Part shown: positions 1 to 64,000 of the stretch, piece after piece
Numbering within the stretch: position 1 is the first letter of the stretch
How the letters are laid out: the number at the start of each line of letters is the position of its first letter
Assembly (NCBI GenBank): GCA_017428525.1
Contig: JAFRQQ010000019.1
Coordinates: forward strand, 62,001-126,000
DNA length: 64,000 nt
Direction of reading: 5' to 3'
Source of the DNA: Clostridia bacterium
GTDB lineage: Bacteria; Bacillota; Clostridia; Oscillospirales; Acutalibacteraceae
The notes under the pieces: model-generated
What the model was told of the DNA's origin: nothing
Seen by the model: the letters and a program-made list of their open reading frames with translations, nothing else
The model's database searches: none
Translations under genes and position numbers: made by a program

Positions 1-1245
1 GCCCTGCAGCTTGATGACAAGGCCCTTGGCCACGCCCGTGGTCGCCTCCATACGGTAGCCGTTTTTCCATTCGCAGTAGTCCATCGCTTCGTTCCAGAGA
101 TCGGCGTTGATGACCTTGTTGACGCCGAAGAGGAGCTTGCTGAGGAATTCCGTGAAGCCGTAGCCGGTCAGCATCGGTTTGAGCTTGAGGTAATTCTTGT
201 TGGTGATGCCCAGCAGGAAGAAGCCGAGCGTGATCATATCGCCGTACATGTCGGAACCGACCCAGAGGAATTTGGAGGAGAAGCGCTTGCGCAGCGGGGC
301 GACGAAGGCGTAGCTGATGCTGCCCACGGGGCCGGAAATGCCGCTCACGAGCGCCTTGAGCGTGTTGATCATGGAGTTGGCGCCGAAGACGTCGATCCAG
401 TAGTTGTCCTGGCTCGTGCCCACGCCGAAGCCCTGCAGGAATTCGGACAGGCACATGAGCAGCACGGGGTAGTTCGTGAAGATCGCCTTGAAGCCGTCCT
501 TCACGCTCGGACGTTCGATCGTCTGCGGCACGCGCTCCTTGGAAACGAGGAAGAACCACAGCGTGAACGCCGAGGAAATCAGCGCGGTGGTCACGCCGGC
601 GCCCATGAAGATGGTGCGCATCTGGACCTTCCATTTGCCCGTGGAGACCATGTCATACATGAAGCCGAAGATGTAGCGCGGCATATCCTCGCCCATGTAG
701 CCGGTCAGCAGCTCGGCGAGGGTGATCAGCCGCACACGTTCATTCGGGTTCGGCGTGATGGTTGACATATAACCGCTGCGGGCCACGCCCGTGAAGGTGC
801 CGGCCGTTTCGGTGAAGATGCTGAAAAGATAGTAGAAAATGAGCTTCGGAATGTAGGTGGCTGACGAGCCGGGGAAGAAATAGGGGATGAACCAGTAAAG
901 CAGGCCGATGAGCGTCATCGGGATCTGGAAGCCGACCAGATACGGGCGGAATTTGCCAAGACGCGTGCGGGTGTTGTCGACGATCGCGGAAATAAAGGTA
1001 TCGTTGATGATATCCCACGCGCCGGTGAAGATGCCGACGATGGCCGCGATGCCGAAGTCGATCTTGACAACGTCCCAGATATAGCGCTGGCCGTAGCCGA
1101 TGTTGCTGAAGGTGTTGGACCAGTCGTTGAACAGATAGGCAAGGGTTTCCTTTGTGCCGACGTAATTGTAGCTTCGGAAGACGTTCTGATTGACCTGCTC
1201 CTCCGCTTTTGCTTCCAACGCCGTCGATTGCGTTTGCTCAGACAT
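1..1245 (-). CDS. GPH-family sugar:cation symporter (MFS_2, MelB/LacS-like), C-terminus beyond window
   Basis: The minus strand is open from the ATG at 1245 to base 1 without a stop, so at least 415 residues are present and the C-terminus lies outside. The product starts MSEQTQSTALEAKAEEQV, then has alternating hydrophobic helices with family-like sequence such as GAWDIINDTFISAIVDNTRT, the cytoplasmic loop signature of glycoside-pentoside-hexuronide cation symporters. These proteins import sugars with Na+ or H+ across the cytoplasmic membrane. GGAGGTGG precedes the ATG. The start overlaps the end of the upstream gene by 8 bp, so it is probably the third gene of an operon whose promoter is near 3250. 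The substrate cannot be read from the sequence; the GH4/PfkB pair across the divergent promoter suggests a glycoside. Family call is firm, substrate is not. Confidence 0.85.
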   Translation of the reverse strand, partial: MSEQTQSTALEAKAEEQVNQNVFRSYNYVGTKETLAYLFNDWSNTFSNIGYGQRYIWDVVKIDFGIAAIVGIFTGAWDIINDTFISAIVDNTRTRLGKFRPYLVGFQIPMTLIGLLYWFIPYFFPGSSATYIPKLIFYYLFSIFTETAGTFTGVARSGYMSTITPNPNERVRLITLAELLTGYMGEDMPRYIFGFMYDMVSTGKWKVQMRTIFMGAGVTTALISSAFTLWFFLVSKERVPQTIERPSVKDGFKAIFTNYPVLLMCLSEFLQGFGVGTSQDNYWIDVFGANSMINTLKALVSGISGPVGSISYAFVAPLRKRFSSKFLWVGSDMYGDMITLGFFLLGITNKNYLKLKPMLTGYGFTEFLSKLLFGVNKVINADLWNEAMDYCEWKNGYRMEATTGVAKGLVIKLQG

Positions 1246-2338
1246 TCGTTTCCACCTCCAGATCCGTCACATAAACCGTCAGTGTATCCTCATAGGTGTG
1301 CCCGTCGTAGTCCAGCGTCATTTTGACCGTGGCGGCGACCGGTTCGATCTTTTTTGCCACGCTCAGCACGCCGTCCGCATCCACGGAAATCAAGTCGGGG
1401 TGCGAAACCTCAAAGGTCAGCTTGTAGTCGTCCTTTGTCGCGTCCGCGTCGACCGTGACCGCTGCGGGCAGCTGTTTCATATCGTTCGCCTGCACCACGA
1501 TCGCGCGCTCGGTGAAGCGGGCGCCGTAATGGCTGAAGGTGAAATGCTCGGTCGTCTGATACGGCAGCGTGACCTGCGCCGTCTTTTCCGCGCTGAGCGC
1601 CGCGTAGGCGTCGGTGAGCGTCAGCGTCGCATCCACCTGAAACGTGCGCGTGACGTCCACGGTCAGCAGCTGATCGGTCACGCGGTCGATCTTCGCGCTG
1701 AGGGACATTTCCTGCGGGGTGAGTGCCGCCTTGTCAACGGCGGCGGCCGGAGCAAGAATCTCCGCAAGGCCACGATAGACGTCGCTTGCAAGCATCGCCT
1801 GCGTATCGATGGCGGCGGGATCGAGGGTCAGCGTGATGAAATAATACTGATCCTCCGTCACTTCGCCCTCTTCATCGAGCTGCCCCTGCACGGCCGTGCA
1901 TTCGAGCACGCCGGCGGTCAGCGGCAGCTGCGGTTTGTCCGCCTCGTCGCGCATCACGGTATTGGAGAAGGTCGGATACAGCGCGGCAATCTGCCCGCCT
2001 GCCTGATCGCGGATGTACAGCAGCAGATCGTTGTCCGCGTCGCCGAACGGCAGCGAAGCGTCGCCGCCCAGATTCACGTCGGTGTGCAGGCTCAGCTCCA
2101 CGTCGTCGGCCGCGAGCGCGGCGTCATAGAGCCGCTGCACATAGGCGGCCGCCTGTGCGCCGTCGGTCGGCAGCGCCGTCACGGACGGCAGCGGCTGCAT
2201 TTCCGGCATCTGAAAGCGTTCTTTTTCGATTTCGGCTTTGGCGTAAAGACCGATGGCGGTGAAGCAGATGCCCAGCGCCACCAAAGCGCCGAGAACGCCG
2301 AGAAGGATCTTGGTCTTTTTGGTCATCGGCTTGCTCAT
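1238..2338 (-). CDS. Membrane-anchored protein of unknown function with Ig-like C-terminal domain
   Basis: A 366-residue product with a short basic N-terminus (MSKPMTKKTK) and one hydrophobic helix at about residues 9-32, followed by a long extracytoplasmic region. The last 80 or so residues (VSHPDLISVDADGVLSVAKK and onward) resemble a bacterial Ig-like group 2 (BIG2) fold. No catalytic motif is recognised. It overlaps the upstream zinc-ribbon gene by ATGA and the downstream transporter by 8 bp, so the three are probably co-transcribed. AAGGAG lies only two bases before the first ATG, so the in-frame ATG four codons later is an alternative start. A role as a surface sensor or accessory to the transporter would be speculation. 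Confidence 0.7.
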   Translation of the reverse strand: MSKPMTKKTKILLGVLGALVALGICFTAIGLYAKAEIEKERFQMPEMQPLPSVTALPTDGAQAAAYVQRLYDAALAADDVELSLHTDVNLGGDASLPFGDADNDLLLYIRDQAGGQIAALYPTFSNTVMRDEADKPQLPLTAGVLECTAVQGQLDEEGEVTEDQYYFITLTLDPAAIDTQAMLASDVYRGLAEILAPAAAVDKAALTPQEMSLSAKIDRVTDQLLTVDVTRTFQVDATLTLTDAYAALSAEKTAQVTLPYQTTEHFTFSHYGARFTERAIVVQANDMKQLPAAVTVDADATKDDYKLTFEVSHPDLISVDADGVLSVAKKIEPVAATVKMTLDYDGHTYEDTLTVYVTDLEVETNV

Positions 2339-3201
2339 AGCTCCTTGCCCTCCTCTTCCGCCTTGAGCGCTTCCTCGAGCGCCTTTATGCGTTCTTCACG
2401 CTCCTCCTCGCTCTCGAAGACCGGCAGCGGCAGTGCATCCAGATCGATCTCGCCGGCGCGGTACTTCTTCAGAAGCTCCTTGCGCTTGATGTCGTTTTCC
2501 GAATAGGTCGGCTCGATGCCCTTCTTGAGCAGCGCGCGGTTGAGGAAAAAGACCACGAGCAGCACCGCGCAGCTCAGCAGCCCGCCGAAGCCGAGCGTCA
2601 CGGCGGATGCGGCGTTGGACGGCATTGCGAATTTCAGCACGAGCGCCGCAATCTGCGCGAGCGCCGAAATGACGGCGCCGATCAGGGCGCAGCGCTTCAT
2701 GAACTTCGTGGTTTTGGTCAGGTTCAGGAAGCCGAGCAGAAAAGCGCCGGAAATCAGCAGATCAATCACGGTGATCACAAGGAAGAAACCGATGAGCACC
2801 GCCGCGGAGACGGTCGCCTTGCCGAAAAGCGCACTTTGCAGCAGCTGCGGCGTTTTCAGCAGCATGCCGTTTCTGAAGGCCTGGATCAGGCCGATCAGCC
2901 CGACGGAGAGCTTGCCGTCAAAAAACGGGACGCAGTAATGCGCGCCGCCGAACGCGAGCATCAGCGCGCAGACCGCGCCGACGGTGAAAATCATGCGGGC
3001 GATCTGGAGCTTGCCGCCGATGAACGCCGCCTTGATGCGCGCGATGATCATGCGGGCGGATGCGGATTCCAGCTCCGTGCGCTTGGCGTCGCGGATCAGT
3101 CCTTCCTCCTGCGTGTAATACAGGATGTTGACGCCGCAGTGCCGACAGTTGGGTTTGAGATCAAAGAAAGGGATCTCGCCCCCGCATTTGGGACAGATCA
3201 T
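2335..3201 (-). CDS. Zinc-ribbon multi-pass membrane protein, function unknown
   Basis: A 288-residue protein. The N-terminus holds a CPKC...CRHC zinc ribbon (residues 3-23). About four hydrophobic segments follow between residues 65 and 225, and the C-terminus is charged and coiled (ESEEEREERIKALEEALKAE). AAAGGAG is 7 bp before the ATG. It is the first gene of the minus-strand operon, under a strong promoter at 3235-3263. Small zinc-ribbon membrane proteins are common and mostly uncharacterised in clostridia; nothing here gives a specific role. Confidence 0.7.
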   Translation of the reverse strand: MICPKCGGEIPFFDLKPNCRHCGVNILYYTQEEGLIRDAKRTELESASARMIIARIKAAFIGGKLQIARMIFTVGAVCALMLAFGGAHYCVPFFDGKLSVGLIGLIQAFRNGMLLKTPQLLQSALFGKATVSAAVLIGFFLVITVIDLLISGAFLLGFLNLTKTTKFMKRCALIGAVISALAQIAALVLKFAMPSNAASAVTLGFGGLLSCAVLLVVFFLNRALLKKGIEPTYSENDIKRKELLKKYRAGEIDLDALPLPVFESEEEREERIKALEEALKAEEEGKEL

Positions 3202-3234
3202 TTCATATCTCCTTTCCGTCGAAATACAGAATAA

Positions 3235-3263
3235 AGTATAGCATAAAAGAATCGGAATGTCAA
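3235..3263 (-). promoter_or_regulatory. Sigma-A promoter for the zinc-ribbon/transporter operon
   Basis: Read on the minus strand: TTGACA (3263-3258), 17 bp spacer, TATACT (3240-3235), with an extended TGC directly before the -10. It is placed to transcribe the minus-strand genes from 3201 down to base 1. Confidence 0.8.
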
Positions 3264-3300
3264 AAAGAATTCATATTTTATAAAATAATTTTGTATTTTT

Positions 3301-3339
3301 GCGTTTTGGATGGAAAAACGCGCCGGCTTATGCTATAAT
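3301..3339 (+). promoter_or_regulatory. Extended -10 promoter and inverted repeat before the GH4 gene
   Basis: TATAAT at 3334-3339 is preceded by TGC, forming an extended -10; the -35 region is weak. The inverted repeat GCGTTTT (3301-3307) / AAAACGC (3315-3321) overlaps the -35 region and could be an operator for a sugar-responsive regulator. The promoter call is reasonable, the operator role is inference. Confidence 0.6.
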
Positions 3340-3372
3340 GAACGCAATCGAATCCGGAGGGAGGCGCCGAAT

Positions 3373-4737
3373 ATGAAACTGGCCGTCATCGGCGGCGGCG
3401 GTGTGCGCTCGATGTTTCTTGCCAAGAGCATCGCGCAGAAGGCCGCCCAGCTGGGCATCACCGAGCTGGTATTTATGGACAGCAACGAACAGAAGCTCTG
3501 CATCTACGGAGCCATGGCGCAGACCGTGGCCGAGCGGCTCAACAGCGGCATGGAGTTTCACCTGACCAGCGACGCGCGGGCAGCCGTGCAGGATGCGGAC
3601 TATGTGATCACCACGATCCGCGAGGGCGGGGACGACATGCGCGTGAAGGATGAACGCATCGCGCTCTCCATGGGCCTGCTCGGGCAGGAGACCACCGGCG
3701 CCGCCGGCTTCTCCTTTGCCATGCGCAGCGTCGGTGCGCTTGCGGAATATTGCGAGCTGATCAAGGCCTGCGCCAAGCCCGGCTGCAAGGTGTTCAATTT
3801 CACGAATCCGGCGGGCGTCGTGTCGCAGACGCTGCGGGATCTGGGCTATGATTTTACCTACGGCATCTGTGACGCGCCGAGCGGGATGCTCCGCTCCTTT
3901 GAGAAGCTCTACGGCGCGCCGGAGGGCAGCGCGAAGGGCGAGCTCTACGGGCTGAATCATCTGTCCTATTTCCAGTCCGTGACAATCAACGGCGAGGAGG
4001 TGCTGCCCGCCCTGATCGAGAATGACCGCGCCTATGCCGAAACGGATCTGCGCTATTTTGAAAAATCGCTTCTGCGCGAGCGCAAGGCGATCCTGAATGA
4101 ATATCTGTATTACTATTATTACCGCGAAAAGGCCGTGGCGAATATCCTGCATGCGCCGCAGACGCGCGGCGAGCAGATCGCCGAGATCAACCGCCGCATG
4201 ACCGAGGAGCTTTCGCAGTTCGATGTGAACTGGGAGTTCGACCGGGCGCTGGCGATCTTCGAGCATTGGTACGGCGAGCGCGAAAACAACTATATGGCCG
4301 CGGAATCCGGCGTGAAGCGGCAGGGGAAATGGAGCTTTGATATGTTCGGCAAGGATGACGGCGGCTATGCCGGCGTCGCGCTGAAATTCATTGAGATCGC
4401 GCAGGGCGGAACGCCCGATTCGATGATCCTCTGCGTGCCCAACGGCAACGCGATCGACGGGCTGCTGCCGACGGACGTGGTCGAGGTGACCTGCGATATC
4501 ATCGGGGGCGAGGCGATCCCGCACCGGTTCGGGCGCGTGGACGCGCAGAATCTGGAGCTGATCCGCCGTGTGAAGAATTATGAACGGCTGGCCAGCGAGG
4601 CGATCCGCACCAGGTCGAGAACGCGCGCCGTCGAGGCGCTCACGCTCCACCCGCTGGTCGGCAGCTACAGTCTGGCAACCGCGCTGGTCGACGCCTATCT
4701 GGCGCTCAACCGGCCCTATACGGGGGATTGGACATGA
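3373..4737 (+). CDS. Glycoside hydrolase family 4 (NAD- and metal-dependent), phospho-glycosidase-like
   Basis: A 454-residue GH4 enzyme. GH4 hydrolases cleave glycosides by NAD-assisted redox elimination with a divalent metal. Visible motifs: the N-terminal Rossmann start MKLAVIGGGGVRS, NFTNPAG near residue 142, GICDAP near 165 (the metal-ligand Cys motif) and GLNHLSYF near 193. In GH4 the four residues from this Cys track specificity; CDAP is nearest to the CDMP/CNVP motifs of 6-phospho-glucosidases and unlike the CH-type motifs of alpha-galactosidases. I chose the ATG at 3373 because GGAGGGAGG lies just upstream and the Rossmann strand starts there, rather than the in-frame ATG at 3310. 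It overlaps the kinase gene by ATGA. Exact substrate is unknown. Confidence 0.88.
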   Translation: MKLAVIGGGGVRSMFLAKSIAQKAAQLGITELVFMDSNEQKLCIYGAMAQTVAERLNSGMEFHLTSDARAAVQDADYVITTIREGGDDMRVKDERIALSMGLLGQETTGAAGFSFAMRSVGALAEYCELIKACAKPGCKVFNFTNPAGVVSQTLRDLGYDFTYGICDAPSGMLRSFEKLYGAPEGSAKGELYGLNHLSYFQSVTINGEEVLPALIENDRAYAETDLRYFEKSLLRERKAILNEYLYYYYYREKAVANILHAPQTRGEQIAEINRRMTEELSQFDVNWEFDRALAIFEHWYGERENNYMAAESGVKRQGKWSFDMFGKDDGGYAGVALKFIEIAQGGTPDSMILCVPNGNAIDGLLPTDVVEVTCDIIGGEAIPHRFGRVDAQNLELIRRVKNYERLASEAIRTRSRTRAVEALTLHPLVGSYSLATALVDAYLALNRPYTGDWT

Positions 4738-5642
4738 GCTTTGTTGCAGGCGCAGGCGCGGCAAACGTGGACCTGCTTTATGAGAATATGCCGAAGCTTC
4801 CCGACGTCGGGGAGGAGGTTTATACCGACCGGTTTTCGATGCAGCTGGGCGGCGGACTGCCCGCCACGCTGATCAATCTCGGCCGTCTGGGCGTGCCGGC
4901 CAGGATCGCCACGGAGCTGGGCACGGATCTGTTTTCGGCGTTTGCGCGCGCGGCCTTTGCCGCCGCCGGGGTCGAACCGCTCAATCTATATAATGGCGAC
5001 CGGATTCCGGTCAACATCACCAGCGCGGTCCTGCTGGCGAACGACCGCAGCTTCATCTCTTACGGCAAGGGCGAAATGGAAACGAGCGCCGCGGCGCAGG
5101 AGGCGTTTTACCGCATGGCGACCGGCGCGAAGCTCTGCCTGATGACGCCCGGCGATTTCCTCGACGTCTACCGCACGCTGAAAAAGGAGGGCACGACGCT
5201 GGTGCTCGATATGGGCTGGGACGATGATCTCAGCTTTGCGGCCTACGGCGAATTGCTGGACCTTGCGGATTATTACATGCCCAATCGCAAGGAGGCGCTC
5301 AAGCTCACCGGCTGCAGCACGCCCGAGGCAGCGGCGCAGGCGCTGACCGCGCACTTCCGGCGCGTGATTGTGAAGGTGGATAAAGACGGCTGCATCGGCG
5401 TGGATGAGGACGGCCCCTTCTTCTGCAAAAGCGTCGATAGGTTCCGCCATGCGGACAGCACCGGTGCGGGGGACGCCTTTCTGGCCGGCTTTTGCTACGG
5501 CCTGTTTCATGAATATCCGTTCCGCGACTGCATCCGCTTCGGCAACATCACCGGCGGCAAGGCCGTCACCAAGGTCGGCGCGCTCTCGGCCTATGTGACG
5601 GAACCGGAGCTGCTCGCGCTGAAAGCCGCGGTTTACGGCTGA
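4734..5642 (+). CDS. PfkB-family (ribokinase-like) carbohydrate kinase
   Basis: A 302-residue cytoplasmic kinase. The PfkB C-terminal signature DSTGAGDAFLAGF (about residue 240 on) contains the catalytic Asp and anion hole, and the N-terminal region MSFVAGAGAANVDLLYENMP is the usual first strand and substrate lid. The family phosphorylates sugars or nucleosides with ATP. The ATG overlaps the GH4 stop as ATGA, so the two are translationally coupled, suggesting that the kinase acts on the sugar released by the GH4 enzyme or supplies related intermediates. A terminator follows at 5651. The specific substrate cannot be assigned. Confidence 0.88.
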   Translation: MSFVAGAGAANVDLLYENMPKLPDVGEEVYTDRFSMQLGGGLPATLINLGRLGVPARIATELGTDLFSAFARAAFAAAGVEPLNLYNGDRIPVNITSAVLLANDRSFISYGKGEMETSAAAQEAFYRMATGAKLCLMTPGDFLDVYRTLKKEGTTLVLDMGWDDDLSFAAYGELLDLADYYMPNRKEALKLTGCSTPEAAAQALTAHFRRVIVKVDKDGCIGVDEDGPFFCKSVDRFRHADSTGAGDAFLAGFCYGLFHEYPFRDCIRFGNITGGKAVTKVGALSAYVTEPELLALKAAVYG

Positions 5643-5650
5643 TATTTCAA

Positions 5651-5697
5651 AAAACACGGATACCGCCCGGCATTATGCAGAGCGGCATCCGTGTTTT
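5651..5697. terminator. Bidirectional hairpin terminator between converging genes
   Basis: AAAACACGGATACCGC (5651-5666) pairs with GCGGCATCCGTGTTTT (5682-5697), one mismatch, 15-nt loop. A and T tracts on both sides let it serve the plus-strand kinase and the minus-strand small membrane gene. Confidence 0.8.
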
Positions 5698-5730
5698 GAT
5701 ATGGTGGATATAAAAAGAGGAATGGTGAAA

Positions 5731-6012
5731 TCAGGCCACGCGATGCGGCGAAGGCATGGCGGGGCAGGGGCGGGGGACGACCGGCGCGGCCGGACGGCGG
5801 TCGTCCTGCGGCGCGGCGCGATGCAGCGCGGCGGAACGCTCTGCGGACGAACGGTCTGCGGCGGCCTTGCGGCTGCGGATACGGCGGCGCAGCGCCTGCC
5901 CGATCCGCTTTTCAAAGGCGATCAGCCGCTTCTCAAAGACGACGCTCAGCACGGCGAGCACCACGAGCGCAAAATCAAACAGCGTTTTCCAGAAATCAGC
6001 ATGTGTCATCAT
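5731..6012 (-). CDS. Small single-span membrane protein with LexA-like operator sites upstream
   Basis: A 93-residue product (MMTHADFWKTLFDFALVVLA...). Residues about 9-29 form one hydrophobic helix, followed by an Arg-rich stretch (FEKRIGQALRRRIRSRK) and a Pro/Arg-rich tail. GGAGGATTGA sits directly before the first ATG. The gene has its own consensus promoter with three overlapping imperfect GAAC-N4-GTTC boxes, and shares a terminator with the PfkB gene. Small membrane proteins under LexA control include cell-division inhibitors (YneA/SosA type) and membrane-acting toxins (TisB type). This one lacks a LysM domain and matches no family I know. The coding call rests on the ribosome site, promoter and membrane segment; the C-terminal 50 residues are compositionally biased, so the exact end is less sure. 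Confidence 0.68.
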   Translation of the reverse strand: MMTHADFWKTLFDFALVVLAVLSVVFEKRLIAFEKRIGQALRRRIRSRKAAADRSSAERSAALHRAAPQDDRRPAAPVVPRPCPAMPSPHRVA

Positions 6013-6034
6013 TCAATCCTCCTGACAAAAAGCA

Positions 6035-6097
6035 AAAACATTTGTTCTACGGCTTTATTATAGCGAATATTTGTTCGCTTGTCAATACAAATGTTCG
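6035..6097 (-). promoter_or_regulatory. Consensus sigma-A promoter with three LexA-like boxes
   Basis: On the minus strand TTGACA (6085-6080), exactly 17 bp, TATAAT (6062-6057). Three imperfect copies of the Firmicute SOS box (CGAAC-N4-GTTCG) cover it, read on the plus strand: AAAACATTTGTTCT (6035-6048), CGAATATTTGTTCG (6064-6077, between -10 and -35) and AATACAAATGTTCG (6084-6097, at the -35). The middle copy has one core mismatch. The promoter is seen directly; LexA binding is inferred. Confidence 0.75.
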
Positions 6098-6972
6098 ATT
6101 TTTTTTGAAAAAATTTTTTTCCGGCGCTTCAGATGAAAAAACGGCCGGTTTTGCGCCGCGTCCACCATCTGCTGCGCCGTTTTCTTGTCGCCCCGCTCCA
6201 CCGCCGCCGGATAGTCGGCGTCTTTGGTGGATTTTTGGCCTTGACTTCCGCCGCCGGATGTGGTAATCTTACCTTTAGAAGCCAATTCCCCGGGGGCCTT
6301 TGAGCCAATTGCGGATATGATTTTTCCGCGGGGGAATTTGGCTTCTTTTATTCTTCCGATGTTATAAACAGTTGATATTTCATCAATTCCGATGGAAAGT
6401 GTTATCATATAATAGGATCCATCATAATCCTCAAAAAAGACCTTCCTGTATGTGAATCCTTTCCTCGCAAATGAATGATCCATTTTATCTTCTCGTGGCT
6501 TTTGGTTCGGAAAAGGTTTTGAAATTTCTGATAATTCATCAATATGGGCGCCTGCATGTATTTTCACCAAAAACATTTCTTCTGATAATGGTTTTTGTTT
6601 GTGCTCTACTATTTTTTTACCATTCACCTCATGAACTTCATCCACCCTTTCATAATTATCTGAAATCTTTCCTGCTGTATCATGTGTAATTGTTAAGGGA
6701 TCCCCGTTTGTCGCTGTAATAGTGAGGTCTTTTCCTCCACGAATAATCCCATTGATGAATCTAATAATAGCAGATTTCTGCTCTTTTAATGTATTCCCAT
6801 AAATCACCTGCCGATCCGCTTTTACGTAACTCATACCATTGTCGAGATTCACAATGCTGAATTGTTCCTCCACCGCCCCCGCGGTGTTTTTTTCTGCCCC
6901 GGCCTGTGCCGTGCCGTTCGCCATCCCCGCCGCCCGGTTCTCCCCGGCCTTTTTCAGACCCTCGAGCATCAT
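6082..6972 (-). pseudogene. Polyvalent phage/ICE protein remnant, downstream frameshifted fragment
   Basis: A 296-codon frame that continues the upstream 880-codon fragment in another reading frame. It begins MMLEGLKKAGENRA, matching the internal linker MMLDGLKQAGENRA of the upstream fragment. Aligning the flanks implies a one-base deletion near 6980, after AEALRR. A module of about 180 residues follows (KADRQVIYGNTLKEQK ... YNIGRIKEAKFPRGK), resembling nuclease-like modules of phage polyvalent proteins, then the linker STKDADYPAAVERGDKKTAQ. In the upstream copy that linker leads to an ADP-ribosyltransferase-like domain; here it breaks off into KRRKKIFSKKIEHLY. The start overlaps the upstream stop as ATGATG, so coupled translation is possible. 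Codon use and GC fall below the neighbours. Confidence 0.6.
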
Positions 6973-8361
6973 CCTGCGGATCTCCGCAGCGCCTCGGCAT
7001 AATAACTGCTGATGTCGTCTTTGGTGGATTTTTGGCCTTGACTTTTGCCGCCGGATGTGGTATCATTATTTACAGCAGAGGTGCCAACCCGCGCGACTTG
7101 ACTTTGGTCTTGTACGCGCTGCGGCGCTTCTGTTATTTTTTTTGGTATGATATTCACCATATCATAAAGAATCGCAATACCTTTTGAATTGATCCCCACA
7201 ACAACATCAGCGGAATAGCCATTGCCGCCCACTCTGAAATTAACCTTGCCTCTGGCAAATTCTTTAAATTTATTGTGCCTTCTTTTTTCGCCTACCCAAT
7301 CCCGAGCCGCCGCAAGAATTTCGTCTGCATTGTCAAATGATCGGATCTTGTCCTCGAAAGTAACAATATCATTATTGCGCAGTCGTTCTGCATCTTTCGA
7401 AAAGACCCATTTCCCGCTTGTATCATTTTTGGGCAGGACGATTTTCTGCCCATTCGCAATTACGAGACGATGAAATTTATCAGTAATGATGCGATCTAAG
7501 ATCTGTACGTAACTTTCACCCGTTCCGTCGAGAATATCATCCTCCACGTCCACAAACGGCACGCCGTCGATATCATCCTTGATGCTGTACCTGAAATCCT
7601 CCTTGCTCTGATCGAAGCGCTCCGACAGCGGGATCACGTTCCCGTCGTCGTCATACGTCACCGGCTCGGTGCTCTTAACCTGAGCAGGATCAAACATCAC
7701 ATAGGTATGCACATTCTCCCGCTTGCCGTCCACATATCGATGGCCGTCATAATCCAGCTCGATTCCATCATAGCCGCTCTGACCGCCGATAAAGTAATCA
7801 TTGAGCAGGCCGCGCAGCTTTTCGCTGTAGTCATGCTCGATCTCAATCAACTGATCATACGTCTGATCTTCTTCGGCTTCCAGCCGTTCCACCTCTGCGG
7901 AATCGTTTTTGATCAGCGCATCCATCCAGCGGTCATTCAGCTCATCCAGCTTTTGCGTGAACGGCTGCGATTTTGCTTTCATCTCATTCTGCAGCTCGTT
8001 ATATCCTTGGATGTTCTCACAGTACCACTTGTTTGCCTCTTCCCGATTCGCAAAATGCAGCAGATTGTCCGCTTTCAAATAGAAGCGCAATTGCTTGGTC
8101 GTATCTGCTTCATCATTCAGGCCCAGCGGTATGAAATGGTCGTTGTCTTTCAGAAAGATCCCGTTCGGCGTCTCGCTGTCATACCTTCCGGAAACCGGGT
8201 GATCGGTTGAAAACCGCGTGAAATCATTGTCCTTGCCTGTCTGATGGAAGCGCGCGACCGGCCGATACCCCGCTGCTTGCGCCGCTGCGTCCACCATCTT
8301 CTGCGCGGCCTCCGTGTCGCCCCGCTTCACGGCCGCCAGATAGTCGGCGTCCTTGGTGGAT
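6161..8361. repeat. Recurring linker repeats of the polyvalent remnant
   Basis: Near-identical blocks separate unrelated modules. The STKDADY...AQ(K/Q)MVDAA block occurs at about 6161-6230 and 8291-8361. A SQGQKSTKD-type block of about 43 bp occurs at 6219-6262 and 7017-7060. The KQAGENRA block and the EKNTAGAV block occur near 6880-6973 and again near 9005-9161. Constant linkers flanking variable, compositionally different modules indicate recombination between linkers. Confidence 0.75.
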
Positions 8362-9611
8362 CGTTTTCCATTTGGATTATTTTTTGCTTGCTTTTTCCCA
8401 CCTTTTGTGTTATTATTCTTTTTGGCATTCCCCGAAGGTGACGACGCCACGCGCGCTGGAGGCTGACTCAATAATTGAGTCTGTGCTCCACGGAGGGGGG
8501 TGCCTTTTGTTTTTCCGATTGTAACTTGATAAATCGGTCTTTCACCGTTGTTCTTGTTTCTGATATTTACTCTTATAAAATGAAGCTCACCATCAAGATA
8601 GAATTTCTTTTTGTAATAATCAAAAGAATTAACATTTTTCTTTGCTTCATTTTGTTTTGGATCTTTGTTTGGCTGATTATTATACCAAACAGCATTAGAT
8701 ATAACATCGGCAAAGTCACCAGACGCACCAATTCTGATTAGTTTCTTTTGCCCAATCAGCATATTGTTGGGATTGATTTTTTCAACATTCTCACTATATG
8801 TGAAATCATCAATGACAACTATCTCAACTTTTGCATTTCGAATTAGTGGAATTGTTTTTCCTATATAATTCGGACTGTTAGGGTCAAAAAAACTATCCCC
8901 AAAAAGTTTCAGCTGTTCTTTTCTTGTCAGTGTTTTAATTGCCGGATCCGTTTCATATACTTCATATCCATCTTTTGTCCATCCAATTCTGCTGAACTGC
9001 ACCGCTCCCGCGGTGTTTTTTTCTGCCTCGACGGCGCTCTGGCCCTCTCCGAGAACGGAGGGGGTGCCGCCTTTGGCGGCGGGGATGGCGACTTCTCCCG
9101 CATTGGAAAGCTGCGCCGCCCGGTTCTCGCCGGCCTGCTTCAGACCATCCAGCATCATCTTTCTGATCGTTGCAAGCGCCTCGGCGTCGTCAATCAGCGC
9201 CGCGATCTCCGGCTTGAGCGCCGTGCCGTCGTCCCTGCGCAGCGCGCCCATGGCGCGCAGCGTCTTGTTGACCACCTGCACCATCTGCCCGAGCCGGCGG
9301 CTGAGCTTCTCCGTCAGCTTCGCATGCTTGCCGGTCAGCTCCCGGATCACCTGCTCATTGTTGAACACCTCAAACATACTGTCCGCGACCAGCTCGTCGA
9401 TCCGCGCCTGATCCGTTGGGTAGATCTCCGCGTCGTATTTCTCCAGCATCTTCTCAACGGCCTTGCTGTCCCGGCCGCCCAGCTTCTGCAGCACAAAGTT
9501 CTCCAGCGCCTGCGCGTTCTCCGCGGCATATTCCTGCAGATAGTGATAGACCTCGTGCCCCACCGTGCGCCCGATCAGACCGCGTGTGGTTGACTTTCCG
9601 CGCAATTCCAT
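6969..9611 (-). pseudogene. Polyvalent phage/ICE protein remnant: zincin, nuclease-like, ADP-ribosyltransferase-like and LPD3-like modules
   Basis: An 880-codon frame without a credible beginning: a TAG lies directly before the ATG at 9611, no Shine-Dalgarno is visible, and the first residues are already inside a metallopeptidase domain. Order of modules: zincin with HEVYH at residues 19-23 and a downstream acidic ELVAD at 73-77; linker MMLDGLKQAGENRAA; an AT-rich module (about 200-395) resembling phage nuclease-type domains; linker STKDADYLAAVKRGDTEAAQ; an ART-PolyVal-like domain (RFHQT near 455, YDGIELDYDG near 615); then an LPD3-like module (about 690-840, ending ILYDMVNI) and a second STKD linker. 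Polyvalent proteins of phages and conjugative elements carry such effector modules and are delivered with the DNA. No integrase, capsid or conjugation gene is adjacent, so this is a stranded remnant. Domain names are by pattern memory. Confidence 0.65.
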
Positions 9612-9685
9612 CTATAATAATAAAAACGGGACGGCGCTGCGCATCCTGCGCTGCAGCCGCATGCTTATTCGGAGGAGGGAACCGG

Positions 9686-10804
9686 ATGATCCTGTATTTT
9701 GTGCTTCTGGCGGCGGTCTGCCTGATCGGCATTCGCTTTCGCTGGAAAGAAGGCTTCGACGATTATATGTCCCCGCAGACGACCGGCGCGATCAAGGGCA
9801 TCTTCGTGGTGATCGTGCTCTTTTCCCATCTGCGGCAGTATATCCACCTCTCCGGCGCCTGGTACGATCAGGCGTATCAGGAGATCCTGCATGATCTCGG
9901 GCAGCTGATGGTCGTGGCGTTTTTCTTCTATTCCGGCTACGGCGTGTTCGTCAGCATCCGCAAAAAGCCCGGCTATGTCAAAACCCTGCCGGTGCGCCGC
10001 GCGTTTCGCGTCTGGCTGCATTTCGCGCTGGCCGTCTGCCTCTATTTCATCCTGCAGCTCGCGCTCGGCAAGCGCTACACGGTCAAGGATCTGCTGCTCT
10101 CCACCATCGGCGTCAAGGGCCTGGGTAACAGCGCCTGGTTCGTGATCGTGATCATTCTGCTCTACCTTGTAACGTATCTGGCCTTTACACTCTTCCGCAG
10201 GAATCCGATAGCCGGCGCGGTGGCCGCGACCGTGCTTTCGGCCGCGCTGTTTCTGGCGATCCGCGCCTGGAAAGGCAAGGAATACTGGTGGTATGACACG
10301 ATTCCCTGCTATCCGCTCGGCATGTGGTACGCGATTGCCGAGCCGCAGTTCAACAAGCTGCTGCGCAGTCCTGTAAAGTGGTGCGCCTTTACAGGCGTGA
10401 CGCTGGCGGGCTTCCTGCTTCTGCATGCGCAGATCGACCAAAACCCCGGAACCCGGCGCTGGTTCATGGCGGCCGCGCTCCTGTTTGCGCTGCTGCTGCC
10501 GCTGATCTCCATGCGTGTGCAGATCAAAAACGCCGCGCTGCGCTGGTGCGGCAAGCGTGTGTTCGGCATCTATATTCTACAGCGGATCCCGATGATCCTG
10601 CTGGCGAACTTCTGCCCCGGCCTGCCGTCGGTTGCCTTTGCGGCGATCACGATCGTCGCCACCTTCCTGCTTGCGGAGGGTTTCGAGCGCGCGATGGACG
10701 CCCTCGACCGCCTGCTGCATCTCTCCAAGCCGAAGCCGCGCGTGCCGGTCGCCGTCGAAGCAGGGGCGGCAATCGATGACAATCATTCCGAATCAGAAAA
10801 ATAA
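9686..10804 (+). CDS. Membrane acyltransferase (acyltransferase 3-like)
   Basis: A 372-residue integral membrane protein with about ten hydrophobic segments. Early family-like features are IKGIFVVIVLFSHL, which carries the conserved membrane-embedded His of acyltransferase 3 proteins, and AFFFYSGYGVFVS. Such enzymes transfer acyl groups to sugars of surface polymers across the cytoplasmic membrane. GGAGGAGGGA is 5 bp before the ATG at 9686; the much earlier in-frame start at 9416 runs through the opposite-strand zincin and is rejected. The promoter must lie in or before the truncated polyvalent gene; none is clear. The acceptor is unknown. A 26-bp palindrome sits inside the coding region at 10370-10395. 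Confidence 0.75.
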   Translation: MILYFVLLAAVCLIGIRFRWKEGFDDYMSPQTTGAIKGIFVVIVLFSHLRQYIHLSGAWYDQAYQEILHDLGQLMVVAFFFYSGYGVFVSIRKKPGYVKTLPVRRAFRVWLHFALAVCLYFILQLALGKRYTVKDLLLSTIGVKGLGNSAWFVIVIILLYLVTYLAFTLFRRNPIAGAVAATVLSAALFLAIRAWKGKEYWWYDTIPCYPLGMWYAIAEPQFNKLLRSPVKWCAFTGVTLAGFLLLHAQIDQNPGTRRWFMAAALLFALLLPLISMRVQIKNAALRWCGKRVFGIYILQRIPMILLANFCPGLPSVAFAAITIVATFLLAEGFERAMDALDRLLHLSKPKPRVPVAVEAGAAIDDNHSESEK

Positions 10805-11060
10805 ATGTAAAGGCAGTCACCTTTACAGATATGTTTTTTGCGAGCGTCTGACTTGTATCCTGCAAAAAAGTATACACCCGGGCGATGAATATACAGCATT
10901 TTATTCTGCAAAATCCGAATTAAAAGAGCTTGTAAAGTGGAAAACTTTACGCTTAATATTCCATAGCAGAAGTAAGATGCGGAGTTTTCCACGTTTTCAA
11001 CGAAGTTTTCCACACATGCAAGGAATCCGCTTTACACGGTTTTGTGTAAAGCGGATTCCT
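10370..11060. repeat. Family of GTAAAG/CTTTAC palindromes
   Basis: Four palindromes share the same core. CCTGTAAAG/CTTTACAGG with an 8-bp spacer (10370-10395, inside the acyltransferase gene); TGTAAAGG/CCTTTACA, 6-bp spacer (10806-10827); GTAAAGT/ACTTTAC, 5-bp spacer (10932-10950); and a 17-bp perfect stem AGGAATCCGCTTTACAC with its complement around a 6-nt loop (11021-11060), the core in opposite orientation. The last has no T tract and is not a typical terminator. The rest of the spacer 10805-11153 holds TTTTCCAC motifs (10985-10992, 11006-11013), the reverse motif at 10937-10947, and a terminator at 11080; no gene is convincing. Confidence 0.7.
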
Positions 11061-11079
11061 TTACGCATAAGGGATGTAT

Positions 11080-11107
11080 AAAACGCAGGCGCGCGCGCCT
11101 GCGTTTT
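11080..11107. terminator. Bidirectional terminator between acyltransferase and nagA
   Basis: A perfect palindrome centred on GGCGCGCGCGCC, flanked by AAAACGCA and TGCGTTTTT. It can stop both the plus-strand acyltransferase and the minus-strand nagA transcripts. Confidence 0.75.
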
Positions 11108-11153
11108 TCAATGTTATTTGCAAGATAAGATTCAAGATAATAATAACATTATC

Positions 11154-12266
11154 TTATATGATACGTCTGCCGCGCACGAAAACGCCGCGGATGGATTGCA
11201 GATCCTCGCTGAGCACCAACAGGTCCGCCGTTTTGCCCGGCGCGAGGCTGCCGGTCGTCTGCTCCGCGCCGATCACGCGCGCCGGGTTGATCGTGCAGGC
11301 GCGGATGGCCTGCATGACCGGTATGCCGATTGCGCACAGATGGCGGAATTCGCTGAACAGATCGCTGACGCTGCCCGCCAGCGTGCCGTCCGCGAGCCTG
11401 GCCGCGCCGTCTTTGGAATAAACCGTTTGCCCGCCCAGGGTGTAGACGCCGTCCGGCAGACCGGCTGCCATCATGGCGTCGCTGATGACGACCGCGCGGT
11501 CGCTGCCCAGCAGGCGGAAGGCCAGCCGCAGGGTGGTGTCGCAGATATGCACGCCGTCGCAGATCAGCTCGGCCGTGGCGTTGCTGTCCAGAATCGCGCC
11601 GACTGCGCCGGGTTCGCGCGTGTCCAACCCGGTCATGGCGTTGAACAGATGCGTCGCGTGGCACGCCCCGTCGGCAAGCGCCTGCCGCACGCAGGCGCCG
11701 TCGGCTGCCGTATGCGCGACGGAAACCGGGAATTCCGCCGCGATTTCCCGCAGGAAGTCCCGCGCGCCGGGCAGCTCGGGCGCGAGCGCCACCAGACGGA
11801 TCGGGCAGATCGCGTGCAGCCGGCGGACCAGCGCGGCAGAAGGGGGCTGCAGATCCTCCGCGGCCTGCGCGCCCTTCTTTTCCGGGGATAAAAACGGGCC
11901 TTCCAGGTTCACGCCGTGGATATAGGCGCCGGGTTCCTTCCCCATGACGGCGGCGATGCTGCGCAGGCTCTGCGCAAGCGTTTCCTCCGGCAGCGTCATC
12001 GTCGTCGGGCAGAAGGAGGTCACGCCGCAAGCGGCCAGACGGCGGCTGACGGCTTCAACGGCCTGCGGGTCACCGCAGGAAACGTCCGCGCCGGCGCAGC
12101 CGTGGATGTGGAGATCGATCATGCCCGGCAGGATGCGGCAGCCGCTGAAATCCTCGCCCGGCGCATCCGTCGGCCCGACGGCGGCGATCCGGTCGTCTTC
12201 GATTGTCAGGTCGGTCTGCTGCCATTGAAACTCCGCGTTGCAGAGCACGGCGTTCTTAAAGATCAT
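11154..12266 (-). CDS. nagA: N-acetylglucosamine-6-phosphate deacetylase
   Basis: A 370-residue cytoplasmic amidohydrolase that removes acetate from GlcNAc-6-phosphate in amino-sugar and cell-wall recycling. The metal-site and family motifs are visible: DLHIHG, EGPFLSPEKKGA, SVAHTAADG, HATHLFNAMT and VISDAMMAAG. I start at the ATG at 12266 (MIFKNAVLCN), preceded by AAGGAG about 8 bp upstream; the longer frame to 12338 would run through the acpP terminator. No NagB gene lies beside it and no own promoter is obvious in the short gap after acpP, so readthrough from acpP is possible. Length matches the family. Confidence 0.93.
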   Translation of the reverse strand: MIFKNAVLCNAEFQWQQTDLTIEDDRIAAVGPTDAPGEDFSGCRILPGMIDLHIHGCAGADVSCGDPQAVEAVSRRLAACGVTSFCPTTMTLPEETLAQSLRSIAAVMGKEPGAYIHGVNLEGPFLSPEKKGAQAAEDLQPPSAALVRRLHAICPIRLVALAPELPGARDFLREIAAEFPVSVAHTAADGACVRQALADGACHATHLFNAMTGLDTREPGAVGAILDSNATAELICDGVHICDTTLRLAFRLLGSDRAVVISDAMMAAGLPDGVYTLGGQTVYSKDGAARLADGTLAGSVSDLFSEFRHLCAIGIPVMQAIRACTINPARVIGAEQTTGSLAPGKTADLLVLSEDLQSIRGVFVRGRRII

Positions 12267-12312
12267 GGACGGTTGCTCCTTCCGTGCGCCGCGCAGAAAG
12301 CGGCGCGGATTG

Positions 12313-12344
12313 AAAAAAGCATCCTTGACACAGGCCAAGGATGC
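12313..12344 (-). terminator. Terminator after acpP
   Basis: On the minus strand GCATCCTTG (12344-12336) pairs with CAAGGATGC (12327-12319), followed by six T residues (12318-12313). It sits just past the acpP stop. Confidence 0.8.
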
Positions 12345-12352
12345 CGGATCGT

Positions 12353-12580
12353 TCAGATTTTATCTTCGATGTATTCCACAAGATCGCCGACGGTCTTGAT
12401 CTGCTCAAGCGCATCGTCGCCCATTTCAATGTCATACTCATCCTCGATGGACATGGCCAGGTCGATCAGGTCGAGGCTGTCCGCGCCGAGGTCGCCGATG
12501 ATGGAAGCGTTTTCTGTAATGATGCTCTGATCGATTTCCAGCTGCTCGCTGATGATCATTTTCAGTTTTTCAAATACCAT
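12353..12580 (-). CDS. acpP: Acyl carrier protein
   Basis: A 75-residue acidic protein carrying the fatty-acid chain during synthesis. GADSLD places the phosphopantetheine attachment Ser at residue 35. The start MVFEKLKMII at 12580 is chosen because it gives the normal ACP length and has GAGGAG about 11 bp upstream. It has its own promoter (12666-12694) and terminator, with no fab genes adjacent, so it is a monocistronic ACP. Whether it is the sole housekeeping ACP cannot be told from one window. Confidence 0.95.
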   Translation of the reverse strand: MVFEKLKMIISEQLEIDQSIITENASIIGDLGADSLDLIDLAMSIEDEYDIEMGDDALEQIKTVGDLVEYIEDKI

Positions 12581-12665
12581 AAGATATGATGCTCCTCTCG
12601 TTTTAGTGAAAAATGACCCCCCGTTGACTGCTGCGCGCATTGCGCGCGCATCCGGGTCTACAACA

Positions 12666-12694
12666 ATATTATGTGGTCAACGCGCATTTGTCAA
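12666..12694 (-). promoter_or_regulatory. Sigma-A promoter of acpP
   Basis: Minus strand TTGACA (12694-12689), 17 bp, TAATAT (12671-12666), about 85 bp before the acpP start. Confidence 0.75.
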
Positions 12695-12788
12695 TAGGCA
12701 ATTTTCATAAATCACGCATAATTCCGGGCTTTTTTTCAAAAATAACTGCAGACAAACGGAGAAATCCGCGCGGATCGGAGGAGAAAGT

Positions 12789-13145
12789 ATGCGGGAACTG
12801 CTGAAAGCGTTTCTGGTCGGCGGCGCACTGTGCACGGTCGGTCAGCTGCTGATCGATCGCACGAAGCTCACGCCCGGCCGGATTCTGGTGGCCTATGTGA
12901 CGCTCGGCGTGGTGCTGACTGCGTGCGGCGTGTATGCGCCGTTTGCGGACTGGGCGGGCGCGGGCGCGACCGTGCCGCTGACCGGCTTCGGCTTCGCAAT
13001 GGCGGAAGGCGTGCGCAAGGCGGTGGAAACGCAGGGCGCGGCGGGCATTCTGACCGGCGCGCTGACGGCCGGCGCGGGCGGGATCACGGCGGCCGTGCTC
13101 TGCGCGCTGGCGGCGGCCTTTCTCACAAGGCCCAAAGAAAAATGA
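12789..13145 (+). CDS. spoVAE: Stage V sporulation protein AE-type (SpoVAEb/SpoVAC family)
   Basis: A 118-residue hydrophobic protein that closely follows the SpoVAEb pattern: FLVGGALCTVGQLLIDRTKL at the N-terminus, then YAPFADWAGAGATVPLTGFG and a C-terminal membrane segment. SpoVA proteins form the inner-membrane channel that moves Ca-dipicolinate into the forespore and out at germination. GGAGGAG is 5-6 bp before the ATG. In most clostridia this gene follows spoVAC and spoVAD; here it stands alone between acpP and a minus-strand gene. Its promoter should be forespore-specific, but I see no convincing sigma-G site. SpoVAC is the alternative name in the same family. Confidence 0.88.
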   Translation: MRELLKAFLVGGALCTVGQLLIDRTKLTPGRILVAYVTLGVVLTACGVYAPFADWAGAGATVPLTGFGFAMAEGVRKAVETQGAAGILTGALTAGAGGITAAVLCALAAAFLTRPKEK

Positions 13146-13157
13146 GCAAAAAGAAAA

Positions 13158-13181
13158 GCCGGGCGTGCGTCCACGCCCGGC
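13158..13181 (-). terminator. Terminator for the small membrane gene at 13198
   Basis: GCCGGGCGTG (13158-13167) and CACGCCCGGC (13172-13181) pair around a 4-nt loop. Read on the minus strand the hairpin is followed by TTTTCTTTTT. On the plus strand no T tract follows, so it only weakly serves spoVAE. Confidence 0.75.
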
Positions 13182-13197
13182 AGATCGGGAACTGCAA

Positions 13198-13386
13198 TTA
13201 TTGTGCGGGTGCCGCGGCGATTTCCGGCTGCTCCATGCAGGAGCAGGAAACGTAGTTCTCTTCCTGGTCGGCCTTGGCATTCTTCTTCTCAAGCAGCTTT
13301 TTGACCGCGAAGCAAACGCCGGCGACAGCGGCTGCAACGGCGATGACAATGGCAGTGATCTTCAGAATCTTTTTGAATAACTCCAT
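13198..13386 (-). CDS. Small single-span membrane protein, function unknown
   Basis: A 62-residue product. Residues about 9-30 (ITAIVIAVAAAVAGVCFAVK) form one membrane helix, followed by KKLLEKKNAKAD and an acidic, cysteine-containing tail (SCSCMEQPE). GGAGG lies 8 bp before the ATG, and the gene has a perfect-spacing consensus promoter and its own terminator, so I consider it real despite its size. The promoter quality suggests strong expression. No family is recognised. Confidence 0.72.
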   Translation of the reverse strand: MELFKKILKITAIVIAVAAAVAGVCFAVKKLLEKKNAKADQEENYVSCSCMEQPEIAAAPAQ

Positions 13387-13420
13387 GGTTTGAACCTCCG
13401 ATTTTCATTTTTATAGCTCT

Positions 13421-13449
13421 ATTATAACGAATGACAGGGGAAATGTCAA
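13421..13449 (-). promoter_or_regulatory. Consensus sigma-A promoter of the 62-residue membrane gene
   Basis: Minus strand TTGACA (13449-13444), 17 bp, TATAAT (13426-13421). Both hexamers match consensus perfectly. Confidence 0.85.
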
Positions 13450-13457
13450 TAAAATTT

Positions 13458-13495
13458 AAAAGACTGCGGCCATAAAATTTATGTCGCAGTCTTTT
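13458..13495 (-). terminator. Terminator after rpsT
   Basis: AAAAGACTGCG (13458-13468) pairs with CGCAGTCTTTT (13485-13495). It lies just past the rpsT stop and is followed on the minus strand by a T/A-rich tract. Confidence 0.75.
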
Positions 13496-13505
13496 GATGG
13501 CAGTC

Positions 13506-13757
13506 TTATTTCACAAGCTGTGCGAGCGCAGATTTCTTGTGCGCGGCATTGTTCTTGTGGATCAGGCCCTTCGCAGCAGCCTGGTCGACCTTTTTGATCG
13601 CTGCTCTGACAAGCGCTTCCGTCTCGGGAGACTGCGCCTTCGCAGCGGCATTTGCCTTTTTGATCGCAGTTTTGAGCGCAGTATTGCGGGATTTGTTTCT
13701 GGCGGCTCTGGTCTTATTGACGATCACTCTTTTTTTCGCCGACTTAATATTGGGCAT
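13506..13757 (-). CDS. rpsT: 30S ribosomal protein S20
   Basis: An 83-residue basic protein with the S20 start MPNIKSAKKRV and the helical repeats KSRNTALKTAIKKA and GLIHKNNAAHKKSALAQLV. It binds 16S rRNA in the small subunit. The ATG at 13757 has GGAGGTG 7 bp upstream; an in-frame GTG one codon earlier is unlikely. It is divergent from gpr, as in many Firmicutes, where rpsT and gpr are neighbours. Confidence 0.97.
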   Translation of the reverse strand: MPNIKSAKKRVIVNKTRAARNKSRNTALKTAIKKANAAAKAQSPETEALVRAAIKKVDQAAAKGLIHKNNAAHKKSALAQLVK

Positions 13758-13929
13758 CACGACACCTCCTTCTTCATACAGGAAATTATCTTAACACACT
13801 TTTTCTTCAAATGCAAGGAATTTTTGAAAAAAATATGCGCTGCGCACGAAAAATGCCGTCAAAACAGCCGTGTGCGCGATGATTATACACGCAAATCCAA
13901 AAAAAATCAAGAGGGGGAACGGCTTTTTT

Positions 13930-14781
13930 ATGACGATTCGAACGGATTTGGCACTCGAAAGCTGCGAAACGCTCGCGCCGCAGACGCCCGGGCTGCACGT
14001 CGAAACGGAAGAAACGCCGCAGGCGAAGGTGACCCGGATCGATGTGCTCAACGCGCAGGGCGCCGCCGCCGCGGGCAAGCCGGTCGGGCGGTACGTCACG
14101 GTGGAGGTCGCGCCCTTTGCCACGCATGCGCAGTATATCGACGGCAGCTTTCCGACTTTGCGCGCGGAGCTTTCACGGATGCTCCCGCAGCAGGGGGAGA
14201 TCCTGGTGGCGGGGCTCGGGAATCCGCGCATCACGCCGGACGCGTTCGGGCCGCGGTGCGCGGCCATGATGTTTGCAACGCGGCATATCACGGGGGAGCT
14301 GCTGGCGCAGACCGGGCTGCAGGCGCTGCGCCCCGTGAGCGTGCTGGCGACCGGCGTGCTCGGGGAAACCGGCGCGGAGGCGAGCGAATGGATCCGCGGC
14401 GCGGTGCAGATGCTGCATCCGGCGGCGGTGGTCGCCCTGGATGCGCTCGCCGCCCGCAGCGCGGAACGGCTGGGCAACACCGTGCAGCTGTGCGACACGG
14501 GGATCGTGCCCGGCTCGGGCGTGGGCAACGCGCGGCAGGAAATCAGCGCTTCGACGGTCGGCGTGCCGGTGATTGCCGTCGGGGTGCCGACCGTGGTGGA
14601 CGCTGCGGCGCTGCTCGCGCAGGCGCGGGGAGAAGCGGATACCGCGACGGCGGCCATGATGGTGACCCCGCGGGAGATCGATCTGCTGATCGAACGCGCT
14701 GCAAAGCTGACCGCGCTCGCGCTCAACTGTGCCCTGCAGCCGGAGATTTCACCGGAGGATATGCTGATTCTGACGGCATAA
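13930..14781 (+). CDS. gpr: Spore germination protease GPR
   Basis: A 283-residue member of peptidase family A25, which degrades small acid-soluble spore proteins at germination. The N-terminal RTDLALE element, GLGNPRITPDAFGPR, the TGVLGETG motif, LDALAARS and CDTGIVPGSGVGNAR are recognisable. I start at the ATG at 13930 (MTIRTDLALES) because that element is near the usual mature N-terminus; GAGGGGG lies a rather long 12-13 bp upstream, so the frame extending back to 13870 is possible. The gene is divergent from rpsT and ends at a strong terminator. Together with the spoVAE-type gene it points to an endospore former. Confidence 0.93.
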   Translation: MTIRTDLALESCETLAPQTPGLHVETEETPQAKVTRIDVLNAQGAAAAGKPVGRYVTVEVAPFATHAQYIDGSFPTLRAELSRMLPQQGEILVAGLGNPRITPDAFGPRCAAMMFATRHITGELLAQTGLQALRPVSVLATGVLGETGAEASEWIRGAVQMLHPAAVVALDALAARSAERLGNTVQLCDTGIVPGSGVGNARQEISASTVGVPVIAVGVPTVVDAAALLAQARGEADTATAAMMVTPREIDLLIERAAKLTALALNCALQPEISPEDMLILTA

Positions 14782-14942
14782 GTTCGGCAAAGTGCAAAAG
14801 AATCTTCCTCTGTTTTTGTGCAGATATACAAAATTTTCTTTGCGCGTTTTTGCGTCGTTCCGACCCGCCCGCCGACGCGAAAATCGCGGATGCGCCATAT
14901 CTTGTGCCGCATTCGCGGGGCGGCCACAACCTATGATTGCTT

Positions 14943-14979
14943 CAGCCGGCAGGATCTGCTTGATCCCGCCGGCTGTTTT
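14943..14979 (+). terminator. Terminator after gpr
   Basis: CAGCCGGC plus AGGATC (14943-14956) pair with GATCC and GCCGGCTG (14962-14975), followed by TTTT. The stretch 14782-15033 otherwise shows nothing. Confidence 0.8.
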
Positions 14980-15033
14980 GCTGTCCGGCGTCGGAATTGA
15001 AATGAAAAAATCAAATTTTTGACAAAAAAGGGC

Positions 15034-15100
15034 TTGCATTTTTGGGGATCATCCATTATAATGATGGGGACGGATGTTGAGTAATGTTGAGTTTTGTTCA
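15034..15100 (+). promoter_or_regulatory. mraZ promoter with four 10-bp-periodic direct repeats (putative MraZ operator)
   Basis: TTGCAT (15034-15039), 17 bp, TATAAT (15057-15062). Immediately downstream TGGGG, TGTTG, TGTTG and TGTTC begin at 15065, 15075, 15085 and 15095, each separated by 5 bases. In E. coli MraZ binds TGGGN repeats with 5-bp spacers before its own gene; the same spacing here suggests autoregulation of the cell-wall cluster. The repeats are seen; the binding is inferred. Confidence 0.7.
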
Positions 15101-15154
15101 GCAAAACCAAATCTGAACCATTCCGGAGAGCACGCATGGAAGGAGGCGGACGCT

Positions 15155-15610
15155 GTGCTGGAAATTTGCAAAGAAACCCGTTGTTTCGATCAAGTGAACA
15201 GGATGGCGATTCCGCCGCAATTCCGTGAGCATCTCAGGAAGGGCGCGGTTCTGGTGAAATCGATTCACGATGATCCGTGCCTTGTCATCTTCCCGCTGGC
15301 GGATTGGGAACGCTTCAGCGCAAGCGTGACCGCCTCCTACACCGGCAAGATGCAGGCGCGTGCAGAGCGCAAGCTGGCGGACCGCAGCGAGCGCATCAAC
15401 CTCGACAGCGCCGGGCGCATCATGCTCAAAGAGGACTTCAAGGCCTTTGCCAAGCTCGAGCGGGAAGTGCTCGTGGTCGGCGTCGCCGGCAGAATCGAGC
15501 TCTGGAACCAGGCGGAATGGGAGGCCTACAACGCCGAGGACAACGAAGACGATATCGATCTGAGCAACGCGAGCTATTCGCCGGTTCCGCAGCCGGCGCC
15601 GGCGGAATGA
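15155..15610 (+). CDS. mraZ: Transcriptional regulator MraZ
   Basis: A 151-residue MraZ with two AbrB-like halves. RMAIPPQFREHL in the first half and the matching RINLDSAGRIMLKEDFKAFA in the second are the paired DNA-binding elements. I choose the GTG at 15155 because AGGAGG ends 8 bp upstream and it gives the expected length; the frame back to 15074 would read through the operator region. The C-terminus is extended by about 20 acidic/Pro residues. It overlaps rsmH as ATGA and heads the division and cell-wall cluster, which it probably regulates. Confidence 0.92.
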   Translation: MLEICKETRCFDQVNRMAIPPQFREHLRKGAVLVKSIHDDPCLVIFPLADWERFSASVTASYTGKMQARAERKLADRSERINLDSAGRIMLKEDFKAFAKLEREVLVVGVAGRIELWNQAEWEAYNAEDNEDDIDLSNASYSPVPQPAPAE

Positions 15611-16554
15611 ACCGAGCGTTCTCCCATGTGCCGGTCCTGTTTGAAGCGGCCGTGGAATCGTTGCGGATCGATCCGCACGGCGTCTATGTGGACTGCACGG
15701 GCGGCGGCGGCGGTCACTCCGCCGCGATTGCAAGCCGCCTGACCGACGGACGCCTGCTCTGCATCGACCGGGATCCGGAAGCGATCGCAGCGCTGAACGC
15801 GCGGTTTGCCAATCAGCCGCAGGTGACGGTCGTGCAGGAGAACTTCTTTCATCTGAAATCCATTCTTCCCGCGCAGGGGATCGACGCGGCAGACGGCATT
15901 CTGGCCGATCTGGGCGTCAGCTCCCATCAGCTGGACGCGCCGGAGCGCGGGTTTTCCTTTCATAACGACGCGCCGCTGGATATGCGCATGAGCATGACCG
16001 GGCGCACGGCCGCGGAAGCGGTCAACAGCCTCGGACAAGCCGAGCTGCAGCGGATCCTGTCTGAATACGGAGAAGAAAAATTTGCCCCTGCCATCGCCCG
16101 CGCGATCGTCAGGGCGCGGGAGGAAGCGCCGATCGAAACGACGCTGGCGCTCGCGCAGATTGTGTCAAACGCCGTGCCCGCCTATGCACGCAGGGACGGC
16201 CATCCGGCCAGAAAAACCTTCCAGGCGCTGCGGATCTACGTCAACGGTGAGCTGGACGGGCTGACGGAAGCGGTCACGGACATGTTCGATTGCCTGAAGG
16301 TCGGCGGCCGCGTGAGCGTGATCACATTCCATTCGCTGGAGGACCGGGCGGTCAAGCGCGCCTTTGCGCCGCTGGCAGTCGGCTGCACCTGCCCGAGAAA
16401 TTTCCCTGTCTGCGTGTGCGGCAAGCAGCCGCAGGCAAAGCTGCTCAAGCCCGTGACCCCATCGGCGCAGGAGCTTGCCGAGAATCCGCGCAGCCGCAGC
16501 GCGAAGCTGCGCACGGCTCAGCGGCTGGCACCGAAACAGATTACCGTCATTTAA
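15607..16554 (+). CDS. rsmH: 16S rRNA (cytosine(1402)-N4)-methyltransferase RsmH
   Basis: A 315-residue SAM-dependent enzyme that methylates 16S rRNA C1402. Motifs: SHVPVLFEAAVESL at the start, YVDCTGGGGGHS as the SAM-binding loop, ILADLGVSSHQLDAPERGFS, and VITFHSLEDRAVKRAF near the C-terminus. The ATG at 15607 overlaps the mraZ stop. Its place directly after mraZ is the canonical order of the division cluster. Length matches the family. Confidence 0.96.
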   Translation: MNRAFSHVPVLFEAAVESLRIDPHGVYVDCTGGGGGHSAAIASRLTDGRLLCIDRDPEAIAALNARFANQPQVTVVQENFFHLKSILPAQGIDAADGILADLGVSSHQLDAPERGFSFHNDAPLDMRMSMTGRTAAEAVNSLGQAELQRILSEYGEEKFAPAIARAIVRAREEAPIETTLALAQIVSNAVPAYARRDGHPARKTFQALRIYVNGELDGLTEAVTDMFDCLKVGGRVSVITFHSLEDRAVKRAFAPLAVGCTCPRNFPVCVCGKQPQAKLLKPVTPSAQELAENPRSRSAKLRTAQRLAPKQITVI

Positions 16555-16592
16555 TAATATTGATTCATAACATAGAGAAAGGAGGAAGCGCA

Positions 16593-17048
16593 ATGCCGCA
16601 GGCGACCAACATCGAACGGCTGGATTTCAGCACGCTGGTGGCGGGCAACACCGTTGCCGTCCCGCAGGAACAGCCGGTTTCTCAGCCGAAAACAGAAAAA
16701 AAGAAGACCGGACAAGCGGTTCGTCCGCTGATCGACGGGCGTCAGGCGGCGCGCGTGATCGCAGTGATTGCCGTCACATTTTCGCTCTTCCTTTCGATTC
16801 TGTTCATGCGCATTTATGTGATGCACCTGGAGCAGGATGCGGCTGCGCTGCAGCAGCGGATCAGCTACGCAAAGAGCGAGGGCGTCCGTCTGAATCGCGC
16901 GCTGGATACCGTGATCTCCCGTGAAAAGATCGACGTTTATGCAGTGGAAACGCTCGGCATGCGTCCGATTGAGCGGTATCAGATCCATTATTTTGCGGAT
17001 GAGGGCGGCGATCGCGTCGTCATTTCCGACGGCAAGACTGTTCAGTAA
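16593..17048 (+). CDS. ftsL: FtsL/DivIC-like septal membrane protein
   Basis: A 151-residue bitopic protein: about 55 cytoplasmic residues, one membrane helix at about 51-73 (VIAVIAVTFSLFLSILFMRI), then a short heptad-rich region (HLEQDAAALQQRISYAKSEG) and a closing ISREKIDVYAVETLGM segment. This arrangement and its place between rsmH and the PBP gene identify it as the FtsL-type partner of DivIB/DivIC that recruits the septal synthase. AAAGGAGG lies 7 bp before the ATG. Sequence conservation in this family is low, so the name rests mainly on topology and synteny. Confidence 0.85.
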   Translation: MPQATNIERLDFSTLVAGNTVAVPQEQPVSQPKTEKKKTGQAVRPLIDGRQAARVIAVIAVTFSLFLSILFMRIYVMHLEQDAAALQQRISYAKSEGVRLNRALDTVISREKIDVYAVETLGMRPIERYQIHYFADEGGDRVVISDGKTVQ

Positions 17049-17106
17049 AATCTCTCCGCGTTTCCCGTCATAGGTGGGGGATGCGCGGATCCATATGTTT
17101 CAGTGC

Positions 17107-17140
17107 GGCTGCCGTTTCGGCGGCAGCCCCCTCTCTTTTT
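17107..17140 (+). terminator. Hairpin with T-rich tail in the ftsL-PBP gap (attenuator or partial terminator)
   Basis: GGCTGCCG (17107-17114) pairs with CGGCAGCC (17121-17128), followed by CCCTCTCTTTTT. The gap 17049-17361 is 313 bases; apart from this hairpin and an AT-rich patch at 17265-17300 I see no gene and no clear promoter. It may reduce transcription from mraZ-ftsL into the PBP gene. Confidence 0.5.
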
Positions 17141-17361
17141 CCGCTTTTGCGGCGCTGCCGCACAGGCGGATCCGGCTGTCTTCTGCATGGAAGCGTTTCC
17201 CGCGTCGGGCGGGGCTGCGAACGTGCGCTGCGACTGCGGCGTTTGCTTACATGTTCGGAGACGGCATATTTTTTCGCTTTTCTTATTATTATTAAAATAA
17301 TGGCGTCCCCGCAGCGTGCAGGCGGGCGACGGATCGCAATTCAGAAACGGGGGCGATCGGA

Positions 17362-19830
17362 ATGGATCGGCGATCCACGGAAAAAACGAATCAGAAAAAG
17401 AAGCGGGAGCGCACGTCGTCAAACGTGCTTGTGCGCCGCCGCGCGGTGATCGCCTTTGCGGCGCTGGCGCTGTTCATGCTGGCCAATATCGTGAATCTGG
17501 GCCGGGTGCAGATCGTTGAGAACGAATACTACAGCGGGCTTGCCAAGAAGAACCAGATGCAGGATACCGAGATCGAGGCCGCGCGCGGCGTGATCTATGA
17601 CGCGAAAAAAACCATCCTCGCCGAAAGCGCGAGCGTCTGGCTCGTGTATATCAATCCCCGCAGCATTGAGGATGAGGACAGCTACACCGATCCGTCCACC
17701 AACGAGCCGGCGTCGATCGGCTTCCGCGAGGCGCTCTGCCGGCGGCTGGCGGAGATCACGGGCGTTCCGTATGAGGAAATTCTGGAGAAAGCGGAGCGCA
17801 GCAGCTATTCCGATCTGACAATCAAGCGGCAGATCGAGCTCGAGGAGCGCGACAGCATCGCGGAGCTGATGTCCTCCACCTACGAGGGCGTCCGGCGGGT
17901 GCAGACCCGGGACGGCATCACGGAAAAGACCGTCAAGGTCGCTTTCAAAAAAGGCGTCGGCCTGAAAACCGACGTCAAACGGTATTATCCCTATTCCACG
18001 CTCGCGGCGAACGTGCTGGGCTTCGTGCAGTTCCGGGATGAAGATTATGTCGGGCGCTCCGGCATCGAGAGCTATTACAACGACGTGCTCTCCGGCACGC
18101 CCGGGCGGATCATCTCCGCGCTGGACGGGCGCAGCGGCACGCTGGACGATGAATACGAAACGATCTTCGAGGCGCAGCAGGGGCACAGTCTGGTGCTCAC
18201 CATCGACGAGGTGATCCAGCGCTATCTGGAGAGCAGCCTGACGCAGGCTTATATCAACGCGCAGGCAAAGGGCGCCTACGGCGCGATCATGAACAGCAAG
18301 ACCGGCGCCATTCTCGCCATGGCCTGCATCGAGAGCTATGATCTGAACGATCCGCAGCATTTGGATGAATCCGTGTATGAATATATCGCGGCGGAAGGCG
18401 AGAAAGAGGATACGGAAGAGCTGGACGAAAACCAGCGCAAGAGCATCCTCGAGGACTTCCCGGATGACGTAGAGGCGCAGGCGGCCGCCCGGCGGCGCGC
18501 GATCCAGAGCAAGCTCCTGCTTGAAAAGTGGCGCGTGCCGATCGTGACGGATATCTACTATCCCGGCTCCTGCTTCAAACCGCTGCTTGCGGCTGCCGCG
18601 ATTGAGGAAGGCGCGGTTTCACTTGAGGATTTCAACTATTCCTGCGGCGGCGCGATCACGATCGCCGGCGAAACCTTCCACTGCCACAACGAAAGCGGCC
18701 ACGGCCCCCAGAATCTCAAGCAGGGCCTGATGAATTCCTGCAACCCCTTCTTCATCACGGTCGGCCAGAAGCTCGGCAGTGAAAAATACTACGAATACTT
18801 CGAGGCCTACGGGTTTACGGAGAAAACGGGCATCGACCTGCCGGATGAAACCCGTCCGGCGCCGGGCGTCAACTACTACACGCAGAACCGGCTCGGCAAG
18901 GTGGAGCTCGCCAGCTGCTCCTTCGGCCAGTCCTTCCAGATCACGCCCATTCAGATGCTCAACGCGATCAACTGCATCGCCAGCGGCGGCTATCTGATGA
19001 CGCCCTATCTGGTGGCGCAGGAGCTGGATGAAAACGGCAACGTGGTCGCCGAAACCGAGCCGACGGTCAAGCGGCAGGTGTTCTCGCGGGAGACCGCGGC
19101 GACCGTGGCAGATATGATGGAAGGCGTCGTGATCAGCGGCACGGGCAAAAACGCCTATGTGCCCGGCTATCGCCTGGCCGGCAAGACCGGCACGTCGCAG
19201 AAATACAACAACTCCGCCGACAAGAAAAACTACATCGCTTCCTTCGTCTGCTTCGCGCCGGCCGATGATCCGGAGATCTCCATGATCCTCATCATCGACG
19301 AGCCGGTCGGCCAGATCAACGGCGGCCAGATCTGCACGCCCGTGGCGGCGCAGGTGGCGGAGAAAACGCTGGAATATCTCGGCGTGGAGCGGCAATACAA
19401 CGATGACGAGCTCGCGCATCTGGATGAGAACACACCGAACCTGGTCAACCGTTCGCTCGAGGACGCCAAGGCGCTGCTGGAGACGCGCGGCTTTGAGGCC
19501 AAGGTCATCGGCAAAGGCGACACCGTCGTGAGCCAGATGCCCGGTTACAACCAGACGGTGCCCAAGGGCGGCGTTGTGGTGCTCTATACGGAAGAAGACG
19601 CGGAACGCGTGTATGTCAAGGTGCCGGAGCTGACGGAAATGACGCTCTCGCAGGCAACGAAAGCCGCGCTGGCCGCCGGACTGAATATCCGGATCTCCGG
19701 CAACTCGCTGGAAAAGAGCGAGCTGGTTTCCTACAGTCAGAGCAGCGAAGCCGGTTCGGAGGCCGAATACGGCGCGGTCATCACCGTTTATTTCAAATCG
19801 AACACCGGCGTGGACGATTTTGTGGATTGA
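17362..19830 (+). CDS. Class B penicillin-binding protein with PASTA domains (FtsI/SpoVD-like)
   Basis: An 822-residue septal peptidoglycan transpeptidase. A basic cytoplasmic N-terminus is followed by a membrane helix at about residues 28-46 and a dimerisation domain. The transpeptidase motifs are PGSCFK (SxxK), NSCNPFF (SxN) and AGKTGTSQK (KTG). Two C-terminal PASTA repeats follow (PNLVNRSLEDAKALLETRG and VPELTEMTLSQATKAALAAG). The residue after the active-site Ser is Cys, where Thr is common. Its position before murE matches both ftsI and spoVD of clostridia; the PASTA tail favours SpoVD/PBP2x. Ribosome binding sequence is weak (GGGGGCGATCGGA). Confidence 0.93.
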   Translation: MDRRSTEKTNQKKKRERTSSNVLVRRRAVIAFAALALFMLANIVNLGRVQIVENEYYSGLAKKNQMQDTEIEAARGVIYDAKKTILAESASVWLVYINPRSIEDEDSYTDPSTNEPASIGFREALCRRLAEITGVPYEEILEKAERSSYSDLTIKRQIELEERDSIAELMSSTYEGVRRVQTRDGITEKTVKVAFKKGVGLKTDVKRYYPYSTLAANVLGFVQFRDEDYVGRSGIESYYNDVLSGTPGRIISALDGRSGTLDDEYETIFEAQQGHSLVLTIDEVIQRYLESSLTQAYINAQAKGAYGAIMNSKTGAILAMACIESYDLNDPQHLDESVYEYIAAEGEKEDTEELDENQRKSILEDFPDDVEAQAAARRRAIQSKLLLEKWRVPIVTDIYYPGSCFKPLLAAAAIEEGAVSLEDFNYSCGGAITIAGETFHCHNESGHGPQNLKQGLMNSCNPFFITVGQKLGSEKYYEYFEAYGFTEKTGIDLPDETRPAPGVNYYTQNRLGKVELASCSFGQSFQITPIQMLNAINCIASGGYLMTPYLVAQELDENGNVVAETEPTVKRQVFSRETAATVADMMEGVVISGTGKNAYVPGYRLAGKTGTSQKYNNSADKKNYIASFVCFAPADDPEISMILIIDEPVGQINGGQICTPVAAQVAEKTLEYLGVERQYNDDELAHLDENTPNLVNRSLEDAKALLETRGFEAKVIGKGDTVVSQMPGYNQTVPKGGVVVLYTEEDAERVYVKVPELTEMTLSQATKAALAAGLNIRISGNSLEKSELVSYSQSSEAGSEAEYGAVITVYFKSNTGVDDFVD

Positions 19831-19845
19831 CAGGAGGAGATAAAA

Positions 19846-21294
19846 ATGAAGCTCAGTGTGCTTGCTGCCGCAGTCGGCGTGCAGTGGACGGGGGCGGACC
19901 CGGAGGTCACGGTTCTGACCGACAATTCCGCAAAGGTTGCGCCGGACTGCGTGTTTATCTGCATCGAGGGGCGGCATTTTGACGGCCACACCAAGGCGGC
20001 GGAGGCGCTGGAAAACGGCGCGGCGGCCGTGGTGGTCAGCCGGGATCTCGGCCTGGATCGGCAGATTCTTGTGAAGAACACCCGCAGCGCTTATGCATTT
20101 ATGGCGGCGGCCTTCTTCGATCATCCCGAGCAAAAGCTCCGCCTCATCGGCGTGACCGGCACCAACGGAAAAACAACCTCCTGCTTTATTCTCCGTTCGA
20201 TCCTGACCGCGCTCGGGTGCAAGACCGGCCTGATCGGCACGGTCAAGAATATGGTCGGCGACGAGGAATACCCCGCTGTGCTCACTACGCCGGATTGCTT
20301 TGAGCTGTTTTCGCTTTTCGCGAAGATGGTGCAGGCAAACTGCGAATACTGCGTGATGGAGGTCTCCTCGCAGGCGCTCGATCAGCACCGCGTGGACGGC
20401 GTGCAGTTTGACGCCGCGATCTTCACGAATCTGACGCAGGATCATCTGGATTATCACGGCAGCTTTGAAAACTATCGCGCGGCCAAGACGCAGCTGTTTG
20501 CGCACTGCGACCTTGCCGTGGTGAATATCGACGACCCGGCGTCGCGCGAAATGCTTGATGCAGCAGCGGGACGCAAGGTGACCTTCTCGATCGATCGGGA
20601 CGCCTGCGATTATTCCGCAAAAAATATCCGCATGACCACGGACGGTATAAAATACGAGCTTGTGAGCAATGATACGATCGGCAGAGCCTCCTTTGTCGTG
20701 CCCGGCCGGTTCTCCGTTTACAACTCCATGGGCGCCGCGGTCTGCCTGATCGAGCTGGGCTTCCCGTTCCGCGACGTGCTGCAGGCGCTCGCGGAATGCG
20801 GCGGCGTGCCCGGCCGTATGGAGATCGTGCCGACCGATACGCCTTATACCGTGCTGATCGATTACGCCCACACGCCCGACGGGCTGGAAAATGTGCTCAA
20901 GTGCGTGCGCGAGGTCGCCACGGGGCGCGTGATCTGCGTGTTCGGCTGCGGCGGCGACCGTGACAGCACCAAGCGCCCGCTGATGGGGGAAATCGCCTCC
21001 CGGCTGGCGGATCTTGCGGTTGTGACCTCCGACAATCCGCGCACGGAAGACCCGGACGCCATCATCGAGGATATCCGCAAGGGCCTGCACACCGGCATGG
21101 CGCGCATCCTTGTGGACAGTGACCGGCGGCACGCGATCCGCCGCGCGCTTTCCGCAGCGAAGCCCGGCGATATCGTCGTGCTTGCGGGCAAGGGGCAGGA
21201 GACCTATCAGATCCTGAAGACCGGAAAGATCCATTTCGACGAGCGGGAAGTGGTCGCGGAGATCCTGCAGTCCAAAACGGGGGATGCCGAATGA
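19846..21294 (+). CDS. murE: UDP-MurNAc-L-Ala-D-Glu:meso-diaminopimelate ligase
   Basis: A 482-residue ATP-dependent Mur ligase adding the third stem-peptide residue. The ATP loop GVTGTNGKTT, VMEVSSQALDQHRV, IDYAHTPDGLENVL and SDNPRTEDP are visible. The DNPR motif is typical of enzymes that add meso-diaminopimelate rather than lysine, so the wall is probably mDAP-type. AGGAGGAG lies about 8 bp before the ATG. It overlaps murF as ATGA. Confidence 0.95.
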   Translation: MKLSVLAAAVGVQWTGADPEVTVLTDNSAKVAPDCVFICIEGRHFDGHTKAAEALENGAAAVVVSRDLGLDRQILVKNTRSAYAFMAAAFFDHPEQKLRLIGVTGTNGKTTSCFILRSILTALGCKTGLIGTVKNMVGDEEYPAVLTTPDCFELFSLFAKMVQANCEYCVMEVSSQALDQHRVDGVQFDAAIFTNLTQDHLDYHGSFENYRAAKTQLFAHCDLAVVNIDDPASREMLDAAAGRKVTFSIDRDACDYSAKNIRMTTDGIKYELVSNDTIGRASFVVPGRFSVYNSMGAAVCLIELGFPFRDVLQALAECGGVPGRMEIVPTDTPYTVLIDYAHTPDGLENVLKCVREVATGRVICVFGCGGDRDSTKRPLMGEIASRLADLAVVTSDNPRTEDPDAIIEDIRKGLHTGMARILVDSDRRHAIRRALSAAKPGDIVVLAGKGQETYQILKTGKIHFDEREVVAEILQSKTGDAE

Positions 21295-22664
21295 TAGCCA
21301 TGACATTTCGGGAGGCTGCCGCCGCGATGGGAACGCTCACGGAGCTGCCCGGCAGCTTTGCGGCGGTGACGACGGATACCCGCGCCATCGCGCAGGACGG
21401 TCTGTTCATCGCGCTCAAGGGCGACCGGTTCGACGGCCATGATTTCGCGTCGCAGGCGCTCGCGCAGGGCGCGGCGGCGGTCGTGACCGAGCGGGATCTC
21501 GGCCTCGGGGAGCGGCAGCTGCTTGTGGCGGATACGCATCGGGCGCTGCTCAAGCTTGCGGGCTATTACCGCAGTCTGTTTCAGATCCCCGTGATCGGCG
21601 TGACCGGCAGCGTGGGCAAGACGACCACAAAAGAAATGGTGCACACGGTGCTGTCCGCCAGATACAATACGCTGAAAAACGAAGGCAATCTGAATAATGA
21701 AATCGGTGTGCCGCTTACGCTCTTCCGCCTGGAAAAGACGCATGAAGCGGCGGTGATCGAGATGGGCATGAGCGGCTTCGGCGAGATTTCGCGGATGACG
21801 CAGGCAGTGCGGCCGGACGCCGCGATCATCAGCAACATCGGTGTTTCGCATATTGAAAAGCTCGGCTCGCAGGAGGGAATTCTGCGCGCCAAGCTGGAGA
21901 TTCTGGACGGTATGGCGCCGACGGCGCCGCTGTTCCTCAACGGGGATGATCCGCTGCTGGCCGCCGTGCGGCCCGGCGCGCATCCCGTCACCTTTTACGG
22001 CATTGAGCAAGATCGTTGCAGCGTGCGAGCGCTGCATTTGGCCTCCGAAGATGCGGGAACTGATTTCGCACTGCAGTTCCCCGGCGGCACGGGCAGGGTC
22101 AGCCTGCCCTGCCCGGGCCGCCACAACGTCTACAACGCGCTGGCTGCGTTTGCGGTCGGCGTGTTTGCGGGCGTAGAGCCGCAGGCGGCGATGGAGGCGC
22201 TGCGCGGCTATGTGCCTGCGGGCATGCGGCAGCGCATCCGGAAAACCGGCGGCGCGACCTTCATCGAGGATTGCTACAACGCAAGCCCCGATTCCGTGGC
22301 GGCGGCGCTGGCCGTGCTCGCCGAAATGAAAGCGGCGCGGCGGATCGCCGTGCTGGGGGATATGCTCGAGCTCGGCGCTGTGAGCGAGGCGGCGCATGCG
22401 GCCAGCGGCAAACTGGCGGCGCAGTGCGGCGTCTCGATCCTGATGACCTACGGCGAACGCTCGGCGGCGACGGCGCAGGCGGCGCAGGAAGCCGGTCTGC
22501 AGGATGTGCGGGTCTATGACGACAAGCAGCAGCTTGCCGCCGACCTTGCCGCGGAGTTGCGGCAGGGGGACGCCGTGCTGTTCAAGGCCAGCCGGGGCAT
22601 GAAGCTCGAGGATGTGATTTTTGCCGTGGACGCGGCGATCGGCGGGAAGGATCTGCCGGTATGA
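21291..22664 (+). CDS. murF: UDP-MurNAc-tripeptide D-Ala-D-Ala ligase
   Basis: A 457-residue Mur ligase completing the pentapeptide precursor. The ATP loop GVTGSVGKTTTKEM, the family stretch NNEIGVPLTL and the late DCYNASPDSVAAAL are typical of MurF. The ATG at 21291 overlaps the murE stop; a second in-frame ATG three codons on is possible. It overlaps mraY by four bases, so murE, murF and mraY are translationally linked. Confidence 0.95.
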   Translation: MIAMTFREAAAAMGTLTELPGSFAAVTTDTRAIAQDGLFIALKGDRFDGHDFASQALAQGAAAVVTERDLGLGERQLLVADTHRALLKLAGYYRSLFQIPVIGVTGSVGKTTTKEMVHTVLSARYNTLKNEGNLNNEIGVPLTLFRLEKTHEAAVIEMGMSGFGEISRMTQAVRPDAAIISNIGVSHIEKLGSQEGILRAKLEILDGMAPTAPLFLNGDDPLLAAVRPGAHPVTFYGIEQDRCSVRALHLASEDAGTDFALQFPGGTGRVSLPCPGRHNVYNALAAFAVGVFAGVEPQAAMEALRGYVPAGMRQRIRKTGGATFIEDCYNASPDSVAAALAVLAEMKAARRIAVLGDMLELGAVSEAAHAASGKLAAQCGVSILMTYGERSAATAQAAQEAGLQDVRVYDDKQQLAADLAAELRQGDAVLFKASRGMKLEDVIFAVDAAIGGKDLPV

Positions 22665-23680
22665 CCGCCTTTGCCGGCTGGGCGCTGGCTGCTTCGCTCG
22701 GATTTGCGGTGACCGTGCTCATCGGTCTGCCGCTCGTGCCGCGCCTGCAGATGATGCAGTTCGGCCGCGTGCAGCCGTTGTTTGCGAAAGGCGACGCCGC
22801 GCCGGAAAAAGTCGCGCTCGGCGGCTTGCTGCCGGTGATCGGCTGCTGCTCGGCGCTGCTCGTGACCTGCCTGACAGACCGGCTGCGGGGCGGCGACCTG
22901 CTTGCCGCCGGCAGTCTGGTGCCGCAGGAGCTGTATTCCAAGCTCGCGGGCGGCGTGCTGCTCGCGCTGATGTTTGCGCTGATCGGCGGCATGGAGGACG
23001 GCACGCGGCTTCTGAAAGGGCCGGCGGCCGGGCTGACGCTGCGGCAGCGCACGGCGCTGCAGCTGTTTGCGGCGCTGGCTTATTGTACCACGCTCTATAT
23101 GGCGATGCGCGGCGCGCCGTATTTTTATCTGCCGTTTTTCGGCATGCTCGAAATCGGCTTTTTTCATTGGATTCTCGGCCTGCTTCTGCTGTACGGGACG
23201 GCCAACGCCATGCGCTATGCGCCGACGGACGGCAGTCTTTGCAGCGTCACGGCGGTGATCGCGGCGGTCACCGTGGCCGTGATCGCGGGCAGAAAGGGGT
23301 TTTCCGGCTATGCGGCCTGCGCGGCCGCGCTCGGCGGTGCGGCGCTCGGCGCTGCGCTCTGGTCGCCGCGCATGCGGCTCGGGGAAACAGGCGCGCTGTT
23401 TTACGGCGGGATGCTCGCGGGGCTTGCCTATGCGACCCACTGCCCGCTGCTGCTGCCGCTGATCGGCCTGGCCTATACCGCGGACGGCGCGGCGAAAGTG
23501 ATCCAGACGGTCCATTACCGGCTGACCGGGCGGCGGCTGCTGAAGGAAGCGCCGCTGCACGCGCATCTTGCGGCCTGCGGCCTGTCTGCGCGCCGGGTGA
23601 CGGCGGTCTTTGTGCTGCTGCAGGCGGCCGGCGGCATTGCAGCCTGTCTGATTTTGTATTTCAGCGGTTATTATCGATAA
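22661..23680 (+). CDS. mraY: MraY-like phospho-MurNAc-pentapeptide transferase with altered motifs
   Basis: A 339-residue multi-pass protein in the mraY slot between murF and ftsW. MraY attaches phospho-MurNAc-pentapeptide to undecaprenyl phosphate to make lipid I. Recognisable but modified motifs: GLLPVIG (49-61 region), MEDGTRLLKG where DDxxK is usual (residues 111-120), TDG at 189-191 where NLTDGLDGLA is usual, GETG at 241-244 where GDTGS is usual, and PLHAHL at 298-303 where PLHHHFE is usual. Two aspartates have become glutamates and the middle His is Ala. Topology and synteny support the name; activity may differ from standard MraY. Confidence 0.8.
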   Translation: MTAFAGWALAASLGFAVTVLIGLPLVPRLQMMQFGRVQPLFAKGDAAPEKVALGGLLPVIGCCSALLVTCLTDRLRGGDLLAAGSLVPQELYSKLAGGVLLALMFALIGGMEDGTRLLKGPAAGLTLRQRTALQLFAALAYCTTLYMAMRGAPYFYLPFFGMLEIGFFHWILGLLLLYGTANAMRYAPTDGSLCSVTAVIAAVTVAVIAGRKGFSGYAACAAALGGAALGAALWSPRMRLGETGALFYGGMLAGLAYATHCPLLLPLIGLAYTADGAAKVIQTVHYRLTGRRLLKEAPLHAHLAACGLSARRVTAVFVLLQAAGGIAACLILYFSGYYR

Positions 23681-23698
23681 ACGGAAAGGGGCGGAGAG

Positions 23699-25075
23699 AT
23701 GAACAACGCTTCGGGAACGGCGGACGGGTATGCCGGTGTGGACGGATCCGCCGTCATCAGACTCCTGCGCTGGCTCTTCTGGGAGGAGCCGCGCTGGATC
23801 CTGCAGAGCGCCGTCGGCGTTCTGGTCTGGTTCGGCAGACTGGTCAGGGATCCTTTTCGCAAGAAAGAGGAGCGCGCGGCCGAACCGCGGGAACGGCTGC
23901 TGCAGAGCGGCCCGATGAACTGGACGTTTTTCCTTCTGCTGATCGCGCTGCTTGCGATCGGCATTGTGATGATGTTCTCCGCCAGTTATGTCAGCGCGCA
24001 GAAGAAGGAGGGCAATCCCTGGCACTTTCTGGTGCGGCAGCTGATCTTTGCCGCGATCGGACTGACTGCCATGTGGATCGTCTCCCACGTGCGCCTGGAA
24101 TTTCTCAGCAAATACAACGGCATCTTTTATGTGATCGCACTGATTCTGCTCGTGGTCGTGCTGATCCATCCGCACATCATCCCGGGCAAGGAAAAATTCA
24201 AACGCTGGCTGGAGGTGCCCGGCACGGACATCACCTTCCAGCCGTCGGAAATCGCGAAATTCGCGCTGATCCTGTATCTGGCCTCGGCGCTCGAGCGCAA
24301 TCAGCGCGCGATCCGCACCAAAGCGACGGCGATTTTCCCCTATGTCCTGCCCGTGATGCTCTTCATGGTGCTGATCTATTTTGAAAATCATAATTCCGCG
24401 CTGATCATCGTTGCCACGCTGGTGCTGGTGATGTTCTTCTGCGGCGGGGCCAAACGCGGCTGGTTCCTGCTGCTGGCCCTGTTTGCCGTCGTCGCGGCCA
24501 TCTGGTTCTTCAGCAATCTCGACCGGCTGACGGCGATCACGCAGGACGGCGACTATGCCTACAAGCGCGTCGCGGTCTGGATCAAGCTGCTGACCGGCGC
24601 GGAGCTTTCGCGCGAGGATATGCAGGGCGACGCCTGGCAGAGTCTGCAGTCGCTCTACGCCGTCGGTTCGGGCGGCCTGTTCGGGCTGGGCTTCGGCCAG
24701 TCCAAGCAGAAGCATCTGTATCTGCCCGAGCCGCAGAATGACTTTGTGTTCGCCATCGTCTGCGAGGAGCTGGGTTTCGTGCGCTCGGCGCTGATCATTC
24801 TGGCCTTCCTCGTGCTCGTGGGCGTCGGCATCTTTATCGGCATGCAGTGCAAAAACCGGTTCGGCCAGCTGGCCGCCATCGGTCTGAGCTTCAAGATCGG
24901 TCTGCAGGCGGCGCTGAATTTTGCCGTTGTCACCTCGCTGATTCCCAACACGGGCATCAGTCTGCCGCTGTTCAGCTACGGTGGCACGGCGCTGGTCATG
25001 CAGCTGGTGGAAATGGGCGTCATCCTGGCGGTGGCGCGCGACAACGGAAGGAGGAGCAGTCATGCTTTGCGCTGA
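23699..25075 (+). CDS. ftsW: SEDS-family peptidoglycan glycosyltransferase (FtsW/SpoVE-like)
   Basis: A 458-residue protein with ten or so membrane segments that polymerises lipid II at the septum together with the class B PBP. The family signatures FQPSEIAKFALILYLA, GSGGLFGLGFGQSKQKHLYL, NDFVFAIVCEELGF and NTGISLPLFSYGGTA are clear. About 70 residues precede the first conserved helix, including an unusual Trp-rich segment (RWLFWEEPRWILQ), so a later Met may be the main start, although AAAGGGG lies before the ATG used. murD, usual before ftsW, is absent. It overlaps murG by 14 bp. Confidence 0.92.
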   Translation: MNNASGTADGYAGVDGSAVIRLLRWLFWEEPRWILQSAVGVLVWFGRLVRDPFRKKEERAAEPRERLLQSGPMNWTFFLLLIALLAIGIVMMFSASYVSAQKKEGNPWHFLVRQLIFAAIGLTAMWIVSHVRLEFLSKYNGIFYVIALILLVVVLIHPHIIPGKEKFKRWLEVPGTDITFQPSEIAKFALILYLASALERNQRAIRTKATAIFPYVLPVMLFMVLIYFENHNSALIIVATLVLVMFFCGGAKRGWFLLLALFAVVAAIWFFSNLDRLTAITQDGDYAYKRVAVWIKLLTGAELSREDMQGDAWQSLQSLYAVGSGGLFGLGFGQSKQKHLYLPEPQNDFVFAIVCEELGFVRSALIILAFLVLVGVGIFIGMQCKNRFGQLAAIGLSFKIGLQAALNFAVVTSLIPNTGISLPLFSYGGTALVMQLVEMGVILAVARDNGRRSSHALR

Positions 25076-26195
25076 ACGGATTCTCATCGCCGCCGGCGGC
25101 ACGGGCGGTCACATCAACCCCGCGCTGGGAACGGCGGGCTTTATCAAAGAACGGCAGCCGGAGACCGAAATCGAATTCGTCGGCACGGCGGATAAAATGG
25201 AGGCGCGGCTGGTGCCGCAGGCGGGCTATCCGCTGCGCACGATCGAGATCAGCGGCTTTTACCGCAGCTTTTCGGGGGAAGCGATCCGGCATAATCTCAG
25301 CACGCTTTCCAAGCTCCTCAAATCCTCCGCGCAGGCAAGAAAGATCCTGCTGGACTTCCGGCCCGATCTCGTGATCGGCTTCGGCGGCTATGTCAGCGGG
25401 CCGGTGCTGCGCGAGGCGGCGAAGCTCGGCATCCCGACGGCCATTCATGAGCAGAACGCCTATCCCGGCGTGACGAACAAGGCGCTGGCCGGCCGGGTGG
25501 ACCGCGTGATGCTCACCGCTCCGCAGGCGGAGCAATACATGAAACCGAAGCATCCCTGCGTCGTGACGGGGCTGCCCATCCGCGGCGACCTGCTGCGCAC
25601 CGACCGCGCGCAGGCGAAGGCGGCGCTGCAGCTCGACGGCAAGCCGCTGATTCTTTCCATGGGCGGCAGCCTCGGCGCAAAGCCTGTCAACGACGCCGTA
25701 CTCGGCCTGATTCTGCAAAAGCAGGCGGATCATGACTGCGTGTTTCTGCACGCAACGGGCAAGGGCGGCGCGGAAGCTTTCCGTTCAGCGCTCGAAGCGC
25801 AGGGAATCGACCTTGCGCAGCGCCCGGATATCCGCATCACCGAATACATCGACATCCCGCAGTGCCTGCCGGCGGCGGATCTCGTGATCGCGCGCTCCGG
25901 CGCGAGCACCCTCAGCGAGCTGCAGGCGCTCGGCGTGCCCTCCATCCTGATTCCCTCGCCCTATGTCACGGAGAATCATCAATATCACAACGCGATGGCG
26001 CTGGTCGAAAAAGACGCCGCGCTGATTCTGGAGGAAAAGGATCTGACGCCGGAATCGCTCACGCAGGCCGTCAACGGACTGCTGCAGGCGCCGGAACGGC
26101 TGCTGACGCTCGGGCAGAATGCCCGCGCGATGGCCGTGCTGGACGCGACGCAGCGCATTTACGACACGCTCTGCGAGATCGTGCCCCAAAAGTAA
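25062..26195 (+). CDS. murG: Undecaprenyldiphospho-MurNAc-pentapeptide GlcNAc transferase
   Basis: A 377-residue GT28 enzyme that adds GlcNAc to lipid I to give lipid II on the cytoplasmic face of the membrane. Motifs: IAAGGTGGHINPAL in the N-terminal loop, HEQNAYPGVTNKALA, SMGGSLGAKPVND and the nucleotide-binding ARSGASTLSELQALG with PYVTENHQYHNA. AAGGAGGAG is about 6 bp before the ATG at 25062, which overlaps the ftsW end. Length matches the family. Confidence 0.96.
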   Translation: MLCAERILIAAGGTGGHINPALGTAGFIKERQPETEIEFVGTADKMEARLVPQAGYPLRTIEISGFYRSFSGEAIRHNLSTLSKLLKSSAQARKILLDFRPDLVIGFGGYVSGPVLREAAKLGIPTAIHEQNAYPGVTNKALAGRVDRVMLTAPQAEQYMKPKHPCVVTGLPIRGDLLRTDRAQAKAALQLDGKPLILSMGGSLGAKPVNDAVLGLILQKQADHDCVFLHATGKGGAEAFRSALEAQGIDLAQRPDIRITEYIDIPQCLPAADLVIARSGASTLSELQALGVPSILIPSPYVTENHQYHNAMALVEKDAALILEEKDLTPESLTQAVNGLLQAPERLLTLGQNARAMAVLDATQRIYDTLCEIVPQK

Positions 26196-26246
26196 CCGAT
26201 TCCCCGCGCTCTGAATAGGATGGAACATAACAAGGAGCGTGGAGGT

Positions 26247-27509
26247 ATGGAGTTTTACCGCATTCAGGGCGGGCGGCGTCTGCAGGGCGCCGTCCGTTTA
26301 CAGGGCGCCAAAAACAGCGCGCTGCCGATCCTGGCCGCAACCGTGGCCGCCGGCGGCAAAAGCGTGCTGCACCACTGCCCGCAGCTGACCGATATTGACG
26401 CCACGGTCGCTATGCTGCGGCACATCGGCTGCCGCGTGACGCAGGACGGCGAAACCGTGACCGTGGATGCGTCTGCCGCGGACAGCTGGGAAATCCCCGA
26501 GCATCTCATGCGCGAAATGCGCTCGTCGATCATTTTTCTCGGAGCGCTGATCGCCCGCTTCGGCCGCGCGACCGTGACACAGCCGGGCGGCTGCGATATC
26601 GGCCTGCGCCCGATCAATCTGCATCTTTCCGCGCTGCAGGCCATGGGCGTGCGCGTGGAGGAAAGCGGCGGGCAGATCCGCTGCAGCGCGCCCGACGGCG
26701 TGCGGGCCGCGGAATTGCCGCTGGCCCTGCCGAGCGTCGGCGCTACGGAAAACATCCTCCTTGCCGCGCTGTGCGCGCAGGGGGAAACCGTGATCCGCAA
26801 TGCGGCGCGGGAGCCGGAGATCGGCGACCTGGCGTCGTTTCTGCGCGCCTGCGGCGCCGACATCACCGGCGACGGCGAGAGTACTGTGCGCATTCGGGGC
26901 GGACGGGCGCTGCACGATGCGGCGTTTACGATCATGCCCGACCGCATTGCCGCGGCGACCTATATGGTCTGCGCCGCCTGCACCGGCGGAAGCATCGAGA
27001 TCGCGCCGGTGATCCCGGAGCATCTCTCGCCCGTGCTGCCCGTATTCCGCGAGGCCGGCTGTGACGTGCGCCTGCAGGGGCAGACGCTTTGCATGACGGC
27101 GCCGGCGAGGCTGACGCGCGTGCGTTCCGTGCAGACGATGCCCTATCCCGGGTTTCCGACGGATGCGCAGGCGGTCGTGATGGCGATGCTCGCAACTGCG
27201 CAGGGTACAAGCGTGATCACCGAAAAAGTATTCGAAAACCGATTTCATCATATCCCCGAGCTGCGGAAAATGGGCGCGGATATCCGCACCGCGGATTGCG
27301 GCGTGGCCGTGATCGAAGGGGTGCCGCGTCTGCACGGCGCAGCCGTGACCGCCAGCGATCTGCGCGGCGGCAGCGCGCTTGTGGCGGCGGCGCTCGGCGC
27401 AGAAGGGGAAACGACCGTTGCGCGGATCGCGCATATCGACCGCGGGTGCGAGCGCTTTGCGCAGGTGCTGCGCGGGCTCGGCGCGGACATAGAAAGAGAA
27501 CAGGAATGA
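26247..27509 (+). CDS. murA: UDP-GlcNAc 1-carboxyvinyltransferase
   Basis: A 420-residue enolpyruvyl transferase that starts muropeptide synthesis. Lys22-Asn23 (GAKNSALP) and the fosfomycin-target Cys at residue 116 (PGGCDIGLRP) are present. The ATG at 26247 is used because AAGGAG lies 9 bp upstream and MEFYRIQGG is the normal beginning. Firmicutes often carry two MurA paralogues; this copy lies in the division cluster between murG and divIB. Confidence 0.95.
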   Translation: MEFYRIQGGRRLQGAVRLQGAKNSALPILAATVAAGGKSVLHHCPQLTDIDATVAMLRHIGCRVTQDGETVTVDASAADSWEIPEHLMREMRSSIIFLGALIARFGRATVTQPGGCDIGLRPINLHLSALQAMGVRVEESGGQIRCSAPDGVRAAELPLALPSVGATENILLAALCAQGETVIRNAAREPEIGDLASFLRACGADITGDGESTVRIRGGRALHDAAFTIMPDRIAAATYMVCAACTGGSIEIAPVIPEHLSPVLPVFREAGCDVRLQGQTLCMTAPARLTRVRSVQTMPYPGFPTDAQAVVMAMLATAQGTSVITEKVFENRFHHIPELRKMGADIRTADCGVAVIEGVPRLHGAAVTASDLRGGSALVAAALGAEGETTVARIAHIDRGCERFAQVLRGLGADIEREQE

Positions 27510-27518
27510 GGTGCGGCG

Positions 27519-28520
27519 ATGGCGGCCGAAAAAACGCGGGAGCGTTCCAAAATCAGAAAAATCATGCGCGCGGTACTCGTGACGCTGGCGTTTGTGATCG
27601 GCATTTTGCTGCTTGTCGGCACCGTGACGGCGTTTTTTGTCTTCCGCGTGAAAACCTTTGAATTTGAAGGCAGCAGCACCTATTCCCACGCGGAGATCGA
27701 GCAGGCCTCCGGCGTCACGCAGGGGAGCAATCTGCTTTTTCTCAACCTGCAGCAGACGGCGCGGCAGATCGAGGAAACGCTGCCGAATCTCGTGGATGTT
27801 GAGATTCGCCGCAAGCTGCCGAACACCCTGGTCATCGCCTATGATGAAACCACGATGGCCTATGCCGTGCAGACCGGCGAAAACGCCTTCGCCGTGACCA
27901 ACAGCGGCTTCAAGGTGCTTTCGCATATGAATGCGCAGCCGGAGGGGACGGTGCTGGTCGTCACGGGCATGCCGCCGCTCGCTGCGCGGGAGGGCACGGT
28001 GCTCTCCTTCGTCAACGACCCGAGCAGCACGGACGCAACGCTGCAGGCGATGCTCGGCATCGCGGCCGCAATTTCGGAGAGCGGCGCGGAAAACATCGAT
28101 GAAATCAATGTGACCGATCTGCAGAATCTTTATCTGATTTATGACGGGCGCGTGCTTGTCAAGCTCGGCGGCGCGACGCAGCTGGAGGAAAAGCTGCAGC
28201 TTTGCGTGAATTCCATGGAGAAGGAAGACGCCATTGACACCACCCACGGCGGCACGCTGAATCTGACCGTGCCCGGGCGTGCCTATTTCCGGCCGATGAA
28301 AATCGCGGAGATGCCGGAGCTCGCGGCGTATCTGCCTGCCGTGCAGCCCAAAGAGGACGTCGATGCGCAGGCGCCGGCCGACGCGGAGGATGCGCGGAAA
28401 GATGAGGACGAAGCGGACGACGAAGAAGACGACAACGAAGACGACGGCGAAGAGAAAGACACGGGAAACGACGAAGACAACGCATATGATACGGACGGGA
28501 CAGACGAGGAAGATACATAA
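27519..28520 (+). CDS. divIB: FtsQ/DivIB-type cell division protein with acidic tail
   Basis: A 333-residue bitopic protein: basic N-terminus, membrane helix at about 25-47, a POTRA-type domain (VKTFEFEGSSTYSHAEIEQA) and a beta domain (LPNTLVIAYDETTMAYAV). DivIB/FtsQ scaffolds the septal synthase with FtsL and DivIC. The final 60 residues are almost entirely Asp and Glu (DEADDEEDDNEDDGEE and so on), which is not part of the standard fold. It is the last gene of the plus-strand cluster; ftsZ, often next, is not here. Confidence 0.9.
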   Translation: MAAEKTRERSKIRKIMRAVLVTLAFVIGILLLVGTVTAFFVFRVKTFEFEGSSTYSHAEIEQASGVTQGSNLLFLNLQQTARQIEETLPNLVDVEIRRKLPNTLVIAYDETTMAYAVQTGENAFAVTNSGFKVLSHMNAQPEGTVLVVTGMPPLAAREGTVLSFVNDPSSTDATLQAMLGIAAAISESGAENIDEINVTDLQNLYLIYDGRVLVKLGGATQLEEKLQLCVNSMEKEDAIDTTHGGTLNLTVPGRAYFRPMKIAEMPELAAYLPAVQPKEDVDAQAPADAEDARKDEDEADDEEDDNEDDGEEKDTGNDEDNAYDTDGTDEEDT

Positions 28521-28540
28521 GCCGACGAAACCCGGCCGGC

Positions 28541-28577
28541 AGAAAAACAGCCCGCGGCGCCATGCGCCGCGGGCTGT
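28541..28577 (-). terminator. Terminator between divIB and glnN
   Basis: ACAGCCCGCGGCGC (28547-28560) pairs perfectly with GCGCCGCGGGCTGT (28564-28577) around a 3-nt loop; the minus strand continues with TTTTTCT. It ends glnN and can also slow plus-strand readthrough from divIB. Confidence 0.85.
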
Positions 28578-28604
28578 CTTCTGTATGCAATTGTTTTTTT
28601 CGGT

Positions 28605-30692
28605 TTACTGCACGCTGAACAGCAGATCCGCATAGGACGGATAGGGCCAGCGGTCGGCGGGCGTGAGGGTTTCGGCGGTGTCCGCCTTTGCGCGCACGGA
28701 TTCCATCAGCGGCAGGATGCGGTCCTTGAACAGCGCCGCTTCCGCCTCCTTGCTCTCGCTCGCGTGCGCGGTTTCCAGCAGCGCCTCCAGCTCGTTCTGC
28801 CCCGCATAGATCTCGTTGCAGAGGTTCGCCAGCGTGGCGGCGGTGCTCAGCTCGTATTCGCAGCAGGCGGGGCCGAGCACGGCGGTCTTGGCCGCGGCGG
28901 TCTCCGTGAGCTGCCGGACGAAGGCGGAAATGGCCGGCAGGATCTCCTTGTTGAGCATCATCAGCGCCGTGACCGCCTCGATGTTGACGGTCTTGCAGTA
29001 GTTCTCCAGATAGATCTCATACCGCGCTTCCAGCTCGCTGCGGCTGAAGACTTTGTGATCCTCAAAGAGCCGCACGTTCTTTTCGCTCAGCAGGCAGGGC
29101 AGGCAGTCCGGTGTCGTGCGCAGATTCAGCAGGCCGCGCGCCTGCGCCTCGTTGATCCATGCGTCGTCGTAGCCGTTGCCGTTGAAGATGATGCGCTTGT
29201 GATCCTTGATCGTCTTTTTGATCAGGGCGTGCAGCGCCTCCTCGAAATCGTCTACGTTTTCCAGCCGGTCGGCATAGGATTTCAACGATTCCGCGATCGC
29301 GGTGTTCAGCACGATATTCGCGCTCGCGATCGAATTGGCCGAGCCGAGCATGCGGAATTCGAATTTGTTGCCCGTGAAGGCGAAAGGCGAGGTGCGGTTG
29401 CGGTCGGTCGCATCCTTCGAGAAACGCGGCAGGATGTGAACGCCGACTTTCAGCAGCGTTTTCTCCTTCGCGCCGTAAACAGCGTCGTTCTCGATCGCGG
29501 TCAGGATGTCGGTCAGCTCGTCGCCCAGAAACATGGACATGATCGCCGGCGGCGCTTCGTTCGCGCCCAGACGGTGGTCGTTGCCGGCGCTGGCCACGGA
29601 AATGCGCAGCAGATCCTGATAGTCGTCCACGGCCTTGATCACCGCGCACAGAAAGAGCAGGAACTGCGCGTTTTCGGCCGGCGTATCGCCCGGCTCAAGC
29701 AGGTTGACCCCGTCGCTGGAAATGGACCAGTTATTGTGTTTGCCGCTGCCGTTGACGCCGGCGAAGGGCTTCTCATGCAGCAGGCAGATCAGATCGTGCT
29801 TTTTCGCCACCTTCTGCATGACGTCCATCATCAGCTGATTGTGGTCGGTGGCGATGTTGGTGGTGGTGAAGATCGGCGCGAGCTCATGCTGCCCGGGGGC
29901 CACCTCGTTGTGCTCCGTCTTGGCCAGCACGCCGAGCTTCCACAGCTCCGCATCCAGCTCTTTCATGAAGGCCGCAACGCGCAGCTTGATCGAGCCGAAA
30001 TAGTGGTCGTCCATCTCCTGCCCCTTCGGCGGCTTGACGCCGAAGAGTGTGCGGCCCGTGAACATCAGATCCGGCCGCTTGAGATAGAGCGCCTTGTCGA
30101 TCAGAAAGTATTCCTGCTCGGCGCCGACCGTGGTCGCGACCCCGGAGCCCTCCGCGCCGAAGAGCTTCATGATCCGCTTGGCCTGGCGGTTGATCGCCTC
30201 CATTGAGCGCAGCAGGGGCGTTTTGGTATCCAGCGCCTCGCCGCCGTAGGAGCAGAACGCCGTGGGGATGCAGAGCGTCTGCTCTTTGATGAAGGCGGGG
30301 GAGGTCGGATCCCAGGCCGTGTAGCCGCGGGCCTCGAAGGTCGCGCGCAGACCGCCGCTCGGGAAGGAGGAGGCGTCCGGCTCGCCGCGCACGAGCTCCT
30401 TGCCGGAAAACTCCATCAGCACGCCGCCGTCCCCGGTCGGGGTGATGAAGCTGTCATGCTTCTCGGCGGTGATGCCGGTCATCGGCTGAAACCAGTGGGT
30501 GAAATGGGTCGCGCCGTTTTCCACCGCCCAGTCCTTCATGGCGGCGGCCACGACGTTGGCCACGGCGATATCCAGCCGCTTGCCGTCGCGGATGGTCTTT
30601 TTCATGGCGCTGTAGGTTTCCTCCGGCAGACGCTCGCGCATGGCGCGGTCGTCAAATACCATGCAGCCGAAATAATCAGGCACGCTCATCAT
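28605..30692 (-). CDS. glnN: Type III glutamine synthetase
   Basis: A 695-residue enzyme, the size of GSIII rather than the 450-residue GSI. It makes glutamine from glutamate, ammonia and ATP. Typical stretches: [20 protein letters not shown] near the start, [31 protein letters not shown] and [13 protein letters not shown] start at the ATG at 30692 (MMSVPDYFG), preceded by GGAG at 8 bp, and reject the longer frame because it would cross the promoter at 30729-30757. It is monocistronic and divergent from an acyl-CoA synthetase. Confidence 0.96.
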
Positions 30693-30728
30693 AATGATTT
30701 CTCCATTCTGAAAACTCACAATACAGCT

Positions 30729-30757
30729 AGTATATATAGAATTCTGTCCAAAGTCAA
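30729..30757 (-). promoter_or_regulatory. Sigma-A promoter of glnN
   Basis: Minus strand TTGACT (30757-30752), 17 bp, TATACT (30734-30729), about 37 bp before the start codon. Confidence 0.75.
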
Positions 30758-30821
30758 GAGCAACCGTGCGAAAATGACCCCGCATTTTTTTGATTATTCA
30801 CAATATTTCATAGATTGTTCA

Positions 30822-30850
30822 TTGATTTTGACGGCGAGATATGATAAAAT
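30822..30850 (+). promoter_or_regulatory. Sigma-A promoter of the acyl-CoA synthetase gene
   Basis: TTGATT (30822-30827), 17 bp, TAAAAT (30845-30850). The flanking 30780-30910 is strongly AT-rich and contains no gene; the leader to the start codon is about 125 bases. Confidence 0.65.
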
Positions 30851-30981
30851 AAAAAGCAATTATAAATATATATCCATTTTAATAAATAAAAACAATACTA
30901 GATATAGATTGTCTGCGGATGACAGGATCCGCGCGCCGGCAGCGGGCCGGCGAAGCGACGGAAGAAAGGAGCGTGGAAGCA

Positions 30982-32670
30982 ATGGAACCGTTCTACCGGG
31001 TACGGGAATTCTCGACTGTCCGGGAACTCATGGAAATGAGCGCCCGCCTGTTCGGAGACCGTCCGGCGTTCGAAATCAAGCGCGGCGACGCGCATTTTGA
31101 AGTGACATATCAAGCATATCTGGCGGATATCAACGCGCTGAGCACGGCGCTGATCGACCGCGGCGGCCCCGCCGTGCGCGCGGGCATCTGCGCGGATAAC
31201 TGCTATGAATACTGCCTGACTTATATTTCCGTGATCTGCGCGGGCGGCGTGGTTGTGCCGATCGACAAGGAGCTGCACACGCCCGATATTCTCGGCATCA
31301 TCGAAACCGCCGAGGTGCAGCTGCTGTTCTGCGACGAGAAATTCCTGCAAAAGCACGGCGCCGCGATGCCCTCCTCCGTGCAGCTGATCTGCTTCCGCGC
31401 GGAAGCGCCGGCGCAGGGGGAGCGCTTCGACGATGTTCTTGCCGCCGGCAAGCGGCTCAATGCATCCGGCAACGCGCTTTATCAGCAGGTCCGGCATGAT
31501 CCGGAGGCGCTCTGCACGCTGCTTTTCACCTCCGGCACCACCGGCACATCCAAGGGCGTGATGCTCTGCCAGCGCAATTTTGTCTTTGAGGTCAAGGCCG
31601 CCATGGGCGTGCTGAAGATCCATCCCGAGGACTGCGGTATCTCCCTGCTGCCGCTGCACCACACTTTTGAGAGCGCCATCATTCTGTTTTTTGCGCCGTA
31701 TGCCGGGGCGAAGGTCACCTTCTGCGAGGGCTTCACCCATGTGCTGCGCAATATGAAGGAATTCAATCCGACCGTGTTTGTCGCCGTGCCGCAGGTGCTG
31801 GAAATCGTTCACAAGCGCATTCTGAAGGCGATCAACAAAAAGAGATTCGGCGCGGTCAAATTCGAGGTCGGCAAGGCGCTTTGCAAGGGCGCGAGCAAGG
31901 TCAATATCGACCTCAAGCGCGTGGTTTTCAAGGAGATTCAGGAGACCTTCGGCGGCCATATGCGCCTGATCATCTGCGGCGGTGCGCCGATCGATCCGCA
32001 GATCATCAAGGATTTCGACGCCTTCGGCATTCAGGTCGTCTTCGGCTACGGACTGACGGAATGTGCCCCGCTGGCGATCATCAATCACGACCGTCTGCGC
32101 ACGACGGATTCCATCGGGCAGCCGCTGCCCGGCGTGCAGGCGAAGATCATCGACAAGGATGAAAACGGCGTGGGCGAGGTCTGCGTCAAGGGCGATATGG
32201 TGATGCTCGGCTACTACCGCAACCCCGAGGCGACGGCCGCGGTGATGGATGCGGACGGCTTTTTACACACCGGCGACCTCGGCTTCGTGGATGCGAAGGG
32301 CAATTATCACCTGACCGGCCGCTGCAAGAACGTGATCGTGACCTCCAACGGAAAGAATATCTATCCCGAGGAGCTGGAATATCATATCAACGCGAGCGAC
32401 GTGGTCGCGGCGAGCATGGTCGAGGGCGTGGAGGATAAGAACGGCGAGGTGCGCGTGCATGCGCAGCTGCTGCCGGATCTGGACGAGCTCGAGGAGAAGA
32501 TCGGACGCAAGCCGACCAAGGAAGAGGTGGACCGCGCCATGAAGGACGTGGTGGACCAGGTCAACGCGCAGCTGCCCGGCTTCAAGCATATCCGCACGTT
32601 CGCCGTGCGCAGCAAGGAATTCGTGATGACCACCACGCAGAAGATCAAGCGCGAATCCAACAAATCATAA
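30982..32670 (+). CDS. Long-chain acyl-CoA synthetase / AMP-forming acyl ligase
   Basis: A 562-residue ANL-superfamily enzyme. Motifs in order: the phosphate loop LLFTSGTTGTSKGVML (about residue 175), VFGYGLTECAP, TGDLGFVDAKGNYHLTGR and, near the end, TTTQKIKRES with the catalytic Lys. It activates a carboxylate, probably a fatty acid, as acyl-AMP and then the thioester. I use the ATG at 30982 (MEPFYRVREF) with AAAGGAG about 11 bp upstream; an ATG 21 codons earlier is in frame but unsupported. No neighbouring ligand-specific gene helps to fix the substrate. Confidence 0.9.
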   Translation: MEPFYRVREFSTVRELMEMSARLFGDRPAFEIKRGDAHFEVTYQAYLADINALSTALIDRGGPAVRAGICADNCYEYCLTYISVICAGGVVVPIDKELHTPDILGIIETAEVQLLFCDEKFLQKHGAAMPSSVQLICFRAEAPAQGERFDDVLAAGKRLNASGNALYQQVRHDPEALCTLLFTSGTTGTSKGVMLCQRNFVFEVKAAMGVLKIHPEDCGISLLPLHHTFESAIILFFAPYAGAKVTFCEGFTHVLRNMKEFNPTVFVAVPQVLEIVHKRILKAINKKRFGAVKFEVGKALCKGASKVNIDLKRVVFKEIQETFGGHMRLIICGGAPIDPQIIKDFDAFGIQVVFGYGLTECAPLAIINHDRLRTTDSIGQPLPGVQAKIIDKDENGVGEVCVKGDMVMLGYYRNPEATAAVMDADGFLHTGDLGFVDAKGNYHLTGRCKNVIVTSNGKNIYPEELEYHINASDVVAASMVEGVEDKNGEVRVHAQLLPDLDELEEKIGRKPTKEEVDRAMKDVVDQVNAQLPGFKHIRTFAVRSKEFVMTTTQKIKRESNKS

Positions 32671-32684
32671 AGAACAAAAGAAAT

Positions 32685-32727
32685 CGCCCGGACAGGCACA
32701 GCAAAGGCTTGTCCGGGCGGTTTTTTC
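32685..32727 (+). terminator. Terminator between acyl-CoA synthetase and GH2 gene
   Basis: CGCCCGGACA (32685-32694) pairs with TGTCCGGGCG (32710-32719), followed by GTTTTTTC. It ends the plus-strand gene; the minus-strand GH2 gene stops just beyond it. Confidence 0.85.
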
Positions 32728-32731
32728 TGTT

Positions 32732-34438
32732 TCAGTCTTCAATCGCCGCCTTGCGGCTGTTGATCGCGTAATACTTGGCAATGTCGAATTTTGCCTTGCG
32801 GTCGTAGGTGTAAACGCCGTTCTGCTCCTGCTCCACATCCGTCAGCTGCGTATAGCAGAAGGCGAACATCCGGTCATTGTCCAGCAGCGCGTCGGTCAGA
32901 CCCTTGTAGCGCGCGAAATATTCCTCCTCGGTTTTCGGCGCGTTCCCGTAGCCCCAGGCGTCGCCGTTGTCGGCGTTCACGCTCCAGCGGATGCCGCCGT
33001 ATTCGCTGATGAAGCAGATGCCGCCGGGATAGTGCTGGATGTCCGGGAAGGCGTCGTGCAGCACGCCCTCGGTCATCAGCTTGTCATAACGCGGCTTGAA
33101 GATCGCGGGATCCTGCTCGTAGTCGTGCACGTCGTAGATGTCCGTTTCCACGTGGAAATTGCCGCTCGTATCGATGCAGGGGCGGGTCGGGTCGATCCGC
33201 TTGGTCATGCGGTAGACCGTGCGCAGCAGGGCAGGGTCGCGGCGGCGTCCGTCGCAGTCCCAGGTCTCGTTGAACGGGCACCAGCCGACGATGGCGGGAT
33301 GATTGCAGTCGCGCAGTACGGCCTCGCACCACTCCTCCAGATAGATCGGCGTCACGGCCGGATCGCTGTGGTCGACGCCCCAGTTCGGGTATTCGCCCCA
33401 GACGAGATAGCCCAGCCGGTCGCAGTGATAAAGGAAGCGCGGCTCAAACACTTTTTCGTGCAGACGCGCGCCGTTGAAGCCCGCCGCCATGGACATTTCA
33501 ATGTCATGCACCAGCGCCGCCTCGTCGCGGGCGGTGTAAATGCCGTCCGGATAGAAGCCCTGGTCGAGCACCAGACGCTGGAAGACGGATTTGCCGTTGA
33601 TGCGGAAGGCGTAACCGTCGATCGCGAGGTCGCGCAGGCCGAAATAGCTCTGCACCTCGTCCCCCTCAAACGTGAGCGTCAGGTCATACAGCCGCCCGTT
33701 GCCCGGCTCCCAGAGATGGGTTTCGGTCAGCGCCAGCTCCAGCCGCCCGAGCGTATCCACGGTTTTGGACGCGGTGCCGACCGTGCTGCCGGCATAAAAC
33801 GCATCCGCGCGCAGCACGCCCTTGCCCGCCACCTGCGCCTCGACGCTCAGCGTACCGTTGGCGGCGTCGGGAGAAAGGCGGATGGATTTGATATAGCTGC
33901 GCGGCGTGAATTCCAGCCACACGGTCTGCCAGATACCGGTCGTGCGGGTATACATGCAGCCGTAGGACTGCAGGCGGTCGCTCTGCTTGCCGCTGGGGAT
34001 GCGGCGGGAGCGCGTGTCATCCTGCGCGTTGACGATGATCGTATTCTCGCCCGCGTGCAGCAGGGCGGTGATCTCAAAGCGGAAGCTGGTGTAGCCGCCG
34101 GTGTGGACGCCGGCTTCTTTGCCGTTGACATAGACGTGCGTTTCATAGTCGACCGCGCCGAAGCACAGGAAGACGCGGCCTTCCAGCTGCGCCGCGGTGA
34201 TCTGCACGGTGCGGCGATACCAGACCGCCGGGATAAAATCGGTGTAACCGACGCCGGACAGCCGGCTCTCCGGGCAGAAGGGGACGGTGATCTGCCGCTC
34301 CCAGTCGCTTTTTTCAAGCATGCCCCCGGCCAGGCCGCTGTTGCCGAAATCGAAGGCAAAGTCCCACTCGCCGTTGAGATTCTGCCACTGCTTGCGTTCA
34401 AACTGGGGATTCGGGAATTCCGGACGCGGGATGGTCAT
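32732..34438 (-). CDS. Glycoside hydrolase family 2 protein
   Basis: A 568-residue protein with the GH2 plan: jelly-roll sugar-binding domain (VWYRRTVQI, YVNGKEAGVHTGGY), Ig-like domain, then the barrel. The acid/base Glu lies in PFNETWD (about residue 390) and the nucleophile Glu in FISEYGG (about 478). GH2 includes beta-galactosidases, beta-mannosidases and beta-glucuronidases; it is short, without extra C-terminal domains, and lacks a signal peptide, so it probably acts inside the cell on imported oligosaccharides. The ATG at 34438 has GAGAGG 9 bp upstream; a TTG three codons earlier is less likely. It is downstream of the HAD and GH95 genes in one operon. Confidence 0.88.
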   Translation of the reverse strand: MTIPRPEFPNPQFERKQWQNLNGEWDFAFDFGNSGLAGGMLEKSDWERQITVPFCPESRLSGVGYTDFIPAVWYRRTVQITAAQLEGRVFLCFGAVDYETHVYVNGKEAGVHTGGYTSFRFEITALLHAGENTIIVNAQDDTRSRRIPSGKQSDRLQSYGCMYTRTTGIWQTVWLEFTPRSYIKSIRLSPDAANGTLSVEAQVAGKGVLRADAFYAGSTVGTASKTVDTLGRLELALTETHLWEPGNGRLYDLTLTFEGDEVQSYFGLRDLAIDGYAFRINGKSVFQRLVLDQGFYPDGIYTARDEAALVHDIEMSMAAGFNGARLHEKVFEPRFLYHCDRLGYLVWGEYPNWGVDHSDPAVTPIYLEEWCEAVLRDCNHPAIVGWCPFNETWDCDGRRRDPALLRTVYRMTKRIDPTRPCIDTSGNFHVETDIYDVHDYEQDPAIFKPRYDKLMTEGVLHDAFPDIQHYPGGICFISEYGGIRWSVNADNGDAWGYGNAPKTEEEYFARYKGLTDALLDNDRMFAFCYTQLTDVEQEQNGVYTYDRKAKFDIAKYYAINSRKAAIED

Positions 34439-34455
34439 AGCAATCAACCTCTCAT

Positions 34456-35052
34456 CTATTTTTGTTTTGACGCTCTGCGCTGCAGCTCCTCGAAGGGCAG
34501 CTCCGTCAGAACGCCTTTTTTTGCATAGAAACAGTGTTCGCCCATAGCGAAAATGTGGATATCGCTCGGAATGTCGTCCGAAAACACGTTGACAAACTGC
34601 GCGTCGGGCAGCGCCTCCCGCAGCCGCAGGGGCTTTTGCACATCCTTGCAGTTGCGCCCGCGGATGCGGCCGGTTTTCGGATCCATCGGCGTCGCGATCA
34701 GATGCGAGACCTCGTATTTATCGCAGATCGGCCGCAGAAAGAATTCCGGCGAGGCCGAGCAGACGACGATCGGGCGCGCGCGATTTTCCGGCCGAAAAAT
34801 CGGATAGATGCGTTTCTCCTCCGCCTGCCAGAACCGCGCGGCCAGCCGTTCGCCGTCAACGAAGCGCAGGAAGGAGAAGCAGCGCCCCTTGAAGCTGTCG
34901 CCGCAGCCGAGAAAAAAGAGGATCAGATTCAGCAGCAGCCACGGCCCCATCAGCAGCAGATAGGGGCGGTGCAGCAGGCAGTAGAAGATGAAAACCGTTT
35001 CGGAATCGAAGGGGTAGACGGTTTTGTCGAAATCGTAAAGATCGTATTTCAT
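34456..35052 (-). CDS. HAD-superfamily phosphatase (HAD-IB-like)
   Basis: A 198-residue hydrolase with the four HAD motifs: DFDKT (DxDxT, residues 8-12), VVCSAS (Ser motif), a conserved Lys in CKDVQK, and FSDDIPSD. A hydrophobic stretch at about 30-50 forms part of the cap. Substrates of such subfamily I enzymes include phosphoserine and sugar or lipid phosphates; none can be chosen here. The start overlaps the GH95 stop as ATGA, so it is co-translated in the glycan operon. Confidence 0.85.
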
Positions 35053-37340
35053 GGCCGGATTGTCAGCGGCTCGCCAGTCAGGGTGACCGCGGTTTCTTTG
35101 CCGCCGATCACGACGGTGAAGTCACCCTTGCCGGTCAGCGTGCAGGTGCAAACCTTGCCGTTTTTCCAGCTGATATCCACAGTGACGCCGCCGCGCGCGC
35201 AAAGCCCCGTGACCTGCCCGTCGGTCCAGTCGGACGGCAGGGCGGGCAGCAGATAGATGCGCCCGTCGCGGCTCTGCAGCAGCATTTCCGTCACGCCGCT
35301 GACGAAGCCGAAATTGCCGTCGATCTGGAACGGGGGATGCGCGTCGAACAGATTCTCATAGGTGCCGCCGCCGCGGTGATAGCGCACGCCGGTGCTCTTG
35401 ACCGGACGCAGCTGCATCTCGATGAGCTTTTTCGCGTGGTCGCCGTCCCAGAGCCGCGCCCAGAAGTTGATTTTCCAGCCAAGGCTCCAGCCCGTGCCGT
35501 TGTCGCCGCGCAGCGCCAGCGTCTGCCGGCAGGCGTCCGCGAGCGCGGGCGTGCCGTCGGGCGTGATCAGGTCGGCCGGATGCAGGGCGTAAAGATGGGA
35601 GCAGTGGCGGTGATGCGGCTCGGTTTCGGGATAATCCGCGTCATATTCGAGCAGCTGCCCGCGCGACCCGAGCTTGAAATCGGGGAAGCGCGCCATGGCG
35701 TCGGCGAGCTTTTTCGCGAAATCCGCGTCGATGCCGAGCAGCGCCGCGCTGCGGATGCAGTTGCGAAACAGCTCGCGCGCGATCGACATCGACATCGTGC
35801 TGTAGCGCCCGACGTTGCATTCCTTCCCCTCATAGAGGAAGCCGTTTTCCGGCGAGGTGCCGGGCGCGAGCACCAGGCAGCCGTCGTTTTCCGTGAGCAG
35901 CTCCAGATAGAACCGCGCGGCCTCTTTCATCACCGGATAGGCGGTCTCGCGCAGGAACGCAAGATCGTTCGTGAATTCATAATGCGCAAACAGGTGCTCG
36001 CACAGCCAGCCGGAGGCGCCGTGCCAGAAGGCCCAGCAGGCGCAGCCCTCCACGGGCGTGGCCATGCGCCAGAGATCGACGTTGTGGTGCGCGGTCCAGC
36101 CGCCGACGCCGTATTGCTTCTGCGCGGCGGACTTGCCGCTTTCGGCCAGCTCGCAGGCCATTTTGACCAGCGGCAGATTCGCTTCCGCCAGATTCGTGAT
36201 CAGCGCTGGCCAGTAGTTCATTTCCGTGTTGATGTTGACGGTGTAATTCGAGCGCCAGGGCGGGAGCAGATGGTCGTTCCAGATGCCCTGCAGATTCATC
36301 GGCTGCGTGCCGGGGCGGGAGGCGGCGATCATCAGATAGCGGCCGAAATGATAAACCAGCTCGATCAGCCGGCGGTCAGACGGATTCTTCTTGAAAGCGG
36401 CCAGCCGGCGGTCGGTAGGCAGATCGCTGCCTGCGCCGCCGAGATCGAGCGTCACGCGGTGAAACAGCGCCTGATAGTCGGCGATGTGCGCTGCGCGGAG
36501 CGCTTCATAGTCCACAGCGGCGGCCAGCCGTTCCTCCACGGGCTCGCGGAAGGGCTTGCCGTCCAGATAGGGGTGACGGTTCCAGCCGTTGAAGGACGTT
36601 TCCGCCGCAAAATACAGCACGGCCTGCGTCGCGTCCTCCACGCGCACGCCGTCGTCGGCGCGGCGGCAGCGGCCGTCGCTCTCCACGCGCAGCCCCGCAA
36701 AGAAGCGGATGCCGCGGTGTTCCGGCTCTTCGGCATAAACGAAGGTGCTGCCGTTGTCGCCCCCGTTGCCTTCGCCCGGGCATTCGCCCGCAAGCGTGAT
36801 GCCGCAGTCCGACGCCGTGGCGTAAGCGCGGAGTTTGGAGGACAGGCGCACCGTGAAATCCAGCTTGCCGCCCGTGCAGGCAAACCGCATGGCGAGCACC
36901 TGCGCGGGAAAGCTCGCGAAGTATTCGCGCGTATAAGTCGCCTTGCCCGCCCGGAAGGAAACGCCGCTGATCGCCGTGTCCAGATCGAGGAAGCGGCGGT
37001 AGTCGCGCACGCGCCCGGGCAAGCGGAAGTCGACGGTCAGGTCGCCCAGCGGGAGATACAGCTGCGAGTTGACGCTCTGGAAGTGCGTTTCGACCTCCTG
37101 CTGCGCCTCGTGCAGCCGCCCGGCCAGCGCCAGCGCCTGCGCCTTGCGGAAGGATTCGATCGCGCCGGGGCGGGTCGTGTCTTTATATTTGCCGGTCCAG
37201 AGCTCGTCGTGATTGAGCGCCAGATGTTCGCTCTCTGCGCCGCCGAAGATCATGGCGCCGAGATGCCCGTTGCCGACGGGCAGTGCCTGCGTCCAGGCTT
37301 TTGCCGGCGCGGTATAATGAAGCAGTTTGCTTTGATCCAT
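35049..37340 (-). CDS. Glycoside hydrolase family 95 (alpha-L-fucosidase-type)
   Basis: A 763-residue GH95 enzyme. Residues equivalent to the characterised bifidobacterial enzyme are present: the Asn pair in [10 protein letters not shown] (about 367-369), the Glu in SPENGF (about 497) and the catalytic Asp in QIDGNFG (about 673). GH95 cleaves terminal alpha-1,2-fucose, as on mucin and milk glycans, by inversion; some members act on alpha-L-galactose of plant xyloglucan. No signal peptide is seen, so it is probably intracellular. It is first in an operon with the HAD and GH2 genes and divergent from the RpiR regulator. Confidence 0.92.
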
Positions 37341-37419
37341 GGTTGCTCGCTCCTTTTCACACAGGATCGATCGCCTGCCGCGCGGGTGCGCCGCGCCGCC
37401 TGCGATTCAATTCTATACA

Positions 37420-37448
37420 ATTATACATGAGAACCGCCGCCGCGTCAA
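37420..37448 (-). promoter_or_regulatory. Sigma-A promoter of the GH95-HAD-GH2 operon
   Basis: Minus strand TTGACG (37448-37443), 17 bp, TATAAT (37425-37420) with a TG extension. Just downstream the near-palindrome AATTCTATACAATT (plus strand, about 37408-37421) could be an operator, possibly for the divergent RpiR protein. Confidence 0.7.
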
Positions 37449-37516
37449 TCGAAAGAGATGAAAAAGGAGGCTGTTTTATCAAAATGAAGGAAAGCTTGCA
37501 TTTTTTGAATTTTTCA

Positions 37517-37545
37517 TTGATTTTTTTGAAAGAATCATGTAAAAT
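37517..37545 (+). promoter_or_regulatory. Sigma-A promoter of the RpiR-family gene
   Basis: TTGATT (37517-37522), 17 bp, TAAAAT (37540-37545), about 34 bp before the start codon. Confidence 0.7.
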
Positions 37546-37578
37546 AGGGGACGTATGCTGCAAAAGGAGGCTGAACGC

Positions 37579-38448
37579 ATGGCGGAAAGTTTTCGCGCAA
37601 AGCTGGAGTCCGCTTACGGGCACCTGTCCAAGGGGCACCGCAGGATCGCGGATTTCATCAAAGATAATTATGAGCGCGCGTCGTTCATGACGGCCGCTGC
37701 GCTCGGCGAGACTGTGGGCGTGAGCGAATCGACCGTGGTGCGCTTCGCCGGTGCGCTCGGCTTTGACGGCTATCCGGATCTTCAGCGGCATCTGCAGGAG
37801 ATGGTCAAGAGCCGTCTGACCAGCGTGCAGCGCATGGAGGTCGCCGCCCGGCGCTATGAGGGCGACGATCTGATCACGCGCGCTTTTTCATCCGATATCG
37901 AAATGATCAAGGCGACCGGCGAGAGCGTTTCCCGCGCGGAATTCGCATCGAGCGTCGCGGCGATCAATGCGGCAAACCGGGTCTATATCCTCGGCGTGCG
38001 GTCCAGCGCGGCGCTGGCCAGCTTCGCCGCTTTTTATCTGAAATACGTCAAAGAGAACGTCGTGCTCGTGGACGCTTCCGCCGCGGGAGAAATGTTTGAG
38101 CAGATGCTGCGCATTTCGCGCGGCGACGTGTGCATCGCCATCAGCTTCCCGCGCTATTCCAACCAGACGGCGCAGGCAATCGCCTTCGCCAAGGATCGCG
38201 GCGCGACGGTGATCTCCATCACGGACGGCGAGAATTCGCCGATCGCGCGCTATGCGACGCACCTGCTGATCGCAAAGAGCAACATGGTGTCGTTCGTCGA
38301 TTCTCTTACGGCGCCGCTGAGCCTGATCAGCGCGCTGATCGCCGCCTGCGCAGAGGGGGACTCCTCGCAGGCGCATACAAATCTGGAAACGCTGGAAAAA
38401 ATCTGGGATCAGTATCACGTCTACAGCAGCGACGGGGAGGATGCCTGA
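37579..38448 (+). CDS. RpiR-family (HTH-SIS) transcriptional regulator
   Basis: A 289-residue regulator. The N-terminal HTH_6 domain covers about residues 1-77 (TVGVSESTVVRFAGALGFDGY) and the SIS phosphosugar-binding domain about 125-255 (VYILGVRSSAALAS, CIAISFPRYSNQTAQAIAFA). Such proteins sense sugar phosphates and control sugar genes. The ATG at 37579 has AAAAGGAGG 9 bp upstream. It is divergent from the GH95 operon, its likely target. The stop overlaps the next gene by one base. Confidence 0.9.
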   Translation: MAESFRAKLESAYGHLSKGHRRIADFIKDNYERASFMTAAALGETVGVSESTVVRFAGALGFDGYPDLQRHLQEMVKSRLTSVQRMEVAARRYEGDDLITRAFSSDIEMIKATGESVSRAEFASSVAAINAANRVYILGVRSSAALASFAAFYLKYVKENVVLVDASAAGEMFEQMLRISRGDVCIAISFPRYSNQTAQAIAFAKDRGATVISITDGENSPIARYATHLLIAKSNMVSFVDSLTAPLSLISALIAACAEGDSSQAHTNLETLEKIWDQYHVYSSDGEDA

Positions 38449-39698
38449 TGGAAGCGGAGCTGCTGGTGGTCGGCGGCGGCGCGGCCGGTCTGATGACCGC
38501 CGGGTTTGCCGGCGCGGCCGGGATCAGAACCCTTGTGCTCGAGCGCAATGAACGCCCCGCGCGCAAGGTGATGATCACCGGCAAGGGGCGCTGCAACGTC
38601 ACGAACAACACGGCGTCCCTGCAGGCGCTGATCGCGCAGGTGCCGCGCAACGGGCGGTTCCTCTACGGCGCGTTTTCCCGCTTCATGCCGGCGGATACCA
38701 TGGCATTCTTCGAATCACGAGGCGTGCCGCTGAAAACCGAACGCGGCAACCGGGTCTATCCGGTTTCGGACCGCGCGGTCGATATCGTCGACGCTCTGAC
38801 CGGCTTTGCCGCCGAACACGCCCGCATCGTGCAGGGCCGCGCGCAGGAGCTGCTGTTTGAGGACGGCCGCGTCTGCGGCGTGCGCACGGCGGACGGCGCG
38901 CAAATCCGCGCGCAGGCGGTCGTGATCGCAACCGGCGGGCTCTCCTATCCGGGCACCGGCTCGACCGGCGACGGCTACCGGCTCGCGCAGCAGGCGGGAC
39001 ACACCGTCACGCCCCTGCGGCCCTCGCTCGTGCCGCTGGAAATCCACGAAGGGTTCTGCAGCAGTCTGATGGGCTTGTCCCTGCGCAACGTTGCCCTGCG
39101 CGTGATCGATCGGCAGGCCGGCGAAAAGGAGACCTACAGCGATTTTGGCGAGATGCTTTTTACGCATTTCGGCATTTCCGGTCCGATCGTCCTGAGCGCA
39201 AGCGCCCATCTGGAGCCGCCGCTGGAGAACCGTTACCGGATCGAAATCGATCTCAAGCCCGCGCTTTCGCCCGCGCAGCTGGATGCGCGGCTCCTGCGGG
39301 ATTTTTCGGAGAATACAAACAAAAACTATATCAACGCTCTCAACGGCCTGCTGCCGAAAAAGCTGGTGCCCGTGATCGTGCGGCTGAGCGGGATCGCGCC
39401 GGGCACGAAGGTCAACCAGATCACGCGGGAGCAGCGGCAGGCGCTCGCCGCCCTGCTCAAATGCCTGACGGTGCATGTGACGGCCTTCCGCCCCGTGGAG
39501 GAGGCGGTGATCACCGCCGGCGGCGTCGATGTGCGGGAGGTGGACCCCAAGACCATGGCCTCCCGGCTGACCGAAGGGCTCTATTTCGCGGGCGAGGTGC
39601 TGGATGTGGACGCCTATACGGGCGGTTATAATTTGCAGATCGCGTTTTCGACCGGCCGGCTGGCCGGATTGAGCGCGGCGGAAAGGATCAGACAATGA
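38448..39698 (+). CDS. BaiN/RdsA-like (HI0933 family) FAD-dependent oxidoreductase
   Basis: A 416-residue flavoprotein. The FAD dinucleotide loop LLVVGGGAAGLMTAG starts at residue 4; KVMITGKGRCNVTN and, near the end, GLYFAGEVLDVDAYTGGYNLQIA are hallmarks of the HI0933/BaiN family. BaiN was reported to reduce bile-acid intermediates in gut clostridia, but the family is broad and also found as a general NAD(P)/FAD protein, so that activity should not be assumed. It overlaps RpiR by one base and cmk by four, within one transcription unit. Confidence 0.88.
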   Translation: MEAELLVVGGGAAGLMTAGFAGAAGIRTLVLERNERPARKVMITGKGRCNVTNNTASLQALIAQVPRNGRFLYGAFSRFMPADTMAFFESRGVPLKTERGNRVYPVSDRAVDIVDALTGFAAEHARIVQGRAQELLFEDGRVCGVRTADGAQIRAQAVVIATGGLSYPGTGSTGDGYRLAQQAGHTVTPLRPSLVPLEIHEGFCSSLMGLSLRNVALRVIDRQAGEKETYSDFGEMLFTHFGISGPIVLSASAHLEPPLENRYRIEIDLKPALSPAQLDARLLRDFSENTNKNYINALNGLLPKKLVPVIVRLSGIAPGTKVNQITREQRQALAALLKCLTVHVTAFRPVEEAVITAGGVDVREVDPKTMASRLTEGLYFAGEVLDVDAYTGGYNLQIAFSTGRLAGLSAAERIRQ

Positions 39699-40375
39699 CA
39701 GACCGGATTATCAACGTAGCGGTGGACGGCCCCGCAGGGGCGGGGAAAAGCTCGATTTCCCGCGCGGCTGCCGCAGAGCTGGGGTATATTTATGTCGATA
39801 CGGGCGCGCTGTACCGTGCGGTCGGCGTCTATGCGCTCGAGCACGGGATTCCCGCGTCGGACGCCGCGGCGGTGGCCGCGATGCTCGGCGACGTGGACGT
39901 GTCGCTGCAGTTTGTGAACGGCGCGCAGCAGGTGCTGCTCAACGGACGGGACGTTTCCGCGGAGATCCGCACCCCGGAGGCCTCGATGGCCGCATCCGCC
40001 GTTTCCGCCGTGCCGGCCGTACGCGATTTTCTGTTTGAAACGCAGCGCGCGATCGCGCGGGAGCACAGCTGCATCATGGATGGGCGCGACATCGGCACGG
40101 TCGTGCTGCCCGACGCGCAGGTGAAGGTGTTCCTGACCGCGAAGCCGGAGCTGCGCGCGCAGCGCCGGTATGAGGAGCTGCTGGCCAAGGGGCAGAACGT
40201 CGAATATCAGGCGGTGCTTGACGATTTGCTCGAACGGGACTATAATGATTCTCACCGTGCGGTCGCACCGCTTCGGCCCGCACCGGACGGCGTGATTCTC
40301 GACAATTCCGATCTGGATCTTCCGGCGTCGATCGCGGCGCTGATTGCAATCATAAAGGAGAAAACCAATGGCTGA
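39695..40375 (+). CDS. cmk: (d)CMP kinase
   Basis: A 226-residue cytidylate kinase. The P-loop VDGPAGAGKSSISR, the CMP-site YVDTGALYRAV, MDGRDIGTVVLPDA and the Arg-rich lid are all clear. It phosphorylates CMP and dCMP. It overlaps both neighbours and belongs to the conserved clostridial order flavoprotein-cmk-plsC-ispH-rpsA. Confidence 0.96.
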   Translation: MTDRIINVAVDGPAGAGKSSISRAAAAELGYIYVDTGALYRAVGVYALEHGIPASDAAAVAAMLGDVDVSLQFVNGAQQVLLNGRDVSAEIRTPEASMAASAVSAVPAVRDFLFETQRAIAREHSCIMDGRDIGTVVLPDAQVKVFLTAKPELRAQRRYEELLAKGQNVEYQAVLDDLLERDYNDSHRAVAPLRPAPDGVILDNSDLDLPASIAALIAIIKEKTNG

Positions 40376-41012
40376 TAAATTTGATTATTCCAAGCTGAAG
40401 GAAGGCAAAACCTACGATGTGCTGCGCCCCGTGGGGCGGCTGGTCACCCGCTGCGCATGGAAGGTGAATTATGTCGGGCAGGAAAACATTCCCGAAAAAG
40501 GCGGCCTGATTCTCGCGTGCAATCATCTGCACGCGATGGATCCGCTCGTGGTCGCCATGGGCATGCCGAACCGGCAGCTCCATTTTATGGCCAAAAAAGA
40601 GCTGTACGACAACTGGATCATCAATAAGCTCTTCACTATCGTCAACGCCTTTCCCATCGTGCGCGGCGGCGGCGATAAAAGCGCGTTCAACTATGCCGTG
40701 CGCATCGTGAAAGAGGGCTATGTGCTCGGGATTTTCCCGGAGGGCACCCGCTCCAAAACCGGCGAGCCCGGCACCGCCAAATCCGGCGTTGCGCTCATCG
40801 CCAAGGAGGCGCAGGCGGATATTCTGCCCGTTTGCGTGTATTCGGGCGACAATCTGAAAAAGCACACGAAATACACCGTGCACTTCGGCAAGGTGATTTC
40901 TTATGCCGCGCTCGGCCTGGAGGGCGAGGTCGGCAAGACGGAGATCAAAAACGCGGCGCAGGAGATCATGGCGCAGATCCGCGTGCTCTGGGAGGAAGGC
41001 CATTGCGAATAA
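40368..41012 (+). CDS. plsC: 1-acylglycerol-3-phosphate acyltransferase
   Basis: A 214-residue PlsC-family enzyme making phosphatidic acid at the membrane. The HX4D site is in CNHLHAMDP (about residue 50) and the acceptor motif is FPEGTRSK (about 125). AAAGGAG lies about 8 bp before the ATG. It overlaps cmk by 8 bp and the next gene by 10 bp. Length fits short PlsC proteins. Confidence 0.93.
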   Translation: MADKFDYSKLKEGKTYDVLRPVGRLVTRCAWKVNYVGQENIPEKGGLILACNHLHAMDPLVVAMGMPNRQLHFMAKKELYDNWIINKLFTIVNAFPIVRGGGDKSAFNYAVRIVKEGYVLGIFPEGTRSKTGEPGTAKSGVALIAKEAQADILPVCVYSGDNLKKHTKYTVHFGKVISYAALGLEGEVGKTEIKNAAQEIMAQIRVLWEEGHCE

Positions 41013-43198
41013 CAACAGCAAAAACCGCCGGCTTCTGCTTCGGCGTGGACCGCGCGGTGCGGCAGGCCTATGCCCTTGCGGCGCAGACGCCGCAGGCGGC
41101 AACGCTCGGGCAGCTGATCCATAATCCGCAGGTGACCGAAGCGCTCGAGGCGCGCGGCGTGCGGATGATCGATGCCCCCGCGGATGCGCGGCCGGGCGAG
41201 ACCGTGCTCATCCGCGCCCACGGCGCGCCGCCGGAAACCTACCGCGCCCTGCGGCAGGCCGGCGCGGAGATCTGCGACGCGACCTGCCCGTTTGTCAAAA
41301 AGATTCATCAGATCGTCGCCGCGCAGTCCGACCCGGAAACGCCGGTGTTCATCGCGGGCAATCCCGCCCATCCGGAGGTGCGGGGGATCGTCGGCTACTG
41401 CCGGGGACCGGCCTATGTGTTTCCGGATGCGCAAACGCTGGAAACGCTCCTGCGCGCGCAAAAAACTAATTGCGAAAAAGGAATAATCTTCGTTTCTCAG
41501 ACAACTTTTTCGCAAAAAGCGTGGAAAAATTGTAAAGAAATCATAAAAAATCTCTGTACAAATCCAAAAATATTTGATACAATATGTTCGGCTACCCGCA
41601 AACGGCAGGAGGAAGCCGAGCGCCTGTCGGAGCAAAACGACGCCATGATTGTCATCGGCGGGCGTCACAGCTCCAACACGGCCAAGCTCGCCGCCGTGTG
41701 CAGCGAGCACTGCCCCACATTTCTGGTGGAAAGAGCGCAAGAGCTCAGGACCATAGATTTAAGTCATTACGCCGCCATCGGCGTAACGGCAGGAGCGTCC
41801 ACTCCTGCTGAAATAATCAAGGAGGTACTTTTAGAAATGGCCGAAATCTTAAACGAAACCACAAATCTTCAGGTAGAGGAGGTGCCTTCTAAAGTCGAGA
41901 TCACGGACGATATGGATTTTTCCGAAGCACTCGAGGCTTCGCTCAGCAGCATGAGCACGGACCAAAAGGTCAAGGGCGTCGTGATGGGGATCACCCCGAC
42001 CGAGATCCAGGTGGATATCGGCAGAAAGCACGCCGGCTTTGTGCCGCTGGATGAATACAGCGCAGATCCCAACGCCGACGCTTCCAAAGAGCTGAAGATC
42101 GGCGACGAGCTGGACCTGATCATCATGAAGACCAATGACGCCGAGGGCACTGTGATGCTCTCCAAGCGTCGCTTTGACGCGCAGAAATCCTGGATGGACA
42201 TCATTGACGCCGAAGAGAGCGGCGCGGTGCTGGAAGGCGTCGTGACCGAGATCATCAAGGGCGGCGTGCTGGTCGTCAGCAACGGCGTGCGCGTGTTCAT
42301 CCCCGCTTCCCTTGCCACGGAGCGCAGAGACGAGCCGCTGGAGGATCTGCTCAAGCAGACCGTGAAGTTCCGCATCATTGAGGTCAACAAGCAGAGAAGA
42401 AGAGCCGTCGGCTCCGTGCGCGCGGTGCTGCGCGAGGCGAAGAAAGAAGCCGCCGAGGCGTTCTGGGCGCAGGCGGAAGTCGGCCAGAAGTATCACGGCG
42501 TTGTGAAGTCCATGACCAACTACGGCGCGTTTGTCGATATCGGCGGCGTGGACGGCATGGTGCACATCTCCGAGATGAGCTGGAGACGCATCAAGCATCC
42601 CTCCGACGTGTTCTCCGTCGGCCAGGAGGTGGATGTTTACATCAAGGCGCTCGACGCCGAGAAGCGCAAGATTTCTCTCGGTTACAGACGCGATGAGGAC
42701 AATCCCTGGGAGATCCTGAAGAAGAATTATCCCGAGGGCACCGTCATCGAGACCGAGATCGTCGGCCTGACCACCTTCGGCGCTTTTGCCAAGGTGATCC
42801 CCGGTATCGACGGCCTGATCCATATTTCCCAGATCGCGGATCGCCGCATCAACAAGCCCGAGGACGTGCTTGCAGTCGGCGACAAGGTGACCTGCAAGAT
42901 CACCGCCATCGATTTCGAGAAAAAGCGTGTGAGCCTGTCCATCCGTGCGCTGCTTGAAGCTGCGGCGCCTGCGGACGAGGCGGAGGACGACGAGGACGCA
43001 TACGACGACGAGGAAGCTCCGGCTGAGGAAGCTCCGGCTGAGGAAGCTCCTGTCGAGGAAGCTCCTGTCGAGGAAGCTCCGGCTGAGGAAGTCCCCGCCG
43101 AGGAAGCACCCGCTGAGGAAGCTCCGGTTGAGGAAGCGCCCGCCGAGGAAGCGCCCGCCGAGGAAGCGCCTGCGGACGCGCCCGCCGACGCGGAATAA
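41003..43198 (+). CDS. ispH-rpsA: HMBPP reductase fused to ribosomal protein S1
   Basis: A 731-residue fusion, a form known in clostridia. Residues 1-278 are IspH, the iron-sulfur enzyme of the MEP pathway; the cluster cysteines are Cys12, Cys95 and Cys195, with GNPAHPEV, VSQTTF and HSSNT also present. Residues 279-650 carry four S1 RNA-binding repeats (KVKGVVMGITPTEIQVDIG, GVVTEIIKGGVLVV, YHGVVKSMTNYGAFVDIGG, TEIVGLTTFGAFAKVIPG). The last 80 residues are Glu-Glu-Ala-Pro repeats. The start is the TTG at 41003, with GGAGGAAGG just upstream; no ATG fits. An internal AAGGAGG and ATG at 41837 could also make S1 alone. Confidence 0.93.
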   Translation: MRITTAKTAGFCFGVDRAVRQAYALAAQTPQAATLGQLIHNPQVTEALEARGVRMIDAPADARPGETVLIRAHGAPPETYRALRQAGAEICDATCPFVKKIHQIVAAQSDPETPVFIAGNPAHPEVRGIVGYCRGPAYVFPDAQTLETLLRAQKTNCEKGIIFVSQTTFSQKAWKNCKEIIKNLCTNPKIFDTICSATRKRQEEAERLSEQNDAMIVIGGRHSSNTAKLAAVCSEHCPTFLVERAQELRTIDLSHYAAIGVTAGASTPAEIIKEVLLEMAEILNETTNLQVEEVPSKVEITDDMDFSEALEASLSSMSTDQKVKGVVMGITPTEIQVDIGRKHAGFVPLDEYSADPNADASKELKIGDELDLIIMKTNDAEGTVMLSKRRFDAQKSWMDIIDAEESGAVLEGVVTEIIKGGVLVVSNGVRVFIPASLATERRDEPLEDLLKQTVKFRIIEVNKQRRRAVGSVRAVLREAKKEAAEAFWAQAEVGQKYHGVVKSMTNYGAFVDIGGVDGMVHISEMSWRRIKHPSDVFSVGQEVDVYIKALDAEKRKISLGYRRDEDNPWEILKKNYPEGTVIETEIVGLTTFGAFAKVIPGIDGLIHISQIADRRINKPEDVLAVGDKVTCKITAIDFEKKRVSLSIRALLEAAAPADEAEDDEDAYDDEEAPAEEAPAEEAPVEEAPVEEAPAEEVPAEEAPAEEAPVEEAPAEEAPAEEAPADAPADAE
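41552..41583 (+). promoter_or_regulatory. Possible internal promoter for the S1 part
   Basis: Within an AT-rich island of ispH codons, TGTACA, 17 bp, TACAAT precede the S1 region by about 255 bp (-10 ending near 41583). The -35 matches consensus at four of six positions. It is a candidate only. Confidence 0.4.
41819..41839 (+). promoter_or_regulatory. Internal ribosome-binding site and ATG for free S1
   Basis: AAGGAGG (41819-41825) is followed 11 bp later by the in-frame ATG at 41837-41839 (MAEILNETTN). This is exactly the IspH/S1 boundary and would yield a 453-residue S1 protein. Confidence 0.6.
43008..43190 (+). repeat. In-frame 15-bp repeats encoding Glu-Glu-Ala-Pro-Ala/Val
   Basis: About twelve tandem copies of a 15-base unit (GAGGAAGCTCCGGCT and variants) encode EEAP(A/V) at the C-terminus of the fusion. 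Copy number may vary between strains. Confidence 0.85.
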
Positions 43199-43210
43199 GA
43201 AAAACAACCG

Positions 43211-43244
43211 ACGCCCGCAGACCTTTGGTTTTGCGGGCGTTTTT
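43211..43244 (+). terminator. Terminator after ispH-rpsA
   Basis: ACGCCCGCA (43211-43219) pairs with TGCGGGCGT (43232-43240), followed by TTTT. The next gene begins immediately downstream, so it depends on readthrough or an unseen start. Confidence 0.85.
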
Positions 43245-43247
43245 CGA

Positions 43248-44207
43248 TTGCGAGGGTTCATTATCAAGAAGCAAAAACTGCTCGGACCGTTTTACTGCCT
43301 GCTGGCTGCGGTCATCTGGGGGCTGTCCTTCGTTGCCCAGAGCGTGGGGAAGGACGTCGGCACCTTCACATTCAACGCCGTGCGCATGGCGCTGGGCTTT
43401 GCGGTGCTGCTGCCCTATGCGATTGTGCGTCTGCGCCGCGGGGAAGCCCCGGCGGCAGGGGCGCAGGCGCAGAAGACGTCGCTGCGCACGCTGGCGCTCG
43501 CCGGTCTTTGCTGCGGCATCCCGCTTTGCATCGGCGTCAATCTGCAGCAGCACGCGTTCAATTATCTGGAGGTCGGCAAGGTCGGCTTCATCACGGCGCT
43601 CTATATGCTGCTCGTGCCGGTGTTCGGCCTGTTTCTGCACCAGCGCGCAAGCCTGAACGTCTGGATCGGCGTCGCGCTCGGCATGGTCGGTCTGTATTTC
43701 ATCAGCATACGGCCCGGCGGCTTTTCCGTCGGCACGGGGGAGCTGATCACCGTCATCGGCGCGGTGGCGTTCGCCGCGCACATTCTGGTGGTGGATCATT
43801 TCTGCCGCAAGGTGGACACGGTCGCGCTTTCCTGCGCGCAGTTTCTGGTCACCGCCGTGCTGTCAGGCGTGTGCATGCTGGTGTTTGAGTCGCCGTCGAT
43901 GTCCGCGATTCTTGCGGCGAAATGGCCGCTGCTGTATACGGGCATCATGAGCTGCGCCGTCGCGTTCACAGCGCAGGTATTCGGCCAGAAATACGCCGCG
44001 CCCGCCGTCGCTTCGCTGCTGCTCTGCACGGAATCCGTCTTTTCCGTGCTCTTCGGCTGGATCCTTCTGGATCAGATGCTGACCGCGCGGGAGCTCTTCG
44101 GCTGCGGCGTGATGTTTGCGGCCGTCGTGCTCACGCAGATTCCGACCGAGCGGTTTCATCGGGCCGCATCGCCCGAGCATTCTATTAAACAGGAGAAACA
44201 ATCATGA
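43248..44207 (+). CDS. EamA/DMT-family transporter
   Basis: About 320 residues with ten hydrophobic helices in two EamA halves (LLAAVIWGLSFVAQSVGKDV at the start; YTGIMSCAVAFTAQVFGQKY and SVFSVLFGWILLDQ in the second half). The family exports or imports small metabolites; the substrate is unknown. The start is uncertain: no ATG or GTG lies before the first helix. TTG at 43248 is used; ATT at 43260, three to four bases after GAGGG, is an alternative. The stop overlaps the subtilase start as ATGA. Confidence 0.82.
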   Translation: MRGFIIKKQKLLGPFYCLLAAVIWGLSFVAQSVGKDVGTFTFNAVRMALGFAVLLPYAIVRLRRGEAPAAGAQAQKTSLRTLALAGLCCGIPLCIGVNLQQHAFNYLEVGKVGFITALYMLLVPVFGLFLHQRASLNVWIGVALGMVGLYFISIRPGGFSVGTGELITVIGAVAFAAHILVVDHFCRKVDTVALSCAQFLVTAVLSGVCMLVFESPSMSAILAAKWPLLYTGIMSCAVAFTAQVFGQKYAAPAVASLLLCTESVFSVLFGWILLDQMLTARELFGCGVMFAAVVLTQIPTERFHRAASPEHSIKQEKQS

Positions 44208-45928
44208 AAGTTGCTGCTTTTCTCATGTCGCTGATTCTTTCCGTGAGCGGGCTGTTTCAGATGGCCTGGACCACGGTGGCGGATACGGTCAGCGAAATGA
44301 TTTACGGGATTCCCTGCACCTCCGAGGCGATCAATGCGAAGGTGCTCGATGAGATCTGCGACGCCGACGTGGTCGCGCTCAATGACGGCACGGGCTACGT
44401 GCCGGACCTGCTGCTGGTCTTCCTGGATGAAGGGATTTCCTTCCGCGAACGGCTCACGGCGCTGCGCGGCGCGGGGCTCTCGGTCGCGGGCTGGTGCGCG
44501 CCGGCGAATCTGTATGTGGTGCGCTGCGTGCCGACCGGGCTGGAAACGCTGCAGGCCCGCTGCGCGGCAATCGAAAAAAACAGCGGCGTTGCCATTGCCT
44601 CGCCCGTGATCACGGGGCGGATCGAAACGCAGAGCTTTCCGGACGATCCCTTTGATTTTCACGGCAGCAATCTCGCGAAGGAATGGGATGAGCTGGACCC
44701 GGAGGGCGCCAACTGGTGGCTGGAGGCGGTCAACGCCAGACAGGCCTGGGATTACAGCGCGCTGTTTCAGCCGGTCGTGGCCGGCATTGTCGATAACGGC
44801 TATCAGCTGGATCACCCGGATCTGACGGGCAAGATCAGCTTCCCGACGGCGCGCCTTGCCAAGCGCAGCAGCATCGAAGCGCACGGCTCCCATGTGGCCG
44901 GCATCATCGCCGCGATTCAGAATAACGGTCTGGGCTCGACCGGCCTTTGCCCGCACGCGAGCCTGATGTGCGCGGACTGGGCGCCGACGGAAAAGCAGCA
45001 CTGGAATACCGATTTGACCGTGCTGTTCGGCATGGTCGAGGTGGTCAAGGCCGGCGCGAAGGCGGTCAATTTCTCGCTGGGCGTGACCGCCAGTCTGGAG
45101 GATAACGAGGCCGGCTTCTACTATCGCGAGATCGAGCCGCGCATCGTTTCCTATACCATGGCCTCGCTCCTGCGCAAAGGCTATGACTTCCTGATCGTGC
45201 AGTCCGCCGGCAACGGAAACGCCTACGGATTCCCGGTGGATGCGATCAACAACGGCCAGTTTGCCGGCATCACGGAGCGCACGGCCTTCCCCGGTCTGAC
45301 CGGCGTGAAGAAGCAGGAGATCCTGGACCGTGTGCTGATCGTCGCGGCCGCGTCGCTGAAGTGGGACGGCACGATTCAGCTTGCCTCCTATTCCAATTAC
45401 GGCACGCGGGCCGAAATCGCAGCCCCCGGCAGCCACATTTACAGCACGGTGCCCGAGGATGATTATGCCTATTTCAGCGGCACCTCGATGGCGGCGCCCG
45501 TCGTCGCGGCGACGGCCTCGCTGGTCTGGTCGGTCGATCCCGCGCTGACCGGCGCGCAGGTCAAGCGGATCCTGCTGGAGAATGCGGATCCCGCGCGCGT
45601 GCTGCCGAATGACGAAACGCCCGAATGGACAACGCCGTATCCGATGGTGAACGCAAAGAAAAGCGTGGAGGCCGCGCTGCGCGGCACTGCGGCGCAGACC
45701 GTGACCGTGACCGGCACGGCGCCGGCAGGCGCCACGGATGTGCGCATCGGCGGCATGACCCATACGGTCTATTCCGACGGCAGCTTTACGTTCGTTTCCA
45801 CCGAGCTGGAAGGCGTCGCGGAGGCGCTGGACGCCGACGGGCAGGTGCTCGCATCGGCGCAGCTGCAGGCGGAAGCGGGCGAAACCGTGACAATCAGCAT
45901 GACCCCGCCGGCGGAAGAAGCGGCATAA
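44204..45928 (+). CDS. Secreted subtilisin-family serine protease (S8)
   Basis: A 574-residue protein with an N-terminal signal-like helix (VAAFLMSLILSVSGLFQMAW). The S8 triad is complete: Asp in GIVDNGYQLDHPDL (about residue 196), His in HGSHVAGI (about 228) and Ser in GTSMAAP (about 428); the oxyanion Asn is in SAGNGN. About 150 residues precede the catalytic domain as a prodomain, and a C-terminal domain of about 80 residues follows. No cell-wall anchor is seen. It could process the large surface proteins encoded from 48 kb, but that is inference from proximity. Confidence 0.92.
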   Translation: MKVAAFLMSLILSVSGLFQMAWTTVADTVSEMIYGIPCTSEAINAKVLDEICDADVVALNDGTGYVPDLLLVFLDEGISFRERLTALRGAGLSVAGWCAPANLYVVRCVPTGLETLQARCAAIEKNSGVAIASPVITGRIETQSFPDDPFDFHGSNLAKEWDELDPEGANWWLEAVNARQAWDYSALFQPVVAGIVDNGYQLDHPDLTGKISFPTARLAKRSSIEAHGSHVAGIIAAIQNNGLGSTGLCPHASLMCADWAPTEKQHWNTDLTVLFGMVEVVKAGAKAVNFSLGVTASLEDNEAGFYYREIEPRIVSYTMASLLRKGYDFLIVQSAGNGNAYGFPVDAINNGQFAGITERTAFPGLTGVKKQEILDRVLIVAAASLKWDGTIQLASYSNYGTRAEIAAPGSHIYSTVPEDDYAYFSGTSMAAPVVAATASLVWSVDPALTGAQVKRILLENADPARVLPNDETPEWTTPYPMVNAKKSVEAALRGTAAQTVTVTGTAPAGATDVRIGGMTHTVYSDGSFTFVSTELEGVAEALDADGQVLASAQLQAEAGETVTISMTPPAEEAA

Positions 45929-45951
45929 GCGGAAAGACAGGAGGAAGCAAA

Positions 45952-47634
45952 ATGGCAGAAATCAAGAAACACTGGTATAAGGAAATGTCCGTCTATCAGG
46001 TCTGGCCGCGCAGCTTCAAGGACGGCGACGGCGACGGCGTCGGCGACCTCAAGGGCATTCTGGAAAAGCTGGATTACATCAAAAGCCTCGGCGTGGACGC
46101 CATCTGGTTCTCGCCGCTCTATAAATCCCCCCAGCATGATTACGGCTATGACATTGCCGATTACAAGGACATCAACCCGGAATACGGCACGCTGGAGGAC
46201 TTCAAGGCCGTGCTCAACGCCGCCCACGAGAAGGGCCTGCGCGTGATCATGGACCTGGTCATCAACCACACCTCCGACGAGCACAACTGGTTCCTCGAGA
46301 GCAAAAAGGGCAGGGACAATCCCTATCACGATTACTATTTCTGGAGCGACGGCAAACAGCCCGGCGGGAAGAAGCCGCCGAACAACTGGAAATCCACCTT
46401 CACCGGGCCGGCCTGGGAATACAACGCCGACCTGGATCAGTGGTATCTGCATCTGTTCACCAAGGAGCAGCCCGATCTGAATATGGATAACCCGAAGGTG
46501 CGCGAGGAGATCAAGGAGATCATCCGCTTCTGGCTCGACTTGGGCGTGGACGGCTTCCGCGAGGACGTGATCACCTTCATTTCCAAGAAGGAGGGGCTGC
46601 CGACCGGCTTCCCGATTCCCGTGGCCTGCGGCATGGAGCATTATAAATGCGGCCCGCATCTGGACGAATACCTGACCGAATTCCGCAAGGTGACCGATGC
46701 CTACGACTGCATGACCGTGGGCGAAGCGCCGATGATGACGCCGAAGCTCGCCCTGCGCTTCATCCGCGAAGGGAGCGGGCAGGTGCTGAATATGATGTTC
46801 AACTTCCAGCATATGGAAGCGGACTGCTTCATGATCAGCTGGATCCCGATGCGCTTCAATCTGCGCAAGCTGAAAGCGGCCTATGACCGCTGGCAGCATC
46901 AGCTCTACGGGATTGCGTGGAACGCGAATTACGTTGAAAACCACGACCAGCCGCGCGTCATCAGCCGCTACGGCAGCGAGAAATACCGCGTGGAGAGCGG
47001 CAAAATGCTGGCCACGATGTATATCTGCCAGAGCGGCACGCCCTTCATTTATCAGGGGCAGGAAATCGGCATGACCAATATCAAGCTGGATTCCGTGGAC
47101 GACTATGTGGATATCCAGACGAAGGATACCTACAAGCTCTACCGCAAGCTCGGCCTGCCGCACAAGGCCGTGATGAAGATCACGAACCGCGCCTCGCGCG
47201 ACAACGGCCGCACGCCCGTGCAGTGGTCGGCGGAAGCAAACGCCGGCTTCACCACGGCGGAGACCCCGTGGTTCTCGGTCAACCCGAATTATACGCAGAT
47301 CAACGTCGCCGCGGCGGAGGCGGACCCGGACTCCATCCTCAATTATTACCGCAAGCTGCTGAAATTCCGCAAGGAAAACGAAATCTGCATCTACGGCGAT
47401 TTCAAGCAGCATTATAAACGCAGCGGCAAGCTCTTTGTCTATGAGCGCAATTATCAGGGGCAGCGCATGCTGGTCATCAATTCCTTTACGGAAAAGCCGG
47501 TCTATTTTGAAGCGCCGAAGGGCTTCGAGCTTTCTCAGGGCGAGCTGGCGCTTTCCAACTATCCGGTCGCGGATCACAGCATCAATTCCTTCATGACCCG
47601 GCCCTATGAAACCCGCGTGTATCTGTTCAGATAA
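45952..47634 (+). CDS. Alpha-glucosidase / oligo-1,6-glucosidase (GH13)
   Basis: A 560-residue GH13 enzyme without a signal peptide. The conserved regions include DLVINHTSDEH, GVDGFREDVI (nucleophile Asp about residue 205), MTVGEAP (acid/base Glu about 258) and VENHDQPR (Asp about 331). The length and sequence fit the oligo-1,6-glucosidase/alpha-glucosidase (GH13_31) group that splits isomalto-oligosaccharides or sucrose-like alpha-glucosides in the cytoplasm. GGAGGAAG lies about 6 bp before the ATG. It follows the subtilase by 23 bp. Confidence 0.92.
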   Translation: MAEIKKHWYKEMSVYQVWPRSFKDGDGDGVGDLKGILEKLDYIKSLGVDAIWFSPLYKSPQHDYGYDIADYKDINPEYGTLEDFKAVLNAAHEKGLRVIMDLVINHTSDEHNWFLESKKGRDNPYHDYYFWSDGKQPGGKKPPNNWKSTFTGPAWEYNADLDQWYLHLFTKEQPDLNMDNPKVREEIKEIIRFWLDLGVDGFREDVITFISKKEGLPTGFPIPVACGMEHYKCGPHLDEYLTEFRKVTDAYDCMTVGEAPMMTPKLALRFIREGSGQVLNMMFNFQHMEADCFMISWIPMRFNLRKLKAAYDRWQHQLYGIAWNANYVENHDQPRVISRYGSEKYRVESGKMLATMYICQSGTPFIYQGQEIGMTNIKLDSVDDYVDIQTKDTYKLYRKLGLPHKAVMKITNRASRDNGRTPVQWSAEANAGFTTAETPWFSVNPNYTQINVAAAEADPDSILNYYRKLLKFRKENEICIYGDFKQHYKRSGKLFVYERNYQGQRMLVINSFTEKPVYFEAPKGFELSQGELALSNYPVADHSINSFMTRPYETRVYLFR

Positions 47635-47730
47635 ACGCTGCCCGGCGCGCGGAATGCGTACATTCCTCCGCGTCTGGTTTTCCCGGAAGAGGAACAGCCT
47701 TTCGGAAAAACGACCATTCTCAAAACAGTC

Positions 47731-47773
47731 CGCCCCGATCGCAGCCGCAGCGGCCGCCGTCGGGGCGCTTTTC
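47731..47773 (+). terminator. Terminator after the GH13 gene
   Basis: CGCCCCGA (47731-47738) pairs with TCGGGGCG (47760-47767), then CTTTTC. It lies in the 488-base gap 47635-48122, which otherwise holds only the promoter at 47819. Confidence 0.6.
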
Positions 47774-47818
47774 ATTGCGGGTTTTGTATTTTCTGTCATG
47801 GATTTTGGCCCGAAAGTA

Positions 47819-47847
47819 TTGATTTTTTGTTGCTTTTAATATAGAAT
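47819..47847 (+). promoter_or_regulatory. Sigma-A promoter of the giant GLUG-repeat protein
   Basis: TTGATT (47819-47824), 17 bp, TAGAAT (47842-47847) in an AT-rich patch. The leader to the start codon would be about 270 bases, long enough to be regulatory, but I see no recognised riboswitch. Confidence 0.6.
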
Positions 47848-48122
47848 TAAAATATCTACTTGATATAGATAACGGGGGATGCGGATGTTCCCGGCGGATC
47901 GGCAGTCAGACAGTCACAAGAATGATATTTCCATTCCGGCCTCGCCGTGCGGCGCGGCTGTGCGTTGCAGTGCCCTTCGCGCCCTGCAGCGGTTCGTTTT
48001 TTCCGGAATATGACGGCAGGTTCCTTGTGCCAGGACGCGGGAATCTGCTGTTTTTTCTTTTTCGCATTTTTCACTCTGAATTCATTATCGCAAGACCCGA
48101 ACGCTTTGAAGGGGGCAGAAAC

Positions 48123-51100
48123 ATGAAAACAATGAATAGACTCCATCGGGCTGTGAGCGTGCTGCTGGCGCTCGTCATGGTGCTCACCATGGCGCCGGCC
48201 ATGACGCTTTCGGCTGCGGCGCTCGATTTTGCGCCTGTGGTGGTGATCGAAGACCCCACGGTGCTGATCGAGGCAGAAATCACGGATGACCCTCAGATCG
48301 TGATCTATACCACGGTCAACGACAACAATCCGCGGATCGTCATCGAGGCGCATGTGAACGAGCCGGAATGGAGCTATCCGCCCGAGGCCTATGACACCAG
48401 CTGGAGCGGCCTGGGGACCGAGGAGAATCCCTTTATCATCAAGACCGGCTCGGGGCTGGATCTGCTCAGCAAGCTCGTGTCGATCGGCGTCACCTTCAAC
48501 GGCGCTTATTTTGCGCTGCAAAGCGACATCACCGTGGGCAACGTCTGCAGCGAAGAGCTCGGCAGCTGGACGCCCATCGGCGACTGCTATCATCCCTTCG
48601 CGGGCAAGTTTGACGGCCGCGGCCACACGATCAGCGAGCTGTATATCAACGGCGGCGACTATCTGGGCCTCTTCGGCGTGCTGACCGGCACGGTCAGCAA
48701 CCTGAACGTCAGCGGCTCGGTCTACGACGGAGAGCGGTGCGGCGGCGTCGTCAGCGACAACAACGGCGTTATCTCCAACTGCACCTTCGCCGGCTCGGTC
48801 ACCGGCACGGTGAAATACGTCGGCGGCATCACCGGCTTCAACAACGGCACGATCGAGGACTGCACGAATTACGCAGAGGTCTGCAGCCCCGGCGAGCAGG
48901 GCGGCGGCATTGCCGGCCGGCAGCACAGCGGCTCGATCACCAACTGTGTGAACAGGGGCAAGATCATTTCGGCCTACAGTGACGCCGGGGCGTACGGCGG
49001 CACGGATACCGGCGACGGCGGCACCGGCGGCATCGCCGGGATCGCGGCGGGCGGCACCCTTTTCGACTGCCAGAACTACGGCAGCATGGTCTACGGCAAG
49101 CACGCCGGCGGCATCGTCGGCCAGGCGCGGATCCCGATCAGCAACTGTGAAAATTACGGCAACATCAACCTTTATCAAAGCCGCGGGCCTGTGGGCGGCA
49201 TCGTCGGCAGCAATAACGTTTCCAACGCCGATATTTCAGACTGCGCCAACTACGGCAATCTGAGCTATAAGAATTTTGCGACCGACGTGGGCGGCATCGT
49301 CGGCCTGAACGGCAGATCCAAGGTTCTCCGCTGCGTCAATGAGGGCCATATTACGGGCTGCAAGGAAGTCGGCGGCATCGCCGGATACAGTGACGGACGG
49401 ATCGCCGACTGCGTCAACAACGGCGCGGTCGAAGGCAACAACTACGGCAACCAGTGCTTCACCGGCGGCATTGCCGGCCGCGCGGGAGAGATCACCCGCT
49501 GCCTGAACACGGGCTACGTTGCCGCATACGGTGTGAATTCAAGCAATAATCAGGGCGTTGATGCAGGCGGCATCGTCGGCGATATGGAATCCAACGGCGG
49601 CGGCGTCAGCTACTGCTGCAACACCGGCCACGTCATGTCCTACGATGTAACGGGCGGCATCGCCGGCAGGCTGGTCAACAACGCGACGATCCGCAACTGC
49701 TATAACACCGGCCGGATCAGTACGACGACGAATGATGACGGCGACGAGGGAACAGAAGTCGGCGGCATCGTCGGCTACAGCTGGAATGCCTATATTTACG
49801 ACTGCTTCAACACCGGCAGTGTTGAGGGCCGTAAACACATCGGCGGCATCGTCGGCTTTACACAAGACGCTTCCGTGAAGAACTGCTACAGCTGCGGCAC
49901 GGTCGAGGGTGACGATAACGTCGGCGGCGTGATCGGCCGCCGCAGCGTGGATAACGCAAACTCTGCTTACAATCTTCTTGAACGCAACTATTACTATTCC
50001 GAGGACGAGGATCTGGGCCCCGTCGGCTACTCGACCGACACGATCTTTGCCGACGAAATCAGCCGCATGACCCAGCACGAGCTGCGTTACGGCGGGCCGC
50101 AGACCTACGTCAACTGGGATTTTGATACGAACTGGTATATGACGGATAACGGCCCCCGCCTTTACGGCGTTTCCGTCGGCGCGCCAAGCGGCGTCTATCC
50201 GGTCAACAACGTGAAGGATCTCAAAAAGCTGCGCGATCTCATCAACACCGGCATTGAATATAAGGGCGTCACCGTGCAGCTGATGAGCGACCTCGATCTC
50301 AGCGGAGAATCGAACTGGACGCCCATCGGCGGCACCGCGCGGAACGAATTCGCCGCGTTTCAGGGCGTTTTCAACGGCAATCATCACACGATCTCCGGGC
50401 TGACGATCGACGACAATGATGAGAATCTGGGCCTGTTCGGCGTGGTCAAGGGCACGATCAAAGATCTGCGGGTCGAGGGCAGTGTCGAGGGTTCCTCCCC
50501 GGTGGGCGGCATCGTCGCGCTGCTTGACGGCGGCACGATCGAAAACTGCTCCTTTATCGGCGCCGTCAAAGGCACTGCGGTCGTCGGCGGCGTCGTCGGC
50601 GTCATGCGGCTGGGCGCTGTGCTGCGCGGCTGCACCTGCGCGGCCGACGTGACCGGCTCTGCGAGCATGACCTCGAGCGGCAACGAATCCTGCGTCGGCG
50701 GCCTTGCCGGCATGGCGTTCAACGACTGTCTGATCGAAGCCTGCGCCTTTGACGGCGGTACGGTCTCGGGCGGCAGCTGCACCGGCGGCCTGGTCGGTCA
50801 GCTCTCGAACGCAGAAATACAAAACTGCTTCCACAGCGGCGACGTCAACGGCCATACCGGCAGCAACGTCGGCGGCGTCGTGGGCTACGCAGGCAACTCC
50901 GGCGTGATCAGCTACTGCGCGCATTACAGCGGCAGCGTTTCCGGCTACCAATACGTCGGCGGCGTCGCGGGCCACGCGACCAGGGACTACAGCGCAGGCT
51001 CAGGGAATAACTACAACCTTCATTACAACTTTTATCTCAGCGGCACGGTCGCGCGCTACGACAGCCTCGGCAACGTCGACGCCACGGACAGAGGCATCGG

Positions 51101-54100
51101 CGAACAGGTGTCCGCCGGGTTCGGCTCCAGCATCCAGTCAAACATCAACCCTTCGGGCGCTGCAGAGCCACTGACGCTCAACGAGTTCCAGGTGTGGTCA
51201 AGCTTCCGGCACTGGGATGACGACGTCTGGGCGATGGCGGCCGATTATCCGGTGCTCAGAAACGTCTATGAAACCGTGACCTTCCACGCCAACGGCGGCG
51301 ACGGAACGATGAACGATTTCGCGATCCCTGCCTTCGGCGGACCGCTGCCCGACTGCGCGTTCAGCAAGTCCGGCGAGGCGTTTATCCTGTGGAACACCGC
51401 CGCGGACGGCAGCGGCGACTGCTATCTGCCGGGCGACAAGGTCCCCGGCGATCAGTCGATCGACCTCTACGCGATCTGGTCGAAGAAAGAGGACGTCACT
51501 TATATCGATACGAATGGTCAGCAGAAAACCGCGGCGAACTGCGTCGGGCTGACCAGCAGCCTCTCCCGGCTGCGCACGGGCTGGTATTTCTCCGACGGAA
51601 TCGTCACGTATGATCGGCGCGTCGAGATCGACGGCGACGTCAATCTCATTCTCAAGGATAACACGACTCTGACTGAGCTGATGGGCATCCACGTGCCGAG
51701 CGGCAGCTCCCTGACGATCTGGGGGCAGGCGGGCGCCTATGCCGTGCCCGACTCCGACGCGGTGACGCAGGGCAAGGGCACGATGGACGTGCGCAATATC
51801 CTGCCCGGTTCGGGGCTGAATTACGACAACTGCGCCGCGCTCGGCGGCAACGCCGGCGAAGTACCCGGTGCGATCGCCATCAACGGCGGCGTGATCAAAG
51901 CGCTGGCGGGCAACGGCGCGGCGATCGGCAGCGGCGAGGGCTCGAACGGCAACGAAGTGATCATCCGCAACGCCTGCGTCACTGCACGGAGCATGGGCGG
52001 CGGCTCCGCGGCGATCGGCGGCGGCATGAACGGCAGCGGCGGCCGCGTGGAACTCATCGACAGCTATGTCAGCGCCGTCGGCAACACCGTCGTCTTAAGC
52101 AGCAAGACCTACGCAAGCCCCGGCATCGGCGCGGGCGTCAAAGGAAATACGGAAGAGAGCGTCAGCGCGACCGTGGGCATCATCAATTCCTGGGTGCATG
52201 CCGAAGCCGGCGACGCCAGCGAAGCCGGCGATAACGGCGTTGCGGCATGCGCCATCGGCACGAGCAAAGCGGCTGATTTCGATCTCGGCTGGATCTATCC
52301 GATCTCGCACGTGCGCGCGGTCGACGAAAACGACGCGCCCGTCACGCAGGATCTGATCCCCTATATGTGCACGCGGCAGAGCGTGGATCTCAAGCCCTGC
52401 ACCTTCCACGTCGGCTGCGCGGACAATCTCCAGAAATGCCGGTACTGCGGCATCACGAGCGCGAGCGGCGTGCATTTCGTCGTCTGCGATTACAACTACA
52501 ACAATTCTCCCGCGCCGTTCTCTTACGGCACGGAGGACGGCGGTTCCTTCGAGATCACCGACAACATCATCGGCGCGCAGAACGCCGTTTTCAAGTGCTG
52601 GAGCACCAATCAGGACGGCTCGGGGACCCAATACTTCCCCGGCGATTCGATCACACCCACAGGCGAAATGTCCCTGTACGCGCAGTGGACCGCGAAAAAG
52701 CCGGTCGTCTATGTGGATGAAACAGGCAGCGAGCAGACCGCAACGGCAACCGTGCTGACACAGGCGGACACCGTGCTTTCCGACGGCTGGTATGTTTGCG
52801 AGGGCGCGCTGAACTTCAGCGGCCGCATCACAGTGAGCGGCGACGTGCATCTGATCCTTGCCGACGGCTGCAGCCTTGTCGCGAATACCGGCGTGTGCGT
52901 GCCCGAGGACGCGAGCCTGACGATCTACGGGCAGACCGCGCGCAACGCTTCCACACAGACCGTCGGCACCGGCGTGCTGCACGCAAAGAGCGGCAGCAGC
53001 CAGCACGCGGCGATCGGCGGCAACCGGAGCGGTGTGGCCGGAACCATCACGATCAACGGCGGCATCATCGCCGCCGAGGGCAGCTACGGCGCAGGCATCG
53101 GCGGCGGCGACGTCGGCACCTGCGGCACGGTCAACGTCAACGAAGGCCTTGTGATCGCCACCGGCGGGTACGGCTCCGCGGGCATCGGCGGCGGCGGTTA
53201 CTCGAGCGGCGGCACGGTGAATATCCGCGGCGGCTTCGTCTTCGCGACCGGCAGCGTTTACAGCGACACGAATCAGGCGGCGCCCGGCATCGGCGCCGGC
53301 CGGCCGAGAGTCAACGGCTCACAGCCGCTGTTCCCCGGCAGTGTGAATATCACCGGCGGCACCGTGGTCGCCATGGCGGGCGTCGTTTCCGGCAGCGGCA
53401 CCGGCGCGCAGGCGATCGGCGTGAACCTGGCCGACACTGCGAACGTGCTCTGGAACTCGCTTTCGATCGCCAACGGCATGCGCGTGACCGCGGGCAATAC
53501 GGAAGAAACCGCCGAAATCAGCCTGTATGCAGATCGTGTGGCCGCCTGCCGCATGCAGTTTGCGAAGATCGAGCCCTGCGCGGCGCACACGCCGAACGCG
53601 GACAACGAACCGCCGTGCATCCACTGCGGCCTGAATTATGAAGTGCCGCCCGCACCGGCGACGCCGCCCGTGGTCACCGCGCACTCCCTGAGCCTGAACG
53701 GCGATATCGGCGTGAATTTCTACGCGGAGGTGCCGCAGGCGACGGCCGACGTTTACGCGACCTTCACTGTGGACGGCAAGACCGTGCAGACGCCGATCGA
53801 TCTGAATAATTTCAAGATGAGCGGCGAAACGAAGCAGTATAAATTCACCTGCAGCGTCGCCGCGGCGCAGATCGATACGCCGATCACAGGCAAAATCGTC
53901 AACGGCGCGGCGCAGAGCGAGGAATTCACCTATTCCGTGCAGACCTATCTGACCGAGGCACAGCAGACGATGGCGGACAACGCGGCGTTCATGGCGCTGG
54001 CAGGCAGCCTTGCCACCTACGGCTACTACGCAAACGCGCTGTTCAGCTACAACGACGGTTTCACGCGGCACGCCCTGTTTGACGACAGCGGCTTCGCGGC

Positions 54101-54581
54101 CGTCACGGCGGCGTCCCTCGCGGATTATGAAGAGGAAATACGGGCCCAAGAAAACGCCGTGATCTACGTCGGCACAAGCCTCGTGCTGCGCACCGAAACG
54201 GCGATCCGCCACTACTTCAGGCTGCCGGCGGGCAAGACGGTCGACGATTACCGCTTCCTCTGCCGGGACACCAAAGACGAAACGATCGACATCACGCCGG
54301 TCCGGAGCGGCAGCTATTATTACGTGGAGATCCCGAATATCGAATCGGCGAACCTCGGCAGCATCTGCACCCTGGCCGTGGTGCCGGACGTCAGTACGTC
54401 GCAGGAAGCGCAGGGCCAGAACGCCCGCTGGAAGTATTCCGCGATGAGCTATGTGCGCAAGGCGCTCGCGCGGTATGAGGCGAACGATCCGGCGATCAGC
54501 GACGAGCTCGCCAACGCCGTCAAGGCGCTGACGCTCTACTACCAGGCGGCGGACGCCTATTTCTCCCTCATCAACGCGTGA
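48123..54581 (+). CDS. Giant secreted GLUG/InlB-repeat surface protein
   Basis: A 2152-residue exported protein. A signal peptide occupies about residues 1-35 (SVLLALVMVLTMAPAMTLSA). Two blocks of GLUG-type repeats (GGIVG...G.I..C.N.G), a beta-solenoid motif, cover about 140-630 and 680-985. Then a unit is present twice: an InlB B-type repeat (FHANGGDGTMNDFAIPAFGG near 1055; the second near 1460) followed by a Gly-rich beta-solenoid with LTI(W/Y)GQ and AAIGG. A C-terminal domain starting LSLNGDIGVNFYAEVP (about 1860 to end) recurs in clostridial surface proteins but has no known role. No LPXTG or SLH motif. I start at the ATG at 48123 with AGGGGG upstream, not at 47922, because the signal peptide follows it. 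A role in adhesion is likely by family only. Confidence 0.85.
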   Translation: MKTMNRLHRAVSVLLALVMVLTMAPAMTLSAAALDFAPVVVIEDPTVLIEAEITDDPQIVIYTTVNDNNPRIVIEAHVNEPEWSYPPEAYDTSWSGLGTEENPFIIKTGSGLDLLSKLVSIGVTFNGAYFALQSDITVGNVCSEELGSWTPIGDCYHPFAGKFDGRGHTISELYINGGDYLGLFGVLTGTVSNLNVSGSVYDGERCGGVVSDNNGVISNCTFAGSVTGTVKYVGGITGFNNGTIEDCTNYAEVCSPGEQGGGIAGRQHSGSITNCVNRGKIISAYSDAGAYGGTDTGDGGTGGIAGIAAGGTLFDCQNYGSMVYGKHAGGIVGQARIPISNCENYGNINLYQSRGPVGGIVGSNNVSNADISDCANYGNLSYKNFATDVGGIVGLNGRSKVLRCVNEGHITGCKEVGGIAGYSDGRIADCVNNGAVEGNNYGNQCFTGGIAGRAGEITRCLNTGYVAAYGVNSSNNQGVDAGGIVGDMESNGGGVSYCCNTGHVMSYDVTGGIAGRLVNNATIRNCYNTGRISTTTNDDGDEGTEVGGIVGYSWNAYIYDCFNTGSVEGRKHIGGIVGFTQDASVKNCYSCGTVEGDDNVGGVIGRRSVDNANSAYNLLERNYYYSEDEDLGPVGYSTDTIFADEISRMTQHELRYGGPQTYVNWDFDTNWYMTDNGPRLYGVSVGAPSGVYPVNNVKDLKKLRDLINTGIEYKGVTVQLMSDLDLSGESNWTPIGGTARNEFAAFQGVFNGNHHTISGLTIDDNDENLGLFGVVKGTIKDLRVEGSVEGSSPVGGIVALLDGGTIENCSFIGAVKGTAVVGGVVGVMRLGAVLRGCTCAADVTGSASMTSSGNESCVGGLAGMAFNDCLIEACAFDGGTVSGGSCTGGLVGQLSNAEIQNCFHSGDVNGHTGSNVGGVVGYAGNSGVISYCAHYSGSVSGYQYVGGVAGHATRDYSAGSGNNYNLHYNFYLSGTVARYDSLGNVDATDRGIGEQVSAGFGSSIQSNINPSGAAEPLTLNEFQVWSSFRHWDDDVWAMAADYPVLRNVYETVTFHANGGDGTMNDFAIPAFGGPLPDCAFSKSGEAFILWNTAADGSGDCYLPGDKVPGDQSIDLYAIWSKKEDVTYIDTNGQQKTAANCVGLTSSLSRLRTGWYFSDGIVTYDRRVEIDGDVNLILKDNTTLTELMGIHVPSGSSLTIWGQAGAYAVPDSDAVTQGKGTMDVRNILPGSGLNYDNCAALGGNAGEVPGAIAINGGVIKALAGNGAAIGSGEGSNGNEVIIRNACVTARSMGGGSAAIGGGMNGSGGRVELIDSYVSAVGNTVVLSSKTYASPGIGAGVKGNTEESVSATVGIINSWVHAEAGDASEAGDNGVAACAIGTSKAADFDLGWIYPISHVRAVDENDAPVTQDLIPYMCTRQSVDLKPCTFHVGCADNLQKCRYCGITSASGVHFVVCDYNYNNSPAPFSYGTEDGGSFEITDNIIGAQNAVFKCWSTNQDGSGTQYFPGDSITPTGEMSLYAQWTAKKPVVYVDETGSEQTATATVLTQADTVLSDGWYVCEGALNFSGRITVSGDVHLILADGCSLVANTGVCVPEDASLTIYGQTARNASTQTVGTGVLHAKSGSSQHAAIGGNRSGVAGTITINGGIIAAEGSYGAGIGGGDVGTCGTVNVNEGLVIATGGYGSAGIGGGGYSSGGTVNIRGGFVFATGSVYSDTNQAAPGIGAGRPRVNGSQPLFPGSVNITGGTVVAMAGVVSGSGTGAQAIGVNLADTANVLWNSLSIANGMRVTAGNTEETAEISLYADRVAACRMQFAKIEPCAAHTPNADNEPPCIHCGLNYEVPPAPATPPVVTAHSLSLNGDIGVNFYAEVPQATADVYATFTVDGKTVQTPIDLNNFKMSGETKQYKFTCSVAAAQIDTPITGKIVNGAAQSEEFTYSVQTYLTEAQQTMADNAAFMALAGSLATYGYYANALFSYNDGFTRHALFDDSGFAAVTAASLADYEEEIRAQENAVIYVGTSLVLRTETAIRHYFRLPAGKTVDDYRFLCRDTKDETIDITPVRSGSYYYVEIPNIESANLGSICTLAVVPDVSTSQEAQGQNARWKYSAMSYVRKALARYEANDPAISDELANAVKALTLYYQAADAYFSLINA

Positions 54582-54601
54582 CGGGATCCGGTCGGAAAAA
54601 G

Positions 54602-54619
54602 CAGTCGGAACCGACTGCC
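54602..54619. repeat. Short perfect hairpin between the two giant genes
   Basis: GCAGTCGG and CCGACTGC form an 8-bp stem with almost no loop. No T tract follows, so it may be an RNA-processing or weak terminator element rather than a full terminator. The gap to the next gene is 129 bases. Confidence 0.4.
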
Positions 54620-54710
54620 CGCGTTCGGCAAAGACGCGCGGCCCGGCGGTCACGCTGCATGACATAGATCATTCGGAATCACGGATTGCATCAGGAAGGA
54701 GCATCTTATA

Positions 54711-57700
54711 ATGAAACAAACGAAAAAACTGCTTTCGCTTCTGCTGGCCTTGACGCTGGTGCTCGGCACGATAGCGGTCGGCTTCGGCGGTCTGCCGCTG
54801 CGGTCTTCTGCGGCGGGCAGCGGCAAAGCAATCCAGCTCGTGACCGACGGCACGGCGGCGAACCTGCCCGGCGCGCAGCAGAGCAACGTGTATTTCGGCA
54901 ATTACAAGCAGTCGAGCAACGGGGCGGGCGACTTCAACGTCGATCCGATCAAGTGGCGCGTCCTTTCCAACGCGGACGGGAAGCTTTTCCTGCTTTCGGA
55001 TCAGAATCTGGACGCGATGCAGTATTACTCCGAACAGGATGTGATCGTGAACTGGGAATACTGTATTATCCGCCCATGGCTGAACGGCGACTTCTTCAGC
55101 GCGGCGTTTTCCGACGCCGAACAGGCGGCGATCCCGGAAGTCGTCGTCATAAACGACGACAACCCGTTCGAGGACTCTGATGGCGGAAACAACACCACGG
55201 ATAAGGTGTTTCTGCTTTCCATCGACGAGGCAATGAAGGAAGCGTACGGCTTCCCGAACAATGCTGACCAAGAGGCGGCGATCCGTCAGGCGACCAATAC
55301 CGACTACGCGAAGGATCGCGGTGTTAAGACTTACAGCAACGGATACGGCGTATGGTGGCTGCGCTCTCCCGGCGGCGTGGGCTTGGTCGCTGTGTCTACC
55401 GTCATGGACGACGGCAGGGTGGACTACGTCGGCGCCCTTGTAGACCATACTGATATCGCAGTCCGTCCCGCTATGAACGTGGATTTGAGCAAGGTTCTCT
55501 TCGCCTCCGCCGCCGTGGGCGGCAAGGCGGGCACCGGGCTGACGGCGGTCGGCGATTATGACGGCGCCGACTGGAAGCTGACGCTGCTCGATGAGAGCCG
55601 CAGCAGCTTCACCGCATCCGCGGCACGGCTGGGCGACGAATGGAGGATCATCTACAGCGGCGCAGCGACCGGCGAAAATGAAAGAATCTCCGCGATGATC
55701 GTCAACAGCGACGGCGAGGCGACGTATTATGGCGTGCTCAGCTACGCGCAGACCGGCACGAACACGGTCACGCTCAACACCGCCGGCAAGCTGAACGAGC
55801 GCGACAAGCTTTACGTTTTCAACGAGCAGGTGAACGCCGCCAATCAGACCGATTTCGCGAGCGCGCTCGTCGAGATCACCGACGCGCCCGTATTTCATGA
55901 GATCCCCAAATGCGACCTTGCCACGCTGAACGACGGCGATTACTGGTTCGATATCCAGAGCCTGCTGAAGGATGAAAACATCAATCCTTCGAAAGATGTG
56001 TACAATTTTCTTCAGAATTATTCTTTCTTCTATGTCAGTGAGGACGGCAGCTCGGCGCTGATCAAAGAACGCACCTCTTTCCTGCATGAAGAATACATTG
56101 AGCACACCTACACCGCCAGGGACGCGCGCTTCGCCTATCTGAAGCAGCACGTCAAGACTGCGTGCGACGACGTCCTGTTCACGGAGGAATTCGAGAGCAA
56201 TCCAACGGGCTGGACCTACGTTGACGCTGACAACGACGGGTACAACTGGAAATTTGAAACCGTCGACCTCAAGTATAAGATTGTCTGCAGCACGCATTCC
56301 GGACTGGGCAGGCTGTATTCGGAATCCTATGTAAACGGCCATGGGGCTCTGACCCCCGATAACTGGGCGATCACGCCCGCCATCGTCATTCCGGAGGAAG
56401 ACAAAGACGTGACGCTCACCTTCTGGGTGACGGGGCAGGAACCCGGTGCATGTGCAGAGCACTACGGCGTCTACGTTTATGAGGCGGCGGATCCCGCCGC
56501 GCCGGCGCTGCCCGCCGGCAAGCCCGCCGACTATATGAAGACGAAGCTCATGGAACAGACCGATGACAGAGGGAAAGAGTTCACGGAGATCACGGTCGAT
56601 CTGAGCGCCTACGCGGGCAAGACGGTGTTCCTGGCCTTCCGGCATTTCGACTGCACCGATCAGTACCAGCTGAGTCTTGACAGCGTTACGGTCATGGGGT
56701 ATCACCACACCTACGGCGATACCGGCGCCGACCGCTACACCTGCACGGTCTGCGGCGCCTTGAATGAGACGCGCAAGGCTGCCATCCTGGTCGATCCCGG
56801 CCTGACCGTCACGGTTTCGTCCGCAACGGTCTATCACGGCCGGACGGCGATCGTCACCGCCAACCTGCCCGCGGACGCGACCGGCACGGTCGATTTCGCG
56901 CTCGAGGGTCAGGATATCGACATCGTTTATCCCATTACAGGCGTGCCCCTTTGGAACGGCAGTGCGACGGTCAGCGACGACGTTTATGACGTCGGCAACT
57001 ATCACGTGAAAGCAAAATACAGCGGCGACGATAAGTATAAGGCTGCGGAGGCAGAGGCGTATCTGGCGGTGATTCGAAATGAGTTTGCGCTCGATCTGAC
57101 GATGCAGAACGGCGATTTTACCATTCCGTACGGGCAGCCCGCAGTCGTGATCGTGACGATCCCCGAGGACGCCACGCATCAGGCGCCGGCAAGCGGCGAT
57201 ATCACCCTGACGCTGAATGGGAGCGCGGTGGGCACATATGATGCGGAGAACGGCGTTCTGGCGTTTGATTTCACCGAGAACGAGAAGCTGGCGCCGGGCG
57301 ATTATACGGTGCATGCCACCTATAACGGCGATGCGCATTATGCCCCGCAGGAAGACGAAATCACATTTGTCGTGACAGAGGCGACGCCGAAGATCATGAT
57401 CGCGGCAGAGCCGCTGGATGAAGTCGGCACTGCGTATGCGGTCGCGATCACGAAGCCGGAGGATGCCGTGGGACACGTCACGCTCCACGTGAATTACAAC
57501 GGGGAGGAGAAAGACGTCCGCGTTTGCGCTGCAGAATTCTTCGAAGACGGTGTTTTCAGCTTCAACTTCCCGGAAGATATTCCGGAATGCGTCGGGCTCA
57601 CCGGCGAATTTACGTTGACCGCAGATTACAACGGCAGCAACGATCCGAATTATACAAACAACAGCGATGAGATTACGATCCGGCTCGGCTGCGACCACGT

Positions 57701-59108
57701 CTGGAACGAGCCGGCGTGGAACTGGGAGGATGACGTTGCGCACCCGACTTATTATGCGGAATGCTCGAAATGCGCCGACGGCAAAGCCGAAGGCAGCGTG
57801 GAGAGCGTGCCCGGCACGCGCGTGGCAGCGACCCTGAATGAAGACGCTTACACGCCCTATACCGCCCAGGTCGTGCTCGGCACGCAGACCTTCACCAGCG
57901 AATATAAGGATTACGAGCCCGGCACGATGCACCAGGCCCGTGCGGATGCGCTTGAAGACTATAAAACGGACCTGATCGAAACAGCAGAGTCCAATGCGCA
58001 GGCCGGCGACAGCGAAAAGGTGCAGGCACTGATCGCCGCCGCAGTCGAGCGGATCAACGGCGTGACCTATGATCCGGACTTGTCGCTCGATGAGAACAAG
58101 CAGGCCGCCGACAACGCCGCGAATCTTGATGCGCTGGCCGATGCGCTGACCGATCAGCGTGCTGCTGACGGCGCGGAGAAAGTCATCGACGAGATCGGCG
58201 AGGTCGAATACACCGACGAGAGCAAGAGCAGGATCGACGCGGCCCGCGCAGCTTTCGACGCGCTGACGCCGGAGCAGCAGGCCCTGGTGCCCGATGAAGT
58301 GAAGCAGGCGTTGGAGGATGCGGAAGCCGATTATCAGCTGCTCGAAGACAAAGCGGCGTTTGAGGACTACAAGGATGCGGTGAAGGCCGCCGCCGACGCG
58401 CTCGGCAAGGCGGATGACAGCGAGAAAACCGCCGCCTTGATCGAGAAAGCGAAGAAGGCGATCGACGATCTGCCCTATGACGAGAACGCGTCGCTTGACG
58501 AAAACAAGCAGGCCGTTGACGATGCCGCAAACCTGCAGCAGCTCACGGCCGGTCTGGATGATCAGCGTGCTGCCGACGCGGTGGAAAATGCCATCAACGA
58601 CATCGGCAACGTGGCGCTCACTGACGAGAGCAAGGGCAAGATCGACACGGCGCGCGCCGCTTATGACGCGCTGACCGACGCGCAGAAAGCGCTCGTGCCC
58701 GACGAGGCAAAGCAGGCGCTGACCGACGCCGAGCAGGAATATGCCGACCGGGAAGCGTTCGAGGAATACAAGGAAGAAAAGAAAGCCGCGCTTGACGCGC
58801 TTGCCAAGGAGGGCGACAGCGCCGCCGCGCAGCAGATCATCGAGGACGCCAAAGCCGAGATCGACGCGCTGGAATACGACGATACCAAGCCGCTCGAGGA
58901 GAACAAAGCCGCGGTCGACGCCGTCGTTGACAAGACGGAACCGGCGCTTGACGAGCAGCGCACCGCGGATTGCCCGCTCTGCGGCAAGGGCCATGAAAAC
59001 GGCTTCTTCGACAAGCTCCTCGGCGTCTTCCACAAAGCGCTCTACTATCTGAATCGTTTCGGCATCATTGCCATCAAACTGCTTGTGCAGCTGATTATGA
59101 AGTTCTGA
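54711..59108 (+). CDS. Giant secreted multidomain protein: DUF6273-like, adhesin-like, Ig-like and helical repeats
   Basis: A 1465-residue exported protein. Signal peptide about 1-34. Residues 40-270 match the DUF6273 pattern (YFGNYKQS, WRVLSN, LDAMQYY, WLNGDFF, YGVWWLRSPGG, VRPAMNV). At about 485-665 a jelly-roll like the cleaved-adhesin domain follows (FTEEFESNPTGW, LTPDNWAITPAI). Ig-like repeats cover about 685-995 (ATVYHGRTAIVTANLPADAT). From about 1080 three helical repeats of roughly 110 residues resemble FIVAR-like rods (AARAAFDALTPEQQALVPDE). The tail is DCPLCGKGHENGFFDK plus an amphipathic hydrophobic helix. AAGGAG lies about 9 bp before the ATG. No LPXTG; the tail may be the anchor. 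Confidence 0.85.
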   Translation: MKQTKKLLSLLLALTLVLGTIAVGFGGLPLRSSAAGSGKAIQLVTDGTAANLPGAQQSNVYFGNYKQSSNGAGDFNVDPIKWRVLSNADGKLFLLSDQNLDAMQYYSEQDVIVNWEYCIIRPWLNGDFFSAAFSDAEQAAIPEVVVINDDNPFEDSDGGNNTTDKVFLLSIDEAMKEAYGFPNNADQEAAIRQATNTDYAKDRGVKTYSNGYGVWWLRSPGGVGLVAVSTVMDDGRVDYVGALVDHTDIAVRPAMNVDLSKVLFASAAVGGKAGTGLTAVGDYDGADWKLTLLDESRSSFTASAARLGDEWRIIYSGAATGENERISAMIVNSDGEATYYGVLSYAQTGTNTVTLNTAGKLNERDKLYVFNEQVNAANQTDFASALVEITDAPVFHEIPKCDLATLNDGDYWFDIQSLLKDENINPSKDVYNFLQNYSFFYVSEDGSSALIKERTSFLHEEYIEHTYTARDARFAYLKQHVKTACDDVLFTEEFESNPTGWTYVDADNDGYNWKFETVDLKYKIVCSTHSGLGRLYSESYVNGHGALTPDNWAITPAIVIPEEDKDVTLTFWVTGQEPGACAEHYGVYVYEAADPAAPALPAGKPADYMKTKLMEQTDDRGKEFTEITVDLSAYAGKTVFLAFRHFDCTDQYQLSLDSVTVMGYHHTYGDTGADRYTCTVCGALNETRKAAILVDPGLTVTVSSATVYHGRTAIVTANLPADATGTVDFALEGQDIDIVYPITGVPLWNGSATVSDDVYDVGNYHVKAKYSGDDKYKAAEAEAYLAVIRNEFALDLTMQNGDFTIPYGQPAVVIVTIPEDATHQAPASGDITLTLNGSAVGTYDAENGVLAFDFTENEKLAPGDYTVHATYNGDAHYAPQEDEITFVVTEATPKIMIAAEPLDEVGTAYAVAITKPEDAVGHVTLHVNYNGEEKDVRVCAAEFFEDGVFSFNFPEDIPECVGLTGEFTLTADYNGSNDPNYTNNSDEITIRLGCDHVWNEPAWNWEDDVAHPTYYAECSKCADGKAEGSVESVPGTRVAATLNEDAYTPYTAQVVLGTQTFTSEYKDYEPGTMHQARADALEDYKTDLIETAESNAQAGDSEKVQALIAAAVERINGVTYDPDLSLDENKQAADNAANLDALADALTDQRAADGAEKVIDEIGEVEYTDESKSRIDAARAAFDALTPEQQALVPDEVKQALEDAEADYQLLEDKAAFEDYKDAVKAAADALGKADDSEKTAALIEKAKKAIDDLPYDENASLDENKQAVDDAANLQQLTAGLDDQRAADAVENAINDIGNVALTDESKGKIDTARAAYDALTDAQKALVPDEAKQALTDAEQEYADREAFEEYKEEKKAALDALAKEGDSAAAQQIIEDAKAEIDALEYDDTKPLEENKAAVDAVVDKTEPALDEQRTADCPLCGKGHENGFFDKLLGVFHKALYYLNRFGIIAIKLLVQLIMKF

Positions 59109-59170
59109 ACGCCTCTGCGGTTGACAGATCAGACAGGTCTCCGCGCGGATCTGCTCCGATAAAAACAGCA

Positions 59171-59207
59171 GCGCAGCCGTTTCACAGGGGACGACTGCGC
59201 CGCTTTT
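59171..59207 (+). terminator. Terminator after the second giant gene
   Basis: GCGCAGCCGT (59171-59180) pairs with ACGACTGCGC (59191-59200), one mismatch, followed by CGCTTTTT. Confidence 0.7.
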
Positions 59208-59222
59208 TCGCCATGTTAAACT

Positions 59223-59258
59223 GCGTTGCTTGCGCAACGCGGGCAGATGGGATAGAAT
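59223..59258 (+). promoter_or_regulatory. Promoter with overlapping palindrome before the XRE gene
   Basis: A weak TTGCGC (59230-59235), 17 bp, TAGAAT (59253-59258). The palindrome GCGTTGC/GCAACGC (59223-59240) overlaps the -35 and is a plausible operator for the downstream XRE protein. Confidence 0.55.
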
Positions 59259-59284
59259 AGGGCTGCCGAAAGGAGGCAGAAACC

Positions 59285-59950
59285 ATGTTGAATGAAAATC
59301 TGAAACGCCTGCGCATCGAGAAAGGCTACACGCAGGAAACGCTGGCCGCGGCGCTCCATGTGGTGCGCCAGACCGTGAGCAAATGGGAAAAAGGCTTGTC
59401 CGTACCGGACGCCGAGATGCTTGTGTGCATCGCCGACACGCTGGAGGTCAGCGTCAACGAACTGCTCGGTGCGGAGCTGCCGCAGGAAGAAAGTCAGCGC
59501 AATGAGATCGCAGAGCAGCTGGCAAGGATCAATGAGCAGCTTGTGATCAAAAACCGCCGGGCGCGCCGCCTCTGGAAGACGCTGGCCATCATTCTCGGCG
59601 CGATTGCGCTGGGACTGGCGCTCCTGTTTGCCGCGCTGGTGTTTCTGCGCGCGCAGTATCGTGACCGCACGCCGGCGGGCGAAACGGAATGGGTCTGCAC
59701 GCTGGATGGCGAGCGCTACGGCTGGTCCGTCACCTATGACCGGAATTATCAGGTGCTCGAGGCCGGCGGCGATGCGTGGATCTCGGATCACATCGATTTT
59801 TTGCATTGCCACGATATGCACGAGGTGCAGGGCGCGCTGGAGAATTATTTCCTTCTGCGCGGCGGCACGGTGGAGGTCGTGCGCGATACCGGCAACGCTG
59901 CACTCGGCGTCCCGCCGATGACCGCGGAACCGGCGTCGCAGCCGGAATAA
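59285..59950 (+). CDS. XRE-family HTH regulator with a membrane anchor
   Basis: A 221-residue protein. Residues about 4-60 are a Cro/C1-type HTH (LRIEKGYTQETLAAALHVVRQTVSKWEKG). A membrane helix at about 95-118 (LAIILGAIALGLALLFAALVF) is followed by an extracytoplasmic part of about 100 residues that reads TEWVCTLDGERYGWSVTYDR. Such one-component sensors may bind DNA while membrane-attached. AAAGGAGG is 7 bp before the ATG. Target and signal are unknown; the palindrome before the gene suggests autoregulation. Confidence 0.85.
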   Translation: MLNENLKRLRIEKGYTQETLAAALHVVRQTVSKWEKGLSVPDAEMLVCIADTLEVSVNELLGAELPQEESQRNEIAEQLARINEQLVIKNRRARRLWKTLAIILGAIALGLALLFAALVFLRAQYRDRTPAGETEWVCTLDGERYGWSVTYDRNYQVLEAGGDAWISDHIDFLHCHDMHEVQGALENYFLLRGGTVEVVRDTGNAALGVPPMTAEPASQPE

Positions 59951-60001
59951 AACAATTTTGCAGTATTCTGTAATCAATATTCCCTGAAAAGAGGTATTCT
60001 G

Positions 60002-61525
60002 ATGAACGATAAAAACATGCGGCTGGGCATCAACACCTATTTTGACAATATCCTCGGGGATACGCCCGCCTACAATTGCGTGTGCGACAAGGTGGATTTC
60101 ATGGTCTGCCACACGGACCCGCAGCGCTTCCCCCTGCCTGTTGCGCAGGAACGGGCCGAGGCCGTCGCGGAAAAGCTCGGCGGCAAGGGCGTCGATTTCG
60201 TTGCGAATTTTGAATTTCAGAATTTCGGCCACGACGCCACCGCGCCCGACGGCACCGAATGGGTTTTGAATACGGAGCAGCTCCACCGCCTCGCCATCCC
60301 CGACGCCTACATCAAGGCCCTGCAGACCTCGCCGCATTTCAAGGGCGTGATGTATGATGAGTTTGAGCACGTGATCATCAATCAGAATATCTCGATCATC
60401 CTTGCCACCAAAGGCAAGCTCAAAAAAAGCGTGTTTCCGCTCCTGGACGGCAGCGACCCCTATGCGCAGGGCGAGCTTCTGAGCCGGCAGATCGGCGAAT
60501 ATGCTGCCGAGATCAAGGCCAAGGGCGCGGAACTCTTTGTGGGCGAGCATGTGTTCCCCGTGCTGTTTCACACCTTCGCGCGCAACGGGATCCTCCCTAA
60601 CTTCAAGTCGCAGAAGGAGAGCGTCTCCAACCTCGCCTTCGCCTTCGCCGCGGGCGCGGCGCTGCAGTACGGCACGCCGCTGTGGAACTGCGTCGACTGC
60701 TGGTTCCGCCTGACGAATCCGGGGCATTCGGCGAAGGAGATGTATTACAACCTGATATTCGCCGACCTTGCGGGCGTGAACAACGTCTATGTCGAAAGCG
60801 CCGCGGTTTTCACAGACGGCGAAGGTAAACCGAACGAATACGCCGAACGGTTCTCTGAATTCTCCGAAAACGGAAGGAATCCCGACCGCGGGTATGACAT
60901 TCACGATTACCGCCCCGAAATCGGCATTATCCGCTATGACGACACTTACTGGGGGCAGGGCGACCCCGTGATGTGGCGCAGGATGCTCTTCGGCAACAAG
61001 CAGATCAAACCCGGCCGGCGTTCCAAGGAGATTCTGGGCATTTTCAGCCTGATCACCCACGGCGAAACCTCAAAAGGCAGCTTCAGCTGGGGCAAGATCT
61101 CCCCGTGGGCGCTGCGCAAGCACCGCTCGTTCATGACCATGAACAGCGTCGCCGTCTTTGACGATCGGGTGCAGAACGGTCTGGAATCCCTGAAGCTCTG
61201 TTTCCTGAGCGGGATCCATATCAGCGACGAAACGCTGGCGCGCGTTGCAAAGCTTGTGCAGGAAAACGGCCTGACGGTCGTGACGCCGCCCTGCTTCGCC
61301 CCCGCACACATCCGCGCGCAGGCGAAAACATCTCACGCGGAAATCCGGGACGGCAAGGGCGTCTGGATTGTGACCGAGCATCTCGCAAGCGCGAAAGTCA
61401 AAAAAAGAATCGCGCCGTTTCTGGGCAGAGAAGGCGAAATCTGCCTGACGTTTGCAGACGGAAGAGAGATCATCCTGAAAATCGCGGACGACGGCGATTC
61501 GTTTGAAATTGTGAAAAACGGCTGA
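60002..61525 (+). CDS. Unrecognised 507-residue cytoplasmic protein, possibly a glycoside-hydrolase-like barrel
   Basis: I do not recognise a family. The protein has no signal peptide or membrane helix. It reads like an alpha/beta barrel with conserved acidic loop ends (GVMYDEFEHVIINQN, GEHVFPVLFHTFARNG, NPGHSAKEMYYN, IIRYDDTYWGQGDP), the style of sugar-active enzymes, and ends in a small beta domain (GEICLTFADGREIILKIAD). GAGG lies about 6 bp before the ATG. It stands alone between the XRE gene and the oppositely oriented rubredoxin, so context gives no help. A catalytic role is inference. Confidence 0.75.
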   Translation: MNDKNMRLGINTYFDNILGDTPAYNCVCDKVDFMVCHTDPQRFPLPVAQERAEAVAEKLGGKGVDFVANFEFQNFGHDATAPDGTEWVLNTEQLHRLAIPDAYIKALQTSPHFKGVMYDEFEHVIINQNISIILATKGKLKKSVFPLLDGSDPYAQGELLSRQIGEYAAEIKAKGAELFVGEHVFPVLFHTFARNGILPNFKSQKESVSNLAFAFAAGAALQYGTPLWNCVDCWFRLTNPGHSAKEMYYNLIFADLAGVNNVYVESAAVFTDGEGKPNEYAERFSEFSENGRNPDRGYDIHDYRPEIGIIRYDDTYWGQGDPVMWRRMLFGNKQIKPGRRSKEILGIFSLITHGETSKGSFSWGKISPWALRKHRSFMTMNSVAVFDDRVQNGLESLKLCFLSGIHISDETLARVAKLVQENGLTVVTPPCFAPAHIRAQAKTSHAEIRDGKGVWIVTEHLASAKVKKRIAPFLGREGEICLTFADGREIILKIADDGDSFEIVKNG

Positions 61526-61592
61526 ACCCGGCACGCGGGACTGTTCCAATGCCGTTCACCATCCGAAAAACACCATCAACAAAAAATGAAAA

Positions 61593-61622
61593 GCGGCGCC
61601 GGGGAGTGTTCCTCGGCGCCGC
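61593..61622 (-). terminator. Terminator after the rubrerythrin-rubredoxin operon
   Basis: GCGGCGCCG (61593-61601) pairs with CGGCGCCGC (61614-61622). The minus strand continues with TTTTCATTTTTTG. It can also stop the plus-strand gene ending at 61525. Confidence 0.85.
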
Positions 61623-61636
61623 AGGCGTTTATGCAA

Positions 61637-61774
61637 TTAGTCCTCGACCGGGCTGAAGTCCTCTTTGCCCGCGCCGCAGAGCTCGCAGACGAAATCCTCG
61701 GGCAGGTCTTCCCACTTCACGCCGGTTTCTTCTTCATCATAGATCCAGCCGCAAAGATTGCAAACGTATTTCAT
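61637..61774 (-). CDS. Rubredoxin
   Basis: A 45-residue iron protein with both cysteine pairs: [10 protein letters not shown] (residues 5-14) and [11 protein letters not shown] (30-40). Rubredoxin passes electrons to rubrerythrins and other oxygen-defence proteins in anaerobes. The ATG at 61774 has AAAGGAG 8 bp upstream. It lies 20 bp after the rubrerythrin stop in the same direction, so the two are co-transcribed as redox partners. It is slightly shorter than the usual 52-54 residues. Confidence 0.94.
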
Positions 61775-61794
61775 GATCGGTTCTCCTTTATTGA

Positions 61795-62343
61795 TTATTT
61801 GCCGAAGTAGCGGGCCAGCAGACCGGCGAAGGCCTTGCCGTGGCGGGCTTCGTCGCGTGCCATTTCGTGCACGGTGTCATGGATCGCATCCAGACCCTGC
61901 GCCTTGGCAAGCTTGGCAAGCTCGGTTTTGCCGGCGGTCGCACCGTTCTCGGCTTCCACGCGCATCTTCAGGTTTTTCTCGGTGCTGTCGGTCAGCACTT
62001 CGCCCAGAAGCTCGGCGAATTTCGCGGCGTGCTCGGCCTCTTCATAGGCGGCCTTCTCCCAGTAGGCGCCGATCTCGGGGTAGCCCTCGCGATAAGCGAC
62101 GCGCGCCATGGCCAGATACATGCCGACCTCGGAGCATTCACCGTTGAAGTTCGAACGCAGACCCTCGACGATCTCGGGATCCACACCCTGCGCCACGCCG
62201 ACCACATGCTCGGCGGCCCAGCTCAGCTCATCGCTTTTCTGCTCGATGAATTTGGATGCGGGGGCTTTGCAGACGGGGCACTGCGCGGGGGCGGCGTCAC
62301 CTTCATAGACATAGCCGCAGACGGAACAAACAAACTTTTTCAT
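61795..62343 (-). CDS. Reverse rubrerythrin
   Basis: A 182-residue peroxide-reducing protein with the domains in reversed order. Residues 1-36 are the rubredoxin-like domain ([10 protein letters not shown] and CPVCKAP). The rest is a four-helix diiron domain with [25 protein letters not shown] and EARHGKAF supplying Glu/His ligands. This form is typical of clostridia and protects against H2O2 and oxygen. I use the ATG at 62343 with GGAGG 8 bp upstream, since the longer frame runs into the promoter. The rubredoxin gene follows it. Confidence 0.95.
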
Positions 62344-62395
62344 GGGAAGGACCTCCATTCTATTTCTGAAATATATTTGACCTTTCGTCGCTTCT

Positions 62396-62424
62396 ATTTT
62401 ACTGGATTTCCGGCGCTTTGTCAA
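62396..62424 (-). promoter_or_regulatory. Sigma-A promoter of the rubrerythrin operon
   Basis: Minus strand TTGACA (62424-62419), 17 bp, TAAAAT (62401-62396), about 50 bp before the start codon. No clear PerR box is visible. Confidence 0.8.
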
Positions 62425-62447
62425 TGCTTATTCCGGTTTTTCGGCAG

Positions 62448-63575
62448 TTATTGATTGCGCAGTAGATAGGAGATGCGATATTCATCACCAACCTGTGAAA
62501 CCGCGAAGGCGTTTTCGCCGTCGCCGGACTTCACGGAAAACAGCACCCGTACGCTCTCTGCGGGGAAACACGTCGTTGAAAACTGATCTCCGTAGTGGAA
62601 GGAATAGCCGGGAATGACTTCCGAAAGATTCTCCCGCGCGTTGTCGCCGAGCTGTGCGGAGCCGATTTCAAACGCGCCGCTCAGCGGAAGAATGCGGCCG
62701 TCCCGATAGGTCAGTACGGAGCAATCATACTCAATGCCGTCTCCCAGCGTGGTGCTGAGGAAAGATTCGGCGATCATCAGCGTCCGGCCGTCGCTCTGCG
62801 CGATGAAAAAGCAGTCATTGTTGATATTCTCTTTAAAGACCGGCAGGGGACAGGTCATCCGGAACGTGCCGGCCGGCGTCAGGACTTCTTCGCCGGATTC
62901 ATAAGAACAATCGTAATCCGTCAGTTCCGCGTCGATCATGAGCGGATCCATTTTCGCAGCCAGCCTGCACCCGCCGTCTGCCGCTTCATATAAATAAAGG
63001 CCGTAAACATTCATCCGCTGCGGTAGATCGCGCGTCGAGTAGGGGCCGGTTCCTTCCTGAAAGCTGCGGTAGCCCAGCGCCGCAACGTCAACGTCAAAGC
63101 GCAGTGTCAGCACCAGCAGCTCATTCTGTCCGTCGCCGTCAAAGTCAGCGAGCACGGTGTTGAGAATGCTGTCGGGCATCTCGACGCCGTCAGAATCGAT
63201 CAGATGCAGATCATCCCAGCTGACCTTCTCTTTTTGATAGGCGTTTACCCGGAATTCATCCGTATACCAAAGGGTATACTTGCCCGGGGTGAAGCAGACC
63301 AGGGCGTTCTGCAGCGCCTGCAGGTCGCCGACAAAGTTCTGCGGAAGGGTCTGCGGTGTCCGGATTTTCCGGATGGCAGCGGCGGTCGGCGCGGCCGAGG
63401 TCACGTCGGCGGCGGTTGTGCCGGTTTCGGAAACGGTTGTAGTGACGTCGGATACGGTCGTGCCGGACTGGGTCGTCGGCGTCACGCGCGCGGACTTGAC
63501 AGTGCAGCCGGCGGAAAACAGCAGGCAGAGCGCAAGAAGCGCTGCCGTGATGATGCGCAATTGTTTTGGTTTCAT
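62448..63575 (-). CDS. Putative lipoprotein with an FG-GAP/EF-hand-like loop
   Basis: A 375-residue exported protein. The N-terminus RIITAALLALCLLFSAGC is a lipoprotein signal with lipobox FSAGC, so Cys is lipidated and the protein anchored outside the membrane. A Thr/Ser/Val-rich linker follows. ADFDGDGQNELLVL (about residue 140) is a DxDxDG calcium-loop signature like that of FG-GAP and VCBS repeats. No function is recognised. I start at the ATG at 63575 where the signal begins. It lies 7 bp after the next gene's stop and is likely in one operon with it. Confidence 0.78.
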   Translation of the reverse strand: MKPKQLRIITAALLALCLLFSAGCTVKSARVTPTTQSGTTVSDVTTTVSETGTTAADVTSAAPTAAAIRKIRTPQTLPQNFVGDLQALQNALVCFTPGKYTLWYTDEFRVNAYQKEKVSWDDLHLIDSDGVEMPDSILNTVLADFDGDGQNELLVLTLRFDVDVAALGYRSFQEGTGPYSTRDLPQRMNVYGLYLYEAADGGCRLAAKMDPLMIDAELTDYDCSYESGEEVLTPAGTFRMTCPLPVFKENINNDCFFIAQSDGRTLMIAESFLSTTLGDGIEYDCSVLTYRDGRILPLSGAFEIGSAQLGDNARENLSEVIPGYSFHYGDQFSTTCFPAESVRVLFSVKSGDGENAFAVSQVGDEYRISYLLRNQ

Positions 63576-63582
63576 TCTGCAA

Positions 63583-64000
63583 TCAATCCTCTTCTTCCAA
63601 TTTCGCGCGGATCGCCGAAACGTCTTCACACAAACGGATGAATACCATACCGAACGAGCAAATGACAATGCCGCCGATCAGGCCTGCGAGTACGCCGAGA
63701 ATGGCGAAACTATCATCCACGCCGCCCATGATCACACCGCCCAGAACTGCCAAGGCGACGACGGAAAGAAAAGCGACGACTTTGCAAATGGTGATCCAGA
63801 GATTGCCCGCGCGGGGAGCGACCTCATCTTCTTCCTCCACAATTGTGCCGATAGGTTGCGGTTCGACCGGCTCCGGCTTTGTCAGACGAATTCGATTGGC
63901 TCCCGTGTTGGAATCCACAATGTCTCTTGCGCACTGCGGGCAGTAATAATACTGACCGCCATCCGGCGCGGGTTCGGCATAGAACGTGACGGTGTCGGGA
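63583..64000 (-). CDS. Zinc-ribbon membrane protein, N-terminus beyond window
   Basis: The frame is open to the window edge, beginning in-window with TFYAEPAPDGGQYYYCPQCA. CPQC is one half of a zinc ribbon; the other half is probably upstream. Two membrane helices follow (ICKVVAFLSVVALAVLGGVI and FAILGVLAGLIGGIVICSFG), with a charged C-terminus. The GTG at 63918 would cut off the ribbon half and is rejected as the start. It resembles the small zinc-ribbon membrane proteins common in clostridia; role unknown. Confidence 0.65.
   Translation of the reverse strand, partial: PDTVTFYAEPAPDGGQYYYCPQCARDIVDSNTGANRIRLTKPEPVEPQPIGTIVEEEDEVAPRAGNLWITICKVVAFLSVVALAVLGGVIMGGVDDSFAILGVLAGLIGGIVICSFGMVFIRLCEDVSAIRAKLEEED

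What the first reader, a model, noticed from the sequence alone, without database searches (positions are those of the whole stretch)
58965..59108. C-terminal CPLCGKGH plus amphipathic helix as a possible anchor
The second giant exported protein ends DCPLCGKGHENGFFDK, then a hydrophobic-amphipathic helix (VFHKALYYLNRFGIIAIKLL). It has no LPXTG, SLH or choline-binding motif. A Cys-x-x-Cys-Gly-x-Gly-His box right before a terminal membrane-seeking helix looks like a sorting or processing signal, possibly for a metal-dependent or cysteine-based attachment.
Basis: partly seen in the sequence, partly recalled or inferred. Interest (0 to 1): 0.5.

Follow-up and report, generated by a model that had tools for sequence, protein, structure and literature searches.

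The report
Zinc-knuckle helical tail on surface proteins
The end of this giant secreted protein is one copy of a short, undescribed, portable tail (a predicted metal-binding loop joined to a greasy helix) that gut Clostridia append to many unrelated exported proteins, probably to hold them on the cell membrane.

Summary
In detail: ORF 54711-59108 ends CPLCGKGHENGFFDKLLGVFHKALYY...IMKF. It is not unique to this protein. The tail sits at the extreme C-terminus of secreted proteins with many unrelated domains, with up to 40 matches per genome. In sampled genomes it is concentrated in a few lineages of mostly ruminant-gut Clostridia. No Pfam or NCBIfam family covers it, and no paper found prints it.

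Two results bear on mechanism. A knuckle-free version of the same helix (FFxKIxxFFRxLF) is more widespread and replaces the knuckle tail in close orthologues. The helix position that is His in knuckle tails (15 of 15) is Arg, Gln, Lys or another residue when the knuckle is absent (His in 1 of 82).

Best reading: an amphipathic helix docks the exported protein on the outer membrane face, capped by a C2H2-type metal clasp. Sortase-like processing and cysteine-based attachment are disfavoured. Metal binding and localisation are inferred, not measured.

The parts
54711..59108 (+). Giant exported protein (1465 aa) that carries the tail
   Evidence: no frame interruption
54711..54815 (+). Signal peptide region (MKQTKKLLSLLLALTLVLGTIAVGFGGLPLRSSAA); cleavage point approximate
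   Evidence: read from the sequence; same MKxxKxxLSxLLA style as the consensus of other tail proteins
54975..55484 (+). DUF6273 domain
   Evidence: Pfam PF19789, E 1.1e-25
56181..56693 (+). Cleaved_Adhesin / choice-of-anchor J domain
   Evidence: Pfam PF07675 E 9.9e-31; NCBIfam NF038128
57120..57377 (+). Bacterial Ig-like domain Big_3_5 (best of two stretches)
   Evidence: Pfam PF16640 E 2.9e-21
58971..58994 (+). Metal-knuckle half of the tail: C1421-x2-C1424-G-x2-H1428
   Evidence: conserved columns in A1, A2 and A4
59004..59060 (+). Amphipathic helix (FDKLLGVFHKALYYLNRFG, aa 1432-1450)
   Evidence: AlphaFold2 helix 20-38 of the 53-aa model, mean pLDDT 82.5; hydrophobic moment up to 0.60
59031..59033 (+). 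H1441, fourth conserved residue (predicted metal ligand) on the helix
   Evidence: invariant column in A1, A2 and A4; coupled to the presence of the knuckle
59064..59102 (+). Extra C-terminal hydrophobic helix of this subfamily (IAIKLLVQLIMKF region)
   Evidence: AlphaFold2 helix 40-52; present in the paralogue on contig C12 and in the G001 copies, absent from canonical tails

Best explanation
The tail is a portable C-terminal docking module for proteins exported by Sec. Its core is a basic, Phe-rich amphipathic alpha-helix of about 20 residues. After export this helix inserts in-plane into the outer face of the cytoplasmic membrane and keeps the protein on the cell, in the way the C-terminal helix of E. 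coli PBP5 does. In the version seen here, a short knuckle just before the helix supplies Cys, Cys (or Asp) and His, and the helix supplies a second His. Together they bind one metal ion, most likely zinc, which pins the start of the helix and closes the end of the protein into a compact clasp. Shown by sequence: portability, C-terminal position, signal peptides, amphipathicity, and coupling of the four residues. Inferred: zinc, membrane binding, and absence of cleavage.
For: (1) Portability: 62 tail proteins match 49 Pfam families (LRR_5, M6, S8 and C1 peptidases, phosphoesterases, sulfatases); 23 from one genome match 21 families. (2) Position: 106 of 120 translated pattern matches lie within 20 aa of the stop; 49 of 49 profile hits in five genomes end at most 10 aa before it. 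(3) Export: signal-peptide-like N-termini in 61 of 64 and 41 of 45 complete tail ORFs, against 176 of 449 other ORFs, by my own heuristic. (4) Helix: predicted; mean hydrophobic moment 0.53 against 0.22 for shuffles, hydropathy below a typical membrane-spanning segment (19-residue Kyte-Doolittle mean 1.19), net charge about +2. (5) The helix alone is enough: knuckle-free tails are common (82 of 97 C-terminal hits read; the sample favoured genomes without the knuckle tail), and 8 of 14 readable orthologues at 62% identity or more carry one instead of the knuckle tail. (6) Four-residue site: His at the helix position in 15 of 15 tails with a knuckle and 1 of 82 without; Cys to Asp swap with both His kept.
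Against: No metal or membrane binding was measured. The AlphaFold model has no metal and its coordinates could not be inspected. The sequences are related, so the p-value overstates independence. Two knuckle-free tails carry His (L353; L045), and L133 has a knuckle with altered His spacing. The low copy number in some genomes and high number in others could equally reflect a dedicated partner that I could not look for. A basic aromatic helix could bind wall polymers or a receptor instead of lipid.
Confidence: 0.6

Rival explanations
1. A C-terminal sorting signal of the LPXTG, PEP-CTERM or MYXO-CTERM kind: the Cys box is recognised by a transpeptidase or protease, cut, and the protein is attached covalently to wall or lipid.
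For: Tripartite look (motif, hydrophobic stretch, final Lys/Arg): 59 of 69 canonical tails have at least one Lys/Arg in the last five residues. Many copies per genome on unrelated proteins and a patchy distribution. The first Cys is kept even in the Asp variant.
Against: The second Cys can be Asp; the module also precedes a catalytic domain at the N-terminal side; the motif is missing from close orthologues that keep the helix; the helix is amphipathic rather than membrane-spanning; sortase presence is unrelated to tail count.
Confidence: 0.17
2. A docking tag: the tail fits into a receptor protein on the surface, as dockerin fits cohesin, and zinc only shapes the tag.
For: Strong residue-level conservation (seven invariant columns in A4, partly imposed by the search pattern) is more than a membrane helix alone would need.
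Against: Knuckle-free helices with looser sequence are interchangeable with it in orthologues. No recurrent neighbouring gene was found in the loci.
Confidence: 0.12
3. A non-covalent cell-wall anchor: the basic helix binds anionic wall polymers.
For: Net charge about +2.
Against: The Phe-rich hydrophobic face and high hydrophobic moment point to lipid.
Confidence: 0.08
4. A redox or disulfide element (CPYC-like), or a membrane-active peptide released from the proteins.
For: CPYC resembles the glutaredoxin active site (recalled); basic amphipathic Phe-rich helices resemble antimicrobial peptides (recalled).
Against: Cys to Asp variants and two conserved His, and presence on many unrelated proteins within one genome.
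Confidence: 0.03

Closest known systems
C-terminal amphipathic membrane anchor of E. coli PBP5 (DacA)
   Same: Exported protein held on the outer face of the cytoplasmic membrane by a terminal amphipathic helix; the form without the last 18 residues is soluble (passages of PMC2909392).
   Different: PBP5's helix belongs to one enzyme family (recalled) and has no metal knuckle. Here the tail is portable across dozens of unrelated families and carries a predicted four-ligand clasp.
MYXO-CTERM / myxosortase
   Same: Short C-terminal tag with an invariant Cys before a helix, dozens of copies per genome (passages of PMC11980579).
   Different: MYXO-CTERM has a transmembrane helix and an Arg-rich end and is cleaved; here there is a second Cys or Asp plus two His, an amphipathic helix and no known processing enzyme.
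LPXTG / sortase and PEP-CTERM / exosortase sorting signals
   Same: Modular C-terminal tails on unrelated secreted proteins (passages of PMC1569441).
   Different: No LPXTG or PEP motif; sortases are present with or without the tail; the module also occurs N-terminally in one family.
C2H2 / zinc-knuckle metal sites
   Same: Two Cys and two His in a very short segment, one His on a helix.
   Different: Spacing C-x2-C-x3-H-x(11-12)-H matches no Pfam family above its cut-off and no PDB sequence below E 0.1; it is on exported proteins.

Membership tests
LPXTG sortase signal | LPXTG-like motif before a transmembrane segment | tested here: not met
   No such motif in the tail or in the tails that I aligned
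LPXTG sortase signal | Dependence on a sortase | tested here: inconclusive
   Sortase (PF04203) in 60 of 61 genomes irrespective of tail count; the one without, G618, has 14 tail matches. Dependence itself not testable
MYXO-CTERM / PEP-CTERM / GlyGly-CTERM type | Match to a curated C-terminal signal model | tested here: not met
   NCBIfam: 0 families for the 47-aa tail at E<=1; no such family among the 25 most frequent of 51 for 62 full-length proteins
MYXO-CTERM / PEP-CTERM / GlyGly-CTERM type | Cleavage by a dedicated intramembrane enzyme | not testable with these tools
   Needs whole-genome profiling or mass spectrometry
PBP5-like amphipathic C-terminal anchor | Signal peptide plus terminal amphipathic helix | tested here: met
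PBP5-like amphipathic C-terminal anchor | Membrane attachment lost when the helix is removed | not testable with these tools
   Experiment needed
C2H2-type zinc site | Conserved Cys2His2 (or Cys-Asp-His2) ligand set that appears together | tested here: met
   49 of 49 profile hits; His coupled to knuckle 15/15 against 1/82; Asp variants; exceptions L133, L353, L045
C2H2-type zinc site | Metal bound | not testable with these tools
   No metal data; Foldseek found no PDB match to the model
SLH / choline-binding / dockerin | Corresponding Pfam domain in the protein | tested here: not met

The most novel reading that the evidence does not exclude
These Clostridia run an undescribed, secretome-wide display system in which dozens of unrelated enzymes and adhesins per genome carry one interchangeable tail. 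The metal clasp acts as a switch: with zinc the helix is capped and the protein is held on the membrane, and without it the protein is released or re-sorted. The knuckle-free helix is the widespread form and the clasp was added in some lineages.
Probability: 0.3. Interest if true: 0.85.

Novelty: new variant of a known kind. Interest (0 to 1): 0.7.

Why it matters
How rumen and gut Clostridia hold their many surface enzymes is mostly described through LPXTG, SLH and dockerin anchors (recalled). A short tail found on up to 40 open frames per genome, absent from Pfam and NCBIfam, would let annotators predict localisation for a large set of uncharacterised proteins. It also makes a metal-clasped membrane anchor directly testable, and the knuckle-free orthologues give a natural experiment on what the clasp adds.

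Tried and rejected
Rejected ideas. (a) Chance motif: excluded. (b) Known family: Pfam, NCBIfam and PDB gave no match of the tail above a cut-off (the full-length scans list only 25 families each). Weak zinc-ribbon and other Pfam hits at E 0.05-0.3 are left as chance. (c) Tail replaces missing sortase: sortases in 60 of 61 genomes. (d) Conserved neighbour as partner: clustering of 920 ORFs from the loci found no recurrent non-tail family beyond shared domains and a few small synteny blocks. (e) Phage or plasmid origin: one incoherent viral match and no plasmid match for one tail. (f) Disulfide or redox: Asp variants.

Led nowhere: the AlphaFold model of the phosphoesterase was poor, pLDDT 46, and was not used. 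VIA-align had nothing to compare. Paper searches found no description of the tail; one search looked for five tail peptides as text and found 0 papers. Apart from the passages of three papers, only search listings were seen.

Results against my reading: in the order sample the motif is nearly absent. Of the 15 profile matches at E<=0.01 listed there, 11 are outside my own genome. Read, one (L041, another family) is a divergent knuckle tail, one (L045, another genus of the same family) is a knuckle-free tail that nevertheless has His, and the other nine are not tails. Of the 21 genus genomes, G011's match is no tail and G025's is a knuckle-free tail with His, which leaves 19 of 45.

Rows dropped: seven chance regex matches; three of 64 proteins (too short or with N), 11 internal or N-terminal hits of 108. 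The 110 hits read for (108 distinct) were the 30 loci returned plus 80 stretches that I picked from the matches listed, mostly from genomes without the knuckle tail, so the 15:82 ratio is not a frequency estimate. In some searches two orthologues above 62% identity (G007, G005) were fragments and were not read.

Full report
WHAT IS THERE. The ORF at 54711-59108 encodes a 1465-aa protein with a signal peptide, DUF6273, a Cleaved_Adhesin/choice-of-anchor J domain, two Big_3_5 stretches and a long charged helical region (the last is read from the sequence). It ends with the quoted tail. The other giant exported protein of the window (47922-54581) has no such tail.

The genome has three further copies: contigs C12 and C2 (E 1e-17 and 3e-14) and C9 (E 8e-7). 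In the genus, 21 of 45 genomes matched a profile at E<=0.01; two of these are not knuckle tails, leaving 19. Aligned tails share C-x2-C-x3-H-x(11-12)-H. Those alignments were partly seeded with that pattern, so I tested it on hits chosen by E-value: 49 of 49 in 40 stretches from five genomes fit it, and all end at most 10 aa before the stop.

DISTRIBUTION. Six I judge chance; the rest are MAGs titled Ruminococcaceae, Clostridiaceae, Clostridiales or Clostridia bacterium, many from ruminant gut by their titles. Via these loci, 33 of 34 genomes searched had matches at E<=0.001, up to 40 in one; the one without is the chance betaproteobacterial hit. Among 59 relatives of the richest genome (itself included), 10 had 12-34 matches, 4 had one and 45 none at E<=1e-6. 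In the class sample only the window's own genome matched, 1 of 391, with either profile. The tail is therefore concentrated in a few lineages. Their GTDB names are not given by the tools.

PORTABILITY AND EXPORT. The 62 full-length tail proteins scanned match 49 Pfam families, led by List_Bact_rpt, BspA-type LRR, M6 peptidases, DUF6273 and phosphoesterases. The 23 complete ones taken from one genome match 21 families. A simple signal-peptide heuristic of mine is positive for 61 of 64 and 41 of 45 complete tail ORFs, against 176 of 449 other ORFs from the loci. The heuristic is loose, so the contrast matters more than the rate.

THE HELIX IS THE CORE. After the knuckle the model shows a helix of about five turns and, in this subfamily, a second one. 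The helix is Phe-rich and amphipathic: mean moment 0.53 against 0.22 for shuffles in 71 tails, with hydropathy below that of a typical membrane-spanning helix. Orthologues of one tail-bearing phosphoesterase, read at their C-termini, show three states. Six (69-75% identity, and the query) have the knuckle tail. Eight (62-68%) have a knuckle-free amphipathic helix. Eleven at 51% or less end bluntly. Tail type follows relatedness, so few switches are needed. A profile of the helix alone, with the His position masked, matched 34 of 35 genus genomes, 19 of 28 relatives of the tail-rich genome that lack the knuckle tail, and 0 of 14 other family, order or class genomes. The knuckle-free form is thus the more widespread one.

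THE KNUCKLE AND THE HELIX HIS BELONG TOGETHER. Of 108 distinct helix hits read, 97 are C-terminal. With a knuckle, the helix position is His in 15 of 15. Without one it is Arg 42, Gln 13, Lys 10, Glu 6, Asn 5, others 5 and His 1 (Fisher p 1e-16, relatedness not corrected). In a natural subfamily the second Cys is Asp and both His stay: 15 of the 23 genus hits read, and more in other genomes. This pattern is expected of a metal site and not of a disulfide, a redox pair or a two-cysteine attachment signal. L133 (altered spacing), L353 and L045 are exceptions.

A MIRROR-IMAGE CASE. A secreted calcineurin-like phosphoesterase family carries the module right after the signal peptide, followed by about 300 aa of catalytic domain. 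A cut-and-transfer signal would separate the module from that enzyme; an anchor would not. The family adds one conserved Cys in the helix, so it may be specialised.

MECHANISM. I think the helix docks the exported protein in-plane on the outer face of the membrane, as the C-terminal helix of PBP5 does (PMC2909392, passages), and the metal clasp caps and stiffens its start. The sequence facts are shown; the metal, the membrane and the absence of cleavage are inferred. Sortases are present in 60 of 61 genomes with and without tails, and no recurrent neighbouring gene was found, so nothing points to a processing enzyme. A dedicated partner elsewhere in the genome is not excluded.

NOVELTY. No Pfam or NCBIfam model covers the tail (the frequency lists show only 25 families each). 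No PDB relative was found by sequence or fold. Searches of open papers found no description. Terminal amphipathic anchors are a known kind, so I file this as a new variant: portable and metal-clasped.

Noticed in passing
L341, L365, L369, L374, L375, L393, L396 (short stretches of G649, G650, G651, G652, G658, G660): Alpha/beta-hydrolase-like ORFs begin, at or near their first Met, with a helix of the same FF-x2-I-x2-FF type (e.g. MWEKIVAFFMSIIAFF), without an ordinary signal peptide; possibly N-terminally anchored esterases (the hydrolase label is my reading, not a search).
   Followed up: no
L157:4023-5141, L212, L170, L139, L095-L097, L122, L126: Secreted phosphoesterase family with the knuckle-helix module at the N-terminal side of the mature chain and an extra conserved Cys in the helix.
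   Followed up: partly
G665:C229, G621:C6, G619:C6, G648:C24 and many others: A sortase-domain match lies in a frame of about 500-700 aa in many of these genomes, longer than usual for a sortase (recalled).
   Followed up: no
L089, L090, L102, L128: Some tails are preceded by a further CxxC (e.g. GRCDECGICKWCG or CTRCGAHLIDLCPWCG), which could make a larger zinc-ribbon-like unit.
   Followed up: no
window 48123-54581 (+): Neighbouring giant exported protein with GLUG and Listeria-Bacteroides repeats and no C-terminal tail.
   Followed up: no
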